DNA of 64,000 bases from Loigolactobacillus iwatensis (GTDB taxonomy: Bacteria > Bacillota > Bacilli > Lactobacillales > Lactobacillaceae): positions 1 to 64,000 of the forward strand of contig NZ_RHNP01000015.1 of the NCBI RefSeq assembly GCF_003950295.1. Direction: 5' to 3'. Position numbers and translations under genes: made by a program. The notes beneath the pieces were generated by a model, which saw nothing but the letters and a program-made list of their open reading frames with translations, was not told where the DNA came from and ran no database searches. This document shows positions 1 to 64,000 of the stretch, piece by piece; the stretch's first letter is position 1; each line of letters opens with the position of its first letter.

Positions 1-77
1 CGAACACAGAAGTTAAGCTTCTTAGCGCCGAGAGTAGTTGGGGGAGCACCCCCTGCGAGGGTAGGACGTTGCCATGC
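1..77 (+). rRNA. rrf: 5S ribosomal RNA, 3' part
   Basis: The first bases match the middle and 3' half of bacterial 5S rRNA: the GAACACAGAAGTTAAGC segment followed by the GGGGGAGCACCCCCTGCGAGG helix region and GTAGGACGTTGCCATGC end. The 5' part lies outside the window. It is followed directly by a tRNA array, the usual end of an rrn operon in lactobacilli. The exact 3' end is estimated. Confidence 0.93.
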
Positions 78-88
78 TATTTGCTTAT

Positions 89-161
89 TCCGGCTTAGCT
101 CAGTTGGTAGAGCACCTGACTGTTAATCAGGTTGTCGTTGGTTCGAGCCCGACAGCCGGAG
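89..161 (+). tRNA. tRNA-Asn (GTT)
   Basis: Cloverleaf with acceptor TCCGGCT/AGCCGGA, anticodon GTT in loop CTGTTAA, T-arm GGTTCGAGCC, discriminator G. CCA is not encoded. First tRNA after the 5S gene. Confidence 0.96.
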
Positions 162-170
162 TTTTTCTGT

Positions 171-261
171 GGAGAGTTGTCCGAGTGGCTGAAGGAGCAT
201 GATTGGAAATCATGTATGCGGGCGCAAACCTGTATCAAGGGTTCGAATCCCTTACTCTCCG
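171..261 (+). tRNA. tRNA-Ser (GGA)
   Basis: Acceptor GGAGAGT/ACTCTCC, anticodon GGA in loop TTGGAAA, and the long variable arm of a class II tRNA (TATGCGGGCGCAAACCTGTA). Discriminator G, no encoded CCA. Confidence 0.96.
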
Positions 262-273
262 TCACGAGATCTC

Positions 274-345
274 GGCCCGTTGGTCAAGTGGTTAAGACAC
301 CGCCCTTTCACGGCGGTAACATGGGTTCAAATCCCGTACGGGTCA
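274..345 (+). tRNA. tRNA-Glu (TTC)
   Basis: Acceptor GGCCCGT/ACGGGTC (one G-U pair), anticodon TTC in loop CTTTCAC, T-arm GGGTTCAAATCCC. Discriminator A, no encoded CCA. Confidence 0.96.
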
Positions 346-351
346 CTTAAT

Positions 352-424
352 GGAGGTTTAGCTCAGCTGGGAGAGCACCTGCCTTACAAGCAGGGGGTCA
401 CAGGTTCGAACCCTGTAATCTCCA
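352..424 (+). tRNA. tRNA-Val (TAC)
   Basis: Acceptor GGAGGTT/AATCTCC (one G-U pair), D-arm GCTCAGCTGGGAGAGC, anticodon TAC in loop CTTACAA, T-arm CAGGTTCGAACCCTG. Discriminator A, no encoded CCA. Confidence 0.96.
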
Positions 425-430
425 TTCCAC

Positions 431-504
431 GGTTCCATGGTCTAGTTGGTTATGACGCCTGCCTGTCACGCAGGAGATCACGGGTTCGAGTCCCGTTGGG
501 ACCG
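431..504 (+). tRNA. tRNA-Asp (GTC)
   Basis: Acceptor GGTTCCA/TGGGACC (one G-U type pair), anticodon GTC in loop CTGTCAC, T-arm CGGGTTCGAGTCCCG, discriminator G. No encoded CCA. Confidence 0.96.
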
Positions 505-515
505 TTTATCATAAT

Positions 516-588
516 GGCTCGGTAGCTCAGTCGGTAGAGCAATGGATTGAAGCTCCATGTGTCGGCAGTTCGATTCTGTCCCGCGCCA
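516..588 (+). tRNA. tRNA-Phe (GAA), acceptor mismatch
   Basis: D-arm GCTCAGTCGGTAGAGC, anticodon GAA in a TGGATTGAAGCTCCA arm, T-arm GGCAGTTCGATTCTGTC, discriminator A. The acceptor is GGCTCGG against CCGCGCC, so the fourth pair is U (519) opposite C (584), a true mismatch. The other six pairs are Watson-Crick and all conserved tRNA bases are present, so the gene is probably functional. Confidence 0.94.
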
Positions 589-593
589 TTTAT

Positions 594-674
594 GGAGGAG
601 TAGCGAAGTGGCTAAACGCGGCGGACTGTAAATCCGCTCCTTCGGGTTCGGTGGTTCGAATCCACTCTCCTCCA
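594..674 (+). tRNA. tRNA-Tyr (GTA)
   Basis: Acceptor GGAGGAG/CTCCTCC, anticodon GTA in loop CTGTAAA, long variable arm (CTCCTTCGGGTTCGG) as expected for bacterial tRNA-Tyr, discriminator A. Confidence 0.96.
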
Positions 675-685
675 TTTTTTATAAT

Positions 686-759
686 AGGGATATAGTTCAA
701 TGGTAGAATAGCGGTCTCCAAAACCGTTGATGTGGGTTCAACTCCTACTATCCCTGCCA
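686..759 (+). tRNA. tRNA-Trp (CCA)
   Basis: Acceptor AGGGATA/TATCCCT, anticodon CCA in loop CTCCAAA, discriminator G at 756. It is followed by CCA at 757-759, so it is the only member of this array whose CCA end appears to be encoded; this may be chance. Confidence 0.95.
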
Positions 760-763
760 TTAT

Positions 764-837
764 GGCGGTAGTGGCGAAGTGGTTAACGCACCGGATTGTG
801 GCTCCGGCACGCGTGGGTTCGATTCCCACCTACCGCC
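764..837 (+). tRNA. tRNA-His (GTG)
   Basis: Acceptor GCGGTAG/CTACCGC extended by the G-1 (764) to C73 (837) pair typical of tRNA-His. Anticodon GTG in loop TTGTGGC. Confidence 0.95.
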
Positions 838-847
838 CTTGTTTTAT

Positions 848-919
848 TGGGATATAGCCAAGTGGTAAGGCAACAGACTTTGACTCTGTCATGCGCTGGT
901 TCGAATCCAGCTATCCCAG
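848..919 (+). tRNA. tRNA-Gln (TTG)
   Basis: Acceptor TGGGATA/TATCCCA, anticodon TTG in loop CTTTGAC, T-arm CTGGTTCGAATCCAG, discriminator G. Confidence 0.96.
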
Positions 920-950
920 TTAGCTTTTATGGGATTTGTTCCTTAAAGAT

Positions 951-1021
951 GGCGGTATAGCCAAGTGGTAAGGCAAAGGTCTGCAAAACCTCTATCACCG
1001 GTTCAAATCCGGTTACCGCCT
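951..1021 (+). tRNA. tRNA-Cys (GCA)
   Basis: Acceptor GGCGGTA/TACCGCC, anticodon GCA in loop CTGCAAA, T-arm CCGGTTCAAATCCGG, discriminator U as usual for tRNA-Cys. Confidence 0.96.
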
Positions 1022-1060
1022 TTTATCTTTTAAGTGGTAATCTACAAAATGGCTTAATAT

Positions 1061-1144
1061 GCCGGTGTGGCGGAATTGGCAGACGCGCTGGATTCAAAAT
1101 CCAGTTCCTTCACGGGAGTATCGGTTCGACCCCGATCACCGGTA
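1061..1144 (+). tRNA. tRNA-Leu (CAA)
   Basis: Class II tRNA with anticodon CAA in loop TTCAAAA and long variable arm (TTCCTTCACGGGAGTAT). Acceptor GCCGGTG/CACCGGT has a first G-U pair; discriminator A. Last gene of the array. Confidence 0.95.
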
Positions 1145-1153
1145 TAGTTAATG

Positions 1154-1189
1154 GATCGATATTTTTGAAAAAATATTGGTCTTTTTTTA
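1154..1189 (+). terminator. Terminator of the rRNA/tRNA operon
   Basis: An inverted repeat GATCGATATTTTT / AAAAATATTGGTC (with G-U pairs) is followed by seven T residues. It lies just after tRNA-Leu, where the operon should end. Confidence 0.75.
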
Positions 1190-1370
1190 TTTCAAAAATT
1201 TGATCTGTTTCACTTTAATTCTGTCAAATTACACTAGGCCTTTAAGTGAATTTGATCTTGGGAAATTGGCTAGATAGTGGTCTGGTCATCGATTAACGAT
1301 GATATAACAAGTGATATTGTAATCAAATAATTGGTTAATTATAATTAGATAACCGTTTGGTTTCTTATCT
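1190..1370. other. AT-rich gene-free spacer
   Basis: No open frame with a ribosome site is visible. There are weak inverted repeats (CATCG-ATTAA-CGATG near 1288; GGTTA/TAACC near 1333-1354) and a direct repeat of AATTTGATCT. I assign no function. Confidence 0.4.
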
Positions 1371-1414
1371 AAATAGTGATCTAATTCATCTAAAAATGAA
1401 TTAGATCACTATTT
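1371..1414. other. Perfect 19-bp hairpin
   Basis: AAATAGTGATCTAATTCAT (1371-1389) pairs perfectly with 1396-1414 across a six-base loop. Neither side is followed by a strong T tract, so it is a weak intrinsic terminator at best; it could also protect the 3' end of a minus-strand transcript that covers the small frame at 1430-1477. Confidence 0.6.
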
Positions 1415-1429
1415 ATTTGGTACCAAGTA

Positions 1430-1477
1430 TTAAGGTGAAAATACATAATTATTTAAATGGCTACCTTTGGGGTCCAT
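1430..1477 (-). CDS. Candidate 15-residue peptide
   Basis: A short minus-strand frame, ATG to TAA, encodes MDPKGSHLNNYVFSP. It is preceded by AAAGGAG at ideal spacing (seven bases) and followed by a perfect 19-bp hairpin. The same AAGGAGC is however the 3' arm of an inverted repeat followed by TTTTGT, which reads equally well as a terminator of the gene upstream (1564-2070). The frame may therefore be accidental, or its ribosome site may be masked by the hairpin. I recognise no family. There is no signal peptide or cysteine pattern of a bacteriocin. Confidence 0.3.
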   Translation of the reverse strand: MDPKGSHLNNYVFSP

Positions 1478-1538
1478 ACAAAAGCTCCTTTCTAAATAAA
1501 CAGACCGAAATTATTTGTCTGTCTACCTAGAAGGGAGC
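1478..1538 (-). terminator. Terminator-like hairpin overlapping a Shine-Dalgarno
   Basis: On the minus strand GCTCCCTTCTA (1538-1528) can pair with TAGAAAGGAGC (1494-1484), 10 of 11 positions, and TTTTGT follows. Inside lies a second hairpin ACAGAC/GTCTGT (1500-1505 with 1517-1522). CCTAGA (1526-1531) can alternatively pair with TCTAGG (1544-1549), which would free the 3' arm. It is most simply the terminator of the HmoB-like gene; the alternative pairing and the buried ribosome site make a regulatory role possible. Confidence 0.55.
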
Positions 1539-1563
1539 ATATCTCTAGGATTCTTATTTTAGA

Positions 1564-2070
1564 TTAATTTGTTTGTTCAAGTGTATAGGTTGTTTGGTGA
1601 AATTGTTGAATATTTGGGCCGGCCTGCAAATAAGGTAGTAATGGGGAAAAATCCTGTGAATTGCGCCAATTAAAGTAGTCGGCTTCACGTTGCCAAATTG
1701 ATAGAATAACAAATTGAATTTGCGGTGCGTCTAATCGTAGTAAAAATAAGCTATTAAGACCGATAAAGCCGGCCGCTTGGTTACCAACCCGATCAAATTG
1801 TGATTGAAATACTTTGACGGCATCTTCAGAAGGAAACGTGAAATACATGAAATTAAAGAAGCCACTAAATTCTTGTTTGCCTAAATGTTGGCGAACAGAA
1901 TAAGAAATTGGACTATTAAAAAAATTTTCTTGACCCGAAACGTCAAGTAATTGAAAATCATTAGTGGATTCTGCAGGTCGTAATAGTAATAAGTTTCGTT
2001 GAGGTTCACGATCGAAATAGTCAGTTAAGATATCCTGTGAACCAAATGTTGCCTGAATTTTTTTTAGCAT
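1564..2070 (-). CDS. HmoB-like antibiotic biosynthesis monooxygenase family protein
   Basis: A 168-residue protein with the size and layout of the HmoB/YhgC type: a variable N-terminal half and a C-terminal dimeric alpha-beta barrel (ABM) domain, from about residue 65, with the typical FNFMYFTFPSEDAVKVFQSQF strand-helix run, split here only for description. Bacillus HmoB degrades haem; whether this protein does is not shown, since many lactobacilli make no haem. The start has a strong AAGGAGG site six bases upstream. It is a single-gene unit with a hairpin behind it, divergent from the hydrolase gene at 2226. The family call is sound; the enzymatic role is open. Confidence 0.7.
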   Translation of the reverse strand: MLKKIQATFGSQDILTDYFDREPQRNLLLLRPAESTNDFQLLDVSGQENFFNSPISYSVRQHLGKQEFSGFFNFMYFTFPSEDAVKVFQSQFDRVGNQAAGFIGLNSLFLLRLDAPQIQFVILSIWQREADYFNWRNSQDFSPLLPYLQAGPNIQQFHQTTYTLEQTN

Positions 2071-2225
2071 AATAATTCCTCCTTGAGTATAAATAATTAC
2101 TCCACTTACATTATAACGTGATTTCTTTTAATTAGTGTAGTAAATACAAGCACTTTGTATTTTGTCTTGCCACTAGAACGTTGTAAGATAGAGGTAAAGT
2201 AAATTTATTAAATGGAGGCTTTATT

Positions 2226-2966
2226 ATGAAATTGACTGTACTTGGATTTTACGGTGGCTATCCTTATAAAGGGGTGGGAACCAGTGCTTATTTGCTACAA
2301 ACAACTGACTATAATTTATTACTTGATTGCGGTAGCGGAGCCCTTTTAAGTCTCCAAAAGCATTTGGACCCACTGCAGCTAAACGCGGTAGTTCTGAGTC
2401 ATTATCACCATGATCACATTGCTGACGTTGGAGTATTGCAGTATTATTGGCAGTTACATCAGGGTAAAAAGCGTGAAGCTGAGTTGCCAATTTACGGACA
2501 CACGGCCGACCCATTGCATTTTGCGGCGTTAACTTTACCTGGCGTTACACAAGGTGAAGGCTATACAGCAGGACAAGCAACAAAATTAGGGCCATTCTCA
2601 TTGACTTTTTTACCAACTGTTCATCCAGTGCCAGCTTATGCCATAAGGATTGTTGAAGTCAAAACTGGCGCAACGCTAGTCTATACGGCAGATACGGCTT
2701 ATTTTCCTGAACTTGTTGAATTTGCTAAGGGTGCTGACTGGCTAATTACGGATACTAATTTCTTACAAGCAAAAACTGGAAAAATTGCACACATGACGTC
2801 GGCCCAATCTGGTTTAGTGGCTAAGACGGCCGGTGTTGAGCACTTATTAATCAGTCATCTGCCCCAGGATACTGACTTACAACAGTTATTGACCGAAACC
2901 CAGGCAGCGGCCGGCAATGATTGCCAAGTTGTTCGAGCCGAACAAGGACTTCAAATTAAATTATAG
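2226..2966 (+). CDS. Metallo-beta-lactamase-fold hydrolase (YhfI-like)
   Basis: A 246-residue MBL-fold protein. The metal-binding HYHHDH motif is at residues 59-64, preceded by the LLLDCGSG strand at 31-38, and later metal ligands appear as VHPV, YTADT and SHLP. This order is that of the RNase Z-like YhfI group of small cytosolic hydrolases, whose substrate is not firmly known. It lacks the flexible arm of true tRNase Z. GGAGG lies upstream of the ATG. It stands alone between the divergent HmoB-like gene and spx. The substrate is unknown. Confidence 0.8.
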   Translation: MKLTVLGFYGGYPYKGVGTSAYLLQTTDYNLLLDCGSGALLSLQKHLDPLQLNAVVLSHYHHDHIADVGVLQYYWQLHQGKKREAELPIYGHTADPLHFAALTLPGVTQGEGYTAGQATKLGPFSLTFLPTVHPVPAYAIRIVEVKTGATLVYTADTAYFPELVEFAKGADWLITDTNFLQAKTGKIAHMTSAQSGLVAKTAGVEHLLISHLPQDTDLQQLLTETQAAAGNDCQVVRAEQGLQIKL

Positions 2967-3143
2967 TTTTAAATCAAGTAATATTCTTTAGTTGCGTTTT
3001 TGGACTATCATGTCAATATTAATAATAAATATTTATCTTATATGATATAGATTTTTACTATGAAATCGCTTATACTATTCCTTGAAGACAACCAATTAAT
3101 AGCTATTAAGGCTAAATTGAACTTTGACGAAGGGGCGAATAGA

Positions 3144-3542
3144 ATGGTAACACTTTATACATCCCCAAGCTGTACTTCCTGTCGTAAGGCTCGTACATGG
3201 CTTGCGGTACATGATATTCCATTTACTGAACGCAATATTTTCGCTAAACCACTTGAAGTTGCCGAAATAAAGGAAATTTTGCGCATGACTGAGCGGGGAA
3301 CAGAAGAGATTATTTCAACGCGATCTAAGGCCTTTCAAGAATTACAATTAGATTTGATGACATTGTCGTTAAGCCAATTAATTGCACTAATTGCTAAATA
3401 TCCAGGTCTGTTGCGCCGGCCAATAATCATGGATGATCGGCGTTTACAGGTTGGTTACAATGAAGATGAAATTCGACGTTTCTTACCGCGTGAAGTCCGC
3501 GCAATAGAATTAAAAAAGGCTCAAATATTAGCAGGATTATAA
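3144..3542 (+). CDS. spx: Transcriptional regulator Spx
   Basis: A 132-residue ArsC-family protein. I chose the ATG at 3144, preceded by AAGGGGC, because it gives the usual Spx N-terminus ([10 protein letters not shown]) and length; an upstream in-frame ATG at 3060 would add 28 unrelated residues. The redox CxxC switch is C10-TS-C13, and the RRPI segment near residue 90 is the conserved Spx motif that separates it from arsenate reductases. Spx binds the RNA polymerase alpha C-terminal domain and activates thiol-stress genes. The neighbourhood (mecA, coiA, spxH-like gene) matches the Bacillus spx region, where SpxH and ClpXP control Spx stability. Confidence 0.92.
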
Positions 3543-3608
3543 AAAAATAATTTTTAAATTTAATTTATCTAGGTTGAAATTGATAATACGTTTTTAGTAG
3601 CGATTAAT

Positions 3609-3779
3609 CTAGGGAGTGTTTAGTACATTTATTAGTATTCATTAAGCTAATTTAGTGTAAACGCACTTGAAAAAGTGGCTTCCTGTGCTTGCCATGTTTC
3701 AACTTGCCGAATTGTGCCGTAGTTGAATGACAACGTTAGTAATGCTCGGGCCCTAGGCGCTATTCCGGACATCCCCTAG
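3609..3779 (+). repeat. Dispersed repeat family A, copy 1
   Basis: An intergenic element framed by CTAGGG (3609) and CCCTAG (3774-3779). It holds the family core TTTATTAGTATT...CTAATTTAGTGTAAACG followed by the hairpin CACTT-GAAA-AAGTG (3664-3677). It shares a GTAGTTGAATGACAACG stretch and a ATTCCGGAC end with copy 2. No protein frame. It lies between spx and mecA. Confidence 0.7.
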
Positions 3780-3796
3780 AATTATTTAACTTAATG

Positions 3797-3836
3797 AAAG
3801 AGAAGTGAGGTTAATAACCGTGCTTCTCTCTTTGTT
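3797..3836 (+). terminator. Possible terminator between spx and mecA
   Basis: AGAGAAG and CTTCTCT arms enclose a loop of about 20 bases and are followed by TTTGTTT. It lies downstream of spx and of repeat copy 1. The rest of the 3543-4045 spacer holds no gene. Confidence 0.45.
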
Positions 3837-3970
3837 TACTGACGATCAATTTAATTAACCAATATCTGTTTCAACGATGATCTGGTTAAATTTCATTAAA
3901 AGCGCTTTATTACTTATGTTTCTTGACGTAATCAGTTACTATAAATACCCGAATGAATCAGTTGTGTTAC

Positions 3971-3998
3971 TTTACAAACTAGTATTTTCAGGTACAAT
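3971..3998 (+). promoter_or_regulatory. Promoter of mecA
   Basis: TTTACA (3971-3976) and TACAAT (3993-3998) with a 16-base spacer form a good sigma-A promoter about 50 bases before the mecA start. Confidence 0.6.
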
Positions 3999-4045
3999 AT
4001 ATTTGTATAGTTTTACCTGAATTTGGGAAGCGGGGTGCAACAATC

Positions 4046-4738
4046 ATGGAAATGGAACGAATTAACGAAAATACGATTCGAGTCTTGCTAAAAAATGAGG
4101 ATCTGACTGAGCGGGGCATTACCGTACTTGATTTATTAGGTAATCATAAACAGATTGAAAATTTCTTTTACTCAATTCTTGAGGAAGTTGACACCGATCA
4201 TCAATTCCAATCAAATGACGCTGTGACCTTTCAGGTTTTGCCGAATAAGAATGGTTTGGAATTATTCATCAGTAAAAACGCGCCGGCTAACGGCACGCCA
4301 ATTAATGATCTTAGTGATACTGACCATGAGGCTGTTTCGGATATATTAAAAAAACAACTATTGGCGCGAGATGATAATGGGCAGCAGGAGAGTTCGGCGG
4401 CTGATTCAGATGATGAGTATGGTACTTACCTGAATGATCCTGATACACCGACTAAAGAAATTGTTTTAAAATTACATGATTTTGAAGATATGGTTCAATT
4501 GGCTAAGATTCTACACTTGGATGGTGCAATTTCTAATTTATATCGTTACAAGGATTCCTTCTACCTACACTTAATTTTCTTCGTCGATGAGACGTCTGAA
4601 TCTTCAGTTAAGGATGAAATTGCTATTGCAATGGAATATGCGGATAAAACGACTGTTACGCCAGATGTCCTTTCCGAATATGGTAAGCGTATTATGGAAA
4701 AGAGTGCTTTAGAGTTAACTCGGTATTACTTTAAATAG
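4046..4738 (+). CDS. mecA: Adaptor protein MecA
   Basis: A 230-residue protein with the standard MecA plan: N-terminal target-binding domain opening with MEMERINENTIRVLLKNEDL, an acidic low-complexity linker at about 105-130 (QQESSAADSDDEYGTY), and a C-terminal ClpC-binding domain. In Bacillus MecA delivers ComK and other proteins to ClpCP; in lactobacilli without ComK it is presumed to serve ClpC generally. It is followed by its own terminator and then coiA, the same order as in Bacillus. Confidence 0.93.
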   Translation: MEMERINENTIRVLLKNEDLTERGITVLDLLGNHKQIENFFYSILEEVDTDHQFQSNDAVTFQVLPNKNGLELFISKNAPANGTPINDLSDTDHEAVSDILKKQLLARDDNGQQESSAADSDDEYGTYLNDPDTPTKEIVLKLHDFEDMVQLAKILHLDGAISNLYRYKDSFYLHLIFFVDETSESSVKDEIAIAMEYADKTTVTPDVLSEYGKRIMEKSALELTRYYFK

Positions 4739-4814
4739 TCTAACAATTTTGGAGAGTGTGACTAAGGCAAGTTTGAGTATTGGTCTTTGCTTTCATTGGA
4801 ATAGTTAAAATTAT

Positions 4815-4866
4815 AAATAGGTATTGTGACAAAATTTATTTTTTGGCACAACGCCTATTTTTTTAT
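4815..4866 (+). terminator. Terminator of mecA
   Basis: AAATAGGTATTGTG pairs with GCACAACGCCTATTT and is followed by a run of seven T. Confidence 0.75.
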
Positions 4867-4902
4867 CCACTTTACGGAGTTTATTCATAAAGGGATGAGA
4901 AT

Positions 4903-6009
4903 ATGTTAATTGCAAAATTCGAGGACGGTACACTCTGTTACGCTAATCAATACACTAGTGCCGAGTTACAAGAGATTAGACGGCAGCATCAATTTTACTG
5001 TCCGAGTTGTGCTGCTAAAGTAACATTGCGCGTGGGAGCGTCTAAAATTGCTCATTTTGCTCACCAAAATAAGTGTACTAGTGGTAATGAGGGGGAAACC
5101 AGTGAGCACTTGGCTGGCAAGCTTTTTTTATTTGGCTATTGTCAAAGGCAAGGGTGGACCTGTGCACTAGAGGCCTTTTTACCCAAGTTACAACAACGGC
5201 CTGATATTTTGGTCACCTTGCCTCAGGTTAAAATAGCCTTGGAATTTCAGTGTAGTCCAATTTCCATTAAGCAATTATACAAACGGACAGAAATGTACCG
5301 CCAAAATGGGTACCAAGTTTATTGGTTACTTGGTAGGCGGTACCACGATTTACGTCACTGGTCAGCAAAGAAACGGGCATTTTTGCGTTATTCTAAGCAA
5401 GCCGGTTTCCACTTATTTTTATTGGAGGCCGTTCAAAAAAGGCTTTGGTTAGTCCATCACGTCCGGCAGTATGGTGTACCAATTAAAGTGAGCTATCAAC
5501 GTCAGCGTTTTTTGGACAATTCGTTTGTAGTAACGAATCACCGGCCGCCAGCTAATGCCGTTGTGATTGAGGCCCAAACTATTTATAAGCAACTATATCG
5601 GGGGGCACCAAACGTGCAAGGGTTACAGGCGACTTGTTATCTTGCGGGGCACCATCTAGCAGGGGCTCCTTGGGCGTGTCATTCAACTTGGCCGACACCG
5701 CCAGTTCACCGGGAGTCGGCCTTTAATTTACGGGTCCGGTTACTCCTGTTCTGCGAGAAGAAAGTTGAATTAACTGATGTGCAGGTTACTTCATTTTGCC
5801 GGCAGCACAAACCGTGTTTTTTTGAGCTACCATTATTAACCAAAACGCAAAGAAATTATTGGCAGCAACAAGTTGTTCGACTACTTTTAGCTGAATTTAG
5901 TCAATTTGGTTTCTTAAAAAGAACAATTTTCGGGTGGCAAATTTGCTGCTTACCAATTTGGTATCCTGATTATTTTTCCAAGTTAAAAATGTTAAAAAGA
6001 CTAGAATAG
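4903..6009 (+). CDS. coiA: Competence protein CoiA
   Basis: A 368-residue CoiA family protein. The N-terminus carries a CPSC zinc-finger-like pair (near residue 34) and HFAH, then the nuclease-like core with RPDILV and ALEFQCS, resembling the PD-(D/E)xK fold. CoiA is a late competence protein needed for transformation in streptococci, acting after DNA uptake with RecA/DprA. AAGGGATGAG precedes the start. Together with comFA, comFC, cinA and recA in this window it indicates a genome with many late competence genes; uptake machinery is not within this window. Confidence 0.9.
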   Translation: MLIAKFEDGTLCYANQYTSAELQEIRRQHQFYCPSCAAKVTLRVGASKIAHFAHQNKCTSGNEGETSEHLAGKLFLFGYCQRQGWTCALEAFLPKLQQRPDILVTLPQVKIALEFQCSPISIKQLYKRTEMYRQNGYQVYWLLGRRYHDLRHWSAKKRAFLRYSKQAGFHLFLLEAVQKRLWLVHHVRQYGVPIKVSYQRQRFLDNSFVVTNHRPPANAVVIEAQTIYKQLYRGAPNVQGLQATCYLAGHHLAGAPWACHSTWPTPPVHRESAFNLRVRLLLFCEKKVELTDVQVTSFCRQHKPCFFELPLLTKTQRNYWQQQVVRLLLAEFSQFGFLKRTIFGWQICCLPIWYPDYFSKLKMLKRLE

Positions 6010-6167
6010 CCCTGCCAATCTGTATTTGTCATATATTCTGGCGGTAAAATTGATAGGTCCTCACAATCGTTATTACAAATTAGTTTGAGTTCTTTAACGA
6101 TTTACGCGAAATACTAGTTTTTTATTATAATATTACCTGAATAAGCCTATTTTATAGTACATAAAAA

Positions 6168-6213
6168 CCTAGCACTAATATCCAAGTTTGACTCAGATAC
6201 CAGTACTAGGTTA
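6168..6213 (+). terminator. Hairpin downstream of coiA
   Basis: ACCTAGCACT and AGTACTAGGT form a ten-base stem with one mismatch around a loop of about 25 bases. The following sequence is TTAATTAG without a clear T tract, so it is only a candidate terminator. Confidence 0.4.
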
Positions 6214-6219
6214 ATTAGC

Positions 6220-6558
6220 GAATGGTTGGAAACACCTTTATTAGTATTTTTCTGATTTATTTGGTGTAAACGTGCTTGAAAAAGCAGTTCTTTGCGGTGA
6301 CCGGGACGAACTTAATATGGACTTTGTATTTGTAACTGTGTTCCATGGCTTTTGCCACAAGAATAAACAACATTCGTAGCATCAAAAGTTATTTGTGTCA
6401 TTTGCAAATAACTAACTGTAATTGCGAGAAGTAGTAGTTGAATGGACAACGCAGGGAACAGCAAGATTATGAGCGTACTTGGCTGTAATTCGGACTTCGG
6501 TCCATTTTAGTCCGTAGTAAGCCTTAAAAATTTAACCGCCCTTTCAAACACGCCCTAG
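6220..6558 (+). repeat. Dispersed repeat family A, copy 2 (long form)
   Basis: Left end GGTTGGAAACACC, then the core TTTATTAGTATTTTTCTG...TTTGGTGTAAACG and hairpin TGCTT-GAAA-AAGCA (6273-6286). The right end CTTTCAAACACGCCCTAG is an inverted counterpart of the GGG-GTGTTTGAAA ends of other copies. About 340 bp, roughly twice copy 1, with extra internal sequence and no protein frame. It fills most of the coiA to spxH spacer. Confidence 0.65.
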
Positions 6559-6563
6559 ATGGA

Positions 6564-7196
6564 TTAAAGTGTATGCAGCTTGTGTGATTTATCAGTGAGA
6601 TTTGGCCGACCTAAGGCAGTTACTCCCGCAAGATTACCATCACAAACTTGATTTAGTAAATCAAATGATTGGCAGTCCTCAATTAGAATTCCATAATCTT
6701 GTTCCGGATTGTCGTAGTTGAAGATTACTGTTGACGGGTGCGTTTGAATGTTCATTTCGCAAGCGACGTGTTGATCGGATTCAAAACTTTCCTTAGCTAA
6801 AGCAGATTGGCGATCTTCTAGAAACATGTCAACGTCAAGCTTATTGGTCTCAGCCAATTGTTTGATCAAGTCAGTAGAATAGCTATAGTGATCAAAATTG
6901 AGGGCTGATTGCAGACCAATTAGGAAATTCTGGCCCCGGCGCTTTCCCTGAAATAGCGCCGCCTTATAATCTAATGAGGCTTGGTAAATGGTTTGAAAAA
7001 CTTGATTTCGCAGTTGAAGATTATGGCTATCAAGATTTTGATGTAGCATGATATCTTTGATCGTATTTAAATTAACTAGCGGTAAAAATTGGTAATGAAT
7101 TTTTTCGGAGCGTGCACTAACAAGTTCCAACACGGAATTTTCAGCCGCCAAGCAATGTTCGCCGATTGGATTAACAAATAAATAGACTTCTAACAC
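6564..7196 (-). CDS. spxH: DsbA-family ClpXP adaptor SpxH/YjbH-like protein
   Basis: A protein of about 211 residues with the thioredoxin/DsbA-like fold of YjbH (SpxH), which in Bacillus delivers Spx to ClpXP. I prefer the GTG start at 7196, which follows GGGGGA at good spacing and gives the family N-terminus MLEVYLFVNP; an ATG at 7211 has no ribosome site. The active-site region is NPIGEHC with a single cysteine (C15), lacking the first cysteine of a CxxC pair. The order coiA-spxH-CYTH-relQ is that of Bacillus yjbF-yjbH-yjbK-yjbM, though here this gene points back towards coiA. The adaptor role is inferred from family and synteny. Confidence 0.78.
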   Translation of the reverse strand: MLEVYLFVNPIGEHCLAAENSVLELVSARSEKIHYQFLPLVNLNTIKDIMLHQNLDSHNLQLRNQVFQTIYQASLDYKAALFQGKRRGQNFLIGLQSALNFDHYSYSTDLIKQLAETNKLDVDMFLEDRQSALAKESFESDQHVACEMNIQTHPSTVIFNYDNPEQDYGILIEDCQSFDLLNQVCDGNLAGVTALGRPNLTDKSHKLHTL

Positions 7197-7349
7197 GATT
7201 GTGTCCCCCATAATCTAACAAAAAATTTCAATTAAAAATAAATTAGTCAACGTCATTTCTAATATTCATAGTAACAAATCATGGCGAATTTTCAATCAAA
7301 ATGCTCAGACAGTGAACTTTACATGTAAACGTTGGGTATTAAGAGATAA

Positions 7350-7925
7350 TTATTGGTGCTGTAATGTGCGGACAATTTTGTTTTGCACCGGCCGCTTTTG
7401 AATATTTTGTTTTACTAGAATGTCTCGGAACGCACTAGTATTAGACTGTGTGACCTCAAGCTCCAACTCATAGTCACTTGTAGTATCCGGGTAAATCGTT
7501 TGGTCTAAAACAAGTAGACCAGCGGCTAATTGGCTTTGACGACGGATAGTTGTAGCGTGGCCGATCACACTTAATTCTTTAGGATTGATCTGTAAGGCAT
7601 TTAACTTGGTCGCAACCTGACTTGGAACTAAGACTGTTTCGGCCAACCAAAATTTTTTTGCCTGTGCCAAGGTAAGTGTGTCCGTTATTTCGGTTAAACT
7701 GTGTTGTGATTTAGTGAGTGGCACTTTCAAAGTTTGTTCGGCTGAGGTGGCAAAAAGGCGAATTCGAAGTCCCAAGGATTGTTTCTTTAACTGTTTTTCC
7801 TTAGTGTCATAATAAACGTTGGTCTGTTTGAATGAGTGCGTGAATGATGGGTATGCCGCAAGTAGGCGCTTAGCTTCCGCCTGGGTTAGTAAATTTTTAA
7901 ATTCAATTTCTTTTGTTTGACTCAA
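7350..7925 (-). CDS. CYTH domain protein (YjbK-like)
   Basis: A CYTH-fold protein of 191 residues. I chose the TTG at 7925, which follows GGAGGG, since it places the CYTH signature EIEFK (ExExK) at residues 6-10; an upstream ATG would add 13 unrelated residues. Charged strands typical of the tunnel fold follow (GLRIRL, KVPL, ELELEV). CYTH proteins hydrolyse tripolyphosphate or adenylate-linked triphosphates in a metal-dependent way; the substrate here is not known. It is divergent from relQ, the same adjacency as yjbK-yjbM in Bacillus. Confidence 0.85.
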   Translation of the reverse strand: MSQTKEIEFKNLLTQAEAKRLLAAYPSFTHSFKQTNVYYDTKEKQLKKQSLGLRIRLFATSAEQTLKVPLTKSQHSLTEITDTLTLAQAKKFWLAETVLVPSQVATKLNALQINPKELSVIGHATTIRRQSQLAAGLLVLDQTIYPDTTSDYELELEVTQSNTSAFRDILVKQNIQKRPVQNKIVRTLQHQ

Positions 7926-8068
7926 AACTAGTCCCTCCATTGGCAATAGTTTACCACGAGCCACAGTTGTTAAACAACTGATTGAATTACCTTGCTGGCG
8001 CGATTTATGCTAAAATATATTGGTAGTAAAATTAATTAAAATGATAGTCAATAAATGAGGGAAACACC

Positions 8069-8758
8069 ATGCCAAAAGATTGGGATCTATTTTTAATGCC
8101 TTATAGGCAAGCAGTTGATGAATTAAAAATTAAATTACGGGGGATGCGTAAACAATTTCAACAGGAAAATTCGCATACACCAATTGAGTTTGTGACTGGC
8201 CGGGTTAAGCCAGTAGATAGTATTATTGAAAAAATGCAACGGCGACAAGTAACGGATGACCTTCTAGAGCAAGATATGCAAGATATTGCTGGTCTGCGTA
8301 TTATGTGCCAATTTGTGGAAGATATTTACCAGGTGGTCGATCTAATTCACCAGCGGGCTGATCTTGAAGTGGTTGAAGAGCGTGATTACATTACCAACGT
8401 TAAGCCAAGCGGTTACCGGTCGTACCACATTGTTATTTCTTACCCTGTTCAAATGGTTCACGGAGAAAAGCACATTTTGGCCGAAATTCAAATTCGGACG
8501 TTGTCAATGAATTTTTGGGCAACCATTGAACACTCGCTGAATTACAAGTATCAGGGAGCATTTCCGGAAGAAATTAACGAACGATTAAAGCGGGCTGCAG
8601 AGGCTGCATTTATGCTGGACCAAGAAATGTCGGCGATTCGCGAGGAAATACAAGAGGCGCAACAATTATTTTCGTACGGCAAAGGACAACAAACAAGTGA
8701 CGATCAAGTGACTGGTAATCAGGTCACGGATAATGATCATGAGGATAAGCGAAAGTAG
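8069..8758 (+). CDS. relQ: Small alarmone synthetase RelQ
   Basis: A 229-residue RelA/SpoT-type synthetase without hydrolase or regulatory domains. Synthetase landmarks are visible: [31 protein letters not shown] and [17 protein letters not shown]. It makes ppGpp or pGpp from ATP and GDP, GTP or GMP; RelQ proteins form tetramers regulated by pppGpp and single-stranded RNA. An extended -10 (TGCTAAAAT at 8008-8016) lies upstream. It heads an operon relQ-nadK-rluD with almost no spacing, as in Bacillus yjbM-yjbN-yjbO. The C-terminal tail ([17 protein letters not shown]) is polar and variable. Confidence 0.93.
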
Positions 8759-8766
8759 GGGTGCAC

Positions 8767-9576
8767 ATGCGGGTAAGTGTCTTTTGTAATTCGGGAAAGA
8801 AGTCACAACAGGTGGCGACTAAATTAATAAACAAGTTGGTTGATTGTGCTTTTAAAATTGACGATAAGAACCCGGATATCGTTATTTCAATAGGTGGGGA
8901 TGGTACTTTACTATCTGCCTTCCATAAATTTGCAACGCGGTTAAATCAAGTCCGCTTCGTTGGGGTCCACACCGGGCACCTGGGTTTCTACACTGATTGG
9001 CGTGATTATGAAATTGATGATTTAGTTGAAAGTTTGAAGCACGATACCGGTCAGCAAATTAGTTACCCATTACTTGATGTTGGCGTTCAATACGTTGGTG
9101 AGCGTGACCAAAAGCATTATTTAGCACTCAATGAATCTACTTTAAAGCGGGTTTCTGCAACGATGGTAACCGACGTTTACATTCGGGATGAGTTGTTCGA
9201 AAGTTTTCGGGGAGATGGCCTTTGTGTCTCAACACCAACTGGCTCAACCGCTTACAATAAATCGATTGGTGGGGCCGTCTTGCATCCCCGACTAGAGGCC
9301 ATTCAACTGACTGAAATTGCTTCTTTGAATAACCGAGTTTTCCGAACATTGGGATCACCAGTAGTCATTGCACCAGATGAATGGATTGATATTAAGCCTG
9401 ATCAAACGGCACAAGATTATATCATGACAATTGATCAATTTATGCCACAACAAAAGCCAATTGAACGTATTCGTTACCGAATCGCTGATCAACGCATTGC
9501 TTTTGCACGTTACCGCCACATGCATTTTTGGAATCGGGTCGAGGATGCCTTTATTGGCGAAAAACAAGGTTCATGA
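8767..9576 (+). CDS. nadK: NAD kinase
   Basis: A 269-residue NAD kinase that phosphorylates NAD to NADP. The diagnostic GGDGTLL is at residues 43-49, and the second conserved block is [17 protein letters not shown] chose the ATG at 8767, spaced from the AGGGG overlapping the relQ end, rather than the GTG two codons earlier. The stop overlaps the next start in ATGA, so nadK and rluD are translationally coupled. Confidence 0.94.
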
Positions 9577-10475
9577 TCTTTAATTGGACATTTACGGGAA
9601 AGGATCCGCAAAAGGTCAAGTATTTTTTAAACCGCCAGGGAATTTCCCGGACTTTACTAAAAAAGATTAAGTATCACGGTGGTGCCATTAAGGTCAATGA
9701 TCAGGATGTAACGGTATTATATCTATTGCAGTCAGGAGACAGGCTGACGGTTTTATTGCCGGCTGAAGAGCCCTTAGAGCGAATTGTACCTTCTGCTTTA
9801 CCGATAACGGTTGTTTACGAAGATACGCATTTTTTAGTTGTTGATAAACCAGCGCAAGTGGCCTCATTACCAGCGCACCTTTACCCGCTTGATACGATGG
9901 CAAATCGGGTGAAGGGGTATTATTTGCGGCAAGGTTATTCCAATCAAGTTATTCATATTGTGACGCGGTTAGATCGAGGGACCTCTGGGCTGATGTTGTT
10001 TGCCAAGCATTCGTACGCACATGCCGTATTAGATCAAGAACTACAACACCACCAGTTGCATAAAACTTACTTGGCATTTGTTGCTGGGCAGTTGGTTCAT
10101 GATCACCAAATGATTACTTTTCCAATTCAACGGCAAGCAGGCTCATTTATTAAGCGAACGACTGGTGCTAGTGGCCGTGAAGCACAAACCGAGTATTGGT
10201 GTGTCCGCCGTTTTCGCAATGCAACGTTAGTTAAAGTTCAGTTGCACACTGGGCGAACCCACCAGATTCGCGTACATTTTACTGCAATTGGGCACCCTTT
10301 ATTAGGGGATCATTTGTATGGTGGACCCAAAATAGGCGCGTTGGAGCGGCCGGCACTACATTGTCAGCAACTTCGTTTTTATCATCCCTTTTTAAAACGA
10401 GAAATTAAATTAACAAGCACAATGCCAAGTGATTTAATGGCCCTAGAAAAATTCTTAGCGAAGCAATCAAATTAA
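9573..10475 (+). CDS. RluA/RluD-family pseudouridine synthase
   Basis: A 300-residue pseudouridine synthase. An S4-like N-terminal RNA-binding region ([19 protein letters not shown]...VNDQ) precedes the catalytic domain, whose motif reads [10 protein letters not shown] with catalytic Asp134; the usual histidine before RLD is threonine here, a variant seen among relatives. [11 protein letters not shown] and GDHLYGG are further family blocks. It corresponds to Bacillus YjbO. The RNA target is not predictable; RluD itself modifies 23S helix 69. The start at 9573 gives the normal length and a 4-base overlap with nadK. Confidence 0.9.
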
Positions 10476-10537
10476 AAAACTGGTTATTTAAAATTGGCAA
10501 TTAGGTTACAATCAAAAACTTTGGAGGAGGGAAATCA

Positions 10538-11911
10538 ATGCCAGTTGCCCAAGAAACAGAAATTTGGCAAAAACAGACTAACGAATTAAAAGAATTTCTA
10601 GCAACTGGTGACGCCAAAGCATTTCGCAGTGCCTTTCTTGAATTGCATAATTGGGAACAAGCCCAATTTTTCTTGAGTTTGGACCATACGGAGCGATTGG
10701 CACTTTACAATACCTTAACGACCAAAGAAGTCGGTGATCTATTTGATGATATTGATGACGATCAAGTGCAAATACCGGATTTTTTGAGTGAAATGGAACC
10801 CAGTTATGCGGCGGAAATGTTAACGGAAATGTATACCGATAATGCCGTCGATATTTTAGAACATTTAGATAAGGCAACTGTCCAGCGTTTGTTAACGCGT
10901 ATGCCACATAAAACCGCAGCAGAGATGCGAACACTTCTTCATTATGGTGATGAAACTGCCGGCGCCATTATGACAACGGAGTACATCACTATTGTGGCCA
11001 ATCAAACGGTTGCTTCAGCGATGGCCGCTTTACGCGCCGAGGCTAATGAGGCTGAGTTAATCTACTATGTTTATGTTTTGGATAACAATCACCGTTTGGC
11101 GGGTATTATTTCTTTACGTGATCTGATTGTGAATGATCAAGAAGCAATGATTAGTGACGTCATGAATGAACGGGTTATTTCGGTGCAGGTGACTGATGAT
11201 CAAGAGGATGTGGCTCAGACAATTCGTGATTATAATTTTTTGGCCATTCCAGTTACTGATCCTGGTAACCACTTGTTAGGCATTATTACGGTTGATGATG
11301 TCATTGACGTTATTGATGATGAAGCTGCGGCTGATTATTCTGGTTTAGCCGGGGTTGATGTTGAAGCTAAGCTGGAAAGCCCACTTAAATCGGCGCTTAA
11401 ACGCTTGCCTTGGCTCATTACACTGCTATTTTTGGGGATGTCCACTGCAAGTTTAATTAGTCATTATGAAAACTTAGTCAGTGAGGCCAGCGTACTGGCG
11501 GTCTTTATTTCATTGATTACTGGTACGGCCGGGAACGCTGGGACACAAAGTTTAGCCGTGGCCGTTCGCCGGCTGGCCTTCAAAAATGAGCAAACCTCAT
11601 TACTGCGTACTTTAGTGGTGGAATTAATAACCGGATTGATGATTGGGGTTGTCACCGGATTGACGATTACAGTGGTGGTTGGTCTTTGGAAACATACCTT
11701 TGTTTTGGGATTTGTTATTGGGCTAGCAATGTGTTGCGCAATTATTGTCGCTAATTTGGCGGGAAGTTTCATTCCCAGTTTAATGGAGCGTTTAGGCTTT
11801 GATCCGGCAGTCGCTAGTGGGCCCTTTATTTCGACGCTTAGTGATTTAACTAGTGTGCTGATTTATTTTAGTATTGCGCAATACTTCATGCCATTTTTTA
11901 TAAATAAATAA
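10538..11911 (+). CDS. mgtE: Magnesium transporter MgtE
   Basis: A 457-residue MgtE. The N-terminal superhelical domain (about 20-130), two CBS domains (about 140-260, including IMTTEYITI and HLLGIITVDDVIDVI), a connecting helix and five C-terminal membrane segments with the GTAGNAGTQSLAV pore motif are all present. It conducts Mg2+ across the membrane and closes when the cytosolic domain is Mg2+-loaded. GGAGGAGG is upstream. It follows rluD closely, as yjbP-area genes follow yjbO in Bacillus, and ends in a strong bidirectional terminator. Confidence 0.94.
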   Translation: MPVAQETEIWQKQTNELKEFLATGDAKAFRSAFLELHNWEQAQFFLSLDHTERLALYNTLTTKEVGDLFDDIDDDQVQIPDFLSEMEPSYAAEMLTEMYTDNAVDILEHLDKATVQRLLTRMPHKTAAEMRTLLHYGDETAGAIMTTEYITIVANQTVASAMAALRAEANEAELIYYVYVLDNNHRLAGIISLRDLIVNDQEAMISDVMNERVISVQVTDDQEDVAQTIRDYNFLAIPVTDPGNHLLGIITVDDVIDVIDDEAAADYSGLAGVDVEAKLESPLKSALKRLPWLITLLFLGMSTASLISHYENLVSEASVLAVFISLITGTAGNAGTQSLAVAVRRLAFKNEQTSLLRTLVVELITGLMIGVVTGLTITVVVGLWKHTFVLGFVIGLAMCCAIIVANLAGSFIPSLMERLGFDPAVASGPFISTLSDLTSVLIYFSIAQYFMPFFINK

Positions 11912-11921
11912 GCAACAGAAC

Positions 11922-12006
11922 AAAAAAAGTCTGAACAAACGAATAATACAGTACCGCCCCAATAAATTGATTGGGACACGAATTATTCTTGTTCAGACTC
12001 TTTTTT
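11922..12006. terminator. Bidirectional terminator between mgtE and cutC
   Basis: AAAAAAAGTCTGAACAA (11922-11938) pairs with TTGTTCAGACTCTTTTTT (11989-12006). A second pairing CGAATAAT / ATTATTC lies inside. A/T tracts on both sides serve the two convergent genes. Confidence 0.85.
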
Positions 12007-12039
12007 AGTATGCATTAAAGTGTTGTCGTGCTAGTTTTT

Positions 12040-12684
12040 TTAGTGAAGTTCACCAACAATTTTACTACCATGAGCTTCGTTAACACCTAACGCAGTACTG
12101 ATTGTTGCAAGGTTATCCTGCGTAATTCCGCCGCCAGGCAGTACCGTCAAGCGATTAGCCGCGTAAGCAATGGTATCTTTTAAGTGCTTATAATTGGCCG
12201 TAATTGGTGTTGTTAGGGGACCACCGTGAGTTAAAATTCGGCTAACTTGGTGATCACTCAGCCAGTCGATCGTTTCGTGTTGTTTTGCAACCGGAATCGA
12301 ATCAAAGGCCATGTGGAAAGTAATCTCCATTCCACCGGCGGCGCCAATTAGCATCTCCATGGCCTCTTCGTCAAGCTGATCGTCCTTGGTTAAACAACCA
12401 AAAACGGCCCCATCGGCACCTAGTTGTTGCGCCTCAAATAAATCGGCCTCCATCATGCGTAGTTCCAAATCATTATAAACAAAATTACCACCACGGGGAC
12501 GAATCATTACAAATAACGGGATATTTTTTTCGTGTGCGTAGCGACTGGCCTCGGCCATAACACCTTTGCTGACAGTAGTACCACCAACGGCAAGATTGTC
12601 GCAGAGCTCAATTCGTTTGGCACCATTTTTAATGGCTTGGGGTAAATGAGTGTAGTTTTCTAAACAAACTTCGGTAATTAGCAT
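12040..12684 (-). CDS. cutC: CutC family protein
   Basis: A 214-residue TIM-barrel protein of the CutC family: LITEVCLENY at the N-terminus, GAKRIELCDNLAVGGTTVS, then MIRPRGG and DGAVFGCL. It was first linked to copper tolerance in E. coli, but the true activity remains uncertain. A clear AAAGGAG precedes the ATG. It follows the lactonase gene by 11 bases and is evidently co-transcribed with it. Confidence 0.9.
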   Translation of the reverse strand: MLITEVCLENYTHLPQAIKNGAKRIELCDNLAVGGTTVSKGVMAEASRYAHEKNIPLFVMIRPRGGNFVYNDLELRMMEADLFEAQQLGADGAVFGCLTKDDQLDEEAMEMLIGAAGGMEITFHMAFDSIPVAKQHETIDWLSDHQVSRILTHGGPLTTPITANYKHLKDTIAYAANRLTVLPGGGITQDNLATISTALGVNEAHGSKIVGELH

Positions 12685-12695
12685 TTTAGTCTCCT

Positions 12696-13733
12696 TTACT
12701 CAGTTAAGAAGTGAACGCAAACTGGTTCCGTACAGGGAATTTTATTTTGTTTCAGTGTTAGTTTACCATTAGTTGAATCACGTTGGTAAAGGGTCAAATT
12801 GTTTGTGTTTTGGTTAGCCGCTAGTAAAAAAATTTCAGTGGCATCTAAGGCAAAGTCCCGGGGAAATTCGCCTTCAGTTGAAATTTGTTGGGTTAGGCTT
12901 AATTTTTGGCCATCAGGTGAGATTGCGAAAGTGGCGATTGTATTAGCACCACGGTTAGAGGCGTAAAGAAAACGCCCATCACCTGAAATTCGAATGGCGG
13001 CACCACCATTGTGGCCGGTATAGTTCTCCGGGAGGGTAGCGATTGTTGAAATTTCTTCTAATTGACCATTTTTTGGATCATAGTTAAGGACCATGATGAC
13101 GCTACCTAGTTCACCAATCAAATAAACGATCGGTTTTTGGGGATGGAAGACTAAGTGGCGGGGACCAAAACCGGGTGTTGTTTTAAAAGTGGCATCTAAC
13201 GTTAATTTACCCGTACTCGTAACATGATAGGTAAGTACTTCATCGCTACCGAGATCGCAGACAATTAAGCGTCCATCAGGTGTTAAATCAGTAAAATGAA
13301 TGTGCGCGGCTTCCTGTTCCGGCTTAGGTCCTTTGCCAGTCCGCGTAACAGTTTCAGCCAATTTAAGGCTGCCATCCGGTAAAATATGGTGGACGAGAAT
13401 CTGGCCCTTATGGTAATTCGCTGAATAGACCAACTGGCGTTTTTCATCGATTGCAACGTAGGCCGGTGAGGAACCAGGTTGGACGGACTGATTAATAACT
13501 TGTGGTTGTTCAAAGTTTTGAATGTTAAAGGCGGCCAAACCACCTTCACTATCCGCTGTTGTTAAAACGCTATAAAGACGGTGGGCCAGCGAAGTCGCCA
13601 AGTAGGTCGGATTGCCAGTTGTGATGTAAGGCTGTACTGGCGTTAGCGCTCCCGTTATTGTATCCAGTGTTGTTTGGTAAATGCCAGTACCAGTATTTCG
13701 TGTATAACTGCCAAGAAGAATTCTTTCTTTCAA
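12696..13733 (-). CDS. Lactonase family seven-bladed beta-propeller protein
   Basis: A 345-residue beta-propeller of the YkgB/Pgl lactonase family, the kind that hydrolyses 6-phosphogluconolactone in some bacteria. Blade-like repeats recur, for example SPAYVAIDEKRQLVYSANY, GPRHLVFHPQKPIVYL and ISGDGRFLYASNRG. I chose the TTG at 13733, preceded by AAGGAAGG, which starts the protein at LLGSYTRN; the upstream ATG at 13763 has its purine run too close. First gene of a two-gene unit with cutC. The link to the pentose phosphate route is inferred from the family. Confidence 0.82.
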   Translation of the reverse strand: MKERILLGSYTRNTGTGIYQTTLDTITGALTPVQPYITTGNPTYLATSLAHRLYSVLTTADSEGGLAAFNIQNFEQPQVINQSVQPGSSPAYVAIDEKRQLVYSANYHKGQILVHHILPDGSLKLAETVTRTGKGPKPEQEAAHIHFTDLTPDGRLIVCDLGSDEVLTYHVTSTGKLTLDATFKTTPGFGPRHLVFHPQKPIVYLIGELGSVIMVLNYDPKNGQLEEISTIATLPENYTGHNGGAAIRISGDGRFLYASNRGANTIATFAISPDGQKLSLTQQISTEGEFPRDFALDATEIFLLAANQNTNNLTLYQRDSTNGKLTLKQNKIPCTEPVCVHFLTE

Positions 13734-13926
13734 AATTAGCCTTCCTTTCAAATGTTTATTCATTTCCCTATTTTAGCATAGCTACCGTTTTTGTGGGATT
13801 AGAAAGAATAGTATTTATTCAGCTAGTTCAGTGTTAATATGCTAAACTAAAAAGAGTAGTTTGATTAGAAAGTTCCGTGTCTGCTAATCAATTTTTGCAT
13901 ACACCGGATAATAAAGGGGAATAAAC

Positions 13927-14304
13927 ATGGAATTAGAAGCAACGGTCACGGCGATTGGCGAAAGCGCGATTACTGCGGAAGATCCGTTGGTCATTCTTTT
14001 TGATCAGGATGCAACTGCGGCTTTGAAGAAGGTTGCCATCATTCAAAAATTTTCAAGCTTGGCTCAAATGCAGCAAGTTCATTTAACCCAGGGCGATAAA
14101 TTACTAATTGATGATAACAGCTATACAGTCGAGTTTGTGGGTGAAGTTGTAAATACTAACTTAGTGACGATTGGTCACGTGGCCTTGATTTTTACGCCAG
14201 TGCCCGATGAGGATCGATTAGGTAATGGGGTTTATTTAGCACCGGCTAGGAAGCCCGAATTTAAATTGGGTACCAAAATCATCTATCAAATGAAAACCGA
14301 TTAA
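13927..14304 (+). CDS. Lone PTS IIA-Gut-like protein without active-site histidine
   Basis: A 125-residue protein matching the glucitol/sorbitol IIA (SrlB/GutA) fold: GxSAITAEDPLVILF at the start, a GDKLLID-YTVEFVGEVVNTNL middle and an IGHVALIF strand. In E. coli SrlB, as I recall it, the phosphorylated residue is His43 in FIHCH; the aligned segment here is AIIQKF, with Gln40. The only two histidines lie elsewhere (QVHLT, IGHVA). No IIB or IIC gene is nearby, so it is unlikely to be a transport component; a regulatory or other binding role is inferred. AAAGGGG precedes the start. Confidence 0.75.
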   Translation: MELEATVTAIGESAITAEDPLVILFDQDATAALKKVAIIQKFSSLAQMQQVHLTQGDKLLIDDNSYTVEFVGEVVNTNLVTIGHVALIFTPVPDEDRLGNGVYLAPARKPEFKLGTKIIYQMKTD

Positions 14305-14518
14305 GGAACGGTTGGAGTGTTATTTTTTGCGTACGGATCAACCAAAAAATATTAGCAAAAGTAATTTTTAAACATGCTGGGTGGCCATATAATTTATGAA
14401 CTAAATCATTTGCTGATTTTAGTTAGCTTCAGGAATATATCTGGGGCGCACGTCCTGGCCAACAATTAATGAAAGATGGCTATTTTTTGCCATACTTTAA
14501 AAAAGAGGAGGCCTTTTT

Positions 14519-15676
14519 ATGGTTAATAAAACACGAACTTGGTTTCGCCAGTGGTTCTTAAACAGTAAGACAGTGATTGTTTTATTAATCACATTGCTGT
14601 GTCTGTTGATTGTCTGGACTTTTACGAAAGTTGCGTGGCTATTTAAGCCGGTGGGACAATTTTTTAGTGTTATTGCCTTACCCGTCATTTTTGCCGGGAT
14701 TTTATACTATTTGTTAAATCCAATTATCGATTGGCTTGAGCGCCGACACCATGTTTCACGAACACTTTCAACGATTGTGGCGTTTGTTTTAATCGTCTTA
14801 TTACTAGTGTGGGGGATAATAAGTGTGGTTCCGTTCTTTCAGGAGCAGACTTTAAGTCTTTTAAAAAACTGGCCAACTTATTGGGCAACTCTAAATCGCG
14901 AAGTGACTCATTTATTACACGATCCAAATTTAGGTGTCCTAAAAAAGCAATGGGATCAAGCTAGTGGTGATCTTTTTAAAACGACTTCAGAAAAATTATC
15001 ACCGTTTTTAACAACCACATTTTCTCATTTGGGTAATGTAGTTGGCGTTGTCGGTAACATCGTTGTTGGTTTGGTAACAATGCCATTTATCTTGTTTTAC
15101 TTATTACGTGATGGGCACAATTTACCAAATTATTTAGTTCATTTTTTACCAACTAAATTTCGTAAATCAACTCTAAAGGTATTACGCGAGGTTAATACGC
15201 AGGTCAGTCAATATATTCGGGGGCAGATAGCAGTTGCCTTCTTTGTTGCTTTATTGTTCATTGCCGGGTACCTGCTGATTGGTTTGAAATACGCGGTTGT
15301 CCTAGGTGTATTAGCTGGGATTCTTAATCTAATTCCGTATTTAGGGTCATTTTTGGCCATGATTCCATCAATTGTGGTGGCAGCTGTGATCTCGCCGGTT
15401 ATGCTGATTAAAGTGTTATTGGTATTCGCGGTTGAGCAAACACTTGAAGGCCGAGTAATTTCGCCGTTGATTTTAGGCAGTTCACTGCATATTCACCCCG
15501 TTACAATTATTGTTGTCTTGTTAACATCTGGTAAAATTTTCGGTTTGGCTGGAGTTATTTTAGGCATTCCTGGTTACGCGGTGTTAAAAGTATTAATTGG
15601 CCATTTATTTGAATGGTACCAGGATGTTTCAGGACTCTACCACGAGCCACCGGAAGAAAAAGCAGCGAAAAAATAA
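14519..15676 (+). CDS. AI-2E family transporter
   Basis: A 385-residue membrane protein of the AI-2E (TqsA/YdiK) family. Two N-terminal membrane segments and a pair near 55-105 are followed by a soluble amphipathic region (about 110-190) and a C-terminal cluster of segments, with the family block LNLIPYLGSFLAMIPS and LGSSLHIHPVTII. Members export small molecules or sodium; the AI-2 name comes from one E. coli case and should not be taken as the substrate. AGAGGAGG lies before the ATG. Monocistronic, with a terminator shared with rpsN. Confidence 0.87.
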   Translation: MVNKTRTWFRQWFLNSKTVIVLLITLLCLLIVWTFTKVAWLFKPVGQFFSVIALPVIFAGILYYLLNPIIDWLERRHHVSRTLSTIVAFVLIVLLLVWGIISVVPFFQEQTLSLLKNWPTYWATLNREVTHLLHDPNLGVLKKQWDQASGDLFKTTSEKLSPFLTTTFSHLGNVVGVVGNIVVGLVTMPFILFYLLRDGHNLPNYLVHFLPTKFRKSTLKVLREVNTQVSQYIRGQIAVAFFVALLFIAGYLLIGLKYAVVLGVLAGILNLIPYLGSFLAMIPSIVVAAVISPVMLIKVLLVFAVEQTLEGRVISPLILGSSLHIHPVTIIVVLLTSGKIFGLAGVILGIPGYAVLKVLIGHLFEWYQDVSGLYHEPPEEKAAKK

Positions 15677-15734
15677 GCAGTCCTGATTACATGTCCGTCA
15701 TTTATTTGACGAAATGTAATTGGACTGCTTTTTT
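15676..15734. terminator. Bidirectional terminator between AI-2E gene and rpsN
   Basis: AAGCAGTCC pairs with GGACTGCTT; inside, ATTACAT pairs with ATGTAAT. Six T follow on the plus strand and an A-rich stretch lies on the other side. The two genes converge here. Confidence 0.85.
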
Positions 15735-15743
15735 GGATGTCTT

Positions 15744-16013
15744 TTACCAACTTGCTTTTTTAACACCCGGAATTTTACCCTGTAACGCTAATGTCCGAAA
15801 ATTAATTCGCGATAGTCTAAACTTACGCATATAGGCGTGAGGCCGACCATCTAAATTATCTCGATTATGCATTCGTGTGGGTGATGCATTCCGGGGAAGA
15901 CGTGAAAGTGCAGCGTAGTCTCCGGCTAACTTATATTGTTCGCGCAAACTGGCATAATGTTCGACGGTTCGTTGAATTTTCTTTGCCTTTTCAATTTTTG
16001 CTTTCTTTGCCAC
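15744..16013 (-). CDS. rpsN: 30S ribosomal protein S14, zinc-independent form
   Basis: An 89-residue S14 starting at a GTG preceded by AAGGGAG. The C-terminal half ([23 protein letters not shown]) is typical S14, but the CxxC...CxxC zinc ribbon of the short 61-residue form is absent, so this is the C-minus paralogue. In many Firmicutes this form is made under zinc limitation under Zur control and replaces the zinc-bound protein. It lies outside the large ribosomal operon, as expected. I see no convincing Zur operator in the 74-base gap to guaC. Confidence 0.93.
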
Positions 16014-16087
16014 TAGTAAGACTCCCTTAATAAATTTGTAGAAAGTAAGCCTACCATAAAAGAATGGGCGCCCCCAAGCAGTTAGCT

Positions 16088-17065
16088 TTAAAATTGATCA
16101 CCATTGAAAATTGAATTCTTGACGATTACGTAGTCAACCTTGGTTAAGGCCTGCAAATCGCGACCACCAGCATATGAAATTGCCGATTGTAGGTCCTCTT
16201 GCATTTCCGTTAACGTATCTTCAATATCACCTTTATAAGTAACTAGCATTTTTTTACCTTCAACATTATGGTGCTGGCCCTTTTGGTCTTCTGAAGCTGA
16301 GCCAAAGTATTCTTTATACAAAACGCCATCACGTTCAACTGATTTACCAGGTGATTGTTTGTGGCCAGCAAAAAGGGAGCCAATCATAACCATACTGGCG
16401 CCGAAACGAATTGATTTAGCAATGTCGCCATCGGTTCGGACACCACCGTCAGCGATGATCGGCTTACGTGCGGCCTTTGAGCACCAACGTAGAGCGGCTA
16501 ATTGCCAGCCACCAGTGCCAAAACCAGTTTTTAATTTAGTGATGCAAACTTTGCCTGGGCCGATGCCAATTTTAGTTGCGTCCGCACCAGCATTCTCTAG
16601 CTCGCGAACTGCCTCTGGAGTCCCCACGTTTCCAGCAATGACAAAACTCTGGGGTAGATATTTTTTGATGTGGTGAATCATATCAATGACGCGCTGGCTA
16701 TGGCCGTGGGCGATATCAATTGTAATGTACTCAGGAACTAAATCGGCCGTCGCCAAATCCTGAATGAAAGTATATTCATCCACCTTAACACCAACACTAA
16801 TTGACGCAAATAGTTTCTTTTCGTGCATCTGTTGAATAAAGTTGGCACGACGTTGTGGTTCAAAACGGTGCATAATGTAAAAATAATTATTTTTGGCTAG
16901 CATTTCAGCTAGGGGTTCATCGATGATGGTTTGCATGTTAGCAGGGACGACTGGTATTTTAAATGTTCGGTTACCGAACTTAACACTAGTGTCACATTCG
17001 GAACGACTATCAACGACACATTTATTCGGAATTAATTGAATATCTTCGTAATCAAAAACTTGCAT
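16088..17065 (-). CDS. guaC: GMP reductase
   Basis: A 325-residue IMPDH-fold enzyme lacking CBS domains. The catalytic loop [11 protein letters not shown] places the active cysteine at residue 174, and the following text ([16 protein letters not shown]) and [14 protein letters not shown] are of the GuaC type rather than GuaB. It converts GMP to IMP with NADPH, linking guanine salvage to the other purines. TTGACA lies upstream on the minus strand at about 17157-17152. A GACGAACATTA stretch near 17090 resembles half of a PurR box, but I see no clear partner and no purine riboswitch. Confidence 0.94.
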
Positions 17066-17324
17066 AAGGCATTTCCTCCAGATTAAAGACGAACATTATT
17101 TGCTTTAATTGTCTTTTTTGTACGTAATTAAATTAACTTAAAGTGAATGCTTTGTCAATCCTATTTAAAGAAATAAGTGATAAACATGAATGATATAGCC
17201 AAATTATTTAAAATTGATCGAAAATAAGGGGCAAACACGTTTCTTTTGATAAAAGATTGGAATGGATGAGACTATTTAAATTTAAGGCGCAACTTTTCTT
17301 AAACCAGCTATGTCTTACCATTTA

Positions 17325-17455
17325 CTAAAAGGTTAAAGTATTCTAAACTAAAGCGTATTTGAAAAAGTATACGAAATTGTGTTTGTGGTGTGCTTAGGCT
17401 CAATTGTTGGTAAGATGCTTGAAAAAGTAGTTTTCAAACACTCCACTCCACTAGG
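17325..17455 (+). repeat. Dispersed repeat family A, copy 3 (double hairpin)
   Basis: Two GAAA hairpins of the family lie 60 bases apart: TATTT-GAAA-AAGTA (17356-17369) and TGCTT-GAAA-AAGTA (17416-17429). The right end TTTTCAAACACTCC matches the inverted ends of copies 2 and 5. The left end is degenerate. It occupies the gap before rlmA; the remainder of 17066-17504 holds only the guaC promoter region. Confidence 0.6.
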
Positions 17456-17504
17456 TCACTGCCATTTAAGCACATGACAATTAATCTGAATAAGGATCAA
17501 AAAA

Positions 17505-18341
17505 ATGAAAAAAATTGAAAAAGCAGCACTATTTTTAAAACAGCACCGGCAACTATTTCGTTGTCCTGTTTGCCAAGCGGCCTATACATCGGTAACGGAT
17601 AAAAGCATTATTTGTCCTAATGGTCACCGACTTGATTTAAACAAAAAAGGGACCCTCTATTTTTTGCGGCGGGCAATTGCTCCTGAATACGACAAAGAGA
17701 TGTTGCTTTGCCGTCGGCGCATTTTGCAAGCGGGTCTTTTCGATCCTTTTGTTGATTTGATCAAGACACAGTTACCTCCCGCAGCCACTGCTTTAGATGT
17801 TGGCTGCGGCGAAGGGACAACGCTGAATCAAATGGAGGACCAACTTGCAACTGCGGTGGGTTTTGATATTTCAACTGATGGTATCAATTTAGCAACACAA
17901 CAAGCAACTAAGGCTTTTTTCTGTGTCGCTGATCTGGCCCACCTACCTTTTAATGAGCACACCTTTGATGTTATCTTCAATATCTTCTCACCGTCTAATT
18001 ACCATGAATTTAGCCGAATTTTACGGCCAGCGGGGAAGGTCATCAAAGTAATTCCAAATGCTGATTATCTGAAGGAACTGCGGCAGGCCCTATACGCCGA
18101 TGATGCGCAGAACAAGACTTATTCCAACGAGGCTGTGTTAACTCATTTTAAAGAAAATTACGCAAAAGTAACGGCAAAGCAAGTTAATTACCAGTTTCCA
18201 CTGACTCCTGCTTTAAGTCATGACTTGTTGTACATGACACCTTTACATTGGCACGCAAAACCAGAACGCATTCAAGGGGTTTTGGCCGAACCGTTTTCAA
18301 AAATAACCGTTGACGTCACGGTTTTAACGGGTGAAAAATAA
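17505..18341 (+). CDS. rlmA: 23S rRNA (guanine-N1)-methyltransferase RlmA family
   Basis: A 278-residue enzyme. An N-terminal zinc finger (C20, C23, C37, H41 in CPVC...CPNGH) is followed by a Rossmann methyltransferase domain with the SAM motif ALDVGCGEGTT at about 97-107 and the NIFSPSNYHEFSRIL block typical of RlmA. The family methylates G745 or G748 in 23S hairpin 35; which of the two cannot be told here. AAGGA precedes the start. It is a single-gene unit with a hairpin terminator before trmL. Confidence 0.88.
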   Translation: MKKIEKAALFLKQHRQLFRCPVCQAAYTSVTDKSIICPNGHRLDLNKKGTLYFLRRAIAPEYDKEMLLCRRRILQAGLFDPFVDLIKTQLPPAATALDVGCGEGTTLNQMEDQLATAVGFDISTDGINLATQQATKAFFCVADLAHLPFNEHTFDVIFNIFSPSNYHEFSRILRPAGKVIKVIPNADYLKELRQALYADDAQNKTYSNEAVLTHFKENYAKVTAKQVNYQFPLTPALSHDLLYMTPLHWHAKPERIQGVLAEPFSKITVDVTVLTGEK

Positions 18342-18496
18342 TTTAGACCTCATCAAGAAATGTCATCAATTTGTAATTTTAAACGGTTGTTAAAGTGATA
18401 GGTGGGTGTTATATTAGTGGTAAGGAATTTTTTTCATTGACTTTTATCAGAATAACCTTTAAGTTTTGATAAAAATGAGTGATTAATACTTCACTA

Positions 18497-18541
18497 ACGT
18501 AGCGTTTCGCCGTGCCCACACCGAAGCGATACGTTTTTTTG
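18497..18541 (+). terminator. Terminator upstream of trmL
   Basis: ACGTAGCGTTTCG pairs imperfectly with CGAAGCGATACGT, followed by seven T. It ends the rlmA transcript. Upstream, TTTATCA / TGATAAA (18445-18472) forms another small stem in the same spacer. Confidence 0.7.
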
Positions 18542-18549
18542 TTGTCTTT

Positions 18550-18578
18550 TTTACGTAATGTGTCATTTAGTTTATACT
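18550..18578 (+). promoter_or_regulatory. Promoter of trmL
   Basis: TTTACG (18550-18555) and TATACT (18573-18578) with a 17-base spacer, 32 bases before the trmL start. Confidence 0.55.
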
Positions 18579-18610
18579 TAAAAGTAAATTTAAAAAAGGA
18601 AGTTCACGTT

Positions 18611-19120
18611 ATGACGAATCATATTGCACTTTATGAACCACTGATGCCAGCTAATACAGGAAATATTGCCCGAACTTGTGCGGCAACGGATACCCACCTT
18701 CATCTAATTGAACCACTGGGCTTTTCAACGGATGATAAGCATATGAAGCGTGCCGGCCTTGATTATTGGAATAAGGTTGATATTACTTATCATGAAAGTC
18801 TGGACGCTTTTATAGCGTCTTTACCCGCAAACGCTAAGTTATATTTAATTAGTAAATTTTCTTCTAAAGTTTATTCTGATGTCGATTATACGGATACGCA
18901 ATTAGATCATTATTTTTTGTTTGGGAAGGAAACAACTGGTTTGCCAGAGCCGTTTATGCGGGAAAATCCAGAAAAAGCGTTACGAATTCCGATGACTAAC
19001 AAAGTGCGGGCGTTAAATTTATCAAATACAGCTGCCATTATTATTTATGAGGCTTTACGGCAACAAAGTTTTGCTGGTTTAGAGCGGAGTCATACTTACG
19101 AACACGATAAATTAAAATAA
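18611..19120 (+). CDS. trmL: tRNA (cytidine/uridine-34 2'-O)-methyltransferase TrmL
   Basis: A 169-residue SPOUT methyltransferase. The start at 18611 follows AAAAGGAAG and gives the family N-terminus [25 protein letters not shown], quoted in parts. Later family blocks are [11 protein letters not shown] and [19 protein letters not shown], which form the knotted SAM site. TrmL methylates the wobble ribose of tRNA-Leu isoacceptors. It lies 22 bases before topB and probably shares its transcript. Confidence 0.93.
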
Positions 19121-19142
19121 CCAACGATAAAGGAGACAATTT

Positions 19143-21212
19143 TTGAAAACTTTAGTTGTTGCGGAAAAACCGAGTGTTGCCGAATCACTGGCAAAGGTTT
19201 TAAGAGCAGATCAAAAGAGTCGGCATTATTATGAGGGTCAAGATTACATTGTAACTTGGGCGTTAGGTCATTTGATGACGCTAAAAATGCCGGAAGATTA
19301 CAAAAAGGAATGGCAAACTTGGACCTTTGATACCTTGCCGTTGCTACCAAAAAAAATGGAAACTAAGCCGTTGCCTAAAACGCGCGCACAATTAAAGGCC
19401 ATTCAAACGCTAGGCAAGCGGTCAGATATTAAAGAAGCAGTTATTGCAACTGATGCTGGCCGTGAAGGTGAGTTAGTTGCCCGTTGGATTTTAGAGTATA
19501 TTCGTTTTAATAAACCAGTTAAACGTTTGTGGATTTCGTCGCAAACGGATAAGGCAATTAAGGATGGATTTGCACATTTACGTCCGGCTAAAGATTACGA
19601 TAACTTATATTCTGCGGCTAAGGCACGTGCTACGGCCGATTGGTTAATTGGATTGAACGTTACCCGAGCGCTAACCGTAAAATACAACGATAATCTATCG
19701 GCTGGCCGGGTTCAAACCCCAACTTTAGGGTTAGTAGCTAAACAAGAGGCACTGATTAATCAATTTAAGCCCCAAATGTACTATACTTTGAGCTTTGTGA
19801 CCAAGCATGGTGACGCACAAATGCAAGGTAATCCACGTCTGACTTTAGAAAAGGCTCAGGCTCTCCAACTTGAATTACAGGACGAAACGGCGTTAGTGAC
19901 GGAGATTAAGGCGAAGAACAAACGACAAAAAGCACCATTACCTTATGATTTAACTGAATTACAGAAAGACGCTAATCAACGTTATCAATTTTCAGCAAAG
20001 AAGACACTTAACTTGTTACAGACGCTTTATGAACAATATAAAGTAGTGACGTATCCGCGGACTGATTCTAAATATTTAACCAGTGATTTAAAGAATACGA
20101 TGCAGGAACGTTTAATTGCAATTAGTCGTTATGAACCTCAACCTCAGGCTAAAAAATTAGCGGCCAAAAAGGCACCAGTATTGCAACAACAAGTTTTTAA
20201 TGATGCTAAAGTCGGCGATCATTATGGGTTAATTCCCACTGAACAAATGCCCCAGGCTGAGCGTTTTTCCAACGATGAACAGAAAATTTATAATTTAATC
20301 GTTGAGCGCTTCATTGGTTTATTTTTACCTGACTATCAAGAAGCGCAGCAGCAATATTCTTTACGGCTAAAAACAACGACTTTTGTCCTCAAAGTGACGC
20401 AAGTGACCGTTGCTGGGTTTAAGCAAGTTGAGTTAACTTCACAGAATATTACGCAATTTAAGAAGGGGACGGTAATGGCCGGTAAACTTACGTTAAATAA
20501 GCAATTAACGCAAGCACCGAAACCGCTCAGTGAAGCAACGTTATTAGTCCAAATGGAAAAAGATGGTTTAGGAACGCCAGCAACACGAGCCGAGATTATT
20601 GAAAAAATAATTTCCACCGGTTTGATGGAGCGAACTGGGCGGCACGTAAAGGTGACGCCAAAGGGTAATCAGTTGCTTAAATTAGTTAATCCCAGCCTAA
20701 CGTCACCTAAATTAACGGCACAGTGGGAAACTGAATTAGAACAAATTGCTGCAGGACAGTTATCACAACAGAAATTTGTCACGCAAATTCGTGACGCAAC
20801 AGTTGACTTAGTTAAAGAAGTTAAAAACAGTTCGGCTGATTATAAGGACTTTAATTTAACGGCCAAGGTGTGTCCTAAATGCGGGGCCCATTTACGTGAA
20901 AAGCAAACCCGTAATGGTGTATTATTAGTTTGTAGTAATCAGAATTGTGATTATTATCGCCGTCGTGATCCTAAGGTAACCAATCATCGCTGTCCGCAAT
21001 GTCATAAAAAGATGATCTTGCTGACTGGTGAGAGGGGGGATTACTTTAAGTGTACTAATTGTAATTTGACCCAAAAGGTAACTGATATTAAAAAGCACAA
21101 AAAAATGAGTAAACATGAAGAGACGCAACTGTTAAAGAAAGTTAATGCAGATGATGAACCACAGGAAAGTCCGTTAGCGCAAGCGTTGAAGGCCGCAATG
21201 GCCCGAAAATAG
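19143..21212 (+). CDS. topB: DNA topoisomerase III
   Basis: A 689-residue type IA topoisomerase with a TTG start after AAAGGAG. The Toprim domain begins at TLVVAEKPSVAESLA, with the acidic ATDAGREGE triad at about 103-110. The catalytic tyrosine is Y304 in TYPRTDS. Two zinc ribbons follow near the C-terminus (CPKCGAHL...CSNQNCDYY and CPQCHKKM...CTNC), then a charged tail. It decatenates and relaxes negatively supercoiled DNA through single-strand passage. Likely co-transcribed with trmL upstream and the DUF1149 gene downstream. Confidence 0.93.
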   Translation: MKTLVVAEKPSVAESLAKVLRADQKSRHYYEGQDYIVTWALGHLMTLKMPEDYKKEWQTWTFDTLPLLPKKMETKPLPKTRAQLKAIQTLGKRSDIKEAVIATDAGREGELVARWILEYIRFNKPVKRLWISSQTDKAIKDGFAHLRPAKDYDNLYSAAKARATADWLIGLNVTRALTVKYNDNLSAGRVQTPTLGLVAKQEALINQFKPQMYYTLSFVTKHGDAQMQGNPRLTLEKAQALQLELQDETALVTEIKAKNKRQKAPLPYDLTELQKDANQRYQFSAKKTLNLLQTLYEQYKVVTYPRTDSKYLTSDLKNTMQERLIAISRYEPQPQAKKLAAKKAPVLQQQVFNDAKVGDHYGLIPTEQMPQAERFSNDEQKIYNLIVERFIGLFLPDYQEAQQQYSLRLKTTTFVLKVTQVTVAGFKQVELTSQNITQFKKGTVMAGKLTLNKQLTQAPKPLSEATLLVQMEKDGLGTPATRAEIIEKIISTGLMERTGRHVKVTPKGNQLLKLVNPSLTSPKLTAQWETELEQIAAGQLSQQKFVTQIRDATVDLVKEVKNSSADYKDFNLTAKVCPKCGAHLREKQTRNGVLLVCSNQNCDYYRRRDPKVTNHRCPQCHKKMILLTGERGDYFKCTNCNLTQKVTDIKKHKKMSKHEETQLLKKVNADDEPQESPLAQALKAAMARK

Positions 21213-21229
21213 CAAGGAGGAAGTCCAGT

Positions 21230-21631
21230 ATGAAAACCAAGGCGGAACCAATTATTGTTGAACATTTCCATTATGACAGTGTAGATTCCGACACTAAGCC
21301 CAAAACCGACGTTCAGGTTTCGTTAACGGAAGTTGAAGCAACTGGGGATGGTGCCGAAGAAAAGATGGCTGCAGGAAAGATTTTTCAGTTTTCAGTTCCA
21401 TTTACGGTTACTCTGGATGGTTTTCAAGTTAGTGGCTTAATTCGGCGAATTGTTCAGTTGTTGGATTTTAATGGGGAGCCTAGTGATATTTCGGCCGAAG
21501 AAATGCAAAAATTATCCCGGCCACTGGTAGAATATATTGAAACCTTAACTTATCAAGTCACGATTGTTGCCATTGATCATGGTGTTCAACTGGATTTTCA
21601 ACCTAACGATGCAGATTCTGATAAGCAGTAA
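21230..21631 (+). CDS. DUF1149 family protein
   Basis: A 133-residue protein that fits the DUF1149 family of lactobacilli and streptococci, thought to adopt a SecB-like fold. It has no signal peptide or membrane segment. The central part (FQFSVPFTVTLDGFQVSGLIRRIV) alternates in a strand-like way and the tail is acidic. AAGGAGGAAG stands before the ATG, 17 bases after topB, so the two are likely co-transcribed. No function is established. Confidence 0.72.
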   Translation: MKTKAEPIIVEHFHYDSVDSDTKPKTDVQVSLTEVEATGDGAEEKMAAGKIFQFSVPFTVTLDGFQVSGLIRRIVQLLDFNGEPSDISAEEMQKLSRPLVEYIETLTYQVTIVAIDHGVQLDFQPNDADSDKQ

Positions 21632-21695
21632 TTACTTGACGTACGATTATTTCAAATAAAGCGCAAGACAAAGATCAGCTTAACCACATTACTTA

Positions 21696-21790
21696 GGCCG
21701 TGTTTGAACATTACTTTTGTTAGCCCGTTTCTGACCAATTTGGTTGAAGCGTACTTGAAAAAGTAGTTCCCGTTTTTTTCAATCACGACT
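21696..21790 (+). repeat. Dispersed repeat family A, copy 4
   Basis: Left end GGCCGTGTTTGAACATTACTTT, then ACCAATTTGGTTGAAGCG and the hairpin TACTT-GAAA-AAGTA (21752-21765). The right end is vague. It lies between the DUF1149 gene and ftsK; the rest of that spacer contains only the ftsK promoter region. Confidence 0.6.
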
Positions 21791-21932
21791 TCAGTTTGTT
21801 AAAATTAGGGGCTACTAGCCACGTGGTTTAAGCAGTAAATTGACTTTGTTTTGTGCTTTTTTATTGAATACCAATATAATCTGCTTTTGTTGCCTGTTCT
21901 TTAATTAAATAACGTTAAGTTTTCTTCCGGTG

Positions 21933-21954
21933 CAAACAAAAGTTTGTGTATAAT
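21933..21954 (+). promoter_or_regulatory. ftsK promoter with palindromic spacer
   Basis: TATAAT at 21949-21954 is a consensus -10 box. The sequence just upstream, CAAAC-AAAA-GTTTG (21933-21946), is a perfect small palindrome that would fall between -35 and -10; no good -35 is visible. An operator role is possible but unsupported. Confidence 0.45.
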
Positions 21955-21985
21955 GGGTGAAGAAGTCTTGAAAGTAGGTGTTTTT

Positions 21986-24343
21986 GTGGCAACTCAAAAA
22001 CCACGACGTAAACGAACAACACGTAAACGTCAAAGTACGGCCACACGAAAAAGAAAAGCTAAAAGAACAACGCGTTCCGTAAACGGAATTGGTGTTTTCT
22101 TTATTTTAATTAGCATTTTTGCAATTTTTAAATGGGGTTTTATCGGGAATCTATTCGCCAATTGTTTTCGCTTTTTAGGTGGTGACACTTTTCAATTTTT
22201 GGCCGCGTTACTGGCCATTTACGGCCTATTTCTATTAGTAAGCGGTCGGGGACCTGTACTGCCTAAGAAGCAATTGGCAGGGCTTAGTTTGGCCTACCTT
22301 AGTTTGTTACTGTTACTAGAAGCACAATGGTTTATTCAACTAAATCTCCACAGCCATTTTTGGAGTGTCGCTTGGCGATTCTTAATGGCCGATTTTCAAA
22401 AAGGTAGCGTAACTGTTACGCTAGGCGGCGGAATGACTGGGGCTGCTCTTTATAGCTTAAGTTATTTTTTAGTGGCTCAAATTGGTACTTATATTATAGC
22501 CGGATTAGGTTTACTAGCCGGTGTGATGCTGATGCTGGATATTCCATTTCAAGCAATAACCAAGTTGTTAACTGGCTTGGTAAGCGGCATTAAGCATTGT
22601 ACTCAGTGGTTAATTAGTGGCCTACAAACGCTTGCTCAGGCGGTTAGAAGGATTGTTCCTAGTTGGTCGACAACGTTACGACCACCAAAAAAGAAAGCCG
22701 AGAAGCCGGCGGTTATGAAAAAGACACCCGTGACAGTGGACAAAGATTTACCAAAGCCAGTTGCACAAAAGGCCGCAGACGCTGCACCAACGATTAATGT
22801 TGCCACACAGCAGAGCCAACAACAGGCAACGGTTGATCCTATTTCGTTAGCAAAAACCACGGCTACAAAAGAAGAGACACCGGCCCAAACATTGGTTCAA
22901 CCAACGATGACGGCTAGCGATTATGTCCTTCCTAGTCCTGATTTATTACAGGCAATTCCACCAACTGATCAAAGTGATGAGTACCGGGCAATTAAAAAAA
23001 ATAGCGTTAAGCTGAAACAAACTTTTGATAGCTTTGGAATCGATGTTGAAGTGAAAAATGTTAACTTGGGGCCGGCAGTTACTAAGTATGAAATAAAGCC
23101 GGCGATTGGTGTTAAGGTCAGTAAAATTGTTAGTTTAACGGATGATTTGGCACTAGCACTTGCAGCAAAGGATGTCCGAATTGAAGCGCCAATTCCTGGT
23201 AAGTCCTTAATTGGAATTGAAGTTCCAAATCGACAGATCTCAACGGTCTCTTTTCGTGATGTGATTGAATCCCAACCGAAACACCCAGGAAAGCCATTAA
23301 TAGTGCCAGTTGGACGTGATATTTCTGGTAATGTGATCATGATTGATATCACTAAAATGCCCCATTTATTAATCGCTGGGGCTACCGGTAGTGGTAAGTC
23401 AGTTATGATTAATGACATTATTACGGCAATTTTGATGGCGGCCAAGCCTGATGAAGTTAAGCTAATGATGATTGATCCTAAAAAGGTTGAGTTGTCCGTT
23501 TATAACGGGGTACCGCACTTAATTACCCCAGTCGTTACTGATGCCAAAAAAGCGGCTCAGGCACTGCACAAAGTTGTTGCCGAGATGGAACGACGCTATG
23601 AATTATTTGCTCAGTTCGGTAAACGTAATATTACAGAATATAATCAAGGCATTCAGCAGCAAAATCAAACTGCTGATGAAAAGCAACCAACAATGCCGTA
23701 TATCATTTCAATTGTTGATGAATTAGCGGACCTGATGATGGTAGCGTCAAATGAAGTTGAAGACGCCATTGTGCGCTTGGCGCAGATGGGACGTGCTGCT
23801 GGAATTCATATGATTTTAGCGACGCAACGTCCCTCAGTTGATGTTATTACTGGTTTAATTAAGGCTAATGTTCCCAGTCGGATGGCCTTTGCAGTTTCAT
23901 CAGGCGTTGATTCGCGAACAATTATTGATAGTACAGGGGCCGAAAAATTATTAGGGCGCGGGGATATGTTATACTTACCAATCGACCAGAATAAGCCAAT
24001 TCGTGTTCAAGGCGCGTTTATTGCTGCTAAAGACGTTGAGGCCGTTGTTAACTTTATTAAAGAACAACAAACGGCCGAATACGATGATAATATGTTACCT
24101 GATGATGAAAACAAAGAAGAGTTAGATAATCCTGACGATGAGTTATTCCCAGATGCCGTCCAATTAGTTGCAAAGTTACAGACTGCAAGTATTTCCATGC
24201 TGCAACGTCGATTTCGAATTGGTTACAATCGTGCTGCACGGATGATTGACGAAATGGAACAGCGTGGAATCGTTGGACCTTCAGAAGGTAGTAAGCCACG
24301 AAAAGTGTACATTCGCGATCAAGACGATGCGACAAAAGAATAA
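21986..24343 (+). CDS. ftsK: DNA translocase FtsK/SpoIIIE
   Basis: A 785-residue translocase. I chose the GTG at 21986, since the TATAAT promoter lies just upstream and the product then opens with the basic [15 protein letters not shown] tail. Four to five membrane segments cover about 35-190, a linker rich in Pro, Lys and Gln covers 230-320, and the motor follows with Walker A GATGSGKS near 464 and [10 protein letters not shown] as Walker B. The C-terminal winged-helix gamma domain ([20 protein letters not shown]) reads polar DNA motifs. It moves chromosomal DNA through the closing septum. It starts a Bacillus-like ftsK-ymfF-ymfH-ymfI-rodZ-pgsA block. Confidence 0.94.
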
Positions 24344-24348
24344 GAGGA

Positions 24349-24377
24349 TTGCATGATTTTTGGTAATCTCGTATGAT
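24349..24377 (+). promoter_or_regulatory. Promoter of the ymfF-ymfH-ymfI genes
   Basis: TTGCAT (24349-24354), 17 bases, TATGAT (24372-24377), directly after the ftsK stop. Confidence 0.65.
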
Positions 24378-24424
24378 TATAGTATCCTAAAAAATTAGGC
24401 GGTTTAAAAATAGGAGGATTTTCT

Positions 24425-25696
24425 TTGATACAAACTTTGACCGATGGTGTCACTTTAAACGTTATACCATCAAAGCAGTTCAAAACAATTAGAGTTGTGC
24501 TGACCTTTTTGGCACCCTTAGATAATAAGACAATCACAAAGCGTTCATTGTTAGCTAGTTTACTAGAAACTAATAGTGCCGACTACCAAACCCAGACTGA
24601 TTTAGCAGCCAAGTTATCGGCGATGTACGGTGCAAACTTTGGTATTTCAGTGAATAAGCGCGGGAACGCCCATTTCTTTACCGTCACTTTAACGCTAACT
24701 AATGATAAGTTTTTACCGGTGCAAACTAATTTGTTAACCGAAGGGCTTGAGTTCTTAAAGTCAGTTTTATATCGACCTAACATTGTTGACAATGCCTTTG
24801 AGGCAGCCACTTTTCAGCGGGAAAAAGAAAATATGACCGCCTATTTGGCGTCGGTTTACGATAATAAACAGGCTTTTGCCAGTTTGAAATTACAGGCCCT
24901 CTATTTTAAAAATGATGAAAATCAACGCGTTCCTAGCTTTGGTAGTCAGTCTGTTTTAGATCAGATTCAACCAGATGAGCTTTACCAGTATTACCAAAAG
25001 ATGTTACGTGAAGATCAAATCTTGATCAATGTTTTAGGCGATGTTGATGAGTCCGTTGTTCGTGAAGCGTTTGCTGGCTTTTCTTTTGCGGCGCGGCAAG
25101 TACCAACAATGCCACTTTTTTATCACCAACCAGTTTTTGATCAAATTCAGGAAGAAACCCAAACACAGGCAGTTGTACAGGGAAAACTAAATTTGGCCTA
25201 CCAAGTTCCGACCTATTATTACGAACCGAATTATTTACCAATGTTGGTTACTAATGGTATTTTTGGCGGTTCACCGTTGGCCTTACTATTTACCAATGTT
25301 CGTGAAAAGGCTAGTTTGGCCTACTATGCTTCTAGTTCCTACGATGCTTTTCGCGGGATAATTACCGTGCAAACTGGAATTGATTCAAAAAATAAGACTC
25401 AGGTACTAGAAATTGTGGCCAAACAGCTTGCTTCCGTTCAAGCGGGGGATTTCAGTGATGATCTAATCGCTAAAACTAAGGCAATGATTATTAATCAGTA
25501 TATTTCTGGATTAGATAGTACGGGGTACTTAACAAATCAACAGTTAATTCAAACGCTGGTACCTACATCCAAAATAGCTATTGCTGATTTCCAGCAGCAA
25601 ATTATGTCAGTTACGAAACAACAGATTCAAGCGTTGGCTAAGCAGATTAAGTTACAGGCCATTTATTTTCTAAATGGTGAAGGAGGACAGGCCTAA
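24425..25696 (+). CDS. M16 family peptidase-like protein, YmfF type
   Basis: A 423-residue M16-family protein with a TTG start after AGGAGG. It has the two-domain M16 fold with the C-terminal block FGGSPLALLFTNVREKASLAYYASS, but the zinc-binding HxxEH motif is absent, so it is the non-catalytic partner. The next gene encodes the active partner, and the two very likely form a heterodimer as in other M16B pairs. Substrate unknown; in Bacillus the pair is ymfF-ymfH. Its stop overlaps the next start by one base. Confidence 0.88.
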   Translation: MIQTLTDGVTLNVIPSKQFKTIRVVLTFLAPLDNKTITKRSLLASLLETNSADYQTQTDLAAKLSAMYGANFGISVNKRGNAHFFTVTLTLTNDKFLPVQTNLLTEGLEFLKSVLYRPNIVDNAFEAATFQREKENMTAYLASVYDNKQAFASLKLQALYFKNDENQRVPSFGSQSVLDQIQPDELYQYYQKMLREDQILINVLGDVDESVVREAFAGFSFAARQVPTMPLFYHQPVFDQIQEETQTQAVVQGKLNLAYQVPTYYYEPNYLPMLVTNGIFGGSPLALLFTNVREKASLAYYASSSYDAFRGIITVQTGIDSKNKTQVLEIVAKQLASVQAGDFSDDLIAKTKAMIINQYISGLDSTGYLTNQQLIQTLVPTSKIAIADFQQQIMSVTKQQIQALAKQIKLQAIYFLNGEGGQA

Positions 25697-26994
25697 TGCA
25701 GGTTAAGCACTATAAAAATCTTGATGAAACACTTTATACGGAGACTTTGGCTAATGGCTTAAAGGTGGCGCTTTTACCTAAGGCTGGCTTTCACAAAACT
25801 TACGCTGTATTTACCACTAATTACGGTTCCATTGACAGTAAATTTGTGCCGTTGGGTCAACAAGAGCTAACAACGGTGCCAGACGGAATTGCACATTTCT
25901 TAGAACACAAAATGTTTGATAAAAAAGATGGCGACGTATTTGAAGTATTTGGTCGTTATGGCGCTAGTTCAAATGCGTTTACTAGTTTTACACGAACCAG
26001 TTACCTTTTTTCGGCGACAAACCATGTTCAGGAGAATTTAGCGACTTTATTAGATTTTGTGCAAGATCCTTACTTTACTCCGAAAACGGTTGCTAAAGAA
26101 AAGGGGATTATCGGACAAGAAATTGAAATGTACGATGATGATCCGAATTGGCGTTTGTTCTTTGGAATTGTCCAAAATCTTTACCCTAAACATCCCGTAA
26201 GAATTGATATTGCTGGTACGGTGGAATCCATCGCCAAGATTACTGCAGATGATTTATACCTTGCTTACCAGACGTTCTATCATCCTAGCAACATGAACCT
26301 GTTTGTTGTCGGGAACATTGATGCAAATGAAACTTTAAAATGGATAACGGCAAATCAGGAGACTAAAACTTTTGCACCTGCCGCACCAATTCAACGCCAA
26401 TTTCCAACTGAGGCAGTTGATGGCAGTGATATTATTCCTTATCGAGTGATTGAAATGCCGGTTAACCGGGGCAAGAGTGTTGTTGGAATTAAGGGTCTAG
26501 ATCAAGTTAAACAAGATCGTAGTGGACTCGTTTACCGAACAACTTTAAATTTATTGTTTGATCTGTTATTCGGCGATTCTTCTGCTAATTACCTGCGACT
26601 TTATGATAAGGGCGTTATTGACGATACGTTTGGTTATGAACTTAACGTTGAGCGTACTTTTCATTTTGCGGCCTTAAGCGGTGATACGGATAATCCACAG
26701 GAGTTGTCAGACGCAATTATTGCTATTTTGGATCACGCTGCGGCAAGCCCAGAATTAGCTACGGATCGTTTAGAATTGGTTAAAAAAGAAGCGTTAGGTC
26801 GTTTACTGCAATCATTTAATAGTCTAGAATTTATTGCTAATGAATATTCAGGCGATCATTTTGGGGATGCAACATTATTTGATCTTGTCCAAATTATTGA
26901 GCAAATTACTTTAACTGACGTTAAGCAGGTTGCCAAAAGTTTTATTCGCCAAGAGGCAATTAGTGTATTCCATATTGAACCCAAAGAAGGTTAA
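25696..26994 (+). CDS. M16 family zinc peptidase, YmfH type
   Basis: A 432-residue M16B peptidase with intact zinc ligands HFLEH at residues 67-71 and the downstream glutamate in KEKGIIGQEIEMYDD. It keeps the YHPSNMNLFVVGN strand typical of the group. It is expected to be the catalytic half of a heterodimer with the upstream product. The start overlaps the stop of the previous gene (TAATG) and has AGGAGG inside the previous coding end. Substrate unknown. Confidence 0.9.
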   Translation: MQVKHYKNLDETLYTETLANGLKVALLPKAGFHKTYAVFTTNYGSIDSKFVPLGQQELTTVPDGIAHFLEHKMFDKKDGDVFEVFGRYGASSNAFTSFTRTSYLFSATNHVQENLATLLDFVQDPYFTPKTVAKEKGIIGQEIEMYDDDPNWRLFFGIVQNLYPKHPVRIDIAGTVESIAKITADDLYLAYQTFYHPSNMNLFVVGNIDANETLKWITANQETKTFAPAAPIQRQFPTEAVDGSDIIPYRVIEMPVNRGKSVVGIKGLDQVKQDRSGLVYRTTLNLLFDLLFGDSSANYLRLYDKGVIDDTFGYELNVERTFHFAALSGDTDNPQELSDAIIAILDHAAASPELATDRLELVKKEALGRLLQSFNSLEFIANEYSGDHFGDATLFDLVQIIEQITLTDVKQVAKSFIRQEAISVFHIEPKEG

Positions 26995-26997
26995 AAG

Positions 26998-27726
26998 ATG
27001 CATCAATCAGCATTAATTATTGGCGCTTCAGGGGATATTGGTACAGTGGTGGCAAGGCGATTAGCTAAAGCCGGCTGGTCACTATATTTACATTATTTTC
27101 ATAGTGAGCAACGGGTTTTGCAGTTACAGGTGGAATTACAGCAGACTTATCCGAAACAGGATTTTTTCGTCTTGCAGTACGATTTAACTGAGGAAACGCA
27201 TTTAGATGAGCTAACTGAACGATTATTTCAGGTTGATGCGTTGATTTTTGCGGCGGGGATAACAACGTATGGTTTATTTTCCGAGACGACTAGTCAACAA
27301 ATTGAACAGTTGTGGGAAATGCACATCAAATTACCGATGTTATTATGCCAACGATTGGCACCTAAATTAGCTAAAAATCAGTGCGGGCGAATTATTTTTG
27401 TGGGCTCTGTCTATGGTGGCAGTGGTAGTGCAATGGAAGTTGGTTACAGCACGGTTAAGGGGGCACAATCGGCCTTTGCCAATGCGTACGCCAAAGAAGT
27501 TGCTTCCCTAGGAATTACAGTTAATGTCGTTGCACCAGGTGCTGTCGATACCCAAATGAATAAGCAGTTTTCAACAGCGGCGAAAGAAAATCTAAAAATG
27601 GAAATTCCGGCTAGTCGTTTAGCGCAGCCAGATGAAATTGCCTATTGGGTCGCGGCATTACTAGATCCTGCTGCTGGCTATTTAACTGGTCAAACGATTT
27701 ATGTGAGTGGTGGCTGGCGTAAATAA
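26998..27726 (+). CDS. Short-chain dehydrogenase/reductase (YmfI-like)
   Basis: A 242-residue SDR with the Rossmann motif GASGDIG (9-15), catalytic S137, Y150 and K154 (YSTVK), and the C-terminal GQTIYVSGGW typical of 3-oxoacyl-ACP reductase-like enzymes. It matches Bacillus YmfI in position. A FabG-like activity is possible but the main fatty-acid gene cluster is not here, so the substrate is left open. It starts three bases after the peptidase gene and shares its transcript. Confidence 0.88.
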   Translation: MHQSALIIGASGDIGTVVARRLAKAGWSLYLHYFHSEQRVLQLQVELQQTYPKQDFFVLQYDLTEETHLDELTERLFQVDALIFAAGITTYGLFSETTSQQIEQLWEMHIKLPMLLCQRLAPKLAKNQCGRIIFVGSVYGGSGSAMEVGYSTVKGAQSAFANAYAKEVASLGITVNVVAPGAVDTQMNKQFSTAAKENLKMEIPASRLAQPDEIAYWVAALLDPAAGYLTGQTIYVSGGWRK

Positions 27727-27759
27727 AAGAAATTCTTAATGAAACGGGCTTTTAGGTTA

Positions 27760-27768
27760 TGCTATACT
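27760..27768 (+). promoter_or_regulatory. Extended -10 before rodZ
   Basis: TGCTATACT combines an extended TGn with TATACT; transcription would begin about 35 bases before the rodZ start. The -35 region (TGAAAC at 27740) is weak. Confidence 0.5.
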
Positions 27769-27811
27769 AGAATTGAATTTTTGTGAAAAGGGCTGTAGGT
27801 GAAAATAAGCA

Positions 27812-28816
27812 ATGAGTGAAATCGGACAGAAATTACGTGATGCACGTGTTGAAAAGGGTTATACCCTGGATGATTTACAACAGATCACTAAAATCCAAAA
27901 GCGTTATTTGATCGCAATTGAGGAAGGGCACTTTGATCAGTTGCCTGGTGATTTTTACGTACGTGCGTTTGTTAAGCAATACGCAGATACCGTTGGGCTT
28001 GATAGTGAAGAGTTATTAACTGAATTTAATGACACTATTCCGCAGGTACGACCCCAGGAAGAAACAACTCCGGCAGCAGGTAAACCGGATACGCGAACGG
28101 CCAGTCGCCCATCTAATCAGGTGCTGGGCCAATTACAGCGTTATTTACCGACGATTATAGTGGTCGTCGTCGTAATTATTATTTTAGGCGTTGTTTTTGC
28201 TTTTACTCGCGGTAACCGGCAGCAAAGTAAGGCTGTTATTGATAGTTCCTCTGTCTCAGTTTCAGTCCAATCTAGCTCAAAGAAACAGTCGAGCTCAAAC
28301 GGATCTAGTCAAAGTCAGGCTAAAAAGGCAGCTAAGAAGCAAACAAAGGCGGCCACACCAAAGCTTGAGAATTTGACAAATACGACAACAACGGCAACCT
28401 TTAACTATACGAATGCGCCGACAACTAACAAACTGGCTCTCTATGCGGATGATTCTAAACAGGCATGGTCTTCAGTTACTGCTGGTGGTAAGACGGTTTG
28501 GCAAGGAACGTTGAAATCGGCCGAACAGACGATTAATTTACCGGCAGGAACAACCTCCTTTGTGATTCAAACCGGAAATGCGACGAACACCAAGGCTAAG
28601 TTAAATGATAAAACCGTTAATCTTGATCCGAAGAATGTTGGCGGAATTGTTAAGAAAATTACGATTAACATTCAAAACGCGGCCAATGCTACTAGTAGTT
28701 CTACTACTAGCTCGGCGGCGTCAAGTAGTTCAGTTGCCAGTCAAGGTACGAGCACACAGAGTAGTTCAGTAGCACAACAAAATACAACTAGTACATCCGC
28801 TACGACAACACGTTAA
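27812..28816 (+). CDS. rodZ: RodZ-like helix-turn-helix membrane protein (YmfM)
   Basis: A 334-residue protein. The N-terminal Xre-type HTH (MSEIGQKLRDARVEKGYTLDD, residues 1-70) contains the cell-shape rather than DNA-binding form known from RodZ, with YLIAIEEGHFDQLPGDFYVRAF following. One membrane helix lies at about 111-131 (YLPTIIVVVVVIIILGVVFAF). Outside are a Ser/Gln/Lys-rich stretch (145-190), a beta-rich DUF4115 domain (190-290) and a low-complexity Ser/Thr tail. RodZ links MreB to the wall elongation machine. It sits between ymfI and pgsA as in Bacillus and ends in a terminator. Confidence 0.88.
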   Translation: MSEIGQKLRDARVEKGYTLDDLQQITKIQKRYLIAIEEGHFDQLPGDFYVRAFVKQYADTVGLDSEELLTEFNDTIPQVRPQEETTPAAGKPDTRTASRPSNQVLGQLQRYLPTIIVVVVVIIILGVVFAFTRGNRQQSKAVIDSSSVSVSVQSSSKKQSSSNGSSQSQAKKAAKKQTKAATPKLENLTNTTTTATFNYTNAPTTNKLALYADDSKQAWSSVTAGGKTVWQGTLKSAEQTINLPAGTTSFVIQTGNATNTKAKLNDKTVNLDPKNVGGIVKKITINIQNAANATSSSTTSSAASSSSVASQGTSTQSSSVAQQNTTSTSATTTR

Positions 28817-28825
28817 TTGTTAAGT

Positions 28826-28898
28826 GAGTGGGCAAAGGCAAATTATAAGTGAAACTCTTATGATTGATTTTAAAAGAAACCTTTGGTCGCTCTTTTTT
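28826..28898 (+). terminator. Terminator of rodZ
   Basis: GAGTGGGCAAAGG (28826-28838) pairs, with wobbles, with CCTTTGGTCGCTC (28880-28892), followed by six T. Confidence 0.75.
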
Positions 28899-28984
28899 CT
28901 TGGCCGCTAAATAAAGATAGCGCTTTGAGCACTACGTAAGTTTATTACGGGGTAGAACTGATTTAAAATTAAGGAGGAATCCTC

Positions 28985-29572
28985 ATGAATTTACCAAACC
29001 GTTTAACTGTCATTCGAATTTTTTTAATCCCTATTTTTATACTGGTTGTTCTTGTCCCTTGGAGCATCGGTAGTGTGGCCATTGCTGGGACTTCAATTCC
29101 TTGGACCCAGGTTATTGGCACATTGATTTTTATAGTTGCGTCATTGACCGATTTAATCGATGGCCGCATTGCTCGTGGCCGCCATTTAGTCACAAATTTT
29201 GGTAAATTTGCTGATCCGTTGGCCGATAAAATGTTGGTTATGACGGCCTTTATTATTCTAGTGGGCATGGGCAAGGTACCTTCTTGGGTTGCCTCAATTA
29301 TTGTTTGCCGTGAGTTAGCCGTGACAGGTTTACGCCTACTTTTGGCCGAGAGCAATGAACATGTTGTTCTTGCGGCAGAAATGCCTGGAAAAATAAAAAC
29401 AACGACTCAAATGCTAGCCATTATCTTTTTATTTCTAAATAATGTTTTCTTTAATAATATTCATTTTCCAATGGCGTTAACTTTACTTTATATTTGCCTG
29501 TTCTTTACAATTTATTCAGGCATCCAGTATTTTTACGAAAGTCGCCATATTTTTGCGGATTCATTTCATTAA
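28985..29572 (+). CDS. pgsA: CDP-diacylglycerol--glycerol-3-phosphate 3-phosphatidyltransferase
   Basis: A 195-residue membrane enzyme with the CDP-alcohol phosphotransferase signature DG-x2-AR-x8-G-x3-D-x3-D, seen as DGRIARGRHL...GKFADPLAD at about 58-81. It makes phosphatidylglycerolphosphate, the precursor of phosphatidylglycerol, cardiolipin and lipoteichoic acid anchors. Membrane segments occupy the start, 35-55, 85-105 and the C-terminal half. AAGGAGG precedes the ATG. It is followed by a long-stem terminator. Confidence 0.94.
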   Translation: MNLPNRLTVIRIFLIPIFILVVLVPWSIGSVAIAGTSIPWTQVIGTLIFIVASLTDLIDGRIARGRHLVTNFGKFADPLADKMLVMTAFIILVGMGKVPSWVASIIVCRELAVTGLRLLLAESNEHVVLAAEMPGKIKTTTQMLAIIFLFLNNVFFNNIHFPMALTLLYICLFFTIYSGIQYFYESRHIFADSFH

Positions 29573-29588
29573 GTAGGAACCGAATGAC

Positions 29589-29688
29589 AGAACAAACGAA
29601 GTTAGATTTTAAAATTAATTTAGACTAAGGTACTTTAATTCAGATTAGTGCTAATAATTTTAGAACTAGACGTTTGTTCTTTTATTTT
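29589..29688 (+). terminator. Terminator of pgsA
   Basis: AGAACAAACG (29589-29598) pairs perfectly with CGTTTGTTCT (29671-29680), followed by TTTATTTT; the loop is long (72 bases) and AT-rich. Confidence 0.65.
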
Positions 29689-29747
29689 ACTTATAATTGC
29701 TCAATAGGTTTCTGAACTTTTTCGATAATTAATTTTAGAATAATTAG

Positions 29748-29853
29748 CCAGGGGAGTGGTTGAAAAAGTGCACAGGAACCTGCCTTTTCAATCACGTTTA
29801 CACCAAATTAGTCAGGAAAATACTAATAAAGGTCTTTTTTAAACCTTTCCTGG
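29748..29853 (-). repeat. Dispersed repeat family A, copy 5
   Basis: Read on the minus strand: CCAGGAAAGGTTTAAAAAAG, then CTTTATTAGTATTTTCCTG, CTAATTTGGTGTAAACG, TGATTGAAAAGGCA and CACTTTTTCAACCACTCCCCTGG. The two ends (CCAGGAAAGG-TTTAAAA and CCAGGGGAGTGGTTGAAA) are imperfect inverted repeats. This 106-bp copy is the most compact with both ends. The GAAA hairpin stem is partly broken here. It lies upstream of cinA. Confidence 0.7.
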
Positions 29854-29906
29854 GCAAAAATAATCAGTCATTTTTTGCAGAGGTTACTAAGTGTGGAGGA
29901 TAAAAT

Positions 29907-31154
29907 ATGCGTGCAGAAATTATTGCAGTTGGAACAGAAATACTTTTAGGTGAGATTACGAACACAACGACACCCTTTATTGCTCGACAATTGGCCGATT
30001 TAGGGATTGATGTTTACTATCAGAGCGTTGTGGGTGATAATGCAGATCGTTTGGAACAGGCAATTCAACTTGCGGATACGCGAAGTGATTTAATTATTTT
30101 AACTGGTGGACTAGGACCAACTAAAGATGATTTAACAAAACAAACTTTGGCGAAGCATGTAAATGAAAAATTAGTGATTAATGACGCGGCCATGGACGTC
30201 ATTAATCAGTATTTTGTGCGGGCACAGCACCCAATGACGGAAAATAATCGAATTCAAGCAATGCTGCCCGAGCATAGCCAGCCACTGGATAATCCTGTCG
30301 GTATGGCCGTTGGTGCACTCTACAAAGCAACTAAGCATACTTACATGTTATTGCCAGGACCGCCAAGTGAGCTGATCGCAATGTTTGAACAATCTGCTCG
30401 GCCCGTACTAGTAAAACTTTACTCACAGAATAATGTTTTGGTTTCCCGGGTTTTACGGTTCCACGGGATTGGGGAGTCGGAATTAGTTACGCGTTTGGCC
30501 GATCTAATTGATCACCAGACTAACCCAACCGTTGCTCCTTACGCAAAAACTAACGAGGTAACCTTGCGAATTACTGCTGAAGCAAAGCAAGAACAACTTG
30601 CCAATCAAATGCTGGATCAAATGGAAATTTCAATTAAAGCTCAGGTTGGAGATTATTTTTATGGTTACGGTGAGCATAATTCCTTGCCAGCCGTAGTAGT
30701 GAACTTACTAAAGCAGCGCCAGTTGTCAATAACTGCGGCCGAGAGTTTAACTGCTGGCATGTTTCAAAGTGAAATTGGTAGTATCGCTGGTGCATCGAGC
30801 ATTTTTAGTGGCGGTTTTGTAACTTACTCCTTGGCCGAAAAGGCACATTTACTAAATATTCCTACGGCCGATTTAAAGAAATTTGGTGTCGTTAGCGAAG
30901 AAACAGCGATTGCAATGGCCCAGCAAGCTAAGGCTACATTACAAACTGATATTGGGATTTCCTTTACTGGTGTGGCTGGGCCTGACGAGTTAGAAGGCCA
31001 GCCAGCCGGCACAGTTTATATTGGTGTCGCGTATCGTGATCAGGCGCCGGAAGCACATTTGTTCCATTTTTCGAGAACACGTAATTTTGTTCGGCAACAA
31101 AGTGTTTTAACTGGTTTCGATTTGTTACTGCATAAGTTGCAGGCCGATAAATAA
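29907..31154 (+). CDS. cinA: Competence/damage-inducible protein CinA (NMN deamidase)
   Basis: A 415-residue two-domain protein. The N-terminal molybdopterin-binding-like domain (MRAEIIAVGTEILLGEI, TGGLGPTKDD) hydrolyses ADP-ribose-type compounds in relatives; the C-terminal CinA domain (AESLTAGMFQSEIG, SFTGVAGPDE) deamidates nicotinamide mononucleotide in the pyridine nucleotide cycle. GGAGG precedes the start. In streptococci cinA and recA form a competence-induced operon; here they are adjacent but separated by a LexA-like box and a promoter. Confidence 0.93.
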   Translation: MRAEIIAVGTEILLGEITNTTTPFIARQLADLGIDVYYQSVVGDNADRLEQAIQLADTRSDLIILTGGLGPTKDDLTKQTLAKHVNEKLVINDAAMDVINQYFVRAQHPMTENNRIQAMLPEHSQPLDNPVGMAVGALYKATKHTYMLLPGPPSELIAMFEQSARPVLVKLYSQNNVLVSRVLRFHGIGESELVTRLADLIDHQTNPTVAPYAKTNEVTLRITAEAKQEQLANQMLDQMEISIKAQVGDYFYGYGEHNSLPAVVVNLLKQRQLSITAAESLTAGMFQSEIGSIAGASSIFSGGFVTYSLAEKAHLLNIPTADLKKFGVVSEETAIAMAQQAKATLQTDIGISFTGVAGPDELEGQPAGTVYIGVAYRDQAPEAHLFHFSRTRNFVRQQSVLTGFDLLLHKLQADK

Positions 31155-31159
31155 AAGTG

Positions 31160-31173
31160 AGAACACTTGTTCA
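31160..31173 (+). promoter_or_regulatory. LexA/DinR-type SOS box before recA
   Basis: AGAACACTTGTTCA contains the palindrome GAAC-N4-GTTC of Gram-positive SOS boxes (consensus CGAAC-N4-GTTCG). It lies 86 bases before the recA start and just upstream of a plausible promoter, TTGCTT (31183-31188) with TATCAT (31205-31210). The flanking AAAGTGA/TCACTTT can also form a weak cinA terminator. Confidence 0.65.
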
Positions 31174-31258
31174 CTTTATTCTTGCTTTTTTGAATTTAGT
31201 TCTGTATCATTGTTAATGAAATTGGTGAATAATTCACTTTTAACAAGGAGGATATCGC

Positions 31259-32419
31259 TTGGCTGATGAACGTAAGGCGGCTTTAGATGCTGCATTAAAA
31301 AAAATCGAAAAAAATTTTGGTAAGGGTTCAATTATGCGTTTAGGGGAAAAGGCGGATACACAGATCTCGACAATTCCGTCTGGTTCACTGGCATTGGATG
31401 AAGCTTTAGGTGTTGGTGGTTATCCTCGAGGTAGAATTGTTGAGGTTTATGGCCCTGAAAGCTCTGGTAAGACAACCGTAGCGTTACACGCAGTTGCTGA
31501 AGTTCAAAAACGTGGTGGAACTGCGGCGTACATTGATGCTGAAAATGCAATGGATCCTAAGTATGCCGCAAATTTAGGGGTTAATATTGATGATCTATTA
31601 CTTTCCCAACCGGATACCGGTGAACAAGGTCTAGAGATTGCCGATGCATTAGTTTCCAGTGGTGCGATTGATCTTGTTGTAGTGGATTCGGTAGCCGCCT
31701 TGGTACCACGAGCTGAAATTGAAGGCGAAATGGGCGATGCGCACGTGGGCTTGCAAGCACGTTTGATGTCGCAAGCACTGCGTAAGCTTTCTGGAACAAT
31801 TAACAAGACAAAAACAATTGCTATTTTTATTAATCAAATTCGTGAAAAAGTTGGTATTATGTTTGGTAATCCCGAAACGACTCCAGGTGGTCGTGCTTTG
31901 AAGTTTTATTCAACCATTCGGCTGGAAGTTCGACGGGCGGAGCAAATCAAGAATGGTACGGACATAATAGGTAATCGAGTTAAGATTAAGGTTGTTAAAA
32001 ACAAGGTTGCACCACCATTTAAGGTTGCACTAGTCGACATTATGTATGGTGAAGGTATTTCACAAACCGGTGAGTTAGTTGATATGGCGGTTGAAAAAGA
32101 TATTGTCGATAAAAGTGGCTCTTGGTACTCTTATGGTGAAGATCGAATTGGTCAAGGACGTGAAAACGCTAAGCATTATTTAAGCGATCATCCTGAAGTT
32201 ATGGCCGAAATCAAACAAAAAGTTCGTGAAGCTTACGGCATTGCTGAAGCAAGTGAGACACCTACGGAAACAAAGGCGGATGCTAAAGCGACAAAAGCAG
32301 AAAATAAGGTAGAATCAAGTGCTAATGCAAAGTCGGCGGCCAAAACAGATGCAAGTGTTAAGGCCAAAACAAATGCAAAAACACCAGATACAAAAGATCC
32401 TAGTCAATTAGATATCTAA
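31259..32419 (+). CDS. recA: Recombinase RecA
   Basis: A 386-residue RecA with a TTG start after AAGGAGG. Walker A is GPESSGKTT at 65-73; [22 protein letters not shown] and [20 protein letters not shown] (DNA-binding loops) are intact. The C-terminal 50 residues form an Ala/Lys/Thr-rich tail, longer than in E. coli. RecA drives homologous recombination and LexA self-cleavage. The SOS box upstream fits autoregulation. Transcription most likely ends in the terminator inside repeat family B. Confidence 0.96.
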
Positions 32420-32430
32420 AGGTATGATCA

Positions 32431-32572
32431 GGAAGAGAAGTGGGACGAAGGTCGGTTTTGGGTTTACCGCGTAGCTTAGTTAGGCACGCGAACCCAGACT
32501 TTTGGTGCACGTTCTAGAGTAACGCTCAGAAATAGTAAGAGGCGGGGATAAAAATCCTAGCCTTTTTTATTT
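32431..32572 (+). repeat. Dispersed repeat family B, copy 1 (with terminator)
   Basis: Begins AAGTGGGACGAAGGTCGGTT and holds the family core ACCCAGACTTTTGGTGCACG then TTCTAGAGTAACG, AGAAATAGTAAGAGGC and a terminator GGCGGGGAT...ATCCTAGCC with six T. It follows recA by about 12 bases on the same strand and so probably ends its transcript. Confidence 0.75.
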
Positions 32573-32601
32573 TGTAATAATGTTACTAACTTTTAATAAA
32601 G

Positions 32602-32630
32602 TTGACATGACAGTCATTCAACTATAAAAT
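32602..32630 (+). promoter_or_regulatory. Promoter of rny
   Basis: TTGACA (32602-32607), 17 bases, TAAAAT (32625-32630). Confidence 0.65.
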
Positions 32631-32718
32631 AAAGGTTGTGTAAATAATCAAATAATAAACATCTTAAAATTTATATACGGTTAGTAATAATCGTTTTTGA
32701 TGATGCGGAGGTGAAGAT

Positions 32719-34281
32719 ATGAATCTATCTATCGCGATAATCCTCGCAGTCATCATGTTAGTTGTCGGTTTGATCTTAGGATATGTTCTACGTAAGCAGT
32801 TTCTTGAAAAACAATTAGATGCTGCACGTACAACTGCTGATAGCATCATCGCTGATGCAAAAAAAGAAGCTAAAACAAAGAAAAAAGAAGCTCTTTTAGA
32901 AGCAAAAGATGAAAATCATCGCTATCGGGCCGAGGTTGAAAATGAGTTAAAGGGGCGACGTGCTGACGTCACCAAGCAAGAAAATCGTTTAATTCAACGA
33001 GAAGAAACTATTGACCGCAAGGATGATACGCTTGATAAGAAAGAACGTTCTCTTGAAGATAAAGAGAATAAAATCAATGCGCGACAACAACTCATTGATG
33101 AAAAGCAAAAGGAAGTATCCTCGTTAATCGAGAAGCAACAAACAGAGTTGGAACGGGTGGCAGCACTTTCTAAAGATGATGCTCGTAATATATTGATGAA
33201 TCAATTGAAGTCAGATTTATCTGATGAACGAGCTGTTATGATCAAAGAAAGTGAAGATAAGGCAAAGGAAGAAGCAGATCGTAAGGCTAAGAGCTTAATT
33301 GCCTATGCCATTCAGCGTAGTGCAGCTGATTCTGTTTCTGAGACAACTGTTTCAGTTGTTAATTTGCCTAATGATGATATGAAAGGGCGCATTATTGGTC
33401 GTGAAGGACGTAATATTCGGACACTAGAAACCTTGACTGGTATTGACCTTATTATTGATGACACTCCGGAAGCTGTTGTTTTAAGTGGTTTCGATCCTGT
33501 TCGGCGTGAGATTGCCCGAATAGCACTTGAAAAGTTAATTCAGGATGGTCGTATTCATCCAGCTCGGATTGAAGAGATGGTTGAGAAGTCGCGTAAAGAA
33601 ATGGACGAACGAATTCGTCAGATTGGTGAAAAAGCTACTTTTGATCTTGGAATTCACAATCTGCACCCAGATTTAATTAAGATCTTGGGTCGGCTCCACT
33701 TCCGGACTAGTTACGGTCAAAATGTATTGGATCATTCGATTGAAGTTGCCAAGTTAGTTGGAGCACTTGCTGCAGAACTAGGCGAGGATGTTACATTAGC
33801 GAAACGCGCAGGATTATTACACGATATTGGTAAAGCTTTAGATCATGAAGTTGAAGGATCACACGTTGAAATTGGCGTTGAGATTGCTCGTAAGTACCAT
33901 GAAAATGAGGTTGTCGTTAATGCGATTGCTTCACATCATGGGGACGTTGAACCAACATCTGTTATTGCTGTTTTAGTGGCGGCAGGAGATGCTATTTCAG
34001 CTGCTCGACCAGGAGCTCGTTCTGAATCGTTAGAAAACTATATCCACCGTCTTGAAAAATTAGAAGCAATTACAAATAGTTTTGATGGGGTTAAGAATAG
34101 TTACGCGATTCAGGCTGGACGTGAAGTCCGAGTGATGGTTAAGCCAGAGGAAATTAGTGATTTAGACGCTGTTGTATTAGCTCGTGATATTCGCAAGCAA
34201 ATTGAAACGGAACTAGATTATCCTGGGCATATTAAAGTAACTGTAATTCGTGAAACAAGAACAATTGAATATGCTAAGTAG
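32719..34281 (+). CDS. rny: Ribonuclease Y
   Basis: A 520-residue RNase Y. One N-terminal membrane helix (about 3-24), a long charged coiled coil (25-190), a KH RNA-binding domain ([22 protein letters not shown], about 215-275) and an HD domain with [12 protein letters not shown] and SHHGD are in the usual order. It is the membrane-bound endonuclease that starts decay of many mRNAs in Firmicutes. GGAGGTG precedes the start. It follows recA as ymdA follows recA in Bacillus and ends in a good terminator. Confidence 0.96.
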
Positions 34282-34287
34282 GGTTAG

Positions 34288-34332
34288 TAGGGGTAGTGAC
34301 GAAAGTATTTTTGTCATGGCCCCTATTTTTTT
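34288..34332 (+). terminator. Terminator of rny
   Basis: TAGGGGTAGTGAC pairs with GTCATGGCCCCTA and is followed by seven T. Confidence 0.85.
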
Positions 34333-34602
34333 GAGTATTGAGATCAAATTTTAAGTCAGAGGATATTTATTTATGCACCTTTTTGTTTCAGTGTCTAACG
34401 GGTATGAATACTGTTTACAAAATATTGGCCTATTATTGATTGGTTAATATTAGGAAATCGGTAAAATTAATTAATAAGCGGCAGGGTACAAAGGTGCGCT
34501 TAAAAGGCCACGTTACATATTTAGGAGAATAATTTAAAATTTGCCATATCTAGTTGGACTGCCAACTTCACTTTATTTAAACGAATATTAACTAGTTTAA
34601 GC
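34333..34602. other. Gene-free spacer before tagO
   Basis: No supported gene. A small perfect hairpin AGTTGG-ACTG-CCAACT lies at about 34552-34567. The segment GGTGCGCTTAAAAGGCCACG near 34493 faintly resembles the hairpin part of repeat family A but is too diverged to call. Confidence 0.35.
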
Positions 34603-34631
34603 TTGTGCAAGAAAATAGCAATTTGTATAAT
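34603..34631 (+). promoter_or_regulatory. Promoter of tagO
   Basis: TTGTGC (34603-34608), 17 bases, TATAAT (34626-34631), 41 bases before the tagO start. Confidence 0.7.
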
Positions 34632-34672
34632 GAAACTCAGTAGGTAGTGTAATTAGAAAGCGAGCGTACTTT

Positions 34673-35746
34673 ATGTTCAACATTTTCGTCAAACTATTTT
34701 TAACCGTATTTATTGCCGCAGTCTTGACGCCAATTGTTCGGCGGATTGCGATAAAAGTGGGTGCTGTAGATGACCCTAATGCTCGCCGGGTTAATAAAAT
34801 TCCAATCCCAACAATTGGTGGATTAGCGATTTTTATAGCCTTTACATTTTCAACGTTTGTTTTGTTGCGCGAGCAATTTCCAACACCTATCCTTTACAGT
34901 ATCTTTCTAGGTGAAGCGATCATTATTATCACAGGCTTGTTGGATGATATGATTGAGCTTTCGCCGTGGCAAAAACTGACGGGAATGCTATTAGCTGCTT
35001 TGGTTATTTATTACGTCGCTCAAATTCGGATTTTAACAATTAGTTTGCCGTGGATTGGGAAAATAAACTTAGGTATTTGGGGATTACCACTAACAATTTT
35101 ATGGATTTTGGCAATTACTAACGCAATTAATTTAATTGATGGGCTTGATGGCCTAGCAACTGGAGTTTCGTTAATTGCGTTACTGACAATGGGTTTAATT
35201 GCATACTTCTTTTTAAACGTTGATAATATTGATGTTCCAATTATGATCTTTGCTCTAGTAGCAAGTTTGATCGGCTTTTTACCATTTAATTTTCATCCGG
35301 CAAGTATTTTTTTAGGAGATACAGGGTCCTTATTCATTGGTTTTATGATTTCAGTTCTATCATTACAAGGTTTAAAAAATGCCACCGTAATTTCTGTTGT
35401 CATGCCCGTACTCGTTTTGGGCGTTCCGATCACGGATACCTTCTATGCCATTGTTCGGCGTTTATTAAACCATCGGCCGATTATGGAGGCTGATAAGCAT
35501 CATTTACACCATCGTTTGATGCAAATGGGCCTAACCCACCGACAAACAGTTATTGCGATTTATGGAATTGCCTTAATCTTTTCATTAATTGCACTATTAC
35601 TACCGCTATCTAGTTTTTGGGGATCGATTGCGTTAACCGTGGCGGTGTTAATCAGTTTAGAGATTTTTGTCGAGGAAATTGGGTTGATTGGTCCTAAACG
35701 ACAACCCTTGTTAAAGCTAATCCGGTATATAATCCATAATAAATAA
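34673..35746 (+). CDS. tagO: Undecaprenyl-phosphate GlcNAc-1-phosphate transferase TagO
   Basis: A 357-residue polytopic enzyme of the MraY/WecA family with about ten membrane segments. Landmarks are VDDPNARRVNKIPIPTIGG, GLLDDMIELSPW, NAINLIDGLDGLATG, FLPFNFHPASIFLGDTGSL (catalytic and Mg-binding aspartates) and the His-rich loop DKHHLHHRLMQMG. It transfers GlcNAc-1-phosphate from UDP-GlcNAc to undecaprenyl phosphate, the first step of wall teichoic acid and related glycopolymers. The ribosome site is weak (AGAAAGCGAG). Convergent with yigZ. Confidence 0.92.
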   Translation: MFNIFVKLFLTVFIAAVLTPIVRRIAIKVGAVDDPNARRVNKIPIPTIGGLAIFIAFTFSTFVLLREQFPTPILYSIFLGEAIIIITGLLDDMIELSPWQKLTGMLLAALVIYYVAQIRILTISLPWIGKINLGIWGLPLTILWILAITNAINLIDGLDGLATGVSLIALLTMGLIAYFFLNVDNIDVPIMIFALVASLIGFLPFNFHPASIFLGDTGSLFIGFMISVLSLQGLKNATVISVVMPVLVLGVPITDTFYAIVRRLLNHRPIMEADKHHLHHRLMQMGLTHRQTVIAIYGIALIFSLIALLLPLSSFWGSIALTVAVLISLEIFVEEIGLIGPKRQPLLKLIRYIIHNK

Positions 35747-35852
35747 AAAAACGAACTGTATTTCCACAAGACTCCGAAGTGAATTCCAAGATTGGGTAAA
35801 AAGACCAATTTTTGGGGTTCACTTCATTTTTGTTGAAAAGATAGCTCGTTTT
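35747..35852. terminator. Bidirectional terminator between tagO and yigZ
   Basis: AAAAAACGA and TCGTTTTTT frame the region; inside, GAAGTGAATTCCAA pairs with TTGGGGTTCACTTC. A and T tracts at the two ends serve convergent transcripts. Confidence 0.8.
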
Positions 35853-36491
35853 TTATTGTTCGAAGGGAACTTCATGGTAACGTGTATGGCCTAATTTAAA
35901 CGTAACTTGGCCGCTGAGTAGGTTAGTGATGGCTGCTTTAGTAACTTCTACTTGTTCGCTAGCAACTAGGATAATTAGGTTGACGTTAACTGCGTAGGTG
36001 GTATCGGTGACCGTTAAATGATTGGCCTCAAGGTAGTGTTCTAGGGTGCCTTGTTGCTTATAAGTAATTTGAACTTGTAATTCTTGTTGCAAGGTTCCCT
36101 GGACTAACCCAATTGCCGCAGTTGCTTCGGACACTGAATGGCTGTACGCACGAATTAGGCCACCGGCGCCCAGTTTAATTCCCCCAAAATAACGGGTTGT
36201 TACCACAAGTGTGTTTGTCAAATGTTGCCGTTGTAAAACGTTAAGCATCGGCGCACCGGCAGTTCCGGATGGTTCACCATCGTCACGCATATGCTGGATA
36301 TCATTATGATCACCTAATACATAAGCACTACAGTGGTGGTTGGCCTTGTAATGTTCCTTTTTTATTTGTGTAAGAATTGCGTCTGCTTCAGCAGAATCCT
36401 TTATTCTAGCTAAATAACAAATAAAGCGGGACTTCTTAATTTCAATTTCGTGGGTGCCATTATGAGCAATGGCAACATAATTTTTTAGCAT
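35853..36491 (-). CDS. YigZ/IMPACT family protein
   Basis: A 212-residue protein. The N-terminal IMPACT domain carries KKSRFICYLARI, HHCSAYVLGD, DDGEPSGTAGAPML and TRYFGGIKLGAGGLIRAYS; a ferredoxin-like DUF1949 domain follows (about 135-205). Eukaryotic IMPACT regulates GCN1/GCN2; the bacterial role is unproven, possibly translation or RNA related. AAGGAG precedes the start. It is divergent from comFA, an arrangement common in Bacilli. Confidence 0.9.
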   Translation of the reverse strand: MLKNYVAIAHNGTHEIEIKKSRFICYLARIKDSAEADAILTQIKKEHYKANHHCSAYVLGDHNDIQHMRDDGEPSGTAGAPMLNVLQRQHLTNTLVVTTRYFGGIKLGAGGLIRAYSHSVSEATAAIGLVQGTLQQELQVQITYKQQGTLEHYLEANHLTVTDTTYAVNVNLIILVASEQVEVTKAAITNLLSGQVTFKLGHTRYHEVPFEQ

Positions 36492-36537
36492 TTTTATGAC
36501 TCCTTAAACGTAATTTAATATTAGAGGGGGACTATTA

Positions 36538-37857
36538 ATGAATTGTGAAGCATTATTCGGTCGTTTAGAAATTGTTGATCAAACAACTTGCAAGGCCTGG
36601 CGGGATCTTTTTCCAGAGTTAATCGTTCAACCGGCGATGCTACTTACTAATACTGTCGTCACTTGCCAGCGCTGTCAAGCACGACACAGCAAAAAAAGAG
36701 TTCAATTGCCTAGTGGGACTTATTATTGTCCAACTTGTTTGTTACTGGGACGCGTTTGTTCCAATGAATACCTAGTTAACCTTCCAGAAAAAAATTGTTT
36801 TAAAGGACCAACGGAATTAACTTGGCAAGGAACGCTAACGCCGGCACAAGCTGAGGCGGCAGAGATGATCAAACAAATTTTTAAGCAGCACCGACAGCAT
36901 TTATTGTGGGCTGTTACTGGCGCGGGTAAAACGGAGATGTTGTTTCCAGGATTATTTGCTGCGCTTAAGCAAGGTAAGCGCGTCGCAATTGCCTCACCTC
37001 GAATCGACGTTTGTTTGGAGTTGTTACCGCGCTTACAACAAGCATTTGCAAAAACGGAAATTATGTTACTGTACGGCGATCAACCTGAACCGTACCACTA
37101 CACCCAATTTGTATTGTGTACTACGCATCAATTACTGCGCTTTTACCAAGCTTTTGATGTCTTGGTTATTGATGAAGTCGACGCCTTTCCCTTTGCGCAG
37201 GATCAACAGTTACATTTTGCCGTTGGGCAGGCGCGCAAAAAAACAAGTGCCTGTTTGTATCTAACGGCAACACCTGGGCCAGCGTTGTTGCGGCAAGTTA
37301 GCAAAGGTTCATTAAGTCTCAGCTATTTACCACGACGTTATCACGGCCATCCGTTAGCGTTGCCCCACTGTCACTTGGCTCTTAGGTGGTATCAACAGTT
37401 AATGAAGGGCCAATTGCCTTCAGTATTAAACCATCTATTAGAAGATAAGGTTCAACGGCGGCAGTCCTTTTTGTTATTTGTCCCCAAAATTGCACTTTTA
37501 GAGCCTTTGGCAAAGTTGCTGGGCAATAATTTTTCCGACTTGAAATTCACTACGGTCTATGCCGCCGATCCAAAGCGAGCCGAGAAAGTACAGGCCATGC
37601 GACAGGAAAAACTAACGGCGTTACTTACAACAACTATTCTGGAACGCGGTGTAACCTTTAAGAATATTGAGGTGATCGTACTGGGCAGTGATGATGGCGT
37701 TTTTACAATGAGCGCGTTAGTGCAGATGGCAGGGCGGGTTGGCCGCCATCGTGATTACCCAACTGGCCGCGTTGATTTTATTTGCGCTGGCTACAGTTGT
37801 GCGATGAAGCAGGCGAGTAAACAAATCAAGCAGATCAATAAGAAGGCAGGGTTTTAA
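36538..37857 (+). CDS. comFA: DNA uptake helicase ComFA
   Basis: A 439-residue superfamily 2 ATPase. N-terminal zinc cysteines (CQRC...CPTC at about 42-63) precede the helicase core with Walker A AVTGAGKTEM near 125, the DEVD box in VIDEVDAFPF, LTATPG as motif III and the AGRVGRHRDYPTGR motif VI. ComFA helps drive single-stranded DNA into the cytosol during transformation. GGGGG precedes the ATG. Its last base overlaps the comFC start, so the pair is coupled. Confidence 0.93.
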   Translation: MNCEALFGRLEIVDQTTCKAWRDLFPELIVQPAMLLTNTVVTCQRCQARHSKKRVQLPSGTYYCPTCLLLGRVCSNEYLVNLPEKNCFKGPTELTWQGTLTPAQAEAAEMIKQIFKQHRQHLLWAVTGAGKTEMLFPGLFAALKQGKRVAIASPRIDVCLELLPRLQQAFAKTEIMLLYGDQPEPYHYTQFVLCTTHQLLRFYQAFDVLVIDEVDAFPFAQDQQLHFAVGQARKKTSACLYLTATPGPALLRQVSKGSLSLSYLPRRYHGHPLALPHCHLALRWYQQLMKGQLPSVLNHLLEDKVQRRQSFLLFVPKIALLEPLAKLLGNNFSDLKFTTVYAADPKRAEKVQAMRQEKLTALLTTTILERGVTFKNIEVIVLGSDDGVFTMSALVQMAGRVGRHRDYPTGRVDFICAGYSCAMKQASKQIKQINKKAGF

Positions 37858-38543
37858 TGCGCTGTCTGTTGTGCCAACAATCATTTATTCAGTCACTAAC
37901 TTTGGCTGATATATTCTATTTTAGAGCTTTAACAACGTCACCTATTTGTTTAAACTGTCAGCGTAAATTTCTCCGAATTAGGCCCAATTTGGCTTGTTCT
38001 GGGTGTGGTCGGTTGCAGACGCAGCAAGGCTTGTGTCAGGATTGTTTGACCTGGCAAAAAAATTACCCCCAATTACTTCATAATCGAGCCTTATTTTCTT
38101 ACAATGCTGCAATGCAGGATTTTTTTAAACAGTATAAGACAAGTGGTGATTATCAATTGAGCACTTGTTTCACCAGTGTGCTGGGACAATTTTTTAAAAA
38201 GGTGTCAGCCGATATTTATGTGCCGGTACCAACTGATACGAGGAGCTATCAAAAAAGAGGTTTTAATCCTGTCTGCGGTATTTTTGGCGCGGTTGTCCCT
38301 CTTTATGATTGCCTGAACAAACGTGAATTACCGGTTAAACAGGCACATAAAAATCGAGGTGAACGGCTGGCAATGGCGCAACCCTTCCAGGCTAATATGG
38401 ATAAGTGTCGGCCACTTGCAAGAAAACAAATTATTTTGTTGGATGATGTTTACACAACGGGGCGAACCTTATTTCACGCCCGAGATTGTCTTTTAAAGGC
38501 AGTTCCTGGCCTAAAAATAACAACCGTGACCTTAGCCCGTTAA
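37857..38543 (+). CDS. comFC: Competence protein ComFC, phosphoribosyltransferase-like
   Basis: A 228-residue protein with an N-terminal zinc-binding set (CLLCQ, CLNCQ, CSGCG, CQDC) and a type I phosphoribosyltransferase domain whose PRPP loop reads IILLDDVYTTGRT. It is required for transformation in several Firmicutes and interacts with ComFA. The start overlaps the comFA stop in TAATG. The enzymatic activity of the family is not settled. Confidence 0.93.
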   Translation: MRCLLCQQSFIQSLTLADIFYFRALTTSPICLNCQRKFLRIRPNLACSGCGRLQTQQGLCQDCLTWQKNYPQLLHNRALFSYNAAMQDFFKQYKTSGDYQLSTCFTSVLGQFFKKVSADIYVPVPTDTRSYQKRGFNPVCGIFGAVVPLYDCLNKRELPVKQAHKNRGERLAMAQPFQANMDKCRPLARKQIILLDDVYTTGRTLFHARDCLLKAVPGLKITTVTLAR

Positions 38544-38607
38544 CTCAAAGCTGACTATTAGTGCACTCTTTTTTCCAAACACGTCGTAGTTTTGTTTAGG
38601 TTAAACA

Positions 38608-38636
38608 TTGTTAATTGCAGCGCTTTCCATTATAAT
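38608..38636 (+). promoter_or_regulatory. Promoter of hpf
   Basis: TTGTTA (38608-38613), 17 bases, TATAAT (38631-38636). Confidence 0.7.
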
Positions 38637-38653
38637 CAGTATATAAGCAAGGC

Positions 38654-38695
38654 ATCAAGGCTTTTCAGCTTTGATCCTGTTTGCCCAGCGCAAAC
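38654..38695 (+). other. Two hairpins in the hpf leader
   Basis: ATCAAGGC-TTTTCA-GCTTTGAT (38654-38675) and GTTTGC-CCAGC-GCAAAC (38679-38695) follow each other in the short untranslated leader, just before AAAGGGGAG. They may set mRNA stability or translation; no known riboswitch is matched. Confidence 0.55.
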
Positions 38696-38720
38696 TTGCA
38701 AGTGAAAGGGGAGAAATTCT

Positions 38721-39284
38721 ATGCTTAACTATAATGTTCGTGGAGAAAATATCGAGGTAACTGGTGCTATTCGAGACTACGTTGAAAAACGTTTGGACAA
38801 GTTGAACAAGTATTTTCCAAGTTCAGCTGATTCGCAGGCCCACGTTAACTTGAAAGTCTATCCCGATAAAACCGCTAAGGTCGAGGTTACAATTCCGTTA
38901 CCTTATCTGACCTTGCGTGCAGAAGAAACTTCACCAGATTTGTATGCGAGCGTTGATCTTGTCACAGATAAGCTTGAACGTCAAATTCGAAAATATAAGA
39001 CAAAGGTTAATCGTAAGTCCCGTGAAAAAGGGCTTAAGGATTTCAACTTAGCAAATTCTGATGAAGCGGCCGAGGATTCCTCCGATAATGCGGATGACAA
39101 ACTTGATATTGTAAGAACGAAACGTGTTTCGTTGAAACCAATGGATAGCGAGGAAGCAGTTTTGCAGATGAACATGTTAGGACACAATTTCTTTATTTTT
39201 GAAGATGCTGAAACTAATGGTACAAGTATTGTTTATAAGCGGCGTGATGGCCGTTATGGTCTGATTGAAACGGATGAACAATAA
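38721..39284 (+). CDS. hpf: Ribosome hibernation promoting factor, long form
   Basis: A 187-residue long HPF. The N-terminal S30AE domain (MLNYNVRGENIEVTGAIRDY to about 100) binds the decoding centre; the C-terminal domain (about 130-185, VSLKPMDSEEAVLQMNMLGHNFFIFEDAE) dimerises and thereby pairs two 70S particles into inactive 100S ribosomes. An acidic linker separates them. It follows comFC and precedes secA as in Bacillus (yvyD-secA-prfB). AAAGGGGAG precedes the start. Confidence 0.95.
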   Translation: MLNYNVRGENIEVTGAIRDYVEKRLDKLNKYFPSSADSQAHVNLKVYPDKTAKVEVTIPLPYLTLRAEETSPDLYASVDLVTDKLERQIRKYKTKVNRKSREKGLKDFNLANSDEAAEDSSDNADDKLDIVRTKRVSLKPMDSEEAVLQMNMLGHNFFIFEDAETNGTSIVYKRRDGRYGLIETDEQ

Positions 39285-39290
39285 GTTGAT

Positions 39291-39336
39291 GGCACCCAAA
39301 AACGGAGTAGGAGAAATCCTACTCCGTTTTTGTGCC
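39291..39336 (+). terminator. Terminator of hpf
   Basis: AAAACGGAGTAGGA-GAAA-TCCTACTCCGTTTT is a perfect 14-bp stem with a GAAA tetraloop, with GGCAC/GTGCC able to extend it. Confidence 0.9.
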
Positions 39337-39463
39337 GGTTGATTATTAATCTTTCGCTAGCAAAGCTATTTTCAAGCATCAATTTTCATGCTAAACTAGT
39401 AAGAGTATCTTTTTGGATTTATAAAGTTAACATTTGTCATACATGACAAGAAGGGACTTTACA

Positions 39464-41827
39464 ATGGCAAATATTTTAAAGAACTGGGTCGAAAGCGATA
39501 AGCGTGAAGTCAAACGAATGGGCAAAATCGCCGATAAAGTTGAGGTCTTAGCGGATCAAATGGCCGCATTATCAGATGATGATTTAAAGGCCGAAACGCC
39601 AAAATTAAAAGAACAATTAAAAAATGGTAAAACCATAGATGATATCTTACCCGAAGCATTTGCAACGGCTCGTGAAGCCGCCAAGCGTGTCTTAGGTTTG
39701 TACCCGTTCCGGGTTCAAATTATTGGTGGTATTACGTTACATGAAGGTAATATAGCCGAGATGAAAACTGGTGAAGGTAAAACCTTAACGGCAACGATGC
39801 CAGTTTATTTAAACGCATTAGCGGGCAAAGGAGTCCACGTTGTAACAGTTAATGAATATTTATCTGGTCGTGACGCCAAAGAAATGGGCGAATTATATAA
39901 TTGGCTTGGTTTATCAGTTGGGTTAAATTTAAATTCATTGAGCTCAGAAGAAAAGCGAGCTGCTTATGGGGCCGACATTACTTATTCAACTAATAGTGAA
40001 CTTGGTTTTGATTATTTACGGGATAACATGGTGGTTTATAAGGAACAAATGGTCCAACGGCCGCTTAACTTTGCGATTGTCGATGAAGTTGATTCAATTT
40101 TAATTGATGAATCTAGAACGCCGTTAATTATTTCGGGACAGGCTGAAAAATCCGCCGGCCTATACATTCGTTCTGATCGTTTTGCTAAGACACTTAAAGA
40201 AGACGATGACTATAAGATCGATTTACAGACGAAGACGGTCAGCTTAACCGAACAAGGTATTCAAAAGGCTGAAAAGAATTTTGGCCTGGATAATTTGTAC
40301 GATGCAGATAATATGGCACTTAATCACTACTTAGATTCGGCATTACGTGCGAATTATATTATGTTGAACGATATTGATTACGTTGTTCAAGATGGTAAAG
40401 TTATGATCGTTGATTCTTTCACTGGCCGTGTCATGGAAGGTCGGCGCTATTCAGATGGCTTGCATCAAGCAATTGAGGCAAAAGAAGGCGTTGAAATTCA
40501 GGATGAGTCTAAGACAATGGCCAACATTACTTACCAGAACTTTTTCCGGATGTACAGCAAGCTATCTGGGATGACCGGGACGGCTAAAACAGAACAAGAA
40601 GAATTTCGTGAAATTTACAGTATGGAAGTTATCACCATTCCAACTAACCGACCAATTGCCCGAATTGACCAACCTGATTTACTTTACCCAACGTTATCAA
40701 GTAAGTTTAATGCAGTTGTTGAGGACATTAAGCAGCGGCACGAAAAGGGCCAGCCCATGCTAATTGGGACGGTTGCTGTTGAAACTTCAGAACGCCTATC
40801 ACGAATGTTAGACCAAGAACACATCTCCCACGCTGTTTTAAATGCCAAGAATCATTTAAAAGAAGCCGAGATTATTATGAATGCCGGTCAACGTGGCTCA
40901 GTTACGATTGCCACTAATATGGCCGGCCGAGGAACAGATATTAAGCTGGGACCTGGTGTTAAAGAACTAGGTGGCTTATGTGTTATTGGGACAGAACGAC
41001 ATGAATCGCGGCGGATTGATAATCAGTTACGTGGTCGTTCTGGTCGGCAAGGTGATCCTGGTGAAACGCAATTTTATTTATCACTAGAAGATACGTTGAT
41101 GCGCCGCTTTGGTTCTGATCGAATTAAGACATTATTGGAACGGATGAAAGTCAGTGATGATGATGCGGTCATTCAAAGTCGAATGATTACACGACAAGTT
41201 GAGTCCGCACAAAAGCGGGTCGAAGGTAATAATTACGATACACGTAAAAATACGTTACAGTATGACGATGTTATGCGTGAACAGCGTGAAGTAATTTATG
41301 GTCAACGGATGCAAGTTATTAATGAAGATGATTCATTAAAGTACGTCTTGGTGCCAATGTTTGAACGAACTATCAAGCGGATTGTTGAATCGCATACGCA
41401 AGGTGAAACTGACAAGTGGGATTTACAAGCAATTTACGATTTTGCAGTTAACGCAATGGTGGCTGAAGATACGATTAGTATGGAAGACTTAACCGGTAAA
41501 ACAAGTGATGAAATTAGTGATTACTTGTTGGATCGTGCCAATAAAAGTTATGCAGAAAAAGAGAAACAATTATATGATCCTGCACAAATGTTGGAATTTC
41601 AAAAAGTTGTTATTTTGCGGGTTGTTGATTCACATTGGACAGACCATATTGATGCCATGGACCAATTACGTCAGGCTATTGGGTTACGAGGCTATGGGCA
41701 GATGAATCCATTGGTGGAGTATCAGTCTGAGGGTTACCGAATGTTTGAAGAAATGATCGCGGATATTGATTATGATGTGACGCGCTTATTTATGAAGGCA
41801 GAAATTCGCCAGAATATTAAACGTTAG
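39464..41827 (+). CDS. secA: Preprotein translocase ATPase SecA
   Basis: A 787-residue SecA. The start at 39464 follows AAGAAGGG and gives [19 protein letters not shown]; an upstream frame extension is not used. Walker A is in [11 protein letters not shown], the DEAD-like box in [15 protein letters not shown], and motif VI in [16 protein letters not shown]. The protein ends at [11 protein letters not shown] and lacks the C-terminal zinc-binding SEC-C segment, as is common in Lactobacillales. It pushes unfolded proteins through SecYEG. An extended -10 (TGCTAAACT) lies at about 39389. Confidence 0.95.
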
Positions 41828-41830
41828 ATT

Positions 41831-41960
41831 TATGGGAGTGAGACAAAAGTCGGTTTTGGATTAGCGGTAGTTACGCAGTGAACCCAGACTTTTGGTGCAC
41901 GCTCTAGAGTAACGTTTGGAAACAATAAGAGGCTAGGGACTTTTGTCCCAGCCTCTTTCG
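41831..41960 (+). repeat. Dispersed repeat family B, copy 2 (with terminator)
   Basis: Begins GGGAGTGAGACAAAAGTCGG, contains ACCCAGACTTTTGGTGCACG and CTCTAGAGTAACG, and ends in the strong hairpin AAGAGGCTAGGGAC-TTTT-GTCCCAGCCTCTT (41927-41958). AAAAGTC near its start can pair with GACTTTT in the core. It separates secA from prfB, and prfB starts just behind it. Confidence 0.78.
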
Positions 41961-41974
41961 CTGGAGGCACAAAA

Positions 41975-43091
41975 ATGGAATTAAGTGAAGGTAAGAAAAT
42001 ATTAGCGGGAATTAAAGCTAAGTTGGCTAATTTTAGGGGGTCGCTTTGACCTCGACGCGCTAAACGAAAGTATCGGCGAAAATGAAGCACAGATGGCGGA
42101 ACCCGGTTTCTGGGATAATCAACAGGACGCTCAAAAAGTGATTGATGAAACTAATCAATTGAAATCTAAATTTGATTCTTTTCACGATTTAGAGGCCGGT
42201 TACGAAGATTTAAGTGTTTTGGCTGAATTGTTAAGTGAAGAAGATGACGCCCAGATAGCCGCGGAATTTGAAACTAATTTAGGTGAGTTACAGGCCAAAA
42301 TGCAGCAGTATGAATTAAGCCTACTTTTGAATGGTCCCTACGATAGTCATAATGCAATTTTGGAAATTCATCCTGGCGCTGGGGGAACGGAATCACAAGA
42401 TTGGGGCGAAATGCTACTGCGGATGTACACACGCTGGGCCGAAAAACACTTATTTTCAGTTGAAACCGTTGATTATCAAGCAGGTGATGACGCCGGAATT
42501 AAAAGTGTGACGTTATTAATCAAGGGCCATAATGCCTACGGTTACTTGCGCTCGGAACGGGGTGTACACCGATTGGTTCGGATCTCACCGTTTGATTCGG
42601 CCGGCCGCCGACATACGTCATTTGCGTCGGTTGATGTGATGCCGGAATTGGATGAAACGGTTAATATTGAAATTAACAGTGATGATTTACGGGTTGATGT
42701 TTACCGGGCTAGTGGCGCCGGCGGGCAGCACGTCAATAAGACGTCATCTGCGGTTCGTTTAACCCACTTGCCAACTGGAATAGTCGTTGCAAGTCAGGCC
42801 GAACGATCCCAATTATTAAATCGGCAGACTGCTATGAATATGCTACGGGCCAAGTTGTATCAACGTGAATTAGAGGCCAAAGAAAAACAAAAGGCCGAAA
42901 TTCAGGGTGAACAAGCTGATATTGGTTGGGGCTCACAAATTCGTTCTTACGTTTTTCAACCTTATACAATGATTAAGGATCACCGTACTAATTATGAAAC
43001 CGGTAATGGCCAAGCCGTTTTAGATGGCGACTTGGATCCGTTTATAAATGCTTATTTACAATTACAATTGCAAGAAGAAAATCCCAGTTAG
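41975..43091 (+). CDS. prfB: Peptide chain release factor 2, with programmed +1 frameshift
   Basis: RF2 of 371 residues encoded in two frames. Frame one runs from the ATG at 41975 (GGAGG upstream) for 24 codons to an in-frame TGA at 42047-42049. The site reads AGGGGG-TCG-CTT-TGA-C, the classical RF2 signal: an internal Shine-Dalgarno, CTT slippery codon and poor-context TGA. A +1 shift continues at GAC (42048) into the frame ending at 43091. The SPF recognition tripeptide ([11 protein letters not shown]) and catalytic GAGGQHVNK are present. Low RF2 promotes the shift, so the gene regulates itself. An annotation that starts at the ATG at 42093 would be truncated. Confidence 0.95.
42035..42050 (+). 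promoter_or_regulatory. prfB programmed frameshift site
   Basis: AGGGGGTCGCTTTGAC: Shine-Dalgarno-like AGGGGG, three-base spacer, CTT, TGA stop and C. This matches the conserved RF2 recoding signal. Confidence 0.95.
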
Positions 43092-43148
43092 TACTTAAAT
43101 AAGTGCTGCTGAGGTTATGAGTTTTTACTTTTTAGTATCCGTTATTTA

Positions 43149-43210
43149 GAAATAGGGCTAGGTGTTACAGCAGAGGCAAACTTTGTTGTCACAGCGGGCT
43201 CTATTTTTGG
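43149..43210 (+). terminator. Probable terminator of prfB
   Basis: AAATAGGGCT and GGCTCTATTT pair across an internal partly self-complementary segment and are followed by TTTGGG. The rest of the 43092-43429 spacer carries no gene; TATACT with TGT at 43387-43395 is an extended -10 for the next gene. Confidence 0.55.
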
Positions 43211-43429
43211 GTTAAATAGTTTGGTTTTAAATATGCCGGTTTTTAGCTTGTCAGTTCGTAAACCGTATTCAATGGTAAGTAGGCTGCAGAAATACGGCTA
43301 CAAATTTTATAACTGTGTTTCTTAATCTTGGTGCAAGAACAGGCGCTGTCCAATAAAATACCAGCTTTCTTTTCAAACGCTGGCAATGTTATACTGACAT
43401 TAACTAAAAAAATGGGGTGTCGGTGAAAT

Positions 43430-44539
43430 ATGCAGATTGTTTCGGTTATTATGAGCCTACTTTGGCAACCTTTGTTGTGGCTTGGTTTACTTAGTGGCTT
43501 TTTAGTGAGTTACTTAAGGATAACAAAGGAACGAAGCTTATTTAGAATAGCGGTCGATAACCATTATCATGAGTTTCGTCACTTCTTCACTTGGGGTGTT
43601 CCATTTGGAATTGGCTTATCAATAGTTAGTCTACTGATTGGGTTTAAATTACCATTAATTTGGGTACAGATTTATGAGTTAGTTGCCTTTCTTGTTTTAT
43701 TGTTAAGTATTTGGTGGTTCATACCATTTCTAGGGTTATTAGTCACTAGCTTAATCGTTATGCTGGTGGCGCCAAGTAGCTCCTCCCAGTTAATGTCCAA
43801 TGTACTCGTACTTTCGGGGGTGGCTGCTTTATTTACTGCGTTGTTGGTCCATCGTTTAGGGGAGCAAACAGTTTCACCACGAATTCGCAAAAGTGCCCGT
43901 GGTCGGCGGACTGGTTTTTTCCGATTGCGGCAATTAGCGTTTGTGCCGTTAGTTGTGTTAGTCCCAGTGAAAGGGGTAACAACTAGTGTTTGGCCAACCT
44001 TCCAATTTGGGAGTGGTTCCTACAGTTTGTTTATTTTACCGCTCTTTTTGGGCTTTTTATTAACGGTTAAACACCAGCAAATTATGCTGGCCATTAAACA
44101 AACGACGCAATGGTATTTAATCGAGGGTGGTCTATTACTGATTCTTGGAATTGTGAGCCAATTCTTGACTAATTTGACCAATTTATTTTTAATTTTGGCA
44201 ATTTGTCTAGAAATTGGCGGTCACATTTGGCGATACTTTTCGGCACGTTCTGGTTCAATTCATTATACCGAACCATTTGTGGGGATTAGTGTTTTAGGTA
44301 TCCAGCCAGGTACACCGGCGGCCAAGATGGATTTGGTGAAAGGAGACACAATTCTGGACTGCAACCATATTGCAATTAATGATGAGGATTCCTTCTACCG
44401 TTCTCTAATGACTAATCCAACGTATTGTCATTTGCGGATTAAGACGATTACTGGCGATATTAAAATTACCGAAACAGCAATCTTTGCTGATTCACCACAT
44501 GAAGTTGGGGTCATTACATTTCCGAAAAAAGGTGTTTAG
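43430..44539 (+). CDS. PDZ domain membrane protein, MinJ-like
   Basis: A 369-residue protein with about seven hydrophobic segments between 5 and 265 and a C-terminal PDZ domain (about 275-350: EPFVGISVLGIQPGTPAAKMDLVKGD in part, with the GxxPGTPA carboxylate-loop features). This is the layout of MinJ (YvjD), which in Bacillus links DivIVA to MinD and lies near secA-prfB. Whether it acts in division-site selection here is inferred from architecture and position only. Its stop lies immediately before the phoP start. Confidence 0.75.
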   Translation: MQIVSVIMSLLWQPLLWLGLLSGFLVSYLRITKERSLFRIAVDNHYHEFRHFFTWGVPFGIGLSIVSLLIGFKLPLIWVQIYELVAFLVLLLSIWWFIPFLGLLVTSLIVMLVAPSSSSQLMSNVLVLSGVAALFTALLVHRLGEQTVSPRIRKSARGRRTGFFRLRQLAFVPLVVLVPVKGVTTSVWPTFQFGSGSYSLFILPLFLGFLLTVKHQQIMLAIKQTTQWYLIEGGLLLILGIVSQFLTNLTNLFLILAICLEIGGHIWRYFSARSGSIHYTEPFVGISVLGIQPGTPAAKMDLVKGDTILDCNHIAINDEDSFYRSLMTNPTYCHLRIKTITGDIKITETAIFADSPHEVGVITFPKKGV

Positions 44540-44540
44540 G

Positions 44541-45239
44541 ATGCAACGAGTATTAGTTGTTGATGATGAACCTGCGATTGTCACGCTACTAGCCTATAAT
44601 CTAAAAAAGGCCGATTACGCGGTTACAACCGCTACAGATGGTGTTACTGCTCTAAAGTTGGCATCAGAACAACAATATGATTTTATTTTGTTAGATTTGA
44701 TGTTGCCGGAATTGGATGGTATGGAGGTCACTAAGCGTTTACGGCAAGAAAAAATTCAAACGCCAATTATTATTTTGACGGCCAAAGACGATGAATTAGA
44801 TAAGATAATTGGGCTGGAGTTAGGAGCCGATGATTATTTAACTAAGCCGTTTAGTCCCCGCGAAGTTTTAGCACGCATGAAGGCCATTAATCGGCGCCTA
44901 AATCAGCAGGCGTTAGCACAACAGGTTATTAAAATTGGCGAATTAATTATTGACCCAGACAAATATACAGTTAGTCGAGGTGGGGTATCATTAAATCTGA
45001 CGCCCCGCGAGTACCAATTGCTCATCTATTTTGCCAAGCGACAACACCGGGTACTTAGCCGTGAACACTTACTTAATGGTGTCTGGGGGTATGACTATGC
45101 CGGTCAAACGCGAATGGTTGATATTCAAATCAGTCATTTACGGGATAAAATTGAAGTCGATCCGAAAAGGCCTAAATATTTAGTTACGGTTCGTGGATTT
45201 GGTTATAAATTGGAGGAGCCGCAGGATGAAACAAATTAG
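44541..45239 (+). CDS. phoP: Phosphate response regulator PhoP
   Basis: A 232-residue OmpR-family regulator. The receiver domain has the acidic pair D8-D9, phospho-acceptor D52 in LLDLMLPE, and K in LTAKDDE and TKPFSPRE; the winged-helix output domain starts near 130 and ends in VTVRGFGYKLEEP. The start at 44541 lies two bases after the previous stop. It overlaps phoR by 14 bases. Context with pst genes and Pho-box repeats downstream identifies it as PhoP rather than another OmpR member. Confidence 0.9.
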   Translation: MQRVLVVDDEPAIVTLLAYNLKKADYAVTTATDGVTALKLASEQQYDFILLDLMLPELDGMEVTKRLRQEKIQTPIIILTAKDDELDKIIGLELGADDYLTKPFSPREVLARMKAINRRLNQQALAQQVIKIGELIIDPDKYTVSRGGVSLNLTPREYQLLIYFAKRQHRVLSREHLLNGVWGYDYAGQTRMVDIQISHLRDKIEVDPKRPKYLVTVRGFGYKLEEPQDETN

Positions 45240-46893
45240 GCACTTAGGCGAATTGATATTAGGGGTGATTATTGTTGGTGTGACAATGATCATTCTTTTT
45301 TTAAACCAAAGCTATTTAGCCAGTCAAAAAAAGGATCTGAGTGATAAGGCCCAGTTATTTCAAGGACAAACGCTGACCCAAATGAGGGTTCAGGCCAAAC
45401 AGACTAATTGTCAGGTGATGGCCTTTAACCGAAAAAATCAATTGGTAGTTTCTGCGGCCGGTGTTACTGCCAGAGAAGCACTTCCGGCTGTTTTACGTTA
45501 TCAAACGACTGGAAAAAGACAGGCCATTGTTCAGACGCGACAACAAGATCAACTGGTTTATTTAATAACTAAACACGATCAAACAATTTTATTAGTACAA
45601 CCAAAACGAAATTTGTGGGAGCCGTTTTGGCCACACGCGGCTTATGTTATTGGGGTAACGTTGGGTATGATTGGCCTGATTGTTTTAGTATTATTGGGTC
45701 ATCATTTGGCCGTGGAACGTTCACTCAAACGATTAAAACAACAATTACAACAAATTAAACATTCAGAAAAAATGGCGCCGGCGTTACTCAAGCCAACGGA
45801 TCGTTATTTTGACTTGGAACAACAAATTGTTCAGGTTAACGATGTTGTTGGCCAGGCAAAACAGCAGGAATTGAAAAGGCAGACTGATTTCAATCAATTA
45901 TTAACTCAATTGACGGTTGGCATTTTGCTACTTGACCACACAGGCTTGGTCGTGAATAGTAATCCGGCCAGCGCACAATTACTGGAGACCAAGATCATTT
46001 CCCGGCCGCACCCTTACGTTAATGACATTCAAGATTACCACTTGAGTCGCTTAATAAAGCGTGCTCTGCGGGACCGAGAAGCCCAGCACCAGGAAATAAC
46101 TTTAACCTTAACTAAGGAACAAATTGTGGATGTTCACGTTGTTTGGTTGACGGCAGATCGACTGGCTGTTTTATTATATGACGTTACGGAAATTAAACAA
46201 ATTCAACAAATGCAATTGGATTTTGTTAGTAATGTGTCCCACGAATTAAAAACACCAGTAACTGCAATTACTGGCTTTACTGAAACCCTATTAGCAGGAG
46301 CACAAAATGATCCAAAAGATCGGCAAGCGTTCCTAGAAATTATTGCGACGGAAAGTCAACGCTTGACGAGTTTAATTCAAGACATTATTGCGTTGGCCCG
46401 TGGTGAACAACGACAACCTAAGTTGACTACATTTGACGTTCCAAATTTAATCGAGCAGTTGTTACCGGCGCTACAACCACAAATAGATGCAAAAAGAATT
46501 CAACTTAAATTGGACTTAGCGATCGCACCTAATTTAAAAACGGACGCTAATCAATTTGAACAGATTATTAAAAACTTACTAGTTAACGCAATTAATTACA
46601 ATCGTGTTGGGGGACAAATTACGCTGACGAGTCGTTTAGTTTCCGCTGGTTGGCAGCTTAAAATTTGTGATAGCGGTGTCGGAATTGCTAGTGCAGATCA
46701 GGCACGTGTTTTTGAACGCTTCTACCGGGTTGATAAAACACGTAGTCGGGATACAGGTGGCACTGGCTTAGGGCTGGCAATTGTTGCGGCGTTGGTTACT
46801 GGCTTAGGTGGGACAATTAGGCTACAGAGTCAGCTTGGTGTAGGTAGTTGCTTTACAGTTGTACTACCAAGTGAAGAAGCGGGTTCAGAATGA
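45226..46893 (+). CDS. phoR: Phosphate sensor histidine kinase PhoR
   Basis: A 555-residue kinase. Two membrane segments (about 8-27 and 140-165) flank a short extracellular domain of about 110 residues; a HAMP-like linker and PAS domain (about 230-320) follow, then the H-box VSNVSHELKTPVTAITGF with His339 and the ATPase domain with N, G1 and G2 boxes (NLLVNAINY, CDSGVGI, GGTGLGLAIV). GGAGGAG precedes the ATG inside the end of phoP. It should phosphorylate PhoP when phosphate is low. A strong terminator follows. Confidence 0.9.
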   Translation: MKQIRHLGELILGVIIVGVTMIILFLNQSYLASQKKDLSDKAQLFQGQTLTQMRVQAKQTNCQVMAFNRKNQLVVSAAGVTAREALPAVLRYQTTGKRQAIVQTRQQDQLVYLITKHDQTILLVQPKRNLWEPFWPHAAYVIGVTLGMIGLIVLVLLGHHLAVERSLKRLKQQLQQIKHSEKMAPALLKPTDRYFDLEQQIVQVNDVVGQAKQQELKRQTDFNQLLTQLTVGILLLDHTGLVVNSNPASAQLLETKIISRPHPYVNDIQDYHLSRLIKRALRDREAQHQEITLTLTKEQIVDVHVVWLTADRLAVLLYDVTEIKQIQQMQLDFVSNVSHELKTPVTAITGFTETLLAGAQNDPKDRQAFLEIIATESQRLTSLIQDIIALARGEQRQPKLTTFDVPNLIEQLLPALQPQIDAKRIQLKLDLAIAPNLKTDANQFEQIIKNLLVNAINYNRVGGQITLTSRLVSAGWQLKICDSGVGIASADQARVFERFYRVDKTRSRDTGGTGLGLAIVAALVTGLGGTIRLQSQLGVGSCFTVVLPSEEAGSE

Positions 46894-46917
46894 TTAAGTT
46901 TTGGCTTTTTCACAAAG

Positions 46918-46956
46918 ATATTTTAGGCTTATTAGTTTAGTGTAAATATGTTCTAA
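46918..46956 (+). repeat. Dispersed repeat family A, fragment
   Basis: TTTAGGCTTATTAGTTTAGTGTAAATATGTTCTAAAAGTGG keeps the TTTAGTGTAAA core (quoted whole only as coordinates 46921-46961) but the GAAA hairpin is eroded. It lies between phoR and its terminator. Confidence 0.45.
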
Positions 46957-46962
46957 AAGTGG

Positions 46963-47016
46963 AAACTGCGGGTTATCAGTAATGTTATAACTTTACTGAT
47001 AACCCGCAGTTTTTTT
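46963..47016 (+). terminator. Terminator of phoR
   Basis: A perfect 20-bp stem begins AAACTGCGGGTTATC and closes with GATAACCCGCAGTTT, followed by seven T. Confidence 0.9.
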
Positions 47017-47112
47017 GAATAAAATTGGAATCAATATTTATTCAGGCATAGGCATTTTTCTTGCTTTTACCTGTCCAGATAAGGTCCAATTAAGCTAGAG
47101 CATAAACCTCAA

Positions 47113-47151
47113 TTTACATAATTTTTACATTAGAAGTGCTTTATTTTTACG
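47113..47151 (+). promoter_or_regulatory. Pho-box direct repeats before pstS
   Basis: TTTACA at 47113 and 47124 and TTTACG at 47146 are spaced by 11 and 22 bases, the helical phasing of PhoP-type direct-repeat operators. TATAAA at 47166-47171 is the likely -10, placing the repeats at the -35 and upstream, as expected for activation by PhoP. Confidence 0.75.
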
Positions 47152-47190
47152 TTCGTTGGCTAAACTATAAAATGGATAGGGGGGTTAACT

Positions 47191-48051
47191 GTGAAGAAAA
47201 AGATCTTAACTGCTGCGGCGCTTTTAATCAGTCTTATTGGTTTGACAGCTTGTCAGAAACAATCAAGCGGTGAATCAATTACTGCCGTTGGTTCTTCTGC
47301 CTTACAGCCGTTAGTGGAAGCAGCCGGTGAACAGTACAGTAATGACCATTTAGGTAAATTCATTAATGTTCAAGGTGGCGGTTCTGGAACCGGGCTCAGC
47401 CAAATCCAGGCCGGAGCAGTTGATATTGGTAATTCTGATGTGCATGCTGAGGAACAAAGTGGGGTTGACGCAAAAAGATTAGTTGATCATCGTGTTGCAG
47501 TTGTAGGAATCACCCCTGTCGTTAACAAGAAAGTTGGCGTTACTAATTTAAGCTTTGCCCAGTTAAAAGCAATTTTTACGGGCCAGGTCACCAATTGGCG
47601 CCAACTTGGCGGTGCTGACCTACCAATTGTTTTAGTTAATCGTGCCGCGGGTAGTGGCACGCGGATTACCTTTGAAAAATGGGTCATGCAAGGGAGTCAG
47701 GCTAAGCAGGCACAAGAACAGGATTCGACGGGAATGGTGCGGCAAATAGTGGCCTCAACCCCTGGTGCAATCAGTTACCTCGCTTTTTCTTACGTTGATA
47801 AGTCGATTGCTGCGGTAAAAATTAATCATGTTGCTCCAACGGATAAAAATGTTTTAACGAATAAATGGAAAATTTGGTCTTACGAACATATGTATACAAA
47901 AGGGAAACCAACGGGCCTAACTAAAGATTTTATTGCCTACGTGTTGAGTCCTAGAATCCAAGAAAAGGTTTTACCACGTTTAGGTTACATTTCAATTTCA
48001 CAAATGAAGGTTGAGCGTGATGTGACCGGTCACGTTACGAGGAGGTCATAA
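47191..48051 (+). CDS. pstS: Phosphate ABC transporter substrate-binding lipoprotein PstS
   Basis: A 286-residue lipoprotein starting at a GTG after AGGGGGG. The signal peptide ends in the lipobox LTAC with the lipidated Cys21. The phosphate-binding segments GSSALQPL, GGGSGTGLSQIQAG, IGNSDVH and AAGSGTRITFEKW are the PstS ligands. It captures phosphate outside and delivers it to PstCA. First gene of pstS-C-A-B-B-phoU, under Pho-box repeats. Lgt, which attaches its lipid, is encoded at 56144. Confidence 0.94.
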   Translation: MKKKILTAAALLISLIGLTACQKQSSGESITAVGSSALQPLVEAAGEQYSNDHLGKFINVQGGGSGTGLSQIQAGAVDIGNSDVHAEEQSGVDAKRLVDHRVAVVGITPVVNKKVGVTNLSFAQLKAIFTGQVTNWRQLGGADLPIVLVNRAAGSGTRITFEKWVMQGSQAKQAQEQDSTGMVRQIVASTPGAISYLAFSYVDKSIAAVKINHVAPTDKNVLTNKWKIWSYEHMYTKGKPTGLTKDFIAYVLSPRIQEKVLPRLGYISISQMKVERDVTGHVTRRS

Positions 48052-48052
48052 G

Positions 48053-48976
48053 ATGGATCCAATTCGCGAAAGTTTATTAAAAAAGTCGCACCAGAGTAAA
48101 GTTGAACGTTTGGGTAAGTTGGTTAGCTTCTGTTGTATTGCTTTAATTGTGATTATTGTCCTAGCCATCTTTTACTTTGTGGCCTCCCGAGGACTAGCAA
48201 CTTTTTTTCACGATAAAGTAAATTTATTTGATTTTCTAACTAAGGATGTCTGGAATCCAAGCGTAAAAGATGCCCGTGGATTACCTGAAGTTGGTGCCTT
48301 ACCAATGATTGTGGGTTCCTTTTTAGTTACGATTCTGTCCGCCTTAGTAGCGACACCTTTTGCAGTTGGTGGGGCCATTTTTATGACTGAGATCTCACCC
48401 CGACGCGGGATGCAAATTCTGAAACCAGTGACTGAATTATTGGTTGGGATACCATCTGTTGTTTATGGTTTTATTGGTTTATCAGTAGTTGTTCCTTTCG
48501 TGCGCGGAATTTTTGGTGGCACTGGATTTGGTATTTTAGCGGGAACCTTTGTCCTGTTTGTCATGATCTTGCCAACTGTAACCTCCATGAGCGTTGATGC
48601 ACTGCAAGCAGTACCACGTTATTACCGCGAAGCATCGTTAGCATTAGGTGCAACACGTTGGCAAACTATTTATAAGGTTGTTTTGCGAAGTGCGACACCG
48701 GGTATCTTAACGGCAATTGTTTTCGGTATGGCCCGGGCATTTGGGGAGGCTTTAGCCGTTCAAATGGTTATTGGTAACGCGGCCTTGATGCCGCATAATT
48801 TAGTCTCACCGGCTTCAACTTTGACAAGTGTGCTAACAATGGGTATTGGTAATACAATTATGGGCTCACTACAAAATAACGTTCTCTGGTCACTGGCCTT
48901 ATTATTACTATTAATGTCCCTGGTCTTTAATCTACTTATTCGCTTCATTGGTCGAAAGGGGGCGTTGAAGAAATGA
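48053..48976 (+). CDS. pstC: Phosphate ABC transporter permease PstC
   Basis: A 307-residue permease with six membrane helices and the ABC-coupling EAA-like loop EASLALGATRWQTIYKVVLRSATPGI. The loop after the first helix (RGLATFFHDKVNLFDFLTKDVWNP) is typical of PstC. GGAGG precedes the start. Its stop overlaps the pstA start by four bases (ATGA). Confidence 0.94.
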   Translation: MDPIRESLLKKSHQSKVERLGKLVSFCCIALIVIIVLAIFYFVASRGLATFFHDKVNLFDFLTKDVWNPSVKDARGLPEVGALPMIVGSFLVTILSALVATPFAVGGAIFMTEISPRRGMQILKPVTELLVGIPSVVYGFIGLSVVVPFVRGIFGGTGFGILAGTFVLFVMILPTVTSMSVDALQAVPRYYREASLALGATRWQTIYKVVLRSATPGILTAIVFGMARAFGEALAVQMVIGNAALMPHNLVSPASTLTSVLTMGIGNTIMGSLQNNVLWSLALLLLLMSLVFNLLIRFIGRKGALKK

Positions 48977-49860
48977 ACGTCAAACGGCAAGATAAAATCG
49001 CAACAGTTGTCCTTTACCTAATTTCCGGAATGATTATTTTAATTTTGGCCGCTCTACTACTTTATATTTTGGCCGCTGGCTTACCCCACGTTTCTTGGCA
49101 TTTTTTAACTTCTCCGGCCCGGGCATTTGAAGCCGGCGGTGGGATTGGTATTCAGTTGTTTAATTCGTTATACTTACTCGTTTTAGCAATGTTGATTTCA
49201 ATGCCAATTTCCTTAGGTGCAGGAATTTATTTATCAGAATACGCTAAGAAAAATTGGCGTACAACTTTCGTCCAAACGGCAATTGAAATTCTAAGTTCGT
49301 TACCATCAGTTGTTGTTGGCCTGTTTGGTTTCTTGATTTTTGTTGTTCAGTTTAAGTTTGGTTTTTCAATCCTGTCTGGCGCACTGGCACTGACTTTCTT
49401 TAATTTACCGCTATTGACGCGAAATGTAGAAGAATCGTTGGCCAGTGTTCAAGGTAGCCAACGTGAGGCCGGTTTAGCACTAGGCCTATCCCGTTTTGAA
49501 ACTGTGACGCGGGTTATTGTTCCTGAAGCATTACCCGGCATTACGACAGGGATGATTCTTGGGGCCGGACGTGTTTTTGGTGAAGCCGCAGCTTTGATCT
49601 ACACTGCAGGACAGAGTGCGCCGGCACTGGATTTTAGCAATTGGAATCCTTTTTACATTGCCAGTCCCTTAAATCCATTACGGCCTGCCGAAACACTAGC
49701 CGTTCACATTTGGAAAATTAATTCAGAAGGTATTATGCCAGATGTTGCGGCGGTTTCTGCGGGAGCTTCGGCAGTCTTGGTGATTGTGGTCTTAATTTTT
49801 AATCTCAGTGCGCGTTGGTTTGGAAAATGGTTATTTAAAAAAATGACCGGAGGCGACTAA
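48973..49860 (+). CDS. pstA: Phosphate ABC transporter permease PstA
   Basis: A 295-residue permease with six membrane helices. Its coupling loop reads EAGLALGLSRFETVTRVIVPEALPGI, and LSSLPSVVVGLFGF and PSVVVG-type segments mark the Pst permeases. It pairs with PstC to form the channel. The start lies within the pstC stop, showing coupling; pstB1 follows after two bases. Confidence 0.94.
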   Translation: MNVKRQDKIATVVLYLISGMIILILAALLLYILAAGLPHVSWHFLTSPARAFEAGGGIGIQLFNSLYLLVLAMLISMPISLGAGIYLSEYAKKNWRTTFVQTAIEILSSLPSVVVGLFGFLIFVVQFKFGFSILSGALALTFFNLPLLTRNVEESLASVQGSQREAGLALGLSRFETVTRVIVPEALPGITTGMILGAGRVFGEAAALIYTAGQSAPALDFSNWNPFYIASPLNPLRPAETLAVHIWKINSEGIMPDVAAVSAGASAVLVIVVLIFNLSARWFGKWLFKKMTGGD

Positions 49861-49862
49861 GA

Positions 49863-50672
49863 ATGCAAAAATACGATGTAACCAAGACTGCGATTAAAAC
49901 TTTTTCGCAACCAGAACACGAGATTGCTTTACAAACTAATGATTTACACGTTTATTATGGGGACCATGAACAGATTAAAGGTGTTGCTTTGCAGTTTGAA
50001 CGGTATAAAATTTCGGCAATCATTGGTCCTTCTGGTTCAGGAAAATCAACGTATTTACGGGCGTTGAACCGGATGAATGATGAGATTCAATCTGCGAAGG
50101 TTACCGGCTCAATTATGTACCGTGATTTGGATGTGAATTCTCCGCAAGTTGATGTTTATGAAATGCGTAAACACATTGGAATGGTATTTCAGCGGCCGAA
50201 TCCATTTGCAAAATCAATTTATGATAACATTGCCTTTGCCTTACGCCGCCATGGAATTAAAAAGAAGGCGACATTAGACGAAATAGTGGAAAAAACATTG
50301 CGTCAGGCAGGTCTTTGGAAAGAGGTTAAAGATAGCCTATCCAAAAGTGCCTTAGCACTTTCGGGCGGGCAACAACAACGTTTATGTATTGCGCGTGCGT
50401 TAGCCTTGAAACCGGATATCTTATTACTTGATGAGCCTGCTAGTGCGCTTGATCCAATTTCCACAAGTGTCGTGGAAGATACGTTAACCCAATTAAAAAA
50501 AGATTACACGTTAATCGTTGTGACCCATAATATGCAGCAGGCTGCCCGAATTAGCGACTATACGGCGTTCTTTTATGACGGTTACGCCTTGGAATATGGT
50601 GCAACAAATCAAATTTTTACGCAGCCAAAGCTTAAGGCAACTGATGATTATATCTCGGGAAATTTTGGCTAA
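49863..50672 (+). CDS. pstB: Phosphate ABC transporter ATPase PstB, first copy
   Basis: A 269-residue ABC ATPase: Walker A GPSGSGKST near 51-59, the PstB-specific LRALNRMNDEI, Q-loop GMVFQRPNPF, signature [15 protein letters not shown], Walker B ILLLDEPASALDP and the H-loop [13 protein letters not shown]. An N-terminal extension of about 20 residues distinguishes it from the second copy. Tandem pstB genes are common in Firmicutes and may form a heterodimer. Confidence 0.94.
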   Translation: MQKYDVTKTAIKTFSQPEHEIALQTNDLHVYYGDHEQIKGVALQFERYKISAIIGPSGSGKSTYLRALNRMNDEIQSAKVTGSIMYRDLDVNSPQVDVYEMRKHIGMVFQRPNPFAKSIYDNIAFALRRHGIKKKATLDEIVEKTLRQAGLWKEVKDSLSKSALALSGGQQQRLCIARALALKPDILLLDEPASALDPISTSVVEDTLTQLKKDYTLIVVTHNMQQAARISDYTAFFYDGYALEYGATNQIFTQPKLKATDDYISGNFG

Positions 50673-50709
50673 TTAGCATAAGGCGCAGCAAATGGAGGGG
50701 TGTAGTTAA

Positions 50710-51465
50710 ATGACTGCTATTATCGAAACCAACGACACACATTTATATTACGGAAAAAAAGAGGCACTAAAGGGAATTAGTATGGCTTTTACTGCCAACG
50801 AAATTACGGCATTAATTGGCCCCTCTGGTTGTGGTAAATCAATACTGCTCAGAACGTTGAATCGAATGAATGATTTAATTCCTAACGTCACGATAACTGG
50901 AAAGGTCACCTTAAACGGACAAGATATTTACGCGCCAGAAATGGATATAGTGGAATTACGAAAGGAAGTTGGCATGGTTTTTCAACAGCCAAATCCGTTT
51001 CCTTTCTCGGTTTATGATAACGTCGTTTATGGACTCCGCTTAGCCGGTATTCATGATAAAGGACAATTGGATGAGGCCGTTGAAACAAGTTTAAAGGCTG
51101 CTTCAGTTTGGGAAGAGACGAAGGATGTTTTGCACCAAAGTGCTTTGGCCTTATCTGGTGGCCAACAGCAACGCGTTTGTATTGCTAGAGTTTTGGCCGT
51201 TAAGCCGGCCGTTATTTTACTAGATGAACCGACCAGTGCCTTAGATCCAATTTCTAGTTCTAAAATCGAAACCATGTTGCTGACTTTGAAAAAGGACTAT
51301 TCAATTATTTTAGTAACGCATAATATGCAGCAGGCTGGCCGAATATCTGACCGAACGGCGTTCTTTTTGGATGGTCGTCTAGTCGAATATACCAACACAA
51401 CAAAATTTTTCACCAATCCAAACAAACAAGAAAGTGAAGATTATATTTCTGGTCGTTTTGGTTAA
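50710..51465 (+). CDS. pstB: Phosphate ABC transporter ATPase PstB, second copy
   Basis: A 251-residue PstB paralogue with GPSGCGKSI (Walker A; the residue after Ser is Ile where Thr is usual, while the Mg-binding Ser is kept), [25 protein letters not shown], signature [15 protein letters not shown], and [20 protein letters not shown] precedes the start. It lies 37 bases after the first copy and before phoU in the same operon. Confidence 0.94.
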
Positions 51466-51569
51466 AAAAAGGATTGCGGTAAAAATTGTTAACCATTAAT
51501 ATCAATATCGTCTAGAGGCACAGTTTTATGTTTAAACAAAAAACCTTAGAAATTGAGGAGGAGTCAATA

Positions 51570-52244
51570 ATGCGCGAAATTTTTGGCAGCGAGTTACAAG
51601 AGCTACACACGCGTTTTTCCGAAATGGGAATGATGGTTAATGAGGCAATCTACAATGCTGTTAAGGCCTTTGTCGATCATGATCGCGAATTGGCACAGAA
51701 AGTAATAAACAATGATAATCAAATTAATGCACGGGAAGTCGATCTTGAACAACGAAGTTTTGAAATGATTGCTTTACAGCAACCAGTAACCTCTGATTTA
51801 CGAATGATTGTGACGATTATGAAAGCGAGTAGTGATTTGGAACGAATGGGTGACCACGCTGTTAGTATTGCCCGGTCGACAATTCGCGTAAAAGGTAATC
51901 CACGTGTTCCCGAAATTGAAGCGGATATTGCAAAGATGGCCCGTTTTGTTGAGAAAATGGTGACCGCTATCTTAGATGCCTACGTTAAAACAGATGCCAA
52001 AAAGGCAAAAAAAATTGCTGGTCAAGATAAAAAAGTGAATCAGGCCTTTCAGGATATTTACACGGATTGCATTAAACAAATGCAGCAATCACCTGAAACT
52101 GTTATTGGCAGTTCTGACTACATGATGGTGGCCAGTTATTTAGAACGAATTGGTGATTACGTGACCAACTTGAGTGAATGGATCATTTATTTAAAGACTA
52201 ATAAGATTGTTGAATTAAATAATAATGATAATGAAAGAATGTAA
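51570..52244 (+). CDS. phoU: Phosphate signalling protein PhoU
   Basis: A 224-residue all-helical protein made of two PhoU three-helix bundles, with the metal-binding SSDLERMGDHAVSIAR and SYLERIGDYVTNLSEW repeats. It couples Pst transport to PhoR and lowers Pho signalling when phosphate is plentiful. I chose the ATG at 51570 after GAGGAGG; an upstream frame extension from 51528 is not family-like. Last gene of the pst operon; a terminator follows. Confidence 0.94.
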   Translation: MREIFGSELQELHTRFSEMGMMVNEAIYNAVKAFVDHDRELAQKVINNDNQINAREVDLEQRSFEMIALQQPVTSDLRMIVTIMKASSDLERMGDHAVSIARSTIRVKGNPRVPEIEADIAKMARFVEKMVTAILDAYVKTDAKKAKKIAGQDKKVNQAFQDIYTDCIKQMQQSPETVIGSSDYMMVASYLERIGDYVTNLSEWIIYLKTNKIVELNNNDNERM

Positions 52245-52248
52245 TCTA

Positions 52249-52294
52249 AACGGCGAAATAAATTGGTGCTGACCAAATTATTTCGCCGGTTTTA
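52249..52294 (+). terminator. Terminator of the pst operon
   Basis: AACGGCGAAATAAATTGG pairs with CCAAATTATTTCGCCGGTT (one bulge), followed by TTATT. Confidence 0.8.
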
Positions 52295-52430
52295 TTGGCA
52301 CAGGTGTTTATCAGTGCTTTAGACCAACTGCTTAGCAGAAAATCCAACTTAGGCCCTATGTTTTTTGGAACGGTTCAAGCGATAATAGACTCATAGCAAA
52401 AAGAAGTCATGCTTAAGGAGGCTATTAGCC

Positions 52431-53909
52431 ATGAATGAACGTGAACGAATTTTAGACTTAGTAAAAAAAGGGATCATTTCAACTGATGAAGCTTTGAGCT
52501 TATTAGAAAATAGCGCCAAAGATAAAAGTACCGCAGAACAACAGACGACAACGAAGGTAACACCAGAGAAATCAACTGAGGAACAATCAACAGATAAAAA
52601 AAATGAGCAGGAACAAGATGAATTAGCTAATGAAGTTGAAGAACTTCAAACTAAGACACAACAGATTAATGAACAATTAACCCAGAATACTCGCGATTTA
52701 AAGACTCAGCAAGAACACTTACAGGTTTTGAATACAATGGAAGATTTAGAAACGTTATCCACCGAAAAAGTTCAAGATCGGGATGAGACAAAAGAAAAGA
52801 TTGGCCAATTAGAAAGCAAGCAGGCTAATTTAACTGATTCAAAGCGTCACTTACAGCATGAACTGGCTGCAAAGCGTCACGAACAACGGGATAAAATTAA
52901 AAATCACTTGGCCGACAAACTTAATTTAGGTGACGAGTGGCGGGACAACGCAACGGATACGTTAAATCAAGTGGGCGAAAAAGTTGGTGAGGCTGGCAGT
53001 CAGTTTGGTCAGTTCATTAAGGGTACGGCACAGACGATTATGGATAACGTTGACTGGAAAGACGTTAACATTAAGGTACCTGGTATTGCGACAACAAAAT
53101 TTGAACATGAGTTTAATTACGCTGACACGACGGCCTCAATCTTAGATGTTAAGGTTGCTAACGGGGACGTTAAGCTGAAGACTTGGGATGGTAATGACAT
53201 TAAGGTCAGTGTTAGCGGTAAGCTGTACGGTAAGATGGCAGACGTTAGTCCGTTAGAAAATTTCTTACAGCGGAGTGAGATTGCGATTGATGCAGATGTT
53301 TTTACCTTTAAAGTGCCAAATAAGCGAATTCAGGCCAATCTAACCTTCTACCTACCTAAGCGGACCTATGATCACACCACAATTAAGTTATTAAATGGTG
53401 ACGTTGATCTAACCGATTTTGAGGGCGAAGATTTATATATTAAGAGCACCAATGGCCAGATGACGTTTACTGGCGTTAATGCCTCAATGCTTGAAGTTGA
53501 AGGCGTTAATGGTAATATTAAGGTAAATGGTGGTCGTTTGATTGATGCCTTATTAAATACAATTAACGGTGAGGTTAAATTCATGAGTAACGCTGAGTCA
53601 GTAGAATTGACCACTGTTAATGGTGAGGTTAAGGCTACTGTTAATGAAACAACGTTAACCAAGTTGGTCGCCAGCTCTGTTAATGGTAACGTCAAAATTG
53701 CTTTGCCAGAGGATCTAGCAGTTACTGGCCAAACTAAGACACGTTTTGGCGCGATCAAATCACGTTTAAGCGAAGTCACGGTAACTAATGAACGGCATAA
53801 TACCGGTAATTCAGTTTACGATTTTGAACGTGATCTTAGCACGCCACCGGCAAAGTTAACTTTAAGTACAACTTCAGGGAATATTTTATTAAAGAATACT
53901 AAGGCGTAG
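52431..53909 (+). CDS. liaX: LiaX/YvlB-like envelope stress protein (DUF4097)
   Basis: A 492-residue protein without a signal peptide. An N-terminal SHOCT-like helical hairpin (MNERERILDLVKKGIISTDEALSLLE) is followed by a long charged coiled coil (about 35-160), a short helix region and a C-terminal beta-helix of DUF4097 repeats (about 225-490; recurring VNGNVK/INGEVK/TNGQM turns). This is the layout of enterococcal LiaX, which senses daptomycin and antimicrobial peptides, and of Bacillus YvlB. AAGGAGG precedes the ATG. It heads an operon with three small membrane proteins. LiaFSR genes are not in the window. Confidence 0.82.
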   Translation: MNERERILDLVKKGIISTDEALSLLENSAKDKSTAEQQTTTKVTPEKSTEEQSTDKKNEQEQDELANEVEELQTKTQQINEQLTQNTRDLKTQQEHLQVLNTMEDLETLSTEKVQDRDETKEKIGQLESKQANLTDSKRHLQHELAAKRHEQRDKIKNHLADKLNLGDEWRDNATDTLNQVGEKVGEAGSQFGQFIKGTAQTIMDNVDWKDVNIKVPGIATTKFEHEFNYADTTASILDVKVANGDVKLKTWDGNDIKVSVSGKLYGKMADVSPLENFLQRSEIAIDADVFTFKVPNKRIQANLTFYLPKRTYDHTTIKLLNGDVDLTDFEGEDLYIKSTNGQMTFTGVNASMLEVEGVNGNIKVNGGRLIDALLNTINGEVKFMSNAESVELTTVNGEVKATVNETTLTKLVASSVNGNVKIALPEDLAVTGQTKTRFGAIKSRLSEVTVTNERHNTGNSVYDFERDLSTPPAKLTLSTTSGNILLKNTKA

Positions 53910-53931
53910 TTTAGATGATTAAGGAGTGTAA

Positions 53932-54180
53932 ATGATGCAGGCAAAAAGATTAGTAAAATCAAACAACCGGATTTTAAGTGGCGTTTTAGGAGGCATTGCG
54001 GACTATTTCAATTTAGATAAGACATTGGTTCGCTTGATTTATGCTGCCGCGGGGCTACTCACGGGCGTTGTACCTGCTGTTGTTATTTACCTCATTTTAG
54101 CGCTTGTCATGGCTGATGATCAGACTCCAAAGCAGACAACGACTGATCAAAGCCATGATGATGATTGGAGTGATTTCTAA
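53932..54180 (+). CDS. PspC domain membrane protein (YvlC/LiaY-like)
   Basis: An 82-residue PspC-domain protein: KRLVKSNNRILSGVLGGIADYFNLDKTLVRLIY is the PspC signature, given here in part by residues 4-36, followed by one membrane hairpin (about 37-62) and a polar tail ending DDDWSDF. PspC proteins take part in membrane stress responses; in enterococci LiaY has this domain and works with LiaX. It lies 22 bases after the liaX-like gene and overlaps the next start by one base. A second ATG one codon in is equally placed. Confidence 0.85.
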   Translation: MMQAKRLVKSNNRILSGVLGGIADYFNLDKTLVRLIYAAAGLLTGVVPAVVIYLILALVMADDQTPKQTTTDQSHDDDWSDF

Positions 54181-54473
54181 TGATGTTTTTACTATTACTA
54201 TTATTGGGCGCAATGATGCTCGTCTTTAGTCCAGCAATTGCACTTGTTTTATTGTTGGTCTTGTTGCTTTGGTTGCCATTACGATTTTTAGCCGTTCCAA
54301 TTTTATTAATCGTTATTTTCCATTTAGTAACAAAGAAGAATCATCATAATTACCATCATCGCCACTATAATTGGCGCCAAAGTAATTACCGCACGCAACC
54401 ACATTCGGCTGGCCGAGAACGTAAGGCGGCCCGAGATGTTAAAGTAGAAGACGATGACTGGAGTGATTTTTAA
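54180..54473 (+). CDS. Small membrane protein with DDDWSDF tail
   Basis: A 97-residue protein I do not recognise as a named family. Residues 1-48 are almost entirely hydrophobic (two adjacent membrane segments), residues 52-70 are rich in His, Tyr and Asn (KKNHHNYHHRHYNW), and the tail is charged and ends DDDWSDF, identical to the last seven residues of the PspC-type protein upstream. Start and stop both overlap the neighbouring genes by one base, so translation is coupled. A role together with the PspC protein is inferred from the shared tail. Confidence 0.75.
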   Translation: MMFLLLLLLGAMMLVFSPAIALVLLLVLLLWLPLRFLAVPILLIVIFHLVTKKNHHNYHHRHYNWRQSNYRTQPHSAGRERKAARDVKVEDDDWSDF

Positions 54474-54823
54474 TGGGTTTTTGGCAGCGAATTTTGGTGA
54501 ATGCCATTATCTTTTTGGCAATTGCTGGTTTTTTCCCCAACGCCCTCTTTGTTTCTAGTATTTGGATGGCCATCGGCGCTAGTTTAGTCCTGGGAATTTT
54601 AAATGCCCTGGTTAAACCTATCCTGACGCTTCTTTCTCTGCCCATCACACTATTAACATTGGGTCTATTCAGTATTATCATCAACGCGATTATGTTGCGC
54701 TTAACTGCCTTTTTCGTTGGGAGTGGTTTTGCTTTCAGCAGTTTTAGTTCAGCAATACTAGTTGCGATTGTTATTTCATTAGTTAATATGATCATTAGTA
54801 GTCATTTTGGTCGGGCGGCATAA
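54473..54823 (+). CDS. Phage holin family membrane protein (YvlD/LiaZ-like)
   Basis: A 116-residue protein with four membrane segments and the ILNALVKPILTLLSLPITLLTLGLFSIIINA core of the YvlD (phage holin family 4) group. In Bacillus yvlABCD and enterococcal liaXYZ this protein is the last of the operon, as here. It has no proven holin function. The start overlaps the preceding stop by one base; a strong terminator follows. Confidence 0.85.
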   Translation: MGFWQRILVNAIIFLAIAGFFPNALFVSSIWMAIGASLVLGILNALVKPILTLLSLPITLLTLGLFSIIINAIMLRLTAFFVGSGFAFSSFSSAILVAIVISLVNMIISSHFGRAA

Positions 54824-54831
54824 CTAAATAA

Positions 54832-54882
54832 ATGGGTAGTCGAGACAAAATAGATTTTTTGTCCTGGCTACCCATTTTTTTG
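54832..54882 (+). terminator. Terminator of the liaX-like operon
   Basis: AAATGGGTAGTCGAGACAAAA pairs imperfectly with TTTTGTCCTGGCTACCCATTT (coordinates 54832-54852 and 54858-54878), followed by T residues. Confidence 0.85.
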
Positions 54883-54887
54883 ATTAT

Positions 54888-54930
54888 TAGGGGGAACGTT
54901 TAGGCCAAATTAGTTAAAAAAATTCCAACA
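54888..54930 (-). repeat. Dispersed repeat family A, fragment
   Basis: On the minus strand AACTAATTTGGCCTAAACGTTCC matches the CTAATTTGGTGTAAACGT core; the hairpin part and ends are missing or replaced. The rest of the spacer to hprK carries only an extended -10 (TGTTAAAAT at 55052-55060). Confidence 0.45.
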
Positions 54931-55106
54931 GAAGTTGTTTTTAAATGTGGTTACTTTTGACATAATGTCTTTTACTTTGTATGTTGATCTTAGTAAGTGC
55001 AGTCTTTATATAGTAATTCATTAGAAAAGCAGTGCAGGGACCATGTGGCAATGTTAAAATAAAGAATATTGTTGTTTAATTACTTTTTATGATAGGAGCA
55101 ATTGTA

Positions 55107-56144
55107 ATGGTTGAAAGTGTTAAAGTCAGCGAGCTTGTTGACCGTGCTAAACTCAAAGTTTATGCAGGCCAAGAATTTTTAGAGCAGCGCGGCATTACGG
55201 TCAGTGATATTTCCCGACCGGGCTTAGAATTAACCGGGTATTTTAATTATTATCCCCACGAACGAATTCAATTATTTGGTCGGACTGAGATTTCTTTCGT
55301 AAAAAAAATGACACCTGAAGAACGGTTGATGATTTTTAGAAAAATGGCTGCTGAAGATACGCCAGCGTTTGTTGTCTCCCGGTCATTAGCGGCACCAGAT
55401 GAATTATATCAAGCAGCCAAGGACGCCAAAATTCCGGTGTTGGGTTCAAAACTTGCGACGACTCGTTTATCAAGTTTGATGACCGATTATTTGGATGGCC
55501 GCCTAGCTGAACGACGGTCAATTCACGGCGTTTTGGTAGATATTTACGGAATTGGTGTCTTAATTACTGGTGATTCAGGAGTTGGTAAAAGTGAAACTGC
55601 TTTGGAATTAGTTAAGCGGGGCCACCGGCTAATTGCCGATGATCGGGTTGAAGTTTATGAACAGGATGAACAAACTTTAGTTGGTGAAGCACCAGCTATT
55701 TTACGCCATCTGCTTGAAATTCGAGGTATTGGTATTATTGATGTCATGAATTTATTTGGCGCCGGTGCAGTTCGTAGTGATACACCAATTCAATTAGTGG
55801 TTCATTTGGAGACTTGGACGCCAGAAAAGAACTTTGATCGTTTAGGTAACGGTGAAGAAGCAATGCAAATCTTTGACGTTACGTTACCACGGGTTACGAT
55901 TCCGGTTAAAACTGGACGTAATTTGGCGATTATTATTGAAGTTGCGGCGATGAATTTCCGGGCCCGAGCAATGGGTTATGATGCAACGAAGACGTTTGAA
56001 TCTAATTTGAATCAATTGATTCAAAAAAATTCGGCAGTTGACGAAGCAGCAGATGCAACACCAAATACAACAACTAAACCGAATAATGGTGCTAGTTTAA
56101 AGCCGAAAACAGATGAAACAAAGAAAGGTGGTGCTGACGCCTAA
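55107..56144 (+). CDS. hprK: HPr kinase/phosphorylase
   Basis: A 345-residue HprK. The N-terminal domain covers about 1-130; the kinase domain has Walker [11 protein letters not shown] near 153-162, the HprK signature [21 protein letters not shown] and the C-terminal phosphorylase-type segment [18 protein letters not shown]. It phosphorylates HPr on Ser46 in response to glycolytic metabolites and so controls CcpA-mediated repression. I chose the ATG at 55107 after ATAGGAG. A Thr/Lys/Pro-rich tail of about 35 residues follows the catalytic core. It overlaps lgt by one base. Confidence 0.95.
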
Positions 56145-56968
56145 TGTTGGTAGCCGCGCTTAACCCTATCGCTTTAAAATTTGGACCATTTGAGATTCAT
56201 TGGTATGGCGTGATTATTGCAACTGGTGTAGTTTTGGCCGTTGTGTTAGCAATGCGTGAGGCCGATCGCCGCCAAGTTTCTTCAGACGATTTATTTAACC
56301 TTATTTTATGGTCCTTGCCTTTTGCTTTAATTGGGGCCCGACTTTATTATGTTCTTTTTGAATGGCCGTATTATGCGGCCCACCCAGGTGAAATCATTGC
56401 AATTTGGCACGGGGGAATGGCAATTTATGGTAGTTTGATCGCATCAGCAATCGTTTTTTACGTATTTTGTCGGCGGCATCAGTTGCCAATTTGGTTAGTG
56501 CTGGATATTGCCGCGCCAACCGTCATTTTAGGGCAAGGTATTGGTCGCTGGGGGAACTTTATGAATCAGGAGGCCTTTGGTGCGCAAACATCACTTGCCT
56601 TTTTGCAGGGATTACACTTACCTAATTTTATCATTCAACAGATGTTTATTAATGGTGCTTACCGCCAACCTACTTTCTTGTATGAATCAGTTTGGGACCT
56701 GCTCGGTTTTGTTGTAATTATGAGCTTGCGTCATCGTAAAGGATTGTTTAAGCAGGGTGAAGTCTTTTTACTTTATGTTAGTTGGTACGCGTTTGGCCGT
56801 TTCTTTATTGAAGGAATGCGAACGGATAGTCTAATGCTCTTTAATCTACTCAGAGTTTCACAACTGCTTTCGCTTATTTTCTTTATTGTTGCAATTGGTT
56901 TATGGATTTGGCGCCGCTACAATGATCCGCTGCTGGTTGATTATTTAGCTGGCAATCAAAAGAAATAA
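56144..56968 (+). CDS. lgt: Prolipoprotein diacylglyceryl transferase
   Basis: A 274-residue membrane enzyme with seven segments and the Lgt signature [13 protein letters not shown], plus [10 protein letters not shown] near the start and RPTF/YESVWDL-type blocks. It transfers diacylglycerol from phosphatidylglycerol to the lipobox cysteine of prolipoproteins such as PstS. Start overlaps the hprK stop (TAATG). The order hprK-lgt-gpsA is widespread in lactobacilli. Confidence 0.95.
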
Positions 56969-56995
56969 ACGATTTAAGAAGGAGTTTTTAACGTT

Positions 56996-58012
56996 ATGAC
57001 AGAAAAAATTGCTGTACTTGGTGCCGGTTCATGGGGGACCGTTTTAGCAAATCTATTAACGGAAAATGGTCACCAGGTCTCTCTTTGGGCTAACAAAGAA
57101 AAGTTAGTTACGGAAATTAATCAAGAGCACACCAACGTTCATTATTTACCGACATTCAAAATTAATCCTAAAGTGATAGCGACACTTAGCCTTGCAACAG
57201 CCTTACAAGACGTTGATCTAATTTTATTTGTAGTCCCAACTAATGCAATCCGCGAGGTGGCAAAAAAAGTAGTTACCGTTTTGAATGAAAACGGACGTAA
57301 ACCATTGATTATGCACGCCAGCAAGGGATTGGAACAAGGAACACATAAGCGCTTATCGCAGGTGTTAAGTGAAGAGATTCCTGAAAGTGAACGGCAAGCT
57401 TTAGTCGTGTTATCCGGTCCAAGTCACGCTGAAGATGTTGCTAATCGTGATTTAACCTCAATTACGGCGGCCTCCGCCGATCTTGAAGCAGCTAAGCAAG
57501 TCCAGCAGTTGTTTATGAATGATTATTTCCGGATTTACACCAATGATGATGTTATTGGTGTAGAAATGGGCGCAGCTTTAAAAAATGTCATTGCAATTGG
57601 CGCTGGTGCCTTACACGGTTTAGGCTACGGTGACAACACTAAGGCTGCTTTGATAACCCGGGGTTTGGCCGAGATCAGTCGTTTAGGGGTCGCCTTTGGT
57701 GCTAAGCCACTGACCTTTATCGGCCTATCAGGCGTCGGTGATCTAATCGTCACTTGTACCAGTGTTCATTCCCGTAATTGGCGAGCAGGCAATCAATTAG
57801 GTCAGGGCCAATCGCTTGAAACGATTTTAAAGAACATGGGAATGGTTGTTGAAGGTGTTTCAACAACCAAGGTTGCCCATGAACTTGCCCAGCAAAAAAA
57901 TATTGAAATGCCAATTACTACGGCTATTTATCACGTTCTTTATGAACATAAGAATATTCGCGATGAAATTACTTGTTTGATGCAACGTGAAGGAAAAACG
58001 GAAATGGATTAG
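56996..58012 (+). CDS. gpsA: Glycerol-3-phosphate dehydrogenase (NAD(P)+)
   Basis: A 338-residue GpsA. The nucleotide-binding [13 protein letters not shown] is at 9-21; [34 protein letters not shown] in part, and [14 protein letters not shown] with HSRNWR are family blocks including the catalytic lysine region. It reduces dihydroxyacetone phosphate to glycerol-3-phosphate for phospholipid synthesis. AAGGAG precedes the start, 27 bases after lgt. Confidence 0.95.
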
Positions 58013-58017
58013 TATGG

Positions 58018-58066
58018 CAAGCACATTTACGCTAAATTAGTTAGGAAAGAATTAACTAAAATGATT
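58018..58066 (-). repeat. Dispersed repeat family A, fragment
   Basis: On the minus strand CCTAACTAATTTAGCGTAAATGTGCTTGCC matches the CTAATTTAGTGTAAACGTGCTTG core (position 58016-58051); the hairpin 3' arm is lost. It directly adjoins repeat B copy 3. Confidence 0.5.
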
Positions 58067-58076
58067 TCCAAACATG

Positions 58077-58253
58077 AAGCTGGGATAAAAGTTCCAGCTT
58101 TTTATTGTTTCCGAATATTACTCTAGAAGGTGCGCCAAAAGTCTGGGTTCACGCACCAACGTAAGCTAATTCAAGAACCATAGTACGGTTATTGGATTAG
58201 CTTACGTTATGTAGTGAACTAAAAATCTACTTTTGTTCCACCCCAGGCTGTTG
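58077..58253 (-). repeat. Dispersed repeat family B, copy 3 (inverted)
   Basis: Read on the minus strand it contains GTGGAACAAAAGTAGATTTT, ACCCAGACTTTTGGCGCACC, TTCTAGAGTAATATTCGG and a closing CCAGCTT hairpin. In the middle lies a near-perfect palindrome, AACGTAAGCTAAT to ATTAGCTTACGTT (58158-58208). On the plus strand AAGCTGG/CCAGCTT followed by TTTATT (58077-58104) can end the gpsA transcript. Confidence 0.72.
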
Positions 58254-58347
58254 ACATTTTATCTCAGGTAGGTTAATTTGACGGTGAGTCTTATTTAAGT
58301 TAGTTAACGCAGAATAATTTATTTTTTAAATAAAAGGAGTCGACGTA

Positions 58348-58755
58348 ATGGGTGAGGTTATCTCATTTCAGCCTTCATGTGAATTTTACTTTAATTTAGG
58401 AATGACAGCTTTTTCAAAGAATCGCTATAAAAAAGCGATTGTTTACCTTGAACGAGCGCAAACGTTAGCACAGACCGATGATGATTATGTTTTTGCCAAT
58501 TGTCAGTTAGCCATTTGTCTACAGTATGATAATCGCTACAATGAAGCAATTTCACAATTAGAGCAGCTAAATAATCATTACGGTAAGAATCATCCAGAAA
58601 TTCAATATTTTTTGGCTAATTGTTATGCATTTATGAACCAGTTTGAAGATAGCTTTCAGTGTGTTCAAAGGTACCTTACAAGCGGTCAACAGGAATTTAA
58701 AGCCGAGGCCATGGATTTACTATCCCAATTAAGGACTGAACTTGGTAACTTTTAG
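58348..58755 (+). CDS. Tetratricopeptide repeat protein
   Basis: A 135-residue soluble protein made of about three TPR units: FNLGMTAFSKNRYKKAIVYLERA, FANCQLAICLQYDNRYNEAISQLEQL and IQYFLANCYAFMNQFEDSFQCVQRYL, each given only by its core. It has no signal peptide. TPR arrays bind partner proteins; the partner is unknown. AAAAGGAG precedes the ATG. A TPR gene (yvcD) also precedes trxB in Bacillus, so the link is conserved. Confidence 0.82.
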   Translation: MGEVISFQPSCEFYFNLGMTAFSKNRYKKAIVYLERAQTLAQTDDDYVFANCQLAICLQYDNRYNEAISQLEQLNNHYGKNHPEIQYFLANCYAFMNQFEDSFQCVQRYLTSGQQEFKAEAMDLLSQLRTELGNF

Positions 58756-58830
58756 TAAGCAAACTATTAGACTTTCTGAAAGTGACAGCGTATGCTTAAT
58801 TTCAGAATCTAAATGATGGGAGTTGTGACC

Positions 58831-59778
58831 ATGACAAAAAAAGCTGATATCATCGTAATCGGTGCCGGCCCAGGTGGGTTAACGGCCGCACTTTATGCAT
58901 CTCGATCAAATTTATCGGTTATTATACTTGACCGCGGTATTTATGGCGGGCAAATGAACAATACAGCTGCAATTGAAAATTATCCAGGTTTCAAGTCAGT
59001 TCTTGGACCTGATTTAGCACAGAAAATGTATGATGGTGCAACTCAATTTGGCGCAGAATATGCTTACGGTAACGTTACCGGAATCAAGGATAACGGTGAC
59101 GTTAAGCTAATCAGCACTGATGATGGGGATTATGAGGCCAAAGCCGTCGTTATTGCAACTGGGGCGGAACACCGTAAATTAGAAATTCCTGGCGAAAACG
59201 ACTATAGTGGCCGGGGAGTTTCTTACTGTGCTGTCTGTGATGGCGCGTTCTTTAAAAATCGGGAAGTTGCCGTGATTGGTGGCGGTGATTCTGCGGTTGA
59301 AGAAGGTCTGTATTTAGCACAGTTAGCCTCTAAAGTAACGATTATTCATCGTCGTGATCAATTGCGAGCGCAAAAGATTATGCAGGATCGTGCTTTTGCT
59401 AATCCTAAGGTTAATTTTATTTGGAACGCTAATACTGAAGAAATCTTGGGTGATGATCAAAAAGTCACCGGTGTTCGTTACACCGACAAAGTATCCGGCG
59501 AAGCACACACACTACCAGCTAGTGGGGTCTTCATCTACGTTGGAATTAATGCTTTAACGGATAGTTTTACTGATCTAGGCATTCTCGATGATGCAGGTTG
59601 GGTAGTTACGGATGATCACATGCGTACTAAGGTTCCTGGGATCTTTGCCATTGGTGACGTTCGGCAGAAGGATCTACGTCAGATTACAACGTCGGTTGGT
59701 GATGGTGGTATGGCTGGTCAACAAGCATACGCCTACATTCAGGATTTGGCGGCCAAGGATAAAGAAACAATTTCATAA
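58831..59778 (+). CDS. trxB: Thioredoxin reductase
   Basis: A 315-residue flavoprotein. The FAD motif GAGPGG is at 11-16, the redox pair C133-AV-C136 and the NADPH-binding GGGDSAVEEGLYLA follow, and FAIGDVRQKDLRQI near the C-terminus closes the FAD site. It reduces thioredoxin with NADPH. I chose the ATG at 58831 after GGGAG, since the upstream ATG at 58813 adds residues not seen in relatives. Spx, encoded at the start of this window, activates trxB in Bacillus; no operator is visible here. Confidence 0.95.
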   Translation: MTKKADIIVIGAGPGGLTAALYASRSNLSVIILDRGIYGGQMNNTAAIENYPGFKSVLGPDLAQKMYDGATQFGAEYAYGNVTGIKDNGDVKLISTDDGDYEAKAVVIATGAEHRKLEIPGENDYSGRGVSYCAVCDGAFFKNREVAVIGGGDSAVEEGLYLAQLASKVTIIHRRDQLRAQKIMQDRAFANPKVNFIWNANTEEILGDDQKVTGVRYTDKVSGEAHTLPASGVFIYVGINALTDSFTDLGILDDAGWVVTDDHMRTKVPGIFAIGDVRQKDLRQITTSVGDGGMAGQQAYAYIQDLAAKDKETIS

Positions 59779-59790
59779 AGTTTTTATCTA

Positions 59791-59962
59791 AGGGGGTCGG
59801 CCAAAAGTCAGTTTTGGGTTCACAGCGTAACGAAAGCCAATCGTAGTATGGTTATTGAATTAGCTGTACTTGGGCACGCGGCCCCGGATTTTTGGTCCAC
59901 GTGCTTAGAGTAATGATTAGAAATAATTAAAAGGCAGGGCCAAAAGTCCTAGCCTTTTTTAA
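59791..59962 (+). repeat. Dispersed repeat family B, copy 4 (with terminator)
   Basis: Begins AAGGGGGTCGGCCAAAAGTC, keeps a diverged core (GGATTTTTGGTCCACGTGC, TTAGAGTAATG, AGAAATAATTAAAAGGC) and ends in the trxB terminator AAAAGGCAGG...CCTAGCCTTTTTT (59929-59960). It lies 12 bases after trxB. Confidence 0.68.
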
Positions 59963-60083
59963 TTTGTGTAAATTTACTAAGTTAAGTATTGCAGAACCTA
60001 ACTGAAAGTTAGCTAAACGTCGCAACTGATTATTAAATTTTGAGCAATTAATGAAATTATTCTGAGCTTTTTGGAGTTGTTTT

Positions 60084-60111
60084 ATAAAAGCGCTGCCTTT
60101 TGTAGTATACT
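60084..60111 (+). promoter_or_regulatory. pgcA promoter with cre-like site
   Basis: ATAAAAGCGCTGCCT (60084-60098) fits the CcpA cre consensus WTGNAANCGNWNNCW at all fixed positions but one. TATACT at 60106-60111 is a -10 box, so the cre-like site would cover the -35. A stem ACGTGG-GTTGA-CCACGT (60133-60149) lies in the leader. Confidence 0.4.
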
Positions 60112-60192
60112 AATTATTGAATTAAAGATCCGACGTGGGTTGACCACGTAAATTTTAAATAAGGATTTAATGACTTTAGGAGGTACGTTTTA

Positions 60193-61920
60193 ATGACATG
60201 GCAGGATACGTACAATACTTGGAAAAATTACACACGTTTAGATGCTGGGCTTAAGGCTGAGCTAGAACAATTAGCTGGTGATGAGGCTAATTTAAAGGAT
60301 GCTTTTTATGCACCAATGGAATTTGGTACAGCAGGTATGCGTGGTGTAATGGGCCCTGGAATCAACCGGATGAACATTTATACCGTTCGGCAAGCAACTG
60401 AAGGCTTAGCGTTAATGATGGATACCTTAGATGCTAAGACAAAGGCTCAAGGGGTCGCTATCAGCTTTGATTCCCGTTATAATTCTGAGGCCTTTGCGCA
60501 TGAGGCCGCTCATGTTTTGGGCGCCCACGGCATTCCATCTTTTGTATTTGACGCGCTACGGCCTACGCCAGAACTATCGTTTGCTGTTCGTAATTTAGGT
60601 ACCTACGCTGGTATTATGATTACTGCCAGCCATAACCCGAAGCAATATAATGGCTATAAAATTTACGGTCCGGATGGTGGTCAGATGCCACCAAAAGAGG
60701 CCGATTTAACAACTAGTTATGTTCGCAAAGTAACGGACCTATTTGCAATTAAAACGGTTGGTGAGCATGAATTGCGGGCTAAGCACTTATTAACGCTAAT
60801 TGGTGAAGATGTGGATGAAGCTTACTTGGCTAATATTAAATCCGTTACGATCAATCAAAAATTAATTGACGAAGTTGGTAGCAAGATGAAGTTGGTTTAT
60901 ACACCACTTCATGGCACTGGTAAAATGTTAGGCGAGCAAGCTTTGCGGAATGCTGGTTTCAGCCAATTTCGTTTAGTACCAGAGCAATCCATTTACGATC
61001 CAGAATTTGCTACTGTTGCTTACCCAAACCCTGAATTTCCAGAAACATTTGATCTAGCCATTGCACTGGGTAAAAAAGAGGACGCTGACATGTTAGTTGC
61101 CACTGATCCTGACGCCGACCGATTGGGAACGGCCGTGCGCCAACCCAATGGTGAATACCGTTTGTTAAATGGTAACCAGATTGCGGCCTTAATGCTTGAT
61201 TATATTTTGCGAGCTAATCAGGAAGCTGGAACCTTACCTAAGAACGCGGTTGCAATTAAATCCATTGTTTCAACTGAGTTGGCAGCTAAAATTGCTGAGC
61301 ACTATGGTGTCGAAATGATTAATGTTTTGACTGGTTTCAAATTTATTGCTGAAAAGATTAAAAATTATGAAGAAGACCATAGTCATACTTATATGTTTGG
61401 CTTTGAAGAAAGCTACGGTTCATTGATTAAACCATTCGTTCGGGATAAAGATGCCATTCAGGGTGTTCTTTTATTAGCCGAAATTACAGCTTATTATCAA
61501 AAACAAGGTAAAACGCTTTATGATGGTTTACAAGATTTGTTTAAACAGTATGGTTATTTTGCTGAAAAAACAATTTCACAAACTTTTGCTGGGGCTGAAG
61601 GCGCTGGTGAAATAAAGGCACTAATGACTAAGTTCCGGGAAGAACAACCTGAGAGCTTCAACGACGTTAAGGTCACTGCTTTACAAGATTTTCAGAACCA
61701 GGTAACTAATTTTGCGGATGGACACACTGAACCGATTAAGTTGCCAAAGTCCAATGTGCTTAAATATTTGTTGGCCGATGGGACTTGGATTGCTATTCGT
61801 CCTTCAGGAACTGAACCAAAAATTAAATTCTATGTTGGTACGGTTGGTACTAGTGAAGAAGACGCTCAAACTCGTTTAACGGCATTCGAACAGGCATTAA
61901 CTGCCTTTGCGGCTAAATAA
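60193..61920 (+). CDS. pgcA: Phosphoglucomutase (phospho-sugar mutase)
   Basis: A 575-residue alpha-D-phosphohexomutase. The catalytic serine is S146 in TASHNPKQYNGYK, the Mg-binding loop reads ATDPDADRLG, sugar recognition is FGFEESYG, and the phosphate-binding loop is RPSGTEPKIKFY near the end. It interconverts glucose-6-phosphate and glucose-1-phosphate for UDP-glucose, glycolipid and polysaccharide synthesis. AGGAGG precedes the start. Monocistronic, with a good terminator. Confidence 0.93.
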   Translation: MTWQDTYNTWKNYTRLDAGLKAELEQLAGDEANLKDAFYAPMEFGTAGMRGVMGPGINRMNIYTVRQATEGLALMMDTLDAKTKAQGVAISFDSRYNSEAFAHEAAHVLGAHGIPSFVFDALRPTPELSFAVRNLGTYAGIMITASHNPKQYNGYKIYGPDGGQMPPKEADLTTSYVRKVTDLFAIKTVGEHELRAKHLLTLIGEDVDEAYLANIKSVTINQKLIDEVGSKMKLVYTPLHGTGKMLGEQALRNAGFSQFRLVPEQSIYDPEFATVAYPNPEFPETFDLAIALGKKEDADMLVATDPDADRLGTAVRQPNGEYRLLNGNQIAALMLDYILRANQEAGTLPKNAVAIKSIVSTELAAKIAEHYGVEMINVLTGFKFIAEKIKNYEEDHSHTYMFGFEESYGSLIKPFVRDKDAIQGVLLLAEITAYYQKQGKTLYDGLQDLFKQYGYFAEKTISQTFAGAEGAGEIKALMTKFREEQPESFNDVKVTALQDFQNQVTNFADGHTEPIKLPKSNVLKYLLADGTWIAIRPSGTEPKIKFYVGTVGTSEEDAQTRLTAFEQALTAFAAK

Positions 61921-61964
61921 AATAAAAGTGGTGTGGTTATGACACGTTTTAATGAGTTAAAACG

Positions 61965-61986
61965 ATGGTGTAACTACACCATTTTT
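61965..61986 (+). terminator. Terminator of pgcA
   Basis: ATGGTGT-AACT-ACACCAT followed by TTTTG. An upstream GGTGTGG copy could form an alternative pairing. Confidence 0.75.
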
Positions 61987-62061
61987 GCTACTTAACTTGA
62001 AATTTAACCGAAAAAAACTGTAGAATAAGAACAATTTAATAGATGAAAGGACTGATTGGTT

Positions 62062-62697
62062 ATGGGAATGCACCAATATTTACAAAGCCTGAGCAATTTA
62101 GAAACAATTCAACGAGCACCGGGATATTTTAAATTTGAAGAGCATTCGGTGGCTGCTCATTCTTTTAAAGTTACTCAAGTAGCGCAGATGCTCGGCGATA
62201 TTGAGGAAAATGCCGGTCAAACTGTTGATTGGCGCTCATTATACGAAAAAGCATTGAACCATGATTATACAGAACGTTTTATTGGGGACATTAAAACGCC
62301 GGTAAAATACGCGACACCAGCACTTCGCAAAATGTTGGCTGAGGTTGACGATAACCTTACTGAGAATTTCATCGTTAATGAAATACCCACCGAATTTCAG
62401 AAAGCTTACCGGCGCCGATTGGGTGAAGGTAAGGATGACACATTGGAAGGCCGAATCTTATCAGTTTCTGATAAAGTAGATTTACTGTATGAATCTTTTG
62501 GTGAGATTCAAAAAGGTAATCCCGAAACAGTTTACACTAATATTTATCGGGAAAGCCTTCGGACAATTGTTAGATTTTCGGATATGGCAAGCGTTCAGTA
62601 TTTTATTAACCAGATTTTACCGGATTTATTGGCTGAAAAGTTTACTAATCGAGAAAAATTACGGCAAATTACACAGCAGATTATGCAGGTCAAGTAA
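62062..62697 (+). CDS. HD domain hydrolase (YfbR-like)
   Basis: A protein of about 211 residues with an HD-fold metal site: EEHSVAAHSFKV (first His), ALNHDYTERF (HD pair) and a later SDKVDLLYESF aspartate. The arrangement resembles YfbR-type 5'-deoxynucleotidases, which act on dNMPs; YfbR activity has not been shown for this group. The ATG at 62062 and an earlier TTG at 62056 are both possible starts after GAAAGGA. It stands alone between pgcA and the uvrB leader. Confidence 0.8.
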   Translation: MGMHQYLQSLSNLETIQRAPGYFKFEEHSVAAHSFKVTQVAQMLGDIEENAGQTVDWRSLYEKALNHDYTERFIGDIKTPVKYATPALRKMLAEVDDNLTENFIVNEIPTEFQKAYRRRLGEGKDDTLEGRILSVSDKVDLLYESFGEIQKGNPETVYTNIYRESLRTIVRFSDMASVQYFINQILPDLLAEKFTNREKLRQITQQIMQVK

Positions 62698-62713
62698 GCG
62701 AGCAAAACCATGG

Positions 62714-62739
62714 CGAAAATATGTTCGGTGTGATAGAAT
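62714..62739 (+). promoter_or_regulatory. LexA-like box and promoter of uvrB
   Basis: CGAAAATATGTTCG (62714-62727) differs at one base from the DinR/LexA palindrome CGAAC-N4-GTTCG. It is followed by an extended -10, TGATAGAAT (62731-62739). Transcription would start near 62746, giving a leader of about 340 bases. Confidence 0.65.
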
Positions 62740-62759
62740 GTAGACACTAATTTGGTTGT

Positions 62760-62863
62760 AGAGAGTGGAATGAAAAGGTGATGATTACGCTTAAAGAGGC
62801 CTCATCTTTTTGCAGCGAGTTTATAAATGGTTCGATCTATTTTATAAATAGCTGGCCACTCTC
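62760..62863 (+). other. Long-range inverted repeat in the uvrB leader
   Basis: GAGAGTGG near 62761 can pair with CCACTCTC near 62856, enclosing smaller stems such as CTATTT/AAATAG. This would fold the first part of the leader into one domain, just before the tandem units. No T-box sequence is present. Confidence 0.4.
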
Positions 62864-62881
62864 TTTCGTTTGGTTTGGAGA

Positions 62882-62980
62882 CCATGTTTCCAGGGCGCAA
62901 GTTACGCGCTAGTAGAATGGACATCATCCGAAAATAAGATTTTACGGTCACGTAAAATAGACATAGGTAATGAGGAGGTG
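62882..62980 (+). repeat. uvrB leader tandem unit 1
   Basis: A 99-bp unit holding, in order, a 17-residue peptide frame, a GCGC-7 bases-GCGC stem, the perfect hairpin ATTTTACG-GTCA-CGTAAAAT (62939-62958), and TAATGAGGAGGT. It differs from unit 2 at about nine bases, six of them clustered at 62894-62907. Confidence 0.85.
62884..62937 (+). CDS. Leader peptide 1 of uvrB
   Basis: An ATG-TAA frame of 17 residues, MFPGRKLRASRMDIIRK, preceded by TTTGGAG at short spacing. Its frame is kept in the second tandem unit despite base changes in the first half. Strongly basic, with no signal peptide. Translation is plausible but unproven; it could act by ribosome position on the leader rather than through the peptide. 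Confidence 0.45.
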   Translation: MFPGRKLRASRMDIIRK

Positions 62981-63081
62981 CCATGTTTCGAGTGCGCGAA
63001 CTGTGCGCTAGGAGAATGGACATCATCCGAAAATAGGATTTTACGGTCACGTAAAATAGACATATAGGTAATGAGGAGGTC
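62981..63081 (+). repeat. uvrB leader tandem unit 2
   Basis: A 101-bp repeat of unit 1 with a two-base TA insertion near 63062. The hairpin ATTTTACG-GTCA-CGTAAAAT (63038-63057) is identical to unit 1, and its terminal GAGGAGGT (63073-63080) is the ribosome site of uvrB. Confidence 0.85.
62983..63036 (+). CDS. Leader peptide 2 of uvrB
   Basis: An ATG-TAG frame of 17 residues, MFRVRELCARRMDIIRK, preceded by GAGGAGGT from unit 1 (three-base spacing, rather short). It shares residues 1-2, 5, 7, 9 and 11-17 with peptide 1. It ends 51 bases before the uvrB start. Expression unproven. Confidence 0.5.
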   Translation: MFRVRELCARRMDIIRK

Positions 63082-63087
63082 ACTTAC

Positions 63088-64000
63088 TTGATTCAACGTG
63101 AAGAACATCGTGATTTTGATTTAGTTTCACCTTACCAGCCTGCTGGTGATCAGCCACAGGCAATTAAACAATTGACTGAGGGGATTGAAAAGGGTGAAAA
63201 GGCCCAGATCTTATTAGGGGCAACTGGGACTGGTAAGACGTTTACAATGAGTGAAGTGATTAAGAATGTTGGGAAACCGACTTTGGTGATAGCCCACAAT
63301 AAAACTTTGGCGGGTCAATTATACGGCGAATTCAAACAGTTTTTCCCTAATAATGCCGTTGAATATTTTGTGAGTTATTATGATTATTACCAACCAGAGG
63401 CCTATGTGCCGTCAAGTGATACGTACATCGAGAAGGATTCTAGTATTAATGATGAAATTGATAAATTACGTCATTCGGCAACGAGCTCATTATTAGAACG
63501 TAATGATGTGATCGTTGTCGCTTCGGTTTCTTGTATTTTTGGTTTGGGCAGTCCTGATGAGTACCGTGATCATGTTTTGTCATTGCGGGTTGGTCAAGAA
63601 TTGGAACGCAATGAATTGCTGCGCCGTTTAATTGATATTCAATTTGAACGCAATGATATTGATTTTCAGCGGGGACGCTTTCGTGTTCGCGGGGATGTTG
63701 TTGAGATTTTTCCAGCTTCTCGGGATGAACGGGCTTTGCGAATTGAATTTTTTGGTGATGAAATTGATCGCATTCGCGAAGTAGATGCACTAACGGGCGA
63801 GGTTGTGGGTGACCGCGATCACGTGGCCATTTTTCCGGCAACCCATTTTATGACTAACGATGAGCAGATGGAACACGCAATTGTTAGCATTGAGGCTGAG
63901 TTAAAGACGCGTTTGAAAGAATTAACTGATCAGCATAAATTATTGGAGGCGCAACGGCTAGAGCAGCGGACTAACTACGATATTGAAATGCTGCGTGAAA
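63088..64000 (+). CDS. uvrB: Excinuclease ABC subunit UvrB, N-terminal part
   Basis: The first 304 codons of UvrB, running off the window edge. A TTG start follows GAGGAGGT at seven bases and gives [20 protein letters not shown]. Walker A is [12 protein letters not shown], and the damage-probing beta-hairpin [21 protein letters not shown], residues given as the region around 93-113, is intact. UvrB verifies DNA lesions with UvrA and recruits UvrC. The LexA-like box upstream fits SOS control, and the duplicated leader is unusual. Confidence 0.95.

What the first reader, a model, noticed from the sequence alone, without database searches (positions are those of the whole stretch)
54178..54473. 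Two neighbouring membrane proteins share the C-terminal tail DDDWSDF
The 82-residue PspC-type protein and the next, otherwise unrelated, 97-residue protein both end in DDDWSDF. The codons differ at three synonymous positions and at no non-synonymous one over the seven residues. A conserved exposed tail on two proteins of one envelope-stress operon suggests a common docking site, for example on the LiaX-like protein or on a protease that trims tails.
Basis: partly seen in the sequence, partly recalled or inferred. Interest (0 to 1): 0.57.

Follow-up and report, generated by a model that had tools for sequence, protein, structure and literature searches.

The report
Shared LiaX-linked tail on membrane proteins
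Two unrelated small membrane proteins of a bacterial stress operon end in the same acidic tail, which relatives carry on one or both proteins next to the stress sensor LiaX and lose when LiaX is gone, so it is probably the plug by which they grip LiaX.

Summary
LiaY (PspC-type, 82 aa) and the next, unrelated membrane protein ("mid", 97 aa) of a Loigolactobacillus liaX-liaY-mid-liaZ operon both end in DDDWSDF. This is not chance and not a recent duplication: the motif, roughly [DEN]-W-x-[DEN]-[FY]-COOH, recurs across Lactobacillales on LiaY, on mid, or on both. It tracks LiaX. Of 132 PspC proteins with a LiaX-like gene upstream, 123 carry it themselves or on the next gene; of 51 without, none carries it. 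At least two Lactobacillaceae lineages lost LiaX and the tail together, one keeping liaY, mid and liaZ in place. In LiaX, the columns that best separate tailed from tailless relatives are two basic residues on adjacent beta-helix rungs (K422, R445 here). Best explanation: a cytosolic docking tail for the LiaX toastrack domain. Against it: LiaF co-occurs with LiaX, so presence cannot separate the two; AlphaFold single-chain tests showed no convincing docking; one genus has the tail without the basic pair; published models place LiaX outside. A second constraint is clear: TGG-AGY of Trp-Ser also spells the GGAG ribosome site of the overlapping next gene.

The parts
52431..53909 (+). liaX: SHOCT-like N-terminus, coiled coil, toastrack (DUF4097) beta-helix; proposed partner of the tail
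   Evidence: NF038025 dapto_LiaX 632.8 bits, cut-off 350; PF13349, PF22746; no hydrophobic window (max KD19 0.92)
53694..53696 (+). codon of LiaX K422 (= K420 of L064 LiaX): second-best discriminating column
   Evidence: K in 136 of 138 tailed LiaX, 1 of 11 untailed; E25/D4/K1 of 41 Bacilli relatives; coordinates
53763..53765 (+). codon of LiaX R445 (= R443 of L064): best discriminating column
   Evidence: R in 136 of 138 tailed, 0 of 11 untailed, 1 of 41 Bacilli relatives; rank 1
53829..53831 (+). codon of LiaX R467 (= R465 of L064), third rung of the basic ladder
   Evidence: R 129, K 4, H 3 of 138 tailed
53892..53894 (+). codon of LiaX K488 (= K486 of L064), fourth rung
   Evidence: K 137 of 138 tailed; less specific, K or R in 29 of 41 Bacilli relatives
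53932..54180 (+). liaY, PspC-domain membrane protein, 82 aa
   Evidence: PF04024 E 7.9e-17
54157..54177 (+). tail 1, DDDWSDF
54167..54170 (+). GGAG inside the Trp-Ser codons: Shine-Dalgarno of mid (TAATG overlap)
54180..54473 (+). mid gene: 97-aa membrane protein without a database family, second carrier of the tail
   Evidence: no Pfam or NCBIfam match over cut-off; hydrophobic windows starting at 1-36
54420..54446 (+). membrane-proximal motif RKAARDVKV of mid, kept in most relatives that lost the W tail
54450..54470 (+). tail 2, DDDWSDF
54460..54463 (+). GGAG inside the Trp-Ser codons: Shine-Dalgarno of liaZ (TAATG overlap)
54473..54823 (+). liaZ, holin-like membrane protein, no tail
   Evidence: PF04020 E 8.3e-28
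54830..54877 (+). terminator-like hairpin after liaZ
   Evidence: MFE -26.6 kcal/mol, z -7.6

Best explanation
DDDWSDF is a conserved C-terminal short linear motif, core [DEN]-W-x-[DEN]-[FY]-COOH in an acidic context, carried on the cytosolic tails of LiaY and/or mid. It most likely docks these membrane proteins onto the toastrack domain of LiaX, with acidic side chains and the terminal carboxylate facing a ladder of basic residues on the last beta-helix rungs (K422, R445, R467, K488 here) and Trp/Phe as anchors. The operon needs at least one tailed protein. Shown: motif conservation, link with LiaX, joint loss, discriminating LiaX residues, double use of the Trp-Ser codons as a Shine-Dalgarno site. 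Inferred: direct binding, orientation, cytosolic side, and that docking couples LiaX state to LiaY, mid and LiaZ.
For: PspC proteins found with a model that excludes the tail: of 132 with a LiaX-like gene upstream, 113 have the tail on PspC and 123 on PspC or the next ORF; 0 of 51 without have it on PspC. LiaX-less Lactobacillaceae keep mid upstream of hprK, most with its RKxAR[DN]V-type motif, but 0 of 13 (L305-L317) have the tail; L317 keeps phoU-PspC-mid-liaZ-hprK with LiaX cleanly missing and both tails gone. hprK tree: at least two separate LiaX-less groups. LiaX columns 443 (R) and 420 (K), L064 numbering, rank 1 and 2 for separating 69 tailed from 52 untailed toastracks and are kept in 12 of 13 of the most divergent tailed LiaX; four basic positions are spaced 23/22/21, one per rung. 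LiaX has no hydrophobic segment; PspC is modelled with two adjacent membrane helices, so both ends on one side. Precedent: the cytoplasmic C-terminal domain of Yersinia PspC binds PspA (PMC5596341, passages); toastrack predicted to be a sub-membrane docking platform (PMC11237479, passages).
Against: LiaF over cut-off is present in 15 of 15 LiaX-positive and 0 of 21 LiaX-less genomes tested, so LiaF could be the partner. Twelve LiaX-less Streptococcus-like genomes with LiaF include PspCs with other acidic-aromatic ends (GWFW, DWTW, SPFF). AlphaFold of read-through chains: LiaX-LiaY gave only a slight confidence rise at the last six residues, LiaX-mid none. Genus g51 keeps the tail although 443 is E or D (L165, L207). 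The main tailed/untailed split of LiaX is few events, so the residue correlation is partly phylogenetic. Published models put LiaX, at least its N-terminal domain, outside the cell (PMC11601895, passages; PMC9752123, search listing).
Confidence: 0.52

Rival explanations
1. The tail docks on LiaF (whose C-terminal domain is toastrack-like) or another LiaFSR component, and tracks LiaX only because LiaX and LiaFSR are lost together.
For: LiaF present in 15 of 15 LiaX-positive and 0 of 21 LiaX-less Lactobacillaceae tested; Streptococcus-like genomes without LiaX but with LiaF (12 of 12) keep an acidic-aromatic PspC end in most.
Against: Three Listeria-like genomes have LiaF but no such tail; the Streptococcus-like ends are not W-x-D-F; in LiaF no basic column is conserved in at least 16 of the 18 rows of tailed genomes (two of these rows were wrong ORFs), whereas LiaX has the best discriminating ones.
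Confidence: 0.22
2. The tail is an RNA-level by-product: TGG-AGT-GAT in front of an overlapping TAATG is the Shine-Dalgarno site of the next gene, so both gene ends converged.
For: All 111 tails that overlap the next start have a codon completing GGAG or GGGG after TGG (110 Ser by AGY, 1 Gly by GGG); 15 of 56 non-overlapping tails have another residue there (D 8, N 3, G 3, R 1), Fisher p 1.9e-8, relatedness not corrected.
Against: Tails without overlap are still widespread (56 of 167); the PspC of L317 keeps the TAATG overlap with another purine-rich site and no W tail; changes such as D/E and F/Y are conservative at protein level. It is a real second constraint, not the cause.
Confidence: 0.03
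3. The tail binds a membrane enzyme or lipid-domain partner such as cardiolipin synthase or LiaZ, not LiaX.
For: LiaY-Cls1 two-hybrid signal and possible LiaY-LiaZ interaction in E. faecalis (PMC11601895, section 11 and passages).
Against: Tails persist in loci where no LiaZ follows, such as L089-L092 and Agrilactobacillus. Cls was not searched here.
Confidence: 0.1
4. The tail is a degron or trimming site for a protease.
For: C-terminal position, exposed, hydrophobic end.
Against: 0 of 51 PspC proteins without LiaX have it, which a general protease would not predict; nothing positive found.
Confidence: 0.05
5. Recent duplication or gene conversion of gene ends.
For: Codon agreement of the two tails within a genome 67 of 101 against 0.565 shuffled (P 0.0065), though genome codon bias was not removed.
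Against: Lineage-specific differences persist between the two tails: DEWSEF/DDDDWSDF, NWSNF/DEWSDF, NWSDF/NWDDF, DNWSDY/DNWNDF; here 3 of 6 variable codons differ.
Confidence: 0.03

Closest known systems
liaXYZ operon of Enterococcus (LiaFSR regulon)
   Same: LiaX, PspC-type LiaY and holin-like LiaZ in the same order, with liaY overlapping the liaZ start (overlap stated in PMC11601895); LiaY of Enterococcus-like genomes also ends in DDDWSDF or DDEWSDF
   Different: an extra tailed membrane protein (mid) between liaY and liaZ; no tail described in the passages read or found
PspC cytoplasmic C-terminal domain binding PspA (Yersinia Psp system)
   Same: docking function of a PspC C-terminus in envelope stress (PMC5596341, passages)
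   Different: a 5-7 residue acidic-aromatic motif, LiaX as proposed partner, and a second non-PspC carrier
yvlABCD of Bacillus and lmo2487-2484 of Listeria
   Same: toastrack, PspC and holin-like genes in one operon (PMC12791056, passages)
   Different: no W-x-D-F tail on the PspC found in 10 of 41 Bacilli loci or in three Listeria-like loci; 420/443 mostly acidic or small
SSB acidic C-terminal tail (recalled, no call)
   Same: acidic run ending in a C-terminal Phe that docks partners
   Different: unrelated proteins; analogy only

Membership tests
LiaX (NCBIfam NF038025) | score over curated cut-off 350 bits | tested here: met
   632.8 bits over residues 1-489
LiaY / PspC family (PF04024) | liaY product has a PspC domain over the gathering score | tested here: met
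   61.3 bits, cut-off 25
LiaY / PspC family (PF04024) | mid protein is also a PspC member | tested here: not met
   no PspC match for 54180-54470
liaXYZ operon | liaX, liaY, liaZ contiguous on one strand | tested here: met
   mid inserted between liaY and liaZ
liaXYZ operon | regulation by LiaFSR | tested here: inconclusive
   LiaF gene present in this genome; LiaR binding not tested
LiaX-docking C-terminal motif (proposed here) | motif present only with LiaX, lost with it | tested here: met
   exceptions: three Listeria-like loci with a LiaX-like protein and no tail
LiaX-docking C-terminal motif (proposed here) | physical binding to the LiaX toastrack | tested here: inconclusive
   AlphaFold single-chain tests not convincing

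The most novel reading that the evidence does not exclude
A C-terminal code for LiaX: any membrane protein of the operon can be recruited to the LiaX toastrack by acquiring a five-to-seven-residue tail [DEN]-W-x-[DEN]-F-COOH that is read by a charge-switched ladder (K422/R445) on the beta-helix. Unrelated carriers (PspC-type LiaY, mid) interchange across lineages, and the same codons serve as the ribosome site that couples their translation to the next partner.
Probability: 0.4. Interest if true: 0.78.

Novelty: new variant of a known kind. Interest (0 to 1): 0.62.

Why it matters
How LiaX, the daptomycin- and peptide-sensing protein, passes its state to the membrane-remodelling proteins is described as an unknown mechanism (PMC11601895, passages). 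A defined tail and two defined LiaX residues turn that into a direct binding test, explain why an unrelated small protein sits in the lactobacillus operon, and bear on which side of the membrane LiaX works. It is also a clear case of a protein motif and a ribosome-binding site sharing codons.

Tried and rejected
Loose DNA pattern of the tail over 301 genomes: background about as frequent as the reversed control, not used. Solved structures by sequence: no match to LiaX. AlphaFold of LiaX-LiaY and LiaX-mid as single read-through chains: folds fine, docking not shown; no coordinates are returned, so contacts could not be checked. LiaF conservation: no tail-linked basic columns; two of its 18 rows from tailed genomes (L352, L353) were wrong ORFs. 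Codon agreement test for gene conversion: weakly positive, confounded by codon bias. Promoter/terminator scan: no more sites than shuffles. Mid hits L318-L320 are weaker and not beside hprK; they were left out of the count of 13 (none of the three has the tail either). One search left out the 30 pattern loci L033-L062 and identical proteins; two of its 51 PspC without LiaX upstream (L200, L205) lie in LiaX loci, and the L205 one ends DDNWDAF, a near-variant. The tailed/untailed labels use a pattern requiring W, [DENA], [FY], so invariance of W there is by definition; one search is the test free of that. The discriminating-column ranking used every second tailed LiaX, 69 of 138. Family names such as Streptococcus-, Enterococcus- or Listeria-like for unnamed G genomes are my inference from gene content.

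Full report
Setting. The window holds, on the + strand, pst genes, phoU, liaX (52431-53909), liaY (53932-54180), an unnamed membrane protein here called mid (54180-54473), liaZ (54473-54823), then hprK, lgt and gpsA (phoU, liaX, liaY, liaZ and hprK, the others by recall). LiaX scores 632.8 bits with the dapto_LiaX model. The genome is a Loigolactobacillus: the nearest named LiaX is that of L. backii at 98%.

Observation. Both LiaY and mid end in DDDWSDF, with three synonymous differences. Among 60 unrelated proteins 6e-6 such pairs are expected. The D-W-S-D-F-stop pattern occurs nowhere else in the genome.

Distribution. NF038025 exceeds its cut-off in 44 of 301 Lactobacillaceae genomes and 170 of 395 genomes of the order. 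Reading downstream of liaX in the fetched loci shows: both LiaY and mid tailed in Loigolactobacillus, Latilactobacillus, Agrilactobacillus and several unnamed genera (28 distinct two-tail operons); mid alone in Lacticaseibacillus, genus g10 and one genome of the window's own genus (L106); LiaY alone in Enterococcus-like and most other families; and in eight loci a short tailless PspC followed by a tailed protein. The tail is thus a portable end. Of the loci read, those with a true LiaX have at least one tail, except three Listeria-like loci whose PspC ends in SEWRG, NTSWE or KSW.

Independence from the search motif. Using a PspC model built without the tail, 132 distinct PspC proteins had a LiaX-like gene upstream; 113 were tailed, and 123 counting the next ORF. 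The nine others are six weak toastracks under 50 bits and the three Listeria-like loci. Of 51 PspC proteins without a LiaX-like gene upstream, none was tailed.

Natural experiment. A mid profile without the tail found mid in LiaX-less genomes. Thirteen of the 16 fetched lie just upstream of hprK or of liaZ-hprK (11 of genus g37, one each of g40 and g28); most keep the RKxAR[DN]V-type motif, and none has the W tail. In L317 the order phoU-PspC-mid-liaZ-hprK is intact, LiaX is missing, and both proteins have lost the tail, while the PspC stop still overlaps the mid start with another purine-rich site. An hprK tree of 58 rows needs at least two separate LiaX-less groups in the family.

Where on LiaX. 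Tailed LiaX keep K420, R443, R465 and K486 (L064 numbering; K422, R445, R467, K488 in the window) in 136, 136, 129 and 137 of 138; the 11 untailed relatives have them in 1, 0, 3 and 2. In 41 Bacilli relatives outside the order, 420 is E or D in 29 and 443 is R in one. Over the toastrack, 443 and 420 are the two best separating columns (69 against 52 sequences), and both are kept in 12 of 13 very divergent tailed LiaX. The model places the four on successive rungs of the beta-helix, whose fold matches known toastrack-type structures. Exceptions: L165 and L207, one genus, keep the tail with 443 changed to E or D; L210 has M at 420.

Second constraint. Of 167 distinct tails, 111 overlap the next start, and all have a codon after TGG that completes GGAG or GGGG; of 56 that do not overlap, 15 have D, N, G or R there. 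Serine is never TCN. So the Ser of DDDWSDF is partly there for the ribosome; W, the acidic residues and F are protein-level.

Doubts. LiaF co-occurs with LiaX in 15 of 15 and is missing, by the model's cut-off, in 21 of 21 LiaX-less genomes. Twelve Streptococcus-like genomes with LiaF and without LiaX include PspC ends such as EENDGWFW, EEDDWTW and NDSPFF. This could be a relic, or a sign that LiaF is a partner. Structure prediction did not show docking. Published models place LiaX outside the cell, while a comparative study predicts toastracks inside; the absence of any hydrophobic stretch in LiaX favours inside, but this is unresolved.

Literature. Seen: PMC11601895 (abstract, passages, section 11), PMC10269926, PMC11237479, PMC12791056 and PMC5596341 (passages), PMC9752123 (search listing). 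Search for DDDWSDF, DDWSDF and DWSDF in the held library gave one hit, a game-theory paper; most subscription papers are not held, so the motif may be in print elsewhere.

Verdict. A real, old, LiaX-linked motif with two interchangeable carriers. The partner is most likely the LiaX toastrack (0.52), with LiaF as the main rival (0.22).

Noticed in passing
L321-L335: Streptococcus-like PspC proteins (LiaF present, LiaX absent) mostly carry an RRKEAEPI-like motif and end in GWFW, DWTW or PFF: a different acidic-aromatic C-terminus.
   Followed up: partly
L305-L317: LiaX-less Lactobacillaceae keep the mid gene in front of hprK (13 genomes), with liaZ in two of them (L316, L317).
   Followed up: yes
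window 54830-54877: Very stable terminator-like hairpin after liaZ (-26.6 kcal/mol, z -7.6).
   Followed up: yes
window 49863-50672 and 50710-51465: Two tandem pstB-like ABC ATPase genes upstream of phoU and liaX.
   Followed up: no
L255 (G000 contig C24): A second, tailless 61-aa PspC paralogue in the window's own genome, with no LiaX beside it.
   Followed up: partly
L165, L207: One genus (g51 of family f5) keeps tailed partners although LiaX has lost the basic residue at 443.
   Followed up: no
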